The notes under the pieces: generated by a model | Seen by the model: the letters and a program-made list of their open reading frames with translations, nothing else | Database searches by the model: none | What the model was told of the DNA's origin: nothing | Translations under genes and position numbers: made by a program | In this document: positions 1 to 32,373 of the stretch, one piece after another | How the letters are laid out: each line of letters opens with the position of its first letter | Position numbering within the stretch: the stretch's first letter is position 1 | Origin: Fidelibacterota bacterium | GTDB lineage: Bacteria; Fidelibacterota; UBA2242 | Length of the DNA stretch: 32,373 bases | NCBI GenBank assembly: GCA_016783665.1 | Contig: JADHWC010000024.1 | Location: forward strand, 1-32,373 | Reading direction: 5' to 3'

Positions 1-40
1 TTTTTTGTCTGTCTAGAGTGACATCTGGGACATGTTTTCT
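1..40. mobile_element. Possible insertion-sequence terminus or remnant (TGTCTAGAGTGACATCTGGGACATG) at window edge
   Basis: TGTC-start, GACAT..GGGACAT internal repetition resembling IS481/IS3-like ends from memory; cut by the window edge so not verifiable. Confidence 0.25.
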
Positions 41-89
41 TAACCATTTTTATCTTAATATATAAAAATTCTCTGTAATTCGCTGAGTA

Positions 90-896
90 TTAATCGATTA
101 CCGCTATTTCAGCCACCATTATTTGTCTATTATACCTAATAATTGATAATATATCTTCATATTCTTGATTTGCTAAAATTGGCTCAGGTTTATATGTATT
201 TCCTGATACCTCAGGGCGTTTTATTAAGGGTTTTTTTATAATAGATGGAACTGTATATGTTTGAGGAGCATTATCTCTTTTTTTAATTGGTAAACCGATA
301 TCCGATAACAATCCTTTATCAGCAATTAATTTCTTCTTTCGTATATCAATTATTTGGTTTATAGAACTTTCGAGTGAGTCATTATGACTTTTAATATCAC
401 TTTCAACCCAAGATAAATATCGTTCTATTAATCCAACTTCTCTATTATAAATTCCTTTGATTTCTTCTGCATTGTGATTTATTTGTCGAACAGCGATAAT
501 TATTTCATTACCTCTAATAATTCCTTGTGGTCTGTTTGAAGTAAATGATGATGGTTGAAAATCAAACAAAATAAAATTTCCACTAAAAGGAACAGCAATT
601 GAAATTTCTGTGCCTTTAATATAAAATGGTTTTGTTCTATCTCGAATATCACGCATTCTATCATGTCTCACATCAATATCTACTTCCCTTTGGTTATCAA
701 TATATATTTCATTTCTATCAATTTTAGGACAATCCAAATAATATTTTGAAATCAAATGTTGAGTTAAATCATAAACACTAATATTAAGTAAATAATCACT
801 ATTTAGACTAAATATTTCTTCTTTAAGATTATCTTTTAATTGCCTGAGATAATTATACAATTCACCCTTTTTATAGAACAAATAGTTATTAGGCAT
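90..896 (-). CDS. Hypothetical protein, probably C-terminally truncated member of a family that usually carries a C-terminal restriction-endonuclease-like domain
   Basis: 268-aa ORF; segments such as RDRTKPFYIKGTEISIAVPF...RPQGIIRGNEIIIAV and ...LPIKKRDNAPQTYTVP match my recollection of the N-terminal part of a longer family. Confidence 0.6.
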   Translation of the reverse strand: MPNNYLFYKKGELYNYLRQLKDNLKEEIFSLNSDYLLNISVYDLTQHLISKYYLDCPKIDRNEIYIDNQREVDIDVRHDRMRDIRDRTKPFYIKGTEISIAVPFSGNFILFDFQPSSFTSNRPQGIIRGNEIIIAVRQINHNAEEIKGIYNREVGLIERYLSWVESDIKSHNDSLESSINQIIDIRKKKLIADKGLLSDIGLPIKKRDNAPQTYTVPSIIKKPLIKRPEVSGNTYKPEPILANQEYEDILSIIRYNRQIMVAEIAVID

Positions 897-917
897 ACTG
901 TATTACCTCTTTTTAAT

Positions 918-1040
918 GTCTAACGGGCAAGCCTGAGATACGAGGTGATTCTAAGCGATAGTCTTTCAACTTTAAAATTCCTTTTGAAATTCCGAAAATC
1001 TCAAAATCATCGAACAGCTCACCGAGTTATCTCCAGCCAA
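918..1040. repeat. attC-like recombination site A (between the 268-aa ORF and the cyclase-like ORF)
   Basis: GTCTAAC (RYYYAAC, i.e. GTTAGAC on minus) at 918-924; imperfect stem GAGATACGAGGTGA (935-948) / TCACCGAGTTATCTC (1019-1033). The opposite core is degenerate. Confidence 0.5.
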
Positions 1041-1064
1041 TGGATATGTGAAAATCTATTAGAA

Positions 1065-1805
1065 TTATGAAACATCATTGTATTTTTCATATATTGCTTC
1101 AATAACTTTTTTTGTATTATCGACATATCTTCTTGGATTTCCTGATGTCATTGTTTTAAATGAATTGATCTTATCTAATAAATACTCTTTCTCTATATTA
1201 TTTTTTTCCAAATCAATGTATCGAAACCAGTCTAGGTTTAAATGAAATATAGAACCATATTTATTAAAAGGTGTTAAAACATCATAATAATCATAAATAT
1301 TACCCATATCTGGATTGTCTTTTATATAATTATCAATTGAATTGTGTGCTACTATTCCAAAATATGAAAGATCCTCTTCAAGGAGATATGAATCAATAAT
1401 TGGTTGACCAAAATATATTTGATTCGATTTATTAATACTAATATTTCCAAATGCTATTGCTCCTTTTAAAGGAATCGTCTTCTTTATAGTTTGTGCAAAT
1501 AACCATCCAGCAGAACTAGTAATTAATTTAAAACTATCTATAGTGCTATCTTTTGAAAAAAGTATGATAGAATCAGAAAAACTAACAGTATATAATCCCG
1601 AATTACCAAAAAGCTCTGGAAATTTCTTACTCTCTGGCATATGATCAATTATTTTTCGATATTCAGAAATTCCAGTAAGTAATTTATAGATATCTTCATG
1701 AGTACTACGCATAACTAAATCTTTAAATCCTAAAATGTCTAAAAAAACAACAAATCTTTTATCAGTGGGAATCCAATTTTGACTTGTACTTTTTGAAGAT
1801 TTCAT
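1065..1805 (-). CDS. Class III adenylate/guanylate cyclase-like protein (divergent)
   Basis: FVVFLDILGFKDLV, VSFSDSIILF, KGAIAFGNI and YFGQPIIDSYLLE resemble the first Asp motif, second Asp motif, G-x-x-x-G and VN-AxxLE-type regions of the class III cyclase fold. Confidence 0.65.
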   Translation of the reverse strand: MKSSKSTSQNWIPTDKRFVVFLDILGFKDLVMRSTHEDIYKLLTGISEYRKIIDHMPESKKFPELFGNSGLYTVSFSDSIILFSKDSTIDSFKLITSSAGWLFAQTIKKTIPLKGAIAFGNISINKSNQIYFGQPIIDSYLLEEDLSYFGIVAHNSIDNYIKDNPDMGNIYDYYDVLTPFNKYGSIFHLNLDWFRYIDLEKNNIEKEYLLDKINSFKTMTSGNPRRYVDNTKKVIEAIYEKYNDVS

Positions 1806-1840
1806 ATTTTCTCCATAATTACTCTAATTATTATATTAAC

Positions 1841-1971
1841 ACCTAACGGTGGCTGCATGAAGTACGCTTGTCGGAGTGCTTATTTTTCGCCTTTCGATTC
1901 ATGGTTAGAAAATCCTCAAAATCCTTGTTTGTCGAGCAGCTTACAGCGTTACTTCCATGCGATTGTTGAAC
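1841..1971. repeat. attC-like recombination site B
   Basis: ACCTAAC (RYYYAAC) 1841-1847 and GTTGAAC (GTTRRRY) 1965-1971, 131 bp; subterminal stem GCATGAAGTACGC / GCGTTACTTCCATGC. Confidence 0.6.
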
Positions 1972-2190
1972 TAAGCCCGGCAGCTGCCGGGCAGCCCGCC
2001 GGTAAAACAACAGGATAATTCTCTCCTTCAATATTCCTATCAGTCTTTCCATCTTATTTTAATCTACTGATTTTCAGTGGAAATTACACAAAAAAAGAAA
2101 GGACAGACATGACATCACTACGAAAACGGTTTGTCCCCGCCTACGTCAGGCAGGCCCGCCTGAATGACACTGTCGGGCAGGCAACCCCTG
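1972..2190. repeat. Copy 1 of a ~200-bp dispersed repeat beginning with the palindrome CCCGGCAGCTGCCGGG
   Basis: Near-identical to 12472-12685, e.g. CAGTCTTTCCATCTTA..TTAATCTACTGATTT..AGTGGAAATTACACAAAAAAAGAAA and ATGACATCACTACGAAAACGGTTT..TCCCCGCCT. Confidence 0.85.
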
Positions 2191-2264
2191 ACGCTGCGCG
2201 ATCAGGTACAAAGACTTGTTGAACTAAGCCGCAAGCGACATATCGCTGAAATCAGGGCTTCTTG

Positions 2265-2336
2265 AATCCTGGATTGATTACGACTTTCATATATTTTTAT
2301 CGGTATTGTCGTATCAATCCTTATTTGTTAGAAGTC
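2265..2336. repeat. Short or half attC-like site C downstream of the TIR ORF
   Basis: On minus: ACTTCTAAC (core) then GGATTGATACGAC ... GTCGTAATCAATCC stem; the opposite core is not clear, possibly disrupted by the adjacent repeat. Confidence 0.4.
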
Positions 2337-3278
2337 GTTATTTAATATCCTTTTTAGAGATGGGGAAACACTAATTATTCTAATATGACCGCCCATAGCT
2401 ATAACAATCTTTATATGGTTGTTATTATTTAGAAGTTTAAGGACATGATTTACTAACGGAATTGGTTGATTAACTTCAATTGAAATTTCATTATTATTTT
2501 TCAAATCCATATTTATAATTGCTACTATTATGTCATTTATAATTTCGTCATAATTCGGAATATATGACTTAGCGTACTCATTCATACCATGTATGGTTAT
2601 TTCATATCGATATGGCCCAGGCCCCATATGCCTATATAGTTTAACGAAACCATTTTGTTCTAAAATTAGAATGGAATCTGATAGTTCTTCTTGAGGAATA
2701 CTTATTGGGCTATTTAATCCAAACAGGGTATTTGGTTCTATAATTGAACATTTTTTATCCAAGACACATTCACAGGATACTTTTAGAATCAAGTTATCAA
2801 TTTTATTTAATCCCGGGATATCAAGTATTTTTTCTGTCATATACGATGGTTTTGACCCAAGAGTCGGTTTATCATATTGTCCAAATATTGAGGCTATAAT
2901 TCTATCAAATGATTCTTGATAATTATTAATATCTATAATTTTTTCCCACAATGTTGATTTTAGGCTTTCTGGCACAATACAGTTATCTAAAACAACAGGA
3001 ATTATTTTTGAGCCTTTATTAATTTTTTTTATGATACTTGCATTTAGTTCTTCTTTGACCCATGCTTTATTAACACTGTTAATAGATAATACAATTATTA
3101 CTGCACTAGCTTCTTTTAAACCTTCATCAAAGATTTTTTCGACTAGACTATCACCCGGAAGCATTTCCCAACGGTCAAGCCATACATCAACTCCAGATTC
3201 ACGTAATTTCCTCGCGAAGTCAAGTACAAATCTTTCTTTATCTTCACTTGCATGACTTAAGAATACTTTAGGATTCAT
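2328..3278 (-). CDS. TIR-domain protein with C-terminal winged-helix-like region
   Basis: N-terminus PKVFLSHASEDKERFVLDFARKLRESGVDVWLDRWEMLPGDSL typical of bacterial TIR; C-terminal ILEQNGFVKLYRHMGPGPYRYEITIHGMNEYAKSYIPNYDEII and VNHVLKLLNNNNHIKIV resemble wHTH. Confidence 0.85.
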   Translation of the reverse strand: MNPKVFLSHASEDKERFVLDFARKLRESGVDVWLDRWEMLPGDSLVEKIFDEGLKEASAVIIVLSINSVNKAWVKEELNASIIKKINKGSKIIPVVLDNCIVPESLKSTLWEKIIDINNYQESFDRIIASIFGQYDKPTLGSKPSYMTEKILDIPGLNKIDNLILKVSCECVLDKKCSIIEPNTLFGLNSPISIPQEELSDSILILEQNGFVKLYRHMGPGPYRYEITIHGMNEYAKSYIPNYDEIINDIIVAIINMDLKNNNEISIEVNQPIPLVNHVLKLLNNNNHIKIVIAMGGHIRIISVSPSLKRILNNDF

Positions 3279-3302
3279 TTAGTTATCCCCATAATATTTT
3301 AC

Positions 3303-3424
3303 ACTTCTAACGAATAAGTGTCACCTACGGCGGAATTGATTTCGCTAACTTTCATACATCTCAAAAACGTATCGCAAACTCGCAAAATCATCAATAAAAA
3401 ACCGCTCCAGCCGCCGTTAGGTGC
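3303..3424. repeat. attC-like recombination site D (between TIR ORF and lipoprotein ORF)
   Basis: ACTTCTAAC 3303-3311 and GTTAGGT (GTTRRRY) 3416-3422; stem CACCTACGGCGG (3322-3333) / CCGCCGTTAGGTG (3411-3423). Confidence 0.6.
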
Positions 3425-3458
3425 ACACAATGGTTATACCATTTATTTTCTAAGTTTT

Positions 3459-4265
3459 CTAACAAATGAATAATGTCCAATAAGTGATTACTTCACCACT
3501 TAATATATCTACAAATACATAAAAATCAGGATATATACTTCCCCCAAATATCGGCACTCTCCAACAAACACGCATTTCAAGAGAATCGCCCTGTTCATAA
3601 GGAAGAATTTTTATCGATGTTTCTTCTTTTGCATTATCAATATGTATTGCATCTTCGGTTACAATAAAAGTATCTACTTCGGCGTAGCCATAATATATCA
3701 ACTCTGCACCAATTACTGATTCTTCTGCTTCTTCTGAACTTATCAAATTATTTTCAGGAACAACAATATCACCATAATGGTGTCCATCGACCTGCACTAT
3801 GTTATCAGTAATTAATACCATAATATTTGTTTTTAATACCTCAATAGTATCATGTGCCTGGTTTTGAAATGATACAATCCAATCGTTAAATAGATTAGTT
3901 CCATGTTGGTTTGTAGCTTCGGAAACAATTAACTTGGATGTATCACTTACGTTAGTGAATTGAGAAAATGCAACAACGGCTGATTTTGCCTTCGATACTG
4001 CATAATTCACATCATTAATCGATGATGATCCTCTACTGAGTAATCCAGATGGACCAATAAAACCATATTCATCTAATGTTGCTTTATAATGGGAATTCAA
4101 TAGCGAATCCAATTCTAATTGTAATTCGTTAAGTTCTGATTCCGATAATGGGTATAGAATTATTGGATAATCAATATTTGCATTATCGTGTTCTTCTGAT
4201 GACTCAAATAATTCGCATCTAATAAAAAATAGAAGAAGCAGCATAAATAAATAGACCTTTTTCAT
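3459..4265 (-). CDS. Putative lipoprotein of unknown function
   Basis: MKKVYLFMLLLLFFIRCELFES: positively charged start, hydrophobic core and Cys at the expected lipobox position (non-canonical lipobox). Confidence 0.6.
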   Translation of the reverse strand: MKKVYLFMLLLLFFIRCELFESSEEHDNANIDYPIILYPLSESELNELQLELDSLLNSHYKATLDEYGFIGPSGLLSRGSSSINDVNYAVSKAKSAVVAFSQFTNVSDTSKLIVSEATNQHGTNLFNDWIVSFQNQAHDTIEVLKTNIMVLITDNIVQVDGHHYGDIVVPENNLISSEEAEESVIGAELIYYGYAEVDTFIVTEDAIHIDNAKEETSIKILPYEQGDSLEMRVCWRVPIFGGSIYPDFYVFVDILSGEVITYWTLFIC

Positions 4266-4493
4266 TTTACACCTCTTATGTTTTAATAAGGTATAACATA
4301 TGTTTAACCTTCACATATTCTCAAAAAAAAGTTTTTCTATAGAGAAATAAATTTCTCCATAGACAAAGTTTTACTCTCAAAATACTTCTCATTCATTATG
4401 TGTAATTTAAACCATTTAGTATTCGACTTTCAAGACCTAAAACCTGAGATATGCAGTAAGTTTTATATATAAATTTTGATTGGTATAAATATA

Positions 4494-4615
4494 GGCGAGC
4501 GGTGTTCCAATTAGGTCGGCGCTCCAGTAAACTGGATCAATGCACAATGGCAAGTCCTGACGCCTCGGGACGATCACCTTTACCCGATATTTGGACTCGG
4601 GACTCACCGCTCACC
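4494..4615. other. Compact multi-stem element (possible structured RNA or folded ssDNA site)
   Basis: Closing stem GGCGAGCGGTG (4494-4504)/CACCGCTCACC (4605-4615) encloses hairpins TCCAG-TAAA-CTGGA (4523-4536), GTCCTGA-CGCC-TCGGGAC (4554-4571) and CCCGA..TCGGG (4583-4601). Confidence 0.5.
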
Positions 4616-4667
4616 ATAAATTTTCTCAATATTTTTAACGTATTTCGAATATACTATTTTATATGTC

Positions 4668-7600
4668 CTAAAATTTTATTTTATCAATTTCTTTCATAAT
4701 TCTACCTGTTTCCGAAAGAGCAACAATGATTTTCTGATAATGTAAAATATCATCAAAACTCAATTCACGTCCTCGGCGGTCTTTAAGCCATTTCTGAGCA
4801 GGCTGGTATCCGCCAATGTAGAACTCCCATGCAACAAGCGGGATATTATCAAAATACTGTTGGTCGTTTATCCAAATTCTGCCAGTTTGATTTTCCGGAT
4901 CGGTAATATCCCAGTCATTTTTACGGAGTTTTCGTGTAATGACATTATCCCCATCCTGGGGGTAGGTAGTTATGTATTGTTCCACCTTTGGAGATTCCAA
5001 TAGATGTATTTGTCGAATTTCTCCACCAAGTTTTACTAATTGCCAAAAGGTTTCCTGGTTTTTTGGATAAGGTACTCTCGGAAAATCTATTTTTAGAAAT
5101 TCTTTGTATTTTTCTCTATAAGTCGGTGAATGTAAAACAGCATAGATGTAATCCAGAATATCAATTGGGGCAAAGGTATTTTCTGTTTCTTCTTTTTCGC
5201 TTGTGAATTCCAGCTTGATATTTTCTTCTAATTGCTCTACAATTTCCATATTCAGGTTGGGTTTTCTGCCTTGTTCGGCATATAAACCATCGGTTTTGTT
5301 GTCTGGGTAAAGGTAGAGAGGGAAGAAATTACCTGAACCATATCTACCAGCATTACCAGTTAAATTAAATTCCCCAATTAATTTCGAAATAAATATATAT
5401 CTCCAATCACTTGCACATTGTCTTGCAGCAACTAACCCCATATTTTCACCTTTAAGGAAGTGTTGCATAACCTGACCTCTTGGCATACAATGAAAACCTT
5501 TGGATTTCCCTGTGTAATATGTCCATCTATCATCAAACGGACGGTATGAAACTTTGCAAATGTTATCAGTTGAAAGATTTGATTGTTTTAAATCCTCTTG
5601 GGCTAAATGCACTTTCCAATCCCGGACATCTTTACCAAGAGAATATTTTGTTCGCGCTTCTTCTATTTCTAGACTAACGAAATCGTTTATTATTTCAGTT
5701 ACTCTTTCTTTTGTGGCTTGAATTGTAAAATCATCTCTTGCTGTAACAATACCAACTGAATTAACAATAAATAACTCAACTATTGAAAATCCTTTATTAT
5801 ACTGTTTTTGTATTTTAAAATCTTTTTGTACAAAGAAATAATGAGGCTCTACATTTGGCAATTCCACATAAGGAACAGACTTAATATTATTCTCCCAAAG
5901 GAAATTGTATTTTTCTTCACGTTTCCCATAAAGGTCATAATGAAAGACTTTCCCGAGTTCATTAGTTTTCTTTTTACCTGTTTTTACAAATAAGTTAATA
6001 GAGACACCTTGCTGAATATCAAATACATTTACATCAGGTGAACCATCGGGGCAAACTTCTTTCTTTTTACTGTTGCCGTGTAAATCTATAGTATAAATCT
6101 TATCGTATGTTTTTAACAGGTTCCAGCGCATACCTCTAAAAGTAGGATTATCGAGAAAGCCGTGTGGATTAATAAATGCTAAAATGCCCTCTCCGTTTTT
6201 TTCAATAAAATATTGACCATAGCGTAAAAATTTCACATAATCATCATTAATCCATTTAGGATTCCGTTCTTTTAATTTTTCTTTACCACCCGGCTCTTTT
6301 TTATAATCTTGCATCAGATTCATGATCCAATCGCCTTTATTGGAACTTTCTCCACTATACGGCGGATTCCCAATTACACACATAACAGGCGCATCACGCT
6401 TAATATGATTTGCTTCGTTTGCCTCTGTAGAGAGCCAATTGGCAAACAGGGTTCCTGTATCCGGGTGGTGTTCTTCTAATGAGTTAGTAAGGAATATTCT
6501 AAAACGTTGCTCTTTTTTGGGATTGTAGCCTGTTTCCCGGAGCAGTAAATCTAATTTCAGATGAGCCATTGCATAAGAAGCCATCAATAACTCAAATCCA
6601 TTCAAGCGGGGTATTAAATGGTTTTCTACATACTGACTCCAAATCCCCTGCTGTCCTTTAAACTTCTTGTAAATGTGTTTTACTATTTCCGCCAAAAATG
6701 TCCCCGTACCGGCAGCCGGGTCAAGAATCTGAACTTTATGGACTTCCTGTTTGATACGTTTATAAGCTGTCGGAGAGCGCTTATCAGGTGTTTGCGTATC
6801 AATTTCTATTGTGGTTTTGGAAGTGTCTGCTAATCCTTGTGATAATCCAAATTCGGTTTTTAGAATATCGTCAACGGCACGTACAATAAAATTCACCACG
6901 GGTTCGGGTGTGTACCAGACACCCCGGCTCTTTCGCAATTTCGGATTATACTCTGCCAGAAATTTCTCATAGAAGTGAACCATGGGGTCGTTTTGTTGTG
7001 TAGCAGAACCAAAATCTTTCAACAGATCGGCAACATTTGTCGCTCTGAAAATTTCAGCCAGAGCATCAACAATCCATTTAATCCGGTCATCTAAGTCATA
7101 GCCGGCAATATATTGAAATAGTTTCCGTAAAAAGGGGTTTGTTCTCGGTATCAGTTCGGCTGCTTCCTGTCTGGAAAAATCTTCTAAGGTCCTGTCATGC
7201 AACCGGGCGGCAAACATGCCATAAGCAATTGTCTGGGCATATATATCGGCGAATTCATTCGGCTGTATATCATGAATTAAAACATCCTTGAAGGCTTTCA
7301 TCTGCTCTTTAAGCGTACTGTCCGCTTCATTATCTTCATCGCTCAACAAAGCCCGCTCAATTACGGTTTCCAGTAGTCTTGCTTTACCAGCCATCATTTT
7401 AGATAGTATAGATGCAGATTTGATAGTTTGTCCAACATAGGTGCAAAAGTTTATTATGAGATTGGTGAAGGTACCAAAATTTTCTGGTATAGGATGTATT
7501 TTGCCCTTTTCAATTTCTGCAATTTTAATAGACGTTATGAATTTCCCATCGATATATAGCCGGAAATCAAGATAATCAGTAATGATAAGGTTTTGGAGTG

Positions 7601-7877
7601 ACTTTTTATATCGGTCGAATTGCTCTTTGTATTCCTTGCTGTCTAAGGGCTTAGCTATGTCCTTGGCTTCAATATAGCCAACAGGGATATTCCTTTTTGT
7701 AATGATATAATCCGGGGCGCCGCAAGCAACTCTGGCAGGTTCATTAGTGGCTAAAACACCGGGAGCAAGGTTTTCCACAAGACGTTGTAAGTCTCCACGG
7801 TAGCTGTGCTCTGTGGAAATTCCGGTTCTATATCTTGTATTGATATTTTGTAAATAATCGTTGATATGTTCATTCAT
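4668..7877 (-). CDS. Single-chain restriction-modification enzyme: N-terminal PD-(D/E)XK-like nuclease + N6-adenine methyltransferase + target-recognition/Type ISP-like C-terminus (Type IIG-like)
   Basis: N-terminal APDYIITKRNIPVGYIEAKDI (D..ExK); motif I VQILDPAAGTGTFLAEI; motif IV VIGNPPYSGES; no Walker A/DEAD-type helicase motif seen. Confidence 0.9.
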   Translation of the reverse strand: MNEHINDYLQNINTRYRTGISTEHSYRGDLQRLVENLAPGVLATNEPARVACGAPDYIITKRNIPVGYIEAKDIAKPLDSKEYKEQFDRYKKSLQNLIITDYLDFRLYIDGKFITSIKIAEIEKGKIHPIPENFGTFTNLIINFCTYVGQTIKSASILSKMMAGKARLLETVIERALLSDEDNEADSTLKEQMKAFKDVLIHDIQPNEFADIYAQTIAYGMFAARLHDRTLEDFSRQEAAELIPRTNPFLRKLFQYIAGYDLDDRIKWIVDALAEIFRATNVADLLKDFGSATQQNDPMVHFYEKFLAEYNPKLRKSRGVWYTPEPVVNFIVRAVDDILKTEFGLSQGLADTSKTTIEIDTQTPDKRSPTAYKRIKQEVHKVQILDPAAGTGTFLAEIVKHIYKKFKGQQGIWSQYVENHLIPRLNGFELLMASYAMAHLKLDLLLRETGYNPKKEQRFRIFLTNSLEEHHPDTGTLFANWLSTEANEANHIKRDAPVMCVIGNPPYSGESSNKGDWIMNLMQDYKKEPGGKEKLKERNPKWINDDYVKFLRYGQYFIEKNGEGILAFINPHGFLDNPTFRGMRWNLLKTYDKIYTIDLHGNSKKKEVCPDGSPDVNVFDIQQGVSINLFVKTGKKKTNELGKVFHYDLYGKREEKYNFLWENNIKSVPYVELPNVEPHYFFVQKDFKIQKQYNKGFSIVELFIVNSVGIVTARDDFTIQATKERVTEIINDFVSLEIEEARTKYSLGKDVRDWKVHLAQEDLKQSNLSTDNICKVSYRPFDDRWTYYTGKSKGFHCMPRGQVMQHFLKGENMGLVAARQCASDWRYIFISKLIGEFNLTGNAGRYGSGNFFPLYLYPDNKTDGLYAEQGRKPNLNMEIVEQLEENIKLEFTSEKEETENTFAPIDILDYIYAVLHSPTYREKYKEFLKIDFPRVPYPKNQETFWQLVKLGGEIRQIHLLESPKVEQYITTYPQDGDNVITRKLRKNDWDITDPENQTGRIWINDQQYFDNIPLVAWEFYIGGYQPAQKWLKDRRGRELSFDDILHYQKIIVALSETGRIMKEIDKIKF

Positions 7878-8399
7878 GGGAATTCAATACGCCTTATAGT
7901 TAGGAAAATAACGGTTTTATATTTGCTTCATTCCTATTATTAATTACCAATCCGTATTAATATCAACATACTCCAGCGAATGACGAACACAGTGCCAATC
8001 CGGATTTCAATCATATCTCATAAATTACCAGCCTGAACATACCCATTTTCAGACTTTTGTTTGTATCCAAAACGGCCTGTTTTATCTGTTTATCGACGAG
8101 CAATCCAAAATACTCCTGCAACCAACCCGATATCCTTCCCCAATGCAGCAGCACCGTCAGTCCCGTCTCCGGCAGCTGCCGGAAATTTGACTGCGGTACT
8201 TTGTTTTTACACCTCCCCCGTTTGTAGAATTACCGCTTGTAGTGATTTTATCATTTATTATGAAAGAGTGCAACTGTTTTTTGTATAAATCCGTATCCGG
8301 CACCAGATGACAAATATGGGCGACATTTGGTAGAGAATGTATCCAACAACCACGGGTTTTCACCGGTAACATCTCCAATCAACCATAAGATTGCATTCC

Positions 8400-8560
8400 G
8401 AGACTTGACTTAAGACTGCAATATCAAAGAACATAAACCGATCTCCAAACTTCCCCGGCAGGCTTGAGTTAAGTCGAATCGCTATCGCCCTTAACTTAAG
8501 TCGTCTCAAACACTCACGCTTATTTAAAAAATCATCCCATGCCGCCTTAAGTCAAGGGCT
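8400..8560. repeat. Cluster of (C)TTAAGTC / GACTTAAG motifs in intergenic DNA
   Basis: GACTTAAGAC 8407-8416; TTAAGTCG 8469-8476; CTTAAGTCG 8495-8503; CTTAAGTC 8546-8553. Confidence 0.5.
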
Positions 8561-8620
8561 TGCGAACCTACGGCTGGGAAATATAAAATATCGAAAAATG
8601 ACTATTGAAACAGTAAAAGA

Positions 8621-8648
8621 AAAAGCCCGGTTTTTTAGGTCGGGCTTT
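8621..8648 (-). terminator. Rho-independent terminator of the 1245-aa secreted protein gene
   Basis: On minus: AAAGCCCGACCTAAAAAACCGGGCTTTTTCTTTT just 3' of the stop at 8672. Confidence 0.8.
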
Positions 8649-8671
8649 ATGGTATTAATGAGTAATGCTTT

Positions 8672-11600
8672 CTATCTTAACAACAATAGTTTCTTCGTTT
8701 TAACAAATACTTTATCATCTGACATTGCAACAATCCTGTATAAGTACATTCCACTGGATGCTTTGTTCCCATGATTATCTTTTGCATCCCAAACAATGTT
8801 TAAATAACCCGCATTTTGTTCTTTACTAATAAGAGTAATTATTTCTCTACCTAAAAGATCATATATTTTTATTTCTACCATACTTCGTTTCGGAATCCCA
8901 TAGATAATATTTGTAATTGGATTAAAGGGATTGGGATAATTTTGTTCTAGAGAATATTCTTTAGGTATCTGACTCATTATATATTCAATTCCCGTAACCG
9001 TATTGACCGTCACGATGAGTGAATCATAAACAGTGAATTCTCCATCGAAAATACTTAGAACAACCGTGTCTTTACCAGATAAATTTTCCTCTACACGGAA
9101 AATAGCACAATTTAAAGTATCATTGATAAAACAAAAAACAAAGCTGCTGTGAATATAAGACCAGGTTAAGATCGAATCAGGACTATCAATATCGGAAACG
9201 AGTCCCGTTAATAATAGTGTATCGCTAACGTTTGAATCAAATTCTATGGAATCAGGCATTAACCCGGTGAAGTATGGAGAATCATTTGTTGGATGAACAG
9301 TAGTAACAAAGGACGCTGTATCACTGAATTCACCATCGCTGACTATCAATTTTAAAGTTGCTTTACCAAACCAGTCATTATTTGAACTCAAGATGACAGA
9401 ATCTTCATTTACTGTAGCATGCACATAGTTATTTGTTTCAGGAATAAACCAGGTTAAGGTACTATCTGCATTATCCGGATCATATACGAAATCGTAAAAG
9501 TATGCTATTGCGAATCTCAATTGCTCATCTTCATTAAAACTTGTATCCGGAATCACGGACAACACTGGCGGATCGTTAACAGTGGCAACGATAGCGAATA
9601 AAGTATCAGAATCGGAGGTGCTGTCATCGGAAACGGTAACGATTAACGTATCTTTGCCGAAGAAATTTTCCTCCGGATTTAAGTAAAGCGTATCATTCAA
9701 TGAGGAGACCTGGATATGGTTTCCCTGAGAAACTTCCCAGGATAGTTCTTCATCGGGAGTGTCCGGATCGCTGACATAATCAAACCAATCTGAGAAAGGT
9801 ATTTTTAACTGAATATCCTCGGTCAGGTTGATTTCAGGAAGGGTTGTTAATACCGGCGGCTGAAGAGTAAACTCGCTTTGAAACCATCGGATGATCCGGC
9901 TGACCAGTGTGTCACGCTGAGAGGTATTGGTTATACTGCTAAAATTCGGTGCGATGAAAACAGTTCGGTAATCGGAGGTGCTATTTTTGATACCGACACT
10001 ATTGCCACTTCCGGGATGGGTTAGAATCACCGAACTTCCACTTAAGTTTTCATTAAGTATCAAAATACCGGTCATTCCTGTTGGAACTGATAACGACAAG
10101 CCATCGGATATCGGATCGTTGGAAACTCCCTGGAAAGTCGTTGCATTATGGTTAAAATAATTCGGCATCGTGCCACCGAAATAATGGTCGGCAAATGAGG
10201 AATTCATATTATATCCAAGGGCATATTCTCCGAAAGCCAGCATGCTTTTTCGTTCGGTTTCGCTACCTGCTGTTAGGAAGCTTTTAATTTGAGTGGAATC
10301 TATATACCAGGCGTATATACTGGTAGGACTCAGGTACAGGGATTCATAATTCAGCAATTTTTCGGAAGTGGGGAACTGGTAGTTATCTTCATGATAAAAA
10401 TCATGCTCGATGTGTAATTCATTCAGCAAATCGGAAAAACCATCGCTGGTACCGATGAGTATATTACTAAAGTAAGGCATTACCGTAATCGTATCAGAGG
10501 CGTCTACCAGTACATCACAGCTTGCCAGGATTCTGATCTGTCCAGCCTCTGGATAGGTCAGATTATTCCATTGAGCTATCCCGTTGGAAAATGTTTTCGT
10601 CAAGCCCTCCGTGGAACTCAATGCCGCCTGGGTCGGAGTAACACCATCCAGCTGAACAGCGGAAAGTGTGATACTCACATCTGTGATTGATGTTGCGATT
10701 GTGCCATTTGCATCGACAATTTTGAGCTGCATGTAAAAACCCTGAACCAGATTTTCACCATAGAAATCACTACCCAGTTTGACAAATTCAAAGTGATCCG
10801 GTACAACCTGAAAGAATATCGTCCCTGATGTAATATCCGAATTTGTATAAGCAAATCTGGAACCGGTGGTATCGATAATAACATCATAAAGTCCGTTCAC
10901 CTTCATCTCTATTTTTTTACCGTCAACATTCAGTAATGGTTGTTTGAGTGTACCGCTTATAGTAAAGTCGATGGATTGCCCTTCCGGTATATTCTTCCAG
11001 ACAGAGTTTAAGGTTCCAAATATAATTTTTGAGTTGTAAACAGTTCCGATAACACTATCGCCATTTGAAGCACTGAGCGTTACCTGTCCGAATACATCTG
11101 CAAAGCCGATATCGGTTGACATTCCCGGTCCTCGCTGGATAATCAGCTGATTAATTTTTATCGGCAAGCCATCACCACCTGCATCGGATACTGTGAATCC
11201 AAGTATGTCAATACTACCAGTAGCACTTGTGCTTAGTGTATCTGGTGCATTTATACTGGAATTTGCGATGAGAGTTGTTGTTGTATCGGTAGTATGCATA
11301 CTCCTCAGGCGGAAATCAGATGTCTGGGCAATTTTAACCGTCTGTCCGCCGCTGATATAAACGATATTCACCGTATTACTTTTGGGATCTATGGCGATTT
11401 TACTTTCCACATGCGCAACATCCTCAGTCGCTGAACTTATATCAGTATTAATGGTGACAATATATGCCGGAGTCAACCAGCTTCCGTCGATATTATTCGT
11501 GTAATACAAAGCCCCAGATTCTACATGAGTGTACCAGGCAATATGGGCTTTACCATTTTCATCCACAACAATATTGGGAAAGATACATGAGGTTGAGATT

Positions 11601-12409
11601 AATTCCGGAGTTCCCCAATCTCCGGATTCATTATTAAGATAGTATAACCCATCGCCGGATGCGAAAACGACATGCAGATTATTGTTGTTATCTACTGTAA
11701 TCGATGGGTGATAGGCAGCTGTCTCGACCTGATCAATTTCTACAGGTACGGTCCAACTACCGTTGCTGTTTTTGGTATAATAAACACCATTTGCATGTCC
11801 TCCGACGAAATGTAAAAAATCATTTTGATCAATGGCAGTTCCGAAAAAATGGCCTGTACCATCCGGGATAACAGCATTACCGGTATTCAATTCCTGATAA
11901 TATACATTACTGCCATAGGTATCTTCCTGGGCAAAAACATGAGTATTAAAATCCTGATCGACTTCTATTGAGGATTCATGATAATGTCCGGAGTCCATCT
12001 GTCGGATAACGTCCCAGTAGTTTGAAGTTATATTCCTATTGGTTGCATATTTTATTTCAAAGGAGTAGCCATAGTATCGATAAACAATATACGCAAAGCC
12101 CTGCCGATCAGCCGTAATCGAAGGATTATAGGAGCCATCGCCTGTTCTCCCGGCAGCCTTTTTTTGATAACCCCAGCCGCCGTACTGATTCGTTGCATAT
12201 TGGACTAATTCACCGTAAACATTATCGCTTGTCCAGGCAACATGCAGATTACCCAACGGATCGCTGCAAATCACCGGGCGGGTGGAAGAGGGTGCACTGC
12301 CGGCCGTGATGTGAGTCCAGTTTACTTGAGCACTCACCATGCTGAACACAACTAAGATCGATCCGAATATTTTGGAAAAACTTTTTAGAGTATTCATATA
12401 TCTCCACAT
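8672..12409 (-). CDS. Large secreted protein: repeat/propeller-like N-terminus, central GATase-like region, Ig/cadherin-like repeats, C-terminal type IX secretion-like sorting domain
   Basis: Signal peptide MNTLKSFSKIFGSILVVFSMVSAQ (start may be the internal Met); repeated P-S-I-T-x-D-x-x-x-x-L-H-V motifs; NDPPVLSxIPDTSFNEDEQL repeats; C-terminal YSLEQNYPNPFNPITNIIYGIP...GMYLYRI. Confidence 0.85.
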   Translation of the reverse strand: MWRYMNTLKSFSKIFGSILVVFSMVSAQVNWTHITAGSAPSSTRPVICSDPLGNLHVAWTSDNVYGELVQYATNQYGGWGYQKKAAGRTGDGSYNPSITADRQGFAYIVYRYYGYSFEIKYATNRNITSNYWDVIRQMDSGHYHESSIEVDQDFNTHVFAQEDTYGSNVYYQELNTGNAVIPDGTGHFFGTAIDQNDFLHFVGGHANGVYYTKNSNGSWTVPVEIDQVETAAYHPSITVDNNNNLHVVFASGDGLYYLNNESGDWGTPELISTSCIFPNIVVDENGKAHIAWYTHVESGALYYTNNIDGSWLTPAYIVTINTDISSATEDVAHVESKIAIDPKSNTVNIVYISGGQTVKIAQTSDFRLRSMHTTDTTTTLIANSSINAPDTLSTSATGSIDILGFTVSDAGGDGLPIKINQLIIQRGPGMSTDIGFADVFGQVTLSASNGDSVIGTVYNSKIIFGTLNSVWKNIPEGQSIDFTISGTLKQPLLNVDGKKIEMKVNGLYDVIIDTTGSRFAYTNSDITSGTIFFQVVPDHFEFVKLGSDFYGENLVQGFYMQLKIVDANGTIATSITDVSITLSAVQLDGVTPTQAALSSTEGLTKTFSNGIAQWNNLTYPEAGQIRILASCDVLVDASDTITVMPYFSNILIGTSDGFSDLLNELHIEHDFYHEDNYQFPTSEKLLNYESLYLSPTSIYAWYIDSTQIKSFLTAGSETERKSMLAFGEYALGYNMNSSFADHYFGGTMPNYFNHNATTFQGVSNDPISDGLSLSVPTGMTGILILNENLSGSSVILTHPGSGNSVGIKNSTSDYRTVFIAPNFSSITNTSQRDTLVSRIIRWFQSEFTLQPPVLTTLPEINLTEDIQLKIPFSDWFDYVSDPDTPDEELSWEVSQGNHIQVSSLNDTLYLNPEENFFGKDTLIVTVSDDSTSDSDTLFAIVATVNDPPVLSVIPDTSFNEDEQLRFAIAYFYDFVYDPDNADSTLTWFIPETNNYVHATVNEDSVILSSNNDWFGKATLKLIVSDGEFSDTASFVTTVHPTNDSPYFTGLMPDSIEFDSNVSDTLLLTGLVSDIDSPDSILTWSYIHSSFVFCFINDTLNCAIFRVEENLSGKDTVVLSIFDGEFTVYDSLIVTVNTVTGIEYIMSQIPKEYSLEQNYPNPFNPITNIIYGIPKRSMVEIKIYDLLGREIITLISKEQNAGYLNIVWDAKDNHGNKASSGMYLYRIVAMSDDKVFVKTKKLLLLR

Positions 12410-12471
12410 TAAAATGTTTTCAAGTAATTATGTGCAAATATAGGGCCTGTGGTTAGATTGAACCACTTACT

Positions 12472-12685
12472 AAACTAAGCCCGGCAGCTGCCGGGCTGCC
12501 CGTCTGTAAAACCACGGAATAATTCGCTCCTTTAATATTCCTGCCAGTCTTTCCATCTTATATTAATCTACTGATTTTTAGTGGAAATTACACAAAAAAA
12601 GAAATAACAGGCATGACATCACTACGAAAACGGTTTATCCCCGCCTGCGTCGGGCAGGCCCGCCTGAATGACACTGTCGGGCAGG
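12472..12685. repeat. Copy 2 of the ~200-bp dispersed repeat
   Basis: AACTAAGCCCGGCAGCTGCCGGGC...GACACTGTCGGGCAGG aligned by eye to 1970-2185 with scattered substitutions. Confidence 0.85.
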
Positions 12686-12710
12686 GAACCTGCGACCCTC
12701 GGCTTAAAAG
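12686..12710 (-). repeat. 25-nt partial tRNA-Lys copy (anticodon loop to T arm)
   Basis: GAACCTGCGACCCTCGGCTTAAAAG versus tRNA-Lys GAACCTGCGACCCACGGCTTAAAAG (12958-12982); one mismatch. Confidence 0.8.
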
Positions 12711-12904
12711 AACACAGGGCACCCGTCGGGAAAAAATAAAAGTGTGCTATAACTGTGCTGTTTTTTTGTCCATTCCTGTCCATTCCTGTCATATTGGATA
12801 CATTTTCAACACCTGAAATCGGACACAAAACATTGGCGATTGTATCTATTTCCCTGTTGAAAAATTGTGTTCAATCTCACTATTTTCTCAACGGGAAATG
12901 TAAT

Positions 12905-12928
12905 AAAAAACCCGGCAGCTGCCGGGCG
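12905..12928 (-). terminator. Terminator downstream of tRNA-Lys formed from the CCCGGCAGCTGCCGGG palindrome
   Basis: On minus: GCCCGGCAGCTGCCGGGTTTTTTATT directly 3' of the tRNA. Confidence 0.7.
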
Positions 12929-12940
12929 ATCTATGTTGTG

Positions 12941-13013
12941 TGAGTGCAGCAGGGATCGAACCTGCGACCCACGGCTTAAAAGGCCGTTGCTCTACCAACT
13001 GAGCTATGCACCC
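12941..13013 (-). tRNA. tRNA-Lys (anticodon UUU)
   Basis: On minus: GGGTGCATAGCTCAGTTGGTAGAGCAACGGCCTTTTAAGCCGTGGGTCGCAGGTTCGATCCCTGCTGCACTCA; full cloverleaf, anticodon loop CTTTTAA. Confidence 0.97.
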
Positions 13014-13101
13014 TTCAAATAGCTTTAAAATTTAATAGATATTGTTTCCTCAATCAATAAAAATTTTCAGGAACATTTGTAACTACTAAATCTGATGCTG
13101 A

Positions 13102-14307
13102 TTACTCTTTTCCCATTACAATTCGACTGGTTTCCATAGCAATTACCAACTCTTCATTGGCCGGAATTACCATGACTTTAACCGGGGAATCGCCAGCGCT
13201 GATAGTTGTTTCACTACTGCGGGTAGTTTTATTCTTTTTCACATCCAATTTAATGCCAAGGGCATCCATATTACCGAGAGTCATATTACGCACTACGTCG
13301 GAATTTTCACCAATACCGCCTGTAAAAACGATTACATCGACGCCGTTCATGACGCCAATATAAGCGGCAATATATTTTTTCAAACGATAGGAAAATACTT
13401 TTAGCGCCAGCAGTGCCCGGTAATTTCCGTTTTCCGCTTCAGCTTCGATTTCCCGCATGTCATTGGTAAGACCGGAAATTCCCTGCACACCGCACTGTTT
13501 GTTAAAAAAATTATTTGCTTGATCAATTGTGAAATTCTCTTTACCGGCAATCGTGAAAATAACACCCGGGTCAATATCGCCGCAGCGCGTGCCCATCAGG
13601 AGACCTTCCAGTGGTGTAAAGCCCATCGATGTGTCCACGGAAACGCTGCCTTTAACCGCTGCAATACTGCTGCCATTACCCAGGTGACAAGTAATGATTT
13701 TCAGAGATTTGATATCTTCACCCAGTATTTCGGCAGCGCGATGTGAAACATAGTAGTGTGATGTGCCGTGAAATCCGTAGCGACGAATACTATGATTTTT
13801 GTAGTAATTATAGGGGATGCCGTACATGTAGGCATAGTCCGGCATATTGACATGGAAAGTAGTATCAAAAACGCCAACATTAGGTGTTCCCGGCAATTTG
13901 TCCAGACTGGCTTCAATTCCTTTGATGTTTGCTGGATTGTGTAGAGGTGCATATTCGATACACTCATAGAGTTCTTCTCGTACCTCTTCGTCTATAAGAA
14001 CCGAGTGTTTAAATTTTTCCCCGGCATGCACCAGGCGATGGCCGACGGCATCTATTTCTTTCAAGTCGGAAATAACGCCATATTTAGGGTTGACAAGAAT
14101 TTTTAGGATTTGTTCGATTGTAGATTCGTGATCGGTGATGTTATCAGAGGCCTTGGTTTTGATGCCGTCGTGTCGTTTGTGAGTTAGATTAGTGCCGCTG
14201 ATACCAATACGTTCAATCAGCCCTTTACACAGTGATTGTTTTGTGTCGGTGTCAATAAATTGATATTTTACCGAGGAACTGCCGGAATTAATAGTTAATA
14301 CCTTCAT
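13102..14307 (-). CDS. ackA: Acetate kinase
   Basis: MKVLTINSGSSSVKYQ, HGTSHYYVSHRAAE, TCHLGNGSSIAAVKGSVSVDTSMGFTPLEGLLMGTRCGDIDP and FTGGIGEN motifs. Confidence 0.98.
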   Translation of the reverse strand: MKVLTINSGSSSVKYQFIDTDTKQSLCKGLIERIGISGTNLTHKRHDGIKTKASDNITDHESTIEQILKILVNPKYGVISDLKEIDAVGHRLVHAGEKFKHSVLIDEEVREELYECIEYAPLHNPANIKGIEASLDKLPGTPNVGVFDTTFHVNMPDYAYMYGIPYNYYKNHSIRRYGFHGTSHYYVSHRAAEILGEDIKSLKIITCHLGNGSSIAAVKGSVSVDTSMGFTPLEGLLMGTRCGDIDPGVIFTIAGKENFTIDQANNFFNKQCGVQGISGLTNDMREIEAEAENGNYRALLALKVFSYRLKKYIAAYIGVMNGVDVIVFTGGIGENSDVVRNMTLGNMDALGIKLDVKKNKTTRSSETTISAGDSPVKVMVIPANEELVIAMETSRIVMGKE

Positions 14308-14714
14308 AGAGATACTCCGTTTTCAATAATTAAATGTCGTGTCACTTCAAAACGCATTTTCTATTCGATTTTTCAGTTGCGTGTGATTTTAGCAAATTAT
14401 CTTCAATTTTTCAATTAGAATTGTCAGTATTTTTAGAACAATTCAAATCAATAATAATGATTCTGAAATTCGACATCAGGTATAAATACAAGATTCTTAT
14501 ACAATATCTGGACAATTCCAGGATTTCTTATCTACAGTTATCAATTATTTTTTCTTAATCTTTTTCTTTAATTGTTGTCTGTAAGATTCTCTAAATCAGG
14601 GAAATTTTAAATTCTACAAAAGCATATTACGACACTTTTTTGCTTGATTATTAGTGAAGCTGCAAATATATTCAAGTTAGAAAATATTTTATATGAGTAT
14701 TTTTGGAAGACGCT

Positions 14715-17700
14715 ATGAAAAATAACAAAATATCACTGCCAAAAGGGTTAGCAGCCGTTCTCCTGGGCATGACTGTACTTTGTCAGGCACAGGTGGGTGT
14801 GCCTGAAATATTTCCATTTACCAAAGAAAATACGGCTCTGATTAAAACCGTTGGCGGATTCAATTTTGACAATGATGAGTATCTGGATATTGTTGGGATC
14901 GCATCCCTGGTAGACGAAAAGGGGAAACCGGTGCCTCGCTCGACCTATATCGTCCACCTGGAAGAATCTGTTTCAAAGGATTTTATCGTCCAGTGGAAAT
15001 ATACTGTGCCGAAAGATTTAAAAGCCGATTTTTCCGACATCATGGTAACGGATATGGACAGTGACGGTTTGCCGGAAATTGTAACGGTGATGAACATTTC
15101 AGATGTTGGCGGATCAAGCTGGACTGACTGGTTGAAGATCTTCGAATATACCGAAGGATTTCCTGAAATTCCGACAGCATCCATGAATAAAGTTGGTAAC
15201 TTTGCCACTCGTCCGCGTCCTATGTTTATACACTGCGGTGATATTGATGGAAATAAAGTTCCCGATATAGTAGTCTCATCCGGCGGACCCGGCAGGGGAG
15301 TGATTATTGTTTCAACAAAAGGACAGGTGTCTTCTGAGAATCTTGAAATTCTCTACTATACTAAAAAACCGAGCACATTAAAGGGAGTTCTTTCATTTCG
15401 GGCCATTACCGCCAATTTAGATAATCACTCCGGTGACGAGCTGGTGATTTTTGGCGGTGACAATCACCTGCAAGTGGAAGTGTTTATTCATGAAATCCAG
15501 GGAGCGATATTAAAACACACATTTCGGGGAATATCTCGCAGAGAGTTTGACCTTGCCCATCTGGTATCAGGTGATATCGACGGTGACGGTCTGGATGAGT
15601 TTATTATTCCTCTGAAATCCGGCGGAGCTGTTTTACTGACACTGCAAGACGATGATTTAATCGGTTCACGATTTCTGTCGGGAGATAATAAAATCGCGTT
15701 GCTGTTAATTGCAGATCTGGACGCCAATGGATTAGCGGAAATATTATTCAACCTCAAGAGCACTACCTTAGTATCGCGGTTAGAATATGATATGTCTGGA
15801 GCGCTTACCGATATTAATTCTTATCGTCAATCTCAATATGATAATCCTTTATTGAAAGGGCTTCAATATGTTGATTTGGCAGCGATCGTATCGACCTCCG
15901 GAAGATATACTGGATCAATCATTATGCCTTTTTTAAATAAAAATTACAACAAGCACGGATTGTGCCGCTGGCAACTGGAAGAAACCGCACCGTTTATTGA
16001 AGAAGGACCAATTGATGAGGTGTTAGGTGAGATCGATCTTGTTTTGGAATCAAAGATTGCCGTATCTGAATCCGGACAACAGGTATCTCTGGTTGGCGCA
16101 GATGAGGTCATTGACGAATTGAGTGAAATTGTTGGAGAAGAAGTACCGCTATCTCCTTTACCAACAACTAAGAGCGGAATGGTCAGCACTAAATCCATTA
16201 ATGAAGTTTATCGTCCTGATATTCTTGTGCACCCTGGTGAGAAAGTACAGCGAAAGATAACCGTAAACGGTTTGACTCTCGATGATTTAAAAGACTTAAA
16301 TGTGAATGTGCGGATTCCCGATGGAATGAAATTCGATCTGCCCCGGAAAGAGTTTACCTGGTTTCCGGCTGATACCCAGCTGGGCTTACATACAATTGAA
16401 GCGGAATTTATCTGGGGCCCAAAGCGTGACGTACAATCATTTACCGTCTATGTAAACGACAAACCGGAGATAATAACTACCTGCCCTCAGCGTGATATCA
16501 TCCAAATTGGTGAAACATTTAAATTGAAAATCGCTGTTAAAGACAGCAATGACAACGCGTTTCTCGGTTATAAATTGATTGATTACCCCGATGGAGCGCA
16601 TATTGACGCCAATGGAGAACTGGTCTGGAAACCATCATTTGATCAGAAAGACTGGTGTGATTTTATAATTGAAATATCCGATGGGTATGATACTGATAAA
16701 ATATCATTTTCACTGTTTGTCAATCACCCGGTATATATTGAATCCGCCGCAAACCCGTTAACCACAGTTGGCGTAAAATATTTATATCGGCCTGTTTTAA
16801 AGGATAAAAACGATGGATTTTATGTCTATTGGTATGGTCTTTCACCCAGAGTAACCGACTGGAAACACTCTGGTATTTATGAGATTAAAATTATTGATGA
16901 CGTCGTGCGGAATAATTTGGAAAGAGATATCGAACGTTATAAACGGGAATTTATCCCGGAAGTAGATCCGGCAAATAAAACAAAAAAGACTCATTTGATT
17001 GACGATGTTTTCGTGCATGACGGCAAAATGATCCTGGTGTTTAATGTTCTTGGTAAAAGAGTTCCGTCATCTGCCAGCGTGATTGAGACCTTCTTTCAGA
17101 ATCTTGGCATGAGTGTCCCCAGGTATTCGAAACCGATACGCAGGCACTTCTACACTTTTACATTAAAAGAGACGCCTAACGGCTTATCTATGGACGACAA
17201 AGGGGTAGTAAATTGGATTCCCGAACAGAACCAGTTTGATTATCACTCAATTTCATATACCGTTTCTGACGGATACTTCACGGCAGAAGAACATGCCCAG
17301 GTTTATGTCAACACTCTGCCGGTGATTGTGTCCACTGCCGATACCAATGCCTATGTGAACAGCCTGTGGCAATATGAGATTAAAGTGACAGATCTGAATA
17401 CCGACAGTAAATTAACATTTGAGCTGATTGATGCCCCGGATGGTATGATGGTATCGCCGCAGGGGGTTATTTCATGGACGCCAACCGAGCTTCAGCTGAA
17501 CGGACATGTTTTTTCGTTTAAGGTAACGGATGGTATGGGCGAAGATGTTCAGAAGAGCAGTATTTTTGTGAATATTAAGCCTAAGATTCTTTCCGTACCG
17601 AAACCGGTTGCATTAACCAATTTGAAATGGGAATACCACCTGGATGCTGAAGACCCTAATGGTGATCCCCTTGTTTTTAAATCGGTTCGTTTGCCAAGAA

Positions 17701-17927
17701 ATGCTAAGTTCGATCCGGAGACCGGCATATTGATCTGGAGTCCGAAAAAATCTCAACGCGGCGTGAACGACATTGTTTTAGAGGTTGTTGATTCCCATGG
17801 CTGGAGCACGCTGCAGGAATTTCAGGTACACGTATTTCACAATCCCGGCACACAGCGATTGAACTTTCTTAGAAATACTATATCGCTGTTGGCGTTGATA
17901 GGCGTTATTTATTTGGTAGCGATATAA
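14715..17927 (+). CDS. Large exported protein with FG-GAP/VCBS-like repeats, several putative Ig-like repeats and a C-terminal transmembrane segment
   Basis: Signal-like MKNNKISLPKGLAAVLLGMTVLCQAQ; repeated DxDxDGLxE motifs (TDMDSDGLPEIV, GDIDGDGLDEFI); repeated DAPDGMMVSPQGVISWTP units; C-terminal NTISLLALIGVIYLVAI. ORF track begins at TTG 14703; ATG at 14715 preferred. Confidence 0.8.
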   Translation: MKNNKISLPKGLAAVLLGMTVLCQAQVGVPEIFPFTKENTALIKTVGGFNFDNDEYLDIVGIASLVDEKGKPVPRSTYIVHLEESVSKDFIVQWKYTVPKDLKADFSDIMVTDMDSDGLPEIVTVMNISDVGGSSWTDWLKIFEYTEGFPEIPTASMNKVGNFATRPRPMFIHCGDIDGNKVPDIVVSSGGPGRGVIIVSTKGQVSSENLEILYYTKKPSTLKGVLSFRAITANLDNHSGDELVIFGGDNHLQVEVFIHEIQGAILKHTFRGISRREFDLAHLVSGDIDGDGLDEFIIPLKSGGAVLLTLQDDDLIGSRFLSGDNKIALLLIADLDANGLAEILFNLKSTTLVSRLEYDMSGALTDINSYRQSQYDNPLLKGLQYVDLAAIVSTSGRYTGSIIMPFLNKNYNKHGLCRWQLEETAPFIEEGPIDEVLGEIDLVLESKIAVSESGQQVSLVGADEVIDELSEIVGEEVPLSPLPTTKSGMVSTKSINEVYRPDILVHPGEKVQRKITVNGLTLDDLKDLNVNVRIPDGMKFDLPRKEFTWFPADTQLGLHTIEAEFIWGPKRDVQSFTVYVNDKPEIITTCPQRDIIQIGETFKLKIAVKDSNDNAFLGYKLIDYPDGAHIDANGELVWKPSFDQKDWCDFIIEISDGYDTDKISFSLFVNHPVYIESAANPLTTVGVKYLYRPVLKDKNDGFYVYWYGLSPRVTDWKHSGIYEIKIIDDVVRNNLERDIERYKREFIPEVDPANKTKKTHLIDDVFVHDGKMILVFNVLGKRVPSSASVIETFFQNLGMSVPRYSKPIRRHFYTFTLKETPNGLSMDDKGVVNWIPEQNQFDYHSISYTVSDGYFTAEEHAQVYVNTLPVIVSTADTNAYVNSLWQYEIKVTDLNTDSKLTFELIDAPDGMMVSPQGVISWTPTELQLNGHVFSFKVTDGMGEDVQKSSIFVNIKPKILSVPKPVALTNLKWEYHLDAEDPNGDPLVFKSVRLPRNAKFDPETGILIWSPKKSQRGVNDIVLEVVDSHGWSTLQEFQVHVFHNPGTQRLNFLRNTISLLALIGVIYLVAI

Positions 17928-17940
17928 AAGAAGTCAACAA

Positions 17941-18987
17941 TTAATTTTCCAAAGGCGGTAATTGTTTGATAATTGCCGCCTTTATTTTTTCGGTCAGCTC
18001 ACAGGAAATTTGCACGATTAAAATCCTGGGAAATTTCGTAGCAGATGGCGGCAGGTTAACAGCGTCTTTTTCGGTTGTAATGATAAATTGGCAGTTCTGC
18101 TTTTCGGCTGCTTGGATCATCTCATCAATTTCATTTTCCGAATATTTATAATGATCGGGAAAGGTTTTTGTGATTGGCGGGGTTTGTGTTAATTGCCGGA
18201 TGGTATCAAAAAATTGTTGAGGGTTTCCCAGTCCGCAAAAACCCAACACCTTTTTATTCTTCAGGTTTTCTTGAGATAATTCCTCACGATTGGAGAAACG
18301 AAATATTTTCCGAACCGAAAAAGGCAGAGTTGAAATATATAGATCGCTTTGTTTAGTATGAAAAAATTCAGCTATATGTTGAGGTAAATTTGCCGTGCGG
18401 GTTACGAGCAACATGTCGGCTCTGCGCAAGCCTTTCCATGATTCCCGCAGATGACCCGAAGGGATGACTGCTTCTTTAGCAGGATCGTTGTAGCTGTCCC
18501 ATAACACAATATCAAGGTCCCGGGCGAGGTAACGGTGCTGAAACGCATCATCGGCAATCAGTGCGGAACAATGGTATTTTTCGATGGCACATCGGGCTGC
18601 TTCAACCCGATTCGCATTGGCAATTATAACCGTGTTTCCGGATTTAAGTGCAATAAGATATGGCTCGTCGCCGGCTTCCCGAGGTGACGCCAGAATCGAT
18701 TTACCATCTTTGACGATTATCTGTCCCTTGCTTTTACGGTGATAGCCTCTTGTAATCACGCCAACTTTGTAACCTTTTGATTCAAGAAAGGAAGACAATG
18801 CAATGACGAAAGGTGTTTTCCCGGTGCCGCCAAGAGTAATGTTTCCGACCGCAATGACGGGAACATGAAATCGGGTTTTTTTAAGAATTGATTTATCAAA
18901 TAAACAGTTACGGAACCCGGTGATTAATCTGTACAACCAGGAAAAAGGTAGCAGTAAAAACCGTAATAATCTGAGCATGTGATTCAT
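17941..18987 (-). CDS. lpxK: Tetraacyldisaccharide 4'-kinase
   Basis: VPVIAVGNITLGGTGKTPFVIAL P-loop and DDAFQHRYLARDLDIVLWD motif. Confidence 0.95.
   Translation of the reverse strand: MNHMLRLLRFLLLPFSWLYRLITGFRNCLFDKSILKKTRFHVPVIAVGNITLGGTGKTPFVIALSSFLESKGYKVGVITRGYHRKSKGQIIVKDGKSILASPREAGDEPYLIALKSGNTVIIANANRVEAARCAIEKYHCSALIADDAFQHRYLARDLDIVLWDSYNDPAKEAVIPSGHLRESWKGLRRADMLLVTRTANLPQHIAEFFHTKQSDLYISTLPFSVRKIFRFSNREELSQENLKNKKVLGFCGLGNPQQFFDTIRQLTQTPPITKTFPDHYKYSENEIDEMIQAAEKQNCQFIITTEKDAVNLPPSATKFPRILIVQISCELTEKIKAAIIKQLPPLEN
17951..17990 (+). terminator. Terminator for the + strand 1074-aa gene embedded in the 3' end of lpxK
   Basis: AAAGGCGGTAATT-gtttgat-AATTGCCGCCTTT followed by ATTTTTT, 24 nt after the stop at 17927. 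Confidence 0.75.
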
Positions 18988-19002
18988 GGTGATTTCATAT
19001 TG

Positions 19003-20130
19003 CTATATGTATTCCAGGATGATTCTGGCGACTCTCTCGGATGCGCCGGGCTTTCCAAGGCGTTGGCTTACATTTTTCAGGAATTGGATTGTCGCATCCC
19101 GTCGCTGGGGATTTGTTAAAATTGTCTCAGCTTCGCTGGCAATTGTATCGGCATTAGCGTCATGCTGTATCAATTCGGTGATACCTCTTTTATTGGTGAT
19201 TAAATTGGCAATGGTAATGTACGGGACTTTAATCAATAATTTCCCCAGTCGGTATGATAGAGAATTTAAACGATAAATGACGATCATGGGAGTATGGAAA
19301 ATCGTTGCCTCAAGCGTTGCCGTACCGGAAGACATGATCAGTAAATCCGATTCGTTTATGAGTTGGGGATTCCTGTTTCCGATCCAATAGAGCCACTCAA
19401 AGTCATAAACTTTTCTGTATGCCGACATATCAATTTTCGGCGCAATTGATACTGCGGCGACTATTTCAGGGAATTTATCTCTCAGTTTTCTCACTGATTC
19501 GATCATAACGGGCAGATGTCTCTGTACTTCCTGAAGCCTGCTGCCGGGGAATAAACCGATTACTAGAGATGTGCTCGTAGGACGAATTGAAGTTGACTGC
19601 AGCATAGAATTTTTTTCTTTGGCAATTTGATCCAATAACGGATGACCAACGAATCGCGCATTTACGCCTCGTTTGCGGAACCACTCTTCTTCAAATGGCA
19701 GGATGCAGAGTACTTCTTTGGTATAGCGTTTAATTTTTTTAATTCTGGATTGATGCCAGGCCCAAACCTGGGGACTGATATAATAAATAACGGGGATATT
19801 GCGTTTTGAGACAGCCTTTGCCAATCTGAGATTGAAACCGGGGTAATCGATGACGACTACCAAATCGGGTTTTATTTTATCGATATGGCGTAGAGTATTT
19901 TTCCACAATTTACGGATAAAGGGCAGGTGTTTGACTATTTCGGCGAAGCCCATAATAGAGGTTTCCCGGATGTGATACAGCAACTCGGCGCCAGCCCCGG
20001 CCATGTTATCACCGCCAATGGCTGTGATCTTGATTCCGGGGTTAATTTGTCTAATCGCAGAGACGAGGTTTCCGCCGTGAATATCTCCGGAAAGTTCCCC
20101 GGCTGAAATAAATATTTTTTTAGATGACAT
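19003..20130 (-). CDS. lpxB: Lipid-A-disaccharide synthase
   Basis: KIFISAGELSGDIHGGNLVSAI, IGGDNMAGAGAELLY, YYISPQVWAWHQSRIKKI, GLFPGSRLQEVQRHLPVM. Confidence 0.97.
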   Translation of the reverse strand: MSSKKIFISAGELSGDIHGGNLVSAIRQINPGIKITAIGGDNMAGAGAELLYHIRETSIMGFAEIVKHLPFIRKLWKNTLRHIDKIKPDLVVVIDYPGFNLRLAKAVSKRNIPVIYYISPQVWAWHQSRIKKIKRYTKEVLCILPFEEEWFRKRGVNARFVGHPLLDQIAKEKNSMLQSTSIRPTSTSLVIGLFPGSRLQEVQRHLPVMIESVRKLRDKFPEIVAAVSIAPKIDMSAYRKVYDFEWLYWIGNRNPQLINESDLLIMSSGTATLEATIFHTPMIVIYRLNSLSYRLGKLLIKVPYITIANLITNKRGITELIQHDANADTIASEAETILTNPQRRDATIQFLKNVSQRLGKPGASERVARIILEYI

Positions 20131-20716
20131 GAAGCTTATAGACCATGATTTCTTTTATTAGAACAACGATTAGAAAAAAACATTGATTGATCAGGGTCGA
20201 TTTTTCAGAGCGAAACACCTTAATCCAGGATACCCGCTCTATTGTTTTATCCGGTTGCCAGGCAGTGAGCCGTGGAAACAGACGGGGTACGTTCTTTTTA
20301 AATTCCTGATAATCTTCACCAAATAAATCGGCGAGTGTCTTCTCTTCAAGAGAAATGATCATGCCGTATTGAAAAGCAATGTAGATCAATGCAATGAACA
20401 TCAGGTAAAAAACCCACGGTCCGCCGGCAAATAATGCAAACCCCATGTAGATTATAACATTACCAAGATATAATGGATTTCGCACGTAGGAATATATACC
20501 GCCGGTACATAATTTTTTAGCGCCTACTTTTCTGGTGCGGGTTCGACCTCCGGCAACCCGAACCCCCGATATTCTGATAAGTTCACCGATAGCAGCAAGT
20601 ACCAAACCGGAAATGAGGCCCCATCGCGTCATGTCGGACTGAACAATTAACAGGATGACAAAAGGTAACGGGGTTATCCCGCGATATTTAAAAAAAATAT
20701 TACGAATGTCTATCAT
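20120..20716 (-). CDS. Isoprenylcysteine carboxyl methyltransferase (ICMT/PEMT)-fold membrane methyltransferase
   Basis: CTGGIYSYVRNPLYLGNVIIYMG and EEKTLADLFGEDYQEFKKNVPRLFPR motifs; several TM helices; overlaps lpxB by 11 nt. Confidence 0.85.
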   Translation of the reverse strand: MIDIRNIFFKYRGITPLPFVILLIVQSDMTRWGLISGLVLAAIGELIRISGVRVAGGRTRTRKVGAKKLCTGGIYSYVRNPLYLGNVIIYMGFALFAGGPWVFYLMFIALIYIAFQYGMIISLEEKTLADLFGEDYQEFKKNVPRLFPRLTAWQPDKTIERVSWIKVFRSEKSTLINQCFFLIVVLIKEIMVYKLHVI

Positions 20717-21705
20717 AGCATAGTCTTTAATGTTGATTGTATTTTTTGTTCAATTTTAAGCGCGATTTCAAGCGCCCTCATTCCATCTTCGCCGCTGACA
20801 GGTGGTGGAGTGCCTGTTTCGATGGCATGTGTAAATGCCCGCAGCTCTTCAAGCATGGCATTGGATTTATCTGTATCAACCTGCTTATATGTAATGACCT
20901 TTTTTCGGTCGGAAGCAGTTACCAGTTCAGCAATTTGAATTGACCCTTGTGGAATTTCGCCGGCGTCCTCTGAAAGAGAATATATTTCAGTCTGATTTTT
21001 CAGAAAATCGATGGAAATATAAGCGTCCTTCTGGAATATTCTGATTTTGCGCAGCTGTTTATTTGACACTCTGCTGGCGGTGATATTGGCGACACAGCCA
21101 TTTGTAAATTTTATCCGAGCGTTGGCAATATCGATAGTGTCGGTGAGAATTGGTGCGCCGGCGGCGTCAATCTGCTCGACATCCGATCGAACCAGTGATA
21201 GAATGATATCGATATCGTGGATCATAAGATCAAGTATGACTGCAACATCGATACCGCGCGGATTAAATTGTGATATACGGTGGGATTCGATAAAAAGCGG
21301 TTTGATCGGATAGTCTTTCAAACCGGACAGCGCCGGATTAAACCGTTCTATATGACCTACCTGGAGCACCAGATTTTTCTCTTTTGCCAGTCCGATGATT
21401 TCGTTGGCTTCATCAATGGTTTGCATGAAGGGTTTTTCACAAAAAATGTGAATTCCTTTATGAAGAGCTTTTTTCGCGACATCGTAATGTGAAATTGTCG
21501 GTACTACTATCGAAATAGCATCGCAGGTATTTAATAACTGATTCAGTGATGTGAAAGAGGACGCTGTGTATTCTTTCGCAATTTGATCGCTGCGCTTTTG
21601 ATCAGTATCAAAAAATCCAACCAGTTCCACATTGTCCAGTGATTGCAGATTTTTTATGTGCCATTTTCCCAGGTGCCCGGCGCCAATTACAGCTATTTTC
21701 AGCAT
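20713..21705 (-). CDS. Gfo/Idh/MocA-family oxidoreductase (UDP-GlcNAc 3-dehydrogenase-like candidate)
   Basis: KIAVIGAGHLGKWHIKNL Rossmann motif, HIFCEKPF motif, overlaps the next gene by 4 nt in a lipid A operon. Confidence 0.85.
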   Translation of the reverse strand: MLKIAVIGAGHLGKWHIKNLQSLDNVELVGFFDTDQKRSDQIAKEYTASSFTSLNQLLNTCDAISIVVPTISHYDVAKKALHKGIHIFCEKPFMQTIDEANEIIGLAKEKNLVLQVGHIERFNPALSGLKDYPIKPLFIESHRISQFNPRGIDVAVILDLMIHDIDIILSLVRSDVEQIDAAGAPILTDTIDIANARIKFTNGCVANITASRVSNKQLRKIRIFQKDAYISIDFLKNQTEIYSLSEDAGEIPQGSIQIAELVTASDRKKVITYKQVDTDKSNAMLEELRAFTHAIETGTPPPVSGEDGMRALEIALKIEQKIQSTLKTML

Positions 21706-21879
21706 AAAGACCTCATTTTTGTTATAAAATATAATTCTTGAACCGCAATATTAAAAATGATATCCTTTCCTGTCAATTTAAGTTCGAGCATAAAAAAGTA
21801 GTTTCCGGTCATTTGGTTGCTCCTATTTCTTTGACATTCCTTGGTAAATTTCGTACTTTTCCCCAATTGGAAAATTGAA

Positions 21880-23037
21880 ATGAAAAAACATCGATATTTA
21901 AAAAAACCTAATAAAGTTATCGCCAATCGCCGAAAAGATGAAAAGAGATTACTGATTGCATTCATTGGTGTCATCTGGCTGCTAACAGTTGTTCTAATAT
22001 ATTTTTGTCCTAAATCGGCGCCGTCGAAAAGTATCGTGTATCTTGAAGGAAAATCGTTTTTAAATAACACGGTGCGAAACTCGCTGGCAAAACAGGGCTT
22101 TACCGAAGTTCAGATCGAAAGCGATAACACTCATGGACTTTTCCTGGCGTTTGCTGTTCCGCCGGGGATGAGTGATGAAAAAGCGATCGAAACAGTCAAA
22201 CCTATCATTCAGAGAAAGGGTTGTAGTGTCCGGAGTGTCAATCGCTTTTCCCAAAACCGGGGATTTATGGTGTTGGTAGATTATTACAATCAATTAATCG
22301 GTACAATTACATTCCTGAAGGGTGAGAATTTAAATGATTACCTGATTCTGAAAGGTGAATTGCGGAGCAAACCAAAGTTGGCGATTGTTATTGATGATTT
22401 TGGCTACAGTAACGGTGAAGTGATCCGGGGATTCATTCAGCTAAATGCGAAATTAACCATGTCGGTTATCCCCGGACATCGATATTCACGCTGGACATCG
22501 TCCGAGGGTAAAAAATACGGCAAAGAGGTTATCATTCATATGCCCATGGAGCCGGAACGTTCAGAATACAGTACGGGTGAGGATCAATATCTCATTAGAC
22601 ACTCAATGCGCTCCTTTGAGGTTGAACAGCGAATTTCCGACGCCATGATGGAGCTGCCGGAAGCAATTGGAATGAACAACCATATGGGATCATTGGTAAC
22701 TGCCGATAAGGAAGTGATGCAGATGGTAATCAACAGCCTGAAGAAAAAGGGTCTGTATTTTATCGATAGTTTGACATCACCTCGAAGCGTCGCTTATGAA
22801 GTCGCCAAGGTTCAGGGTATACCATCAGCCTTTCGTTCGGTATTTCTTGATAATATCCGTGATAAGAGCGAAATTCAGGCGCAGTTTGAAAAAGCGATAG
22901 AAGTTGCCAGGCGGCGTGGTTCGGCAATTGCCATAGGTCATGTTCATTTGGAAACGCTGGAAGTGTTAAGGCAATTAATTGAAGCGGGCAGGTTTTCGGG
23001 GATTTCTCTTTGTTTTGCCTCGGAAATTGTTTTGTGA
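21880..23037 (+). CDS. Divergent polysaccharide deacetylase family protein (YibQ/DUF610-like)
   Basis: KPKLAIVIDDFGYS, LTMSVIPGHRYSRW, EVIIHMPMEPE, MNNHMGSLVTADKEVM, GLYFIDSLTSPRSVAYEVA, GSAIAIGHVH. ORF track begins upstream at 21841; Met at 21880 preferred. Confidence 0.85.
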   Translation: MKKHRYLKKPNKVIANRRKDEKRLLIAFIGVIWLLTVVLIYFCPKSAPSKSIVYLEGKSFLNNTVRNSLAKQGFTEVQIESDNTHGLFLAFAVPPGMSDEKAIETVKPIIQRKGCSVRSVNRFSQNRGFMVLVDYYNQLIGTITFLKGENLNDYLILKGELRSKPKLAIVIDDFGYSNGEVIRGFIQLNAKLTMSVIPGHRYSRWTSSEGKKYGKEVIIHMPMEPERSEYSTGEDQYLIRHSMRSFEVEQRISDAMMELPEAIGMNNHMGSLVTADKEVMQMVINSLKKKGLYFIDSLTSPRSVAYEVAKVQGIPSAFRSVFLDNIRDKSEIQAQFEKAIEVARRRGSAIAIGHVHLETLEVLRQLIEAGRFSGISLCFASEIVL

Positions 23038-23052
23038 AAGGAACAAACTAAA

Positions 23053-23751
23053 ATGCCTTATTTTGAAGTTAATTTTGATCCGTTTATCGCGCTGGGAAAA
23101 ATAACGAATTCTCCGGTATCCAATCCGCTGAATCTGCTGAGTTTTGTGGAATCGGTTGGAGCCGCCGGAATCAGTTTTACTTATGGACCGGAAACAGGGC
23201 AGATGAACAATGTAACCCTGTTACGCTCTATGACTAATTGCCGTATAAATATCCGGGTTCCGGTTGACATGCAGGTCCTGCAGAAAGCGGTTCTTTTACG
23301 ACCGGACATTGTGACGCTCTGCGATATGGAAAGAGAGGATACAACCGTTCAGATTCCCTCTAAATCGATCAAGGAACTTGTCGACACTGTATTAAATATT
23401 GAGGACCTGGGCATTGCCATTCGTTTGAAACCCGATGTAAAGCAGTTAAAGGAAGCCTATCAGATGGGCATCGATGAAATCGAAATTGCCACAAATGAAC
23501 TTGCCCATCACGATAAACAGACCCCTTTTCTGGAATGTCTTGAAAAAATTACACATACTATTCATATAGGCATTAAAAATAACCTGCGTATAGCTGCCGG
23601 TGGTGAGTTAGATCGACGCCTGATCCGGGCATTGAATGAAGTGATAGATGTGGAATTCATATCAGTTGGTAAAGCCTTGTTATCCAGGTCGCTGATGTGG
23701 GGTCTTGAAAATACCTTAAAAGAATTTAATGAAGTGATTGATATTAGATAG
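23053..23751 (+). CDS. PdxJ-like (pyridoxine 5'-phosphate synthase superfamily) protein lacking key active-site residues
   Basis: MQVLQKAVLLRPDIVTLCDMERED, AIRLKPDVKQLKEAYQMGIDEIEI, LRIAAGGELDRRLIRAL, EFISVGKALLSRSLMWGLENTLKEF follow the PdxJ pattern. Confidence 0.7.
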   Translation: MPYFEVNFDPFIALGKITNSPVSNPLNLLSFVESVGAAGISFTYGPETGQMNNVTLLRSMTNCRINIRVPVDMQVLQKAVLLRPDIVTLCDMEREDTTVQIPSKSIKELVDTVLNIEDLGIAIRLKPDVKQLKEAYQMGIDEIEIATNELAHHDKQTPFLECLEKITHTIHIGIKNNLRIAAGGELDRRLIRALNEVIDVEFISVGKALLSRSLMWGLENTLKEFNEVIDIR

Positions 23752-23767
23752 TAAGGAGATTGTAGGT

Positions 23768-24757
23768 ATGATTTTGGTTTCGAAACAATATATGGGCGAC
23801 ATTGTTGAAAGTTTTCATATTGGATATGCGACTGCTGTAGATGAAAAAGGTGAAATCATTTTTTCAGCAGGGGAGCCGGAATATCCCATATTTGTTCGTT
23901 CAGCTGCAAAGCCGTTCCAGGCGGTTGCACTGTTAGAATCCGGCGCAGTTGATAAATTCAACCTGACGGATGAAGAAATTGCGATCGCTTGTGCCAGCCA
24001 CAACGGGGAGGTGTTTCACACGGAAACTGTCGCAGGCTTGCTTAGAAAGATCAATATGAATATAGATGATCTGTTATGTGGAATCCATCCCCCATATGAC
24101 CGTACCAGTTATGAACAGCTGATTCTTCAGGGACGCCGTTTAACAGCGCTCCATAATAATTGTTCCGGTAAACATGCCGCCATGCTGGCGATATCGAAAG
24201 CTATGGATGTAGTTTCCGATAATTATACCGATGTTGAACACCCTGTCCAACAACGGATCTTCGAAAAGATCAAACACTATGCGGAAAAAGATAAAATTCC
24301 GGTAGAAGTAGATAGTTGTAACACGCCTACATTCTTCCTGCCGTTGTTTAATCTTGCACTGATGTATCGGAAATTAGCCGAAGGCGCCGATGAATATATG
24401 CAGAAGATCTTTCATGTAATGAGCCTTCATCCCAGACATATTGCAGGTAAAGAACGCTTTGACACAGATTTTATCACGGCGCTCCATGGTAAAGGAATAT
24501 CAAAAGTTGGTTCCGAAGGCGTCAGAGGTATTGGTATTCGAACAGATTCCGGGCATGTTGGTATTGCCATCAAAGTTTTAAGCGGCAGCAAGGAAGCGGC
24601 GGATTCCATGTCTGTAGCAGTGCTGAAACACCTGAAAATTTTGGATGAAGAAGTATTAACCAAGTTGGATAAGTATTATTGCCCGATATTAAAAAGCCAT
24701 TCCGACAAAGATATCGGGCGTATCGAGACAGCAATCATCGTCAACGAAGATAAATAG
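23768..24757 (+). CDS. Asparaginase, asparaginase II (PF06089-like) family
   Basis: FVRSAAKPFQAVALLESGA, CASHNGEVFHTETV, LHNNCSGKHAAMLA, HPRHIAGKERFDTDF. ATG 23768 preceded by AAGGAGATTGTAGGT. Confidence 0.85.
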   Translation: MILVSKQYMGDIVESFHIGYATAVDEKGEIIFSAGEPEYPIFVRSAAKPFQAVALLESGAVDKFNLTDEEIAIACASHNGEVFHTETVAGLLRKINMNIDDLLCGIHPPYDRTSYEQLILQGRRLTALHNNCSGKHAAMLAISKAMDVVSDNYTDVEHPVQQRIFEKIKHYAEKDKIPVEVDSCNTPTFFLPLFNLALMYRKLAEGADEYMQKIFHVMSLHPRHIAGKERFDTDFITALHGKGISKVGSEGVRGIGIRTDSGHVGIAIKVLSGSKEAADSMSVAVLKHLKILDEEVLTKLDKYYCPILKSHSDKDIGRIETAIIVNEDK

Positions 24758-24808
24758 TACAAAATTCTTCAAATACTCTTTTATTTTTTCCCGTTTGGGG
24801 AAGCAGCT

Positions 24809-25420
24809 ATGATGATAAAAACTATTTTTTTTGATCTCGGAAATGTTTTGATTCATGTTGATAAAGAACGGGCAATTCGGGAAATCGCCAAACTGTCCGG
24901 ACTCGATCTGAATACCGTTAAGCAGATTGCCGAATCGAATCTGGAGAAAGAATTTGAAAAAGGTTATTTTAGCGCCGGTGAGTATATTGATAAATTGCAG
25001 CGCGAGTACGGGATTCTGACCGATGTCACGCTGGATCATCTGATAGACATCTGGCAGCAACCCTTTGAGATCATACCTGAGGTTTGGGAACTTATCCCGG
25101 TTCTAAAAAAGCAGGCGCGACTTGTACTGTTGTCCAACACGAATGACCTTCATATAAGGACGGTAAGAAAAAAATATTCAATATTAGATGAATTTGACAA
25201 TCTTGTACTTTCTTACGAGGTGGGTTCACGTAAACCGGAAGAGCAGATATACCGCGAAGCGCTTAAAATTGAAGACAGTTTGCCTGAAGAAAGTATTTTT
25301 ATTGATGATCTTCACGAAAATGTTGTTGCCGCTCAACGGATCGGTATCCGGTCTCATCAATTCCGGCATGTTGAGGGACTGAGGACATTTCTGCAAGAAT
25401 CGGGGTTTTCTTTGATATAA
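24809..25420 (+). CDS. HAD-superfamily hydrolase
   Basis: IKTIFFDLGNVLIHVD, LVLLSNTNDLH, VGSRKPEEQIYREAL, IFIDDLHENV. Confidence 0.9.
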   Translation: MMIKTIFFDLGNVLIHVDKERAIREIAKLSGLDLNTVKQIAESNLEKEFEKGYFSAGEYIDKLQREYGILTDVTLDHLIDIWQQPFEIIPEVWELIPVLKKQARLVLLSNTNDLHIRTVRKKYSILDEFDNLVLSYEVGSRKPEEQIYREALKIEDSLPEESIFIDDLHENVVAAQRIGIRSHQFRHVEGLRTFLQESGFSLI

Positions 25421-25449
25421 CGTCTCTATAATCGATACACTGAATTGGA

Positions 25450-25782
25450 TTGCATGTTTTTACAGTTTGTAATAATTTGATGCCAATGAAAACACAAATG
25501 AAGAAACCGGGCGATTTACAACAACTTATTCTGCATATTTCAACGGATTTTATTAACCTTGTTCCCGGTGAAGTGGATAATAAAATCAGTGAAGCCCTGA
25601 AACTGATTGAAGAGTTTACCGGATCGGACCGCAGTTATGTTTTTCTGTTGAACCGAAGTCTGAATACATTGACCAATACCCATGAATGGTGTGCTGCCGG
25701 GATGCTGGGATATAGCTATGACGAATTGATCATTGCGGACTACCGGAAAGTGTACAAAAAAAAGGGCATTGATTATGGATAG
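25450..25782 (+). CDS. Short GAF-domain-like protein or fragment
   Basis: LILHISTDFINLVPGEVDNKISEALKLIEEFTGSDRSYVFLLNRSLNTLTNTHEWCAAGM matches the N-terminal half of GAF sensor domains; stop overlaps the antiporter start. Confidence 0.6.
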   Translation: MHVFTVCNNLMPMKTQMKKPGDLQQLILHISTDFINLVPGEVDNKISEALKLIEEFTGSDRSYVFLLNRSLNTLTNTHEWCAAGMLGYSYDELIIADYRKVYKKKGIDYG

Positions 25783-27190
25783 TTACGGCTGGATCTCGAT
25801 TCTACCACCGCTGTTAGCAATTGTTCTGGCAATAAAAACCAAACAAGTGTATCCTTCGTTATTTCTCGGAATCTGGCTTGGGTGGACGGCGGTTAATGGG
25901 TGGAACCCGTTGCTGGGATTGCGTGATACGCTGGAAGCAACAGTCAATACATTCAAAGACTCGGGGAATACTAGGGTTATCATTTTCAGCATGATGGTGG
26001 GCGCCCTGATTATTTTAATGCAGCATTCCGGGGGTGTCCAGGGATTCATTCGCTGGATCAGCGAAAGAGGGTTGGTAAAAAATCGCCGGAGCGCTGGCAT
26101 AATGTTGTGGCTTATCGGCATCCTGATTTTTATTGAAAGCAATATGATTAATCTGGTGATAGGATCTATCGGAAGACCGTTGTTTGATAAGTTTAAAGCC
26201 CCCCGGGAGAAATTGGCATATCTGGCGCATTCAACTTCAGCGCCGGTCTGCGTCATGATTCCATTCAATGGATGGGGTGCCGTTCTGACCGGTCTCCTGA
26301 TTGCCCAGCAGGTAGAAAACCCATTTTTTACGGTGCTGAAAGCGGTTCCAACTAATTTCTATGCGATGTTCACTATTCTGCTTGTATTGTTTATTATTAC
26401 AACAGGAAAAGACTATGGACCCATGGCAAAAGCTGAAAAGCGAGCCCGTGAAACCGGGAAATTGATCAGGGACGGCGCTCAGCTGTTGGTTTCGGAAGAG
26501 ACTATTGCCATGCCGGTTAAAGAAGGTGTAAAACCGCGACCGATAAATATGATTTTGCCGTTGGTGGCGATGGTGCTGACCGTGCCGCTTGGGTTGTATA
26601 TTACCGGTGACGGTAATGTTGCTCAGGGGTCCGGCTCCACGGCTGTTTTCTGGGCGGTAATCATGGGTATTTTCGTCGGTGCAGTCCTCTATAAAATACA
26701 GGGTATATTTTCATTAAAAGAGATTCTTGATCTGGTCATGAAAGGTATGGGCGGGTTAATTCCCATGGGATTATTGATGGTTTTTGCTTTTACATTGGGA
26801 GCGACCTGTAAAACCATGGGAACCGGACCTTATGTGGCAAACCTGGCGTCTGCTACCATCCATCCGGCGCTGATAATTCCTTTAATTTTTTTAATTGCTT
26901 GTTTCATTTCCTTCGCCACCGGAACATCCTGGGGAACTTTTGCAATCATGATACCGATTGCCGTGCCGCTGGCTTTGAATATGGGATTAAATCTTCCGTT
27001 GATGGTCAGCGCGGTAATGGGTGGCGGTGTTTTTGGTGATCATTGTTCGCCGATTTCCGATACGACCATGATTGCCTCTATGGCAACCGCCTGCGATCAT
27101 ATCGATCATGTCAACACTCAACTCCCCTATGCCCTGTTTTCAGCGGGGCTGGCACTGGTGATTTACCTGGTGCTGGGATTTATCGGATAA
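25775..27190 (+). CDS. Na+/H+ antiporter, NhaC family
   Basis: Multi-TM; SGGVQGFIRWI, GTSWGTFAIMIPIAVPLA, GGGVFGDHCSPISDTTMIASMATACDHIDHVNTQLPYAL. ATG 25775 preferred over the upstream track start. Confidence 0.92.
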   Translation: MDSYGWISILPPLLAIVLAIKTKQVYPSLFLGIWLGWTAVNGWNPLLGLRDTLEATVNTFKDSGNTRVIIFSMMVGALIILMQHSGGVQGFIRWISERGLVKNRRSAGIMLWLIGILIFIESNMINLVIGSIGRPLFDKFKAPREKLAYLAHSTSAPVCVMIPFNGWGAVLTGLLIAQQVENPFFTVLKAVPTNFYAMFTILLVLFIITTGKDYGPMAKAEKRARETGKLIRDGAQLLVSEETIAMPVKEGVKPRPINMILPLVAMVLTVPLGLYITGDGNVAQGSGSTAVFWAVIMGIFVGAVLYKIQGIFSLKEILDLVMKGMGGLIPMGLLMVFAFTLGATCKTMGTGPYVANLASATIHPALIIPLIFLIACFISFATGTSWGTFAIMIPIAVPLALNMGLNLPLMVSAVMGGGVFGDHCSPISDTTMIASMATACDHIDHVNTQLPYALFSAGLALVIYLVLGFIG

Positions 27191-27194
27191 ATTC

Positions 27195-27863
27195 ATGCAG
27201 AAGATTGAAGCGATAATATTTGATTTTGACGGAGTTGTAGTGGATTCGGAGCCGCTGTATGAAGTGGCTGAAAAGCGATTATTTGCAGAATACGGTGTAA
27301 CCGTTCCCGATGAGGACTGGAAGATATTCAAAGGCAGCTCGGAAATGGGATTTTATAGACTTGTCCGGGATCGATATAATATTGATGTTCCGATTGATGA
27401 ACTTCACCGCAAAGGGCGTAACTTTTTACTGGAAACCTTTGCCGGAGGGCTGCATTACTTCCCCGGTTTCGAAACCTTTTTAGGGAAAATAAAAGACCGG
27501 TATAAAACCGGACTGGTGACGGCAACATCCGGGGAGATTCTGGACTGGATATTCCGCAACACTCCCATTCGCAATCCTTTTTCCAATGTGATTACAGCGG
27601 AAGATGTGAATAATTCCAAACCTCATCCCGAACCTTTCCAAAAGATCTGCCGGATGATGAATGTCTCTCCTGAGAATACAATCGTAATTGAAGATTCCAT
27701 AATGGGTATCCGGTCGGCTCTTGCCGCTGGTGCGATTACGATCGGTTTTCTCAGCAGCTTTACAGCAAAGGATCTGGCGGCAGCCCATTTTACAGCCAGG
27801 AACTATGGGGAGATTGAAAATCTTGTGTTTTCAATTATTGAACAAAGCAGAAATGGTAAATAG
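27195..27863 (+). CDS. HAD-family phosphatase / beta-phosphoglucomutase-like
   Basis: EAIIFDFDGVVVDSEPLYEVAEKRLF, TGLVTATSGEILDW, NSKPHPEPFQKICRMM, VIEDSIMGIRSALAAG. Confidence 0.93.
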   Translation: MQKIEAIIFDFDGVVVDSEPLYEVAEKRLFAEYGVTVPDEDWKIFKGSSEMGFYRLVRDRYNIDVPIDELHRKGRNFLLETFAGGLHYFPGFETFLGKIKDRYKTGLVTATSGEILDWIFRNTPIRNPFSNVITAEDVNNSKPHPEPFQKICRMMNVSPENTIVIEDSIMGIRSALAAGAITIGFLSSFTAKDLAAAHFTARNYGEIENLVFSIIEQSRNGK

Positions 27864-28025
27864 TTCTTGCATTTTGTGTTGAATAAAAAGATATTACCGA
27901 CCGTCTGAATGTTATTTTAAAATGTTAATTTTCATAATGATACTTCTGAGAAAATTTTTATCTAATTCTTTTTTTATCCTCTTAAAACCGCCTGGTTTAA
28001 TTCATAATATATTTCAATTATTTTT

Positions 28026-28066
28026 GGTTATGACCATGACACCTTTATGTATAATGGTCATGAACC
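28026..28066. promoter_or_regulatory. Inverted repeat upstream of the squalene-cyclase-like gene
   Basis: GGTTATGACCAT (28026-28037) / ATGGTCATGAACC (28054-28066); ends ~25 bp before the start codon. Confidence 0.5.
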
Positions 28067-28090
28067 GCTAAACAATAGAAAAGAGTAGCA

Positions 28091-29044
28091 ATGACAAAAT
28101 CTAATAAATGGATGAACATGCTGAAGAAAGATCCTGTTCCCACCCTTCTGAACAAGGGTCCATTGCCCATCCGATATATAACGGCACAGCGCTTTTATCC
28201 CCACGATGAGGAGTTGCTGAACTTCCTTAGAGCGGAAATACTTAGGTTTAAACCAAGGGAACAGTTGTTAGACACACAGCTACCGGACGGATTATGGAAA
28301 ACAACGAACAAATATCAAATTGAAGAACGGAATCGGGCTATATCCTATCTTTTACAGCTTCAGAAAATGACCCAATTGCACGATTATGGTTGTACCCGGG
28401 ATATACCACCGATTCAGAGAGGCATCATTGCATTGTTGAAAACACAGAAGCCAGATGGGAAATTTCCCCTTCTCCTGCATCATCACGGATATACACTGTG
28501 GCTCCTGGCTCAGTATGATCTGATTGGCAATCCTTTTGTGGAAAAAGGGTATCGTTGGCTCGCCAAAAGGCAGCGTTCCGATGGCGGTTGGTTATCACCC
28601 GCTATGGTACCATCAGGAGTATCAATTAAAACGACTAAGAGCGGCATCTGGACTACGCTTTTTGCCTTTCAGGCATTCAGTGTTCATTCGCGCCTGCGTC
28701 ATTCAGAAGTTTGCCGGAAAGCCGCCACTTTTGTGCTGGATAATTATCTGGAAAAGAGTCACACCACATTATTTCCCGAACAGGATGCATGGAATTTTCT
28801 CTATACCGATTATTCCGACAATGGTCTTTTTCGCGGTGGCACGCTGCGCTTTATTGAAGCGCTGGCTCCGCTTGCCGATTATCATAGTCACCCTAGTTTT
28901 AAAAAAGCCGTCAACTGGCTGTTAGATTTACAAATGAGCTCCGGGCTGTTGCCAGCAGTGGCAGGTATATCAAAAGAAGGTGATTTCGCCACAACTCTTC
29001 GGTTTGTTTCAGCTCTTAAAGAGATGGAAAAAGCAACGTCTTGA
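28091..29044 (+). CDS. Prenyltransferase/squalene-cyclase repeat (alpha/alpha toroid) family protein
   Basis: IIALLKTQKPDGKFPLLLHHHGYTLWLLAQ, YRWLAKRQRSDGGWLSP, AVNWLLDLQMSSGLLP repeats. Confidence 0.7.
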   Translation: MTKSNKWMNMLKKDPVPTLLNKGPLPIRYITAQRFYPHDEELLNFLRAEILRFKPREQLLDTQLPDGLWKTTNKYQIEERNRAISYLLQLQKMTQLHDYGCTRDIPPIQRGIIALLKTQKPDGKFPLLLHHHGYTLWLLAQYDLIGNPFVEKGYRWLAKRQRSDGGWLSPAMVPSGVSIKTTKSGIWTTLFAFQAFSVHSRLRHSEVCRKAATFVLDNYLEKSHTTLFPEQDAWNFLYTDYSDNGLFRGGTLRFIEALAPLADYHSHPSFKKAVNWLLDLQMSSGLLPAVAGISKEGDFATTLRFVSALKEMEKATS

Positions 29045-29121
29045 GAAAAATATTTTTTCTAACCTTAGGATTTTAAACCAAATTAAAATAATGAGATTTC
29101 TTATATTAGTAGGAGTTACGA

Positions 29122-31491
29122 ATGGATGAAAAAATACAAGATAACGGTATATTGGAACCGGTCGCCGGTGTGCCGGAAATATTACCCATCATGGCGCTGC
29201 GCAATACGGTGCTGTTTCCTCAGCAGGTAATCCCGATCTATGTGGGCAGGGAGCGATCCCTAAAACTGATTGAAGACCTGCCGGAAACCAAGCGTAGAAT
29301 CGTGGTAGTGGCTCAAAAAGACGGTTCCGTTGAATTACCCGATAAAGAAGATCTATACGAATGGGGAACAATCGCACAAGTATTGAAGATATTTAATATG
29401 CCTGATGGCAGCAAAAGCGCCATCGTCCAGGGGATAGAACGTGCCCGGATTCAGTCCTATATTCAACAGGAACCCTATTTCAAAGGGGCGGTGCTGAAAG
29501 TGCAGGAAGTGTATGAACCGGGAATAGAGATCGATGCGCTGGTTGCCAATTTACACCAGTTATACAATAAACTGATCAAAGTGGCTCCCTATTTAACCGA
29601 GGAGCACACGACGATTTTATCGAACATTCCGCATCCCGGTCGTCTGGTTGATCGCGCCATGCATCTTTTGAATGTACCGGTAGGGGAGAAACAGGAAGTA
29701 CTCGAACGTTTGAATGTCAAAGGTCGTCTGGAACGAGCGACGATTATTGTCAGTAAAGAGATCCAGCGGATTGAACTGGGCGAAATGATCCAGTCCGAAG
29801 TTCAGGATGAAATCTCCAAAACTCAGCGGGAATATTTTCTGCGTGAACAGCTCAAAACTATTAAAAAAGAGCTTGGCGAAGACGAAGGTACCATGGAGAT
29901 AAAAGAGCTGGAAGAAAAGATCGCCAAGTCCCGGATGACCGATGAGGCCCGGAAAGTTGCCGAAAAAGAGCTGGACAGGTTGCAGAAAATTCCACCGGCA
30001 TCACCGGAATATACGGTGTCCCGTACCTATCTGGATTGGTTGGTGGATTTACCCTGGGCAATCTTTACCGAAGACAATATGGATGTCAAAGCAGCTAAGA
30101 ATATTCTTGATGAAGATCATTACGGTTTGGATAAAGTAAAAGACCGTGTTGTGGAATACCTGGCGGTTCGCAAATTAAAAGAACAGGTAGAGCAAGACAG
30201 CGCCGTAAAAGGTCCGATTCTCTGTTTTGTGGGCCCTCCCGGCGTTGGCAAAACGTCTATGGGAAAGTCCATTGCCCGCGCCATGGGGCGGAAATTTGTG
30301 CGTATTTCACTCGGCGGCGTCCGCGACGAAGCAGAAATCCGCGGTCACCGGCGAACCTATATCGGCGCTCTGCCGGGGCGCATTATTCAAAGCATCCGTA
30401 AATCCGGCTCCAGCAACCCGATTTATATGATGGATGAAATCGATAAGGTCGGCGCTGACTTCAGAGGCGATCCGTCATCGGCATTACTGGAAGTGCTTGA
30501 TCCTGAACAGAACAGTACTTTCAGCGATCATTATCTGGAAGTTAACTATGATCTTTCCAAGGTAATGTTCATTGCCACCGCTAATATGATAGATACGATT
30601 TTACCGGCGCTGCAAGACCGCATGGAGATGCTGGAATTTTCAGGATATATCGAGGAAGAAAAACTGAACATTGCCAAGACATTTTTAATTCCGAAACAGA
30701 TAAAAGAACACGGTCTTACTAAAACGGAAATGGAATTCAAGGATGAAGCGATTCGGAAAATCATTACGCTTTATACCCGCGAATCTGGTGTGCGAAACCT
30801 GGAACGGGAAATTGCCAATATCTGTCGTAAAATAGCCCGTGATGTAGCCGGCAGGAAAAGGAAAAAGAGTTATATCGTTGACGGGAAAATGGTTGCCACC
30901 TTATTGGGACCGCAGAAATATTTCGTTGATATTGCAGAGCGGGCATCACGACCGGGAGTAGCCATTGGATTGGCATGGACAGCCGTGGGAGGCGACATTC
31001 TGTTCATCGAGGCTACCGGTATGAAGGGCTCCGGCAAACTGCAACTGACCGGACAATTAGGCGACATCATGAAAGAGTCGGCAGAAGCGGCGCTCAGTTA
31101 TATTCGGTCTAATTCCAAAGAATTGGACATTGACGAAAAAACCTTCAGCGAAACCGATATTCATATTCATGTTCCCGCCGGTGCTATCCCGAAAGACGGG
31201 CCGTCTGCCGGAGTGACGATTCTGACGGCGGTCTATTCGCTCTTGAAACAGAGGAAAGTCAAAGACATGCTGGCAATGACCGGGGAAGTTACGTTGCGCG
31301 GCGCTGTTCTCCCGGTTGGCGGTATCAAAGAAAAAGTACTTGCAGCTCACCGCGCCGGGCTGAGACGAGTAATATTACCAGAGCACAACCGTAAAGATCT
31401 TGTGGAAATTCCCAAGCAGATTCAAAGGGAAATGAAGTTTGAATTTGTCAAAGAAATGTCCGATGTTCTGGAACGGGCTGTGCGGAAATAA
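29122..31491 (+). CDS. lon: ATP-dependent Lon protease
   Basis: LPIMALRNTVLFPQQVIPIYVGRERS, GPPGVGKTSMGKSIARAMGR, YMMDEIDKVG, PKDGPSAGVTILTA, GGIKEKVLAAHRAGLRRVILPEHNRKDL. Confidence 0.98.
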   Translation: MDEKIQDNGILEPVAGVPEILPIMALRNTVLFPQQVIPIYVGRERSLKLIEDLPETKRRIVVVAQKDGSVELPDKEDLYEWGTIAQVLKIFNMPDGSKSAIVQGIERARIQSYIQQEPYFKGAVLKVQEVYEPGIEIDALVANLHQLYNKLIKVAPYLTEEHTTILSNIPHPGRLVDRAMHLLNVPVGEKQEVLERLNVKGRLERATIIVSKEIQRIELGEMIQSEVQDEISKTQREYFLREQLKTIKKELGEDEGTMEIKELEEKIAKSRMTDEARKVAEKELDRLQKIPPASPEYTVSRTYLDWLVDLPWAIFTEDNMDVKAAKNILDEDHYGLDKVKDRVVEYLAVRKLKEQVEQDSAVKGPILCFVGPPGVGKTSMGKSIARAMGRKFVRISLGGVRDEAEIRGHRRTYIGALPGRIIQSIRKSGSSNPIYMMDEIDKVGADFRGDPSSALLEVLDPEQNSTFSDHYLEVNYDLSKVMFIATANMIDTILPALQDRMEMLEFSGYIEEEKLNIAKTFLIPKQIKEHGLTKTEMEFKDEAIRKIITLYTRESGVRNLEREIANICRKIARDVAGRKRKKSYIVDGKMVATLLGPQKYFVDIAERASRPGVAIGLAWTAVGGDILFIEATGMKGSGKLQLTGQLGDIMKESAEAALSYIRSNSKELDIDEKTFSETDIHIHVPAGAIPKDGPSAGVTILTAVYSLLKQRKVKDMLAMTGEVTLRGAVLPVGGIKEKVLAAHRAGLRRVILPEHNRKDLVEIPKQIQREMKFEFVKEMSDVLERAVRK

Positions 31492-31521
31492 GGCATTGAT
31501 TTTTAATATAGAATCCGTAAA

Positions 31522-31602
31522 TTTTCGGGCTTTTTGAGCGAAGATGATTTTCGCTTCCCCGAAACCGGGCGCTTAGCTTCCATTTTCTCCCGCTTTGGCG
31601 GG
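31522..31602. other. Structured intergenic region (nested hairpin plus CCCGC-TTTG-GCGGG hairpin) between lon and tRNA-Val
   Basis: TTTCGGG...CCCGAAA enclosing AGCGAA...TTCGCT; then CCCGCTTTGGCGGG at 31589-31602. Confidence 0.6.
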
Positions 31603-31638
31603 ATTCGATGGACAAGCAGCCGGAGTGAATTTCAATAG

Positions 31639-31713
31639 GGGCGCTTAGCTCAGCTGGTTTAGAGCGCCTGCCTTACAAGCAGGAGGTCACAAGTTCGAAT
31701 CTTGTAGCGCCCA
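31639..31713 (+). tRNA. tRNA-Val (anticodon UAC)
   Basis: GGGCGCTTAGCTCAGCTGGTTTAGAGCGCCTGCCTTACAAGCAGGAGGTCACAAGTTCGAATCTTGTAGCGCCCA; anticodon loop CTTACAA. Confidence 0.97.
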
Positions 31714-31790
31714 CACCAATTCCCCGTCGAGAAAACTATATTTTTATTACTTCTGAAAAACCTTCAGATTATCAAATATTGCTGAATATT

Positions 31791-31833
31791 ACCGGTAAAG
31801 ACCGGTAACTGACCGGTAACTGACCGGTAACTT
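31791..31833. repeat. Four iteron-like ACCGGTAA repeats
   Basis: ACCGGTAA at 31791, 31801, 31812 and 31823 (10-11 bp spacing); last three as GACCGGTAACT units. Confidence 0.9.
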
Positions 31834-31911
31834 TTTTGAATAATTCTTGGACATATCCAAAAGTTAGTTGAAAATTATTTTTATATATAGGTGAGGTTAC
31901 CATTTTTGTGT

Positions 31912-32373
31912 CTATTGTTTCTCTATTTCAGCCTGAATCGTCATTGCCATCACGTCCAGATGCCTATAGTTGCTAACCTTGCGCATCCGTAATTCAATTT
32001 CAAGTAATGCACAGGCTACCCAGCGATAGCGCTGATCCGAACTTTGCCAGCGTTTGACATTTCGCAGGTATCTACTCAACTGAGAATTCAAATTCTCAAT
32101 GATATTGGTTGTCGAAAAACTCTTGCCAAAAAGATCTTTTAACCCTAAGCGCTGTAGCGTAAGAGTCTCTTCCAATCCTTCGGCCAAAGAGCGAGCGGCG
32201 CTCAGGTTCAGTCGCTCAAGATCGTGAATAATCTGATCTAATTGTGCCCGGGCCTCTTCATAGGTGTCAGATTGGTACGCTTTGTTTATACGCCGTTTAT
32301 AGATTTCCCGATCTTTCTCATTCAGATAATTCAACACATTTTCCCGCTTGTGCCACTGACAGCGTTGGATGAG
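31912..32373 (-). mobile_element. IS256-family (mutator-type) transposase, C-terminal part; continues past the window end
   Basis: FGKSFSTTNIIENLNSQLSRYLRNVKRWQSSDQRYRWVACALLEIELRMRKV; reading on minus from 32373: LIQRCQWHKRENVLNYLNEKDRE, so the ORF is open at the edge. Confidence 0.93.

What the first reader, a model, noticed from the sequence alone, without database searches (positions are those of the whole stretch)
90..4310. Candidate integrase-less cassette array (CALIN-like) carrying defense-type genes
Four consecutive minus-strand single-gene units (truncated nuclease-family protein, class III cyclase-like, TIR-wHTH, lipoprotein) are separated by ~120-130 bp spacers with integron core motifs: GTCTAAC (918), ACCTAAC/GTTGAAC (1841/1965), ACTTCTAAC/GTTAGGT (3303/3416). 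Each spacer has an imperfect subterminal stem. Sites A and B share the internal string AAAATC(C)TCAAAATC and D has the similar GCAAAATCATC, as expected if they derive from one array. The TIR unit is bounded by GTTAGAAGT (2328-2336) and its exact reverse complement ACTTCTAAC (3303-3311), which is the pattern left when a circular cassette inserts. No integrase is visible. If correct, this is a sedentary-integron-type store of immune cassettes in a lineage that is not a textbook integron host.
Basis: partly seen in the sequence, partly recalled or inferred. Interest (0 to 1): 0.72.

Follow-up and report, generated by a model that had tools for sequence, protein, structure and literature searches.

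The report
Integrase-less integron array carrying defence genes
This stretch of an uncultured marine bacterium's chromosome is a genuine integron gene-cassette array that still has its entry site but not its integrase gene, whose place is taken by a restriction enzyme gene, and it shows that integron-style storage of swappable, partly antiviral genes also operates in a little-studied bacterial phylum.

Summary
A covariance model gives 118, 98 and 93 bits at 918-1049, 1841-1971 and 3305-3439 and nothing else in the window. The canonical geometry with two extrahelical bases is present, and the stems covary strongly.

The genome is a Candidatus Neomarinimicrobiota MAG. It has 13 such attC sites on 8 contigs and an intact integron integrase on contig C86, so an integrase could act in trans.

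(1) The array starts at an attI-type site (crossover 4297/4296), homologous to the site just 3' of intI in two relatives. (2) The intI 5' flank of relatives lies at 7951-8282, and a type IIG restriction-modification gene (4668-7877) sits between it and attI, where intI should be. (3) TIR is followed by a second recombination-site-like element ('Lrep', ~2243-2335), found in 22 copies in this family, several at fixed loci with changing cassettes.

The gene-4 cassette occurs in a relative between two attC sites, with homology breaking exactly at GTTATACC. Genes 1, 2 and TIR have no close homologue in 60 relatives. Verdict: a real integron array, a new variant of a known kind.

The parts
90..896 (-). 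gene 1: relative of phage-defence candidate PDC-S54, cut short to 268 aa (profile 1-256 of 410) close to the contig end, possibly by an insertion sequence
   Evidence: PADLOC E 1.8e-67; no homologue in 60 relatives
918..1049 (-). attC A (R'' ACATATC degenerate, R' GTTAGAC)
   Evidence: model R1 118.4 bits (it was among the 12 training sequences); 85% identical copy at C106
   Evidence: no Pfam/PADLOC hit above cut-off; no PDB relative; no homologue in 60 relatives
1841..1971 (-). attC B (R'' GTTCAAC, R' GTTAGGT)
   Evidence: descriptor score 15; model R1 97.8 bits
2243..2335 (-). Lrep: second recombination-site-like element (R'' CTTCTAAC, hairpin GGATTGATACGAC/GTCGTAATCAATCC) at the 3' end of the TIR cassette
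   Evidence: 22 distinct copies in own genome and five relatives
2328..3278 (-). TIR-domain protein, 316 aa (bSEFIR/TIR-type defence gene), cassette flanked by GTTAGAAGT/ACTTCTAAC
   Evidence: Pfam TIR_2 E 1.9e-26; PADLOC bSEFIR E 1.7e-26; PDB TIR NADases E 1.6e-16; absent from genus and family
3305..3439 (-). attC D (R'' GTATAAC, R' GTTAGAA)
   Evidence: descriptor 17 of 17; model R1 92.7 bits
3459..4265 (-). gene 4: predicted lipoprotein cassette gene
   Evidence: no Pfam hit; cassette homologue in G004 C213 with boundary at GTTATACC
4297..4440 (-). attI-type site; crossover between 4297 (G) and 4296 (T)
   Evidence: homologous to sequence just 3' of intI in G001 C17, and alignable to G004 C153; copies at own C88, C29
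4490..4622 (.). conserved structured element, candidate non-coding RNA between attI and the RM gene (strand not settled)
   Evidence: 97% identical in another genus; fold z -3.2/-3.6; 3 pairs with compensatory change among 5 sequences; no Rfam hit
4668..7877 (-). type IIG restriction-modification gene occupying the intI position
   Evidence: PADLOC REase_MTase_IIG 1264 bits; Pfam Type_ISP_C; flanked by intI 5' flank and attI
7951..8282 (-). intI 5'-flank homologue (7951-8110 intI-specific; 8140-8304 also a dispersed repeat)
   Evidence: 85% over 330 bp to the sequence just 5' of intI in G001 C17; also G004 C153, G003 C128 and G004 C87

Best explanation
The region is a chromosomal integron platform of a Neomarinimicrobiota bacterium that has lost its integrase gene in cis. 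It reads, in the direction of transcription (minus strand): intI 5' flank (8282-7951), a type IIG restriction-modification gene where intI and its neighbour ORF sit in relatives (7877-4668), attI (4440-4297), cassette 1 (gene 4 + attC D), cassette 2 (TIR gene ending in the Lrep site), then a second short array (attC B, gene 2, attC A, gene 1) that runs into the contig end. The bottom strand of each attC folds into the canonical hairpin with two extrahelical bases; an integron integrase cuts at G^TT and inserts circular cassettes at attI or at attC. Shown: the sites, their structure and covariation, the attI homology, an intact IntI gene elsewhere in the genome, and a different placement of the gene-4 cassette in a relative with the junction at the core. 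Inferred: that the C86 integrase acts on this array in trans; that the RM gene replaced intI; that TIR and gene 1 protect against phages.
For: attC model hits only A, B and D in the window (all three were among its 12 training sequences) and 13 attC on 8 contigs of the genome, 7 of these not in the training set. Independently, the descriptor modelled on class 1 plasmid attC gives 17/17 for D and 15 for B. Covariation: 93.9% of cells paired against 77.3% shuffled and at most 39% slid; 31 double-change cells against 11.9. Intact IntI in the genome, 483.6 bits against a 265 cut-off, with the IntI-specific insert and R/HxxR/Y residues visible in the translation. attI homology to the site 3' of intI in G001 and G004. 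intI 5' flank at 7951-8282. Gene-4 cassette between two attC in G004 C213 but between attI and attC here, with homology starting exactly at GTTATACC. TIR, gene 1 and gene 2 have no close homologue in 60 relatives.
Against: No recombination has been shown experimentally. The own integrase on C86 has a different attI sequence (TCGAATAAACGTA^GTTA) from the window's attI, so activity in trans on this site is uncertain. R'' of site A is degenerate. The stretch between Lrep and attC B (1971-2243) has no gene. No intI remnant was found in the window (tblastn E above 1), so replacement by the RM gene rests on the two flanks alone. The MAG is fragmented and repeats around arrays invite mis-assembly.
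Confidence: 0.86

Rival explanations
1. A plain CALIN: cassettes inserted by IntI at a genomic non-attI site (attG), or a decayed array, with no attI.
For: No intI in the window; solitary attC sites are scattered over many contigs in this family, as expected from attG insertions; CALINs at fixed loci are known in Xanthomonas (PMC12444791).
Against: The 5' end is an attI-type sequence shared with the intI-proximal site of two relatives, and the intI 5' flank is also present.
Confidence: 0.1
2. Assembly chimera: repeats (attI, attC, Lrep, intergenic repeats) joined unrelated pieces, so the RM gene only appears to sit between the intI flank and attI.
For: 121-contig MAG; array-bearing contigs end at insertion sequences or repeats; dispersed repeats flank the RM gene at 8140-8590.
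Against: Order and orientation of intI flank, gene and attI match the intI loci of relatives, which a random join would rarely produce; the array itself does not depend on this join.
Confidence: 0.12
3. An ordinary defence island of fixed genes separated by REP-like repeats, with chance core motifs.
For: Defence-type genes cluster next to a restriction system; other intergenic repeats occur in this genome.
Against: Stem covariation, canonical spacing to the base, R''/R' complementarity per unit, IntI in the genome and cassette-bounded homology.
Confidence: 0.02

Closest known systems
[quoted passage not shown] IntegronFinder, PMC9024848)
   Same: At least two attC sites, single-gene cassettes in one direction, no adjacent intI.
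   Different: An attI-type site and the intI 5' flank are retained; an intact IntI is encoded elsewhere in the genome; part of the array ends in a separate site type (Lrep).
Sedentary chromosomal integrons as antiphage stores (Darracq 2025, Getz 2025, Kieffer 2025, seen as references in PMC12444791)
   Same: Chromosomal attC sites of one homogeneous family; cassette genes that include defence genes.
   Different: Few cassettes per locus, scattered over the chromosome; phylum Neomarinimicrobiota; a restriction-modification gene in place of intI.
Treponema chromosomal integrons (PMC3607928)
   Same: [quoted passage not shown] integrase loss with attC retained is known from T. phagedenis.
   Different: Here attI survives without intI and the gap holds another gene.
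Chromosome-wide cassette insertion at attG sites (Loot and colleagues, from own knowledge; attG discussed in PMC12444791)
   Same: Explains scattered, integrase-less cassettes.
   Different: The window array starts at an attI-type site rather than an anonymous attG.

Membership tests
Integron cassette array (attC-bounded) | attC sites with R''/R' cores, L''/L' stem and extrahelical bases at fixed spacing | tested here: met
   Descriptor calibrated on class 1 attC: D 17/17, B 15; covariation
Integron cassette array (attC-bounded) | Cassettes move singly with junctions at G^TT | tested here: met
   Gene-4 cassette in G004 C213, break at GTTATACC; not testable for the other cassettes, which have no close relative
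CALIN | Two or more attC sites and no adjacent intI | tested here: met
   Three attC; IntI only on C86
Complete integron | intI adjacent to attI and the array | tested here: not met
   No intI or remnant in the window; RM gene in its place
Complete integron | attI site at the start of the array | tested here: met
   Homology to sequence 3' of intI in G001 and G004; recombination not testable
Integron integrase in the genome (for action in trans) | Intact IntI with the IntI-specific domain and catalytic residues | tested here: met
   TIGR02249 483.6 bits, cut-off 265; sequence read
Integron integrase in the genome (for action in trans) | IntI recombines this attI and these attC | not testable with these tools
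   Needs a recombination assay
Canonical attC (for Lrep) | Extrahelical bases on the 5' arm at R''+8 and +15 | tested here: not met
   The single extra base is on the 3' arm in gene orientation; Lrep is therefore not filed as a canonical attC
TIR/bSEFIR antiphage protein | TIR fold with the catalytic glutamate motif | tested here: met
   Sequence aligned to solved TIR NADases including the W..xEL motif; activity not tested
Class III cyclase (gene 2) | Recognisable cyclase domain | tested here: inconclusive
   No Pfam, NCBIfam, PADLOC or PDB hit; single-sequence fold at pLDDT 37 is uninformative

The most novel reading that the evidence does not exclude
A 'distributed integron': one lineage keeps several attI-type entry sites, short attC arrays and a second, array-terminal site family (Lrep) scattered over the chromosome and serves them in trans with one integrase, while the original intI slot has been taken over by a restriction-modification gene next to antiphage cassettes.
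Probability: 0.35. Interest if true: 0.8.

Novelty: new variant of a known kind. Interest (0 to 1): 0.6.

Why it matters
No paper in the searched library treats integrons of Marinimicrobia/Neomarinimicrobiota (only four papers hold both words, each with one or two mentions of integrons). The data show integrons with a lineage-specific attC family in almost the whole GTDB family (15 of 16 genomes), with cassette junctions exact to the base. Retained attI sites without intI, and a defence gene in the intI position, make it possible to test how integron platforms fragment, spread across a chromosome and may be run in trans. The Lrep element, fixed beside core genes (such as HU) while the upstream cassettes change, is a second candidate docking site that fails the canonical attC geometry and so may be missed by attC finders.

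Tried and rejected
C106 recombinase next to an array as the integrase: it is XerD. Rfam search of window and of 4270-4680: only two tRNAs, nothing else. Viral contigs for TIR relatives: none. MAFFT alignment of class 1 attC for a covariance model: misaligned, so a positional descriptor was used instead. Single-sequence structure predictions of gene 2 and TIR: pLDDT 36-37, not used. intI remnant inside the window: none, although one 15-aa remnant exists in relative G004 C87. Reading Lrep as a canonical attC in either orientation: the extra base is in the wrong place.
Full report
Observation. The window is the whole of contig C26 of a 2.38 Mb, 121-contig genome. The nearest named relatives of its integrase are Candidatus Neomarinimicrobiota MAGs UBA9312 (91% identical) and BS750m-G69 (81%).

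Are the spacers attC sites? Class 1 plasmid integrons were fetched as a yardstick. Their attC sites follow R''(7) + 8 nt + extrahelical base + 6 bp + extrahelical base + stem ... R'(7). A descriptor of this geometry scores most of them 14.5-17; the longest, such as the OXA, arr-3 and qnrVC sites, fall below its cut-off. In the window it gives D 17 and B 15 on the minus strand, with nothing else at 15 or more; 20 dinucleotide shuffles reach at most 14.5. The same descriptor recovers arrays next to IntI in many other bacteria. Twelve Neomarinimicrobiota sites aligned and counted against this structure give 93.9% paired cells (77.3% when shuffled, at most 39% when slid) and 31 cells changed on both sides (11.9 shuffled, 0 of 500 as high). 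A covariance model from them finds A, B and D only (the three are in the training set). Across the genome it finds 13 sites on 8 contigs, and 22 of 61 genomes have sites, 15 of them among the 16 genomes of the own family. R'' of site A is degenerate (ACATATC).

Integrase. The genome has an intact integron integrase at C86:19743-20681 (483.6 bits, cut-off 265). The contig ends at the likely attI crossover, AATAAACGTA^GTTA, where UBA9312 continues into a cassette. In UBA9312 and G001 the array lies 3' of intI in the same direction, the arrangement reported for Treponema (PMC3607928). The recombinase beside the C106 array is XerD.

Start of the array. Upstream of gene 4 the minus strand reads ...TGTGAAGGTTAAACATAT^GTTATACC. 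This and the preceding repeats (TCTATAGAGAAAC type) match the sequence directly 3' of intI and a small ORF in G001 C17 and, more weakly, G004 C153, and copies at own C88 and C29. C29 and C99 also keep the 3' end of that small ORF. Window 7951-8282 matches the sequence just 5' of intI in G001 C17 (85% over 330 bp), and its 7951-8110 part also matches next to intI in G004 C153 and G003 C128 and, in G004 C87, next to a 15-aa intI remnant. Part of the segment (8140-8304) is also a dispersed repeat, so the intI-specific part is 7951-8110. Between these two flanks the window has a type IIG RM gene instead of intI and the ORF. No intI remnant is left. The simplest reading is that intI was lost and the RM gene took its place; this is an inference.

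Cassette movement. The gene-4 cassette has a homologue in G004 C213 (74%). There it lies between two attC sites, here between attI and attC D; the two sequences become alike exactly at GTTATACC. Its R'' is GGTATAAC, complementary over 8 nt to its start (read from the sequences); TIR shows 9 nt. TIR has no close homologue in 60 relatives (best 33%, E 2e-12, in another family), and genes 1 and 2 have none. Other loci agree: at the HU gene, the C103 locus and the C98 locus (a gene that looks like surA) the downstream flank is conserved between genomes while the upstream cassettes differ. In G004 HU and xerD are close together with no array between them, whereas in this genome each is bordered by its own array.

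Lrep. TIR is followed by a ~90-bp element with a hairpin and an extra base on the 3' arm. There are 22 distinct copies in six genomes, all of the own family. Five of the six have intact IntI; UBA9312 (G009) has IntI but no Lrep. It fails the canonical attC test, so it is reported as a separate recombination-site-like element. AATAAGGATAGAT...CTTATCC hairpins near intI in Desulfobacter, Methylococcaceae and Sulfuricella look similar.

Gene content. TIR: TIR_2 E 1.9e-26, bSEFIR E 1.7e-26, and related to solved TIR NADases. Gene 1: PDC-S54, cut short near the contig end. Gene 2 and gene 4: no family. The defence theme is therefore solid for one or two of four.

Mechanism. Most likely the attC bottom strands fold and an IntI inserts cassettes at attI or attC at G^TT. 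Whether the C86 enzyme does so today is open, because its own attI differs in sequence from the window's.

Comparison. By definition it meets the CALIN criteria (PMC9024848), but it keeps attI and sits in a genome with IntI. Defence genes in integrons are known (references in PMC12444791). New here are the host lineage, the attI-without-intI platform with an RM gene in the intI slot, and Lrep.

Noticed in passing
window 2243-2335; also L029, L034, L035, L036, L139, L151-L166: Lrep, a conserved ~90-bp hairpin element 3' of cassette genes, fixed at the same locus in several genomes while the cassettes upstream differ.
   Followed up: partly
window 4490-4622: Candidate structured RNA of ~125 nt with a GAGCGGTG/CACCGCTC closing stem, 81-97% identical in four related genomes, no Rfam family.
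   Followed up: partly
L140 9086-9421 (-), L144 593-925 (-); homologues in L064, L061, L091: A ~112-aa ORF between intI and attI, with homologues close to intI in other phyla (KSB1, a Chloroflexi MAG, Gammaproteobacteria); no Pfam family.
   Followed up: partly
L205 1439-1489 (G004 C87): A 15-aa intI remnant between the intI 5' flank and an array: integrase loss by deletion in a relative.
   Followed up: yes
L035 14857-15066 (C98): An attC site is truncated by an element whose ORF starts MKYIGL, like IS110-family transposases; reminiscent of IS1111-attC elements that target attC (own knowledge).
   Followed up: no
window 1969-2186 and 12473-12690: A gene-free stretch before attC B is 91% identical to another place in the same contig and shares GC-rich palindromic repeats with other loci.
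   Followed up: no
C86 contig end (L138 20000): The contig stops at the likely attI crossover, which may reflect strain variation in the first cassette.
   Followed up: no
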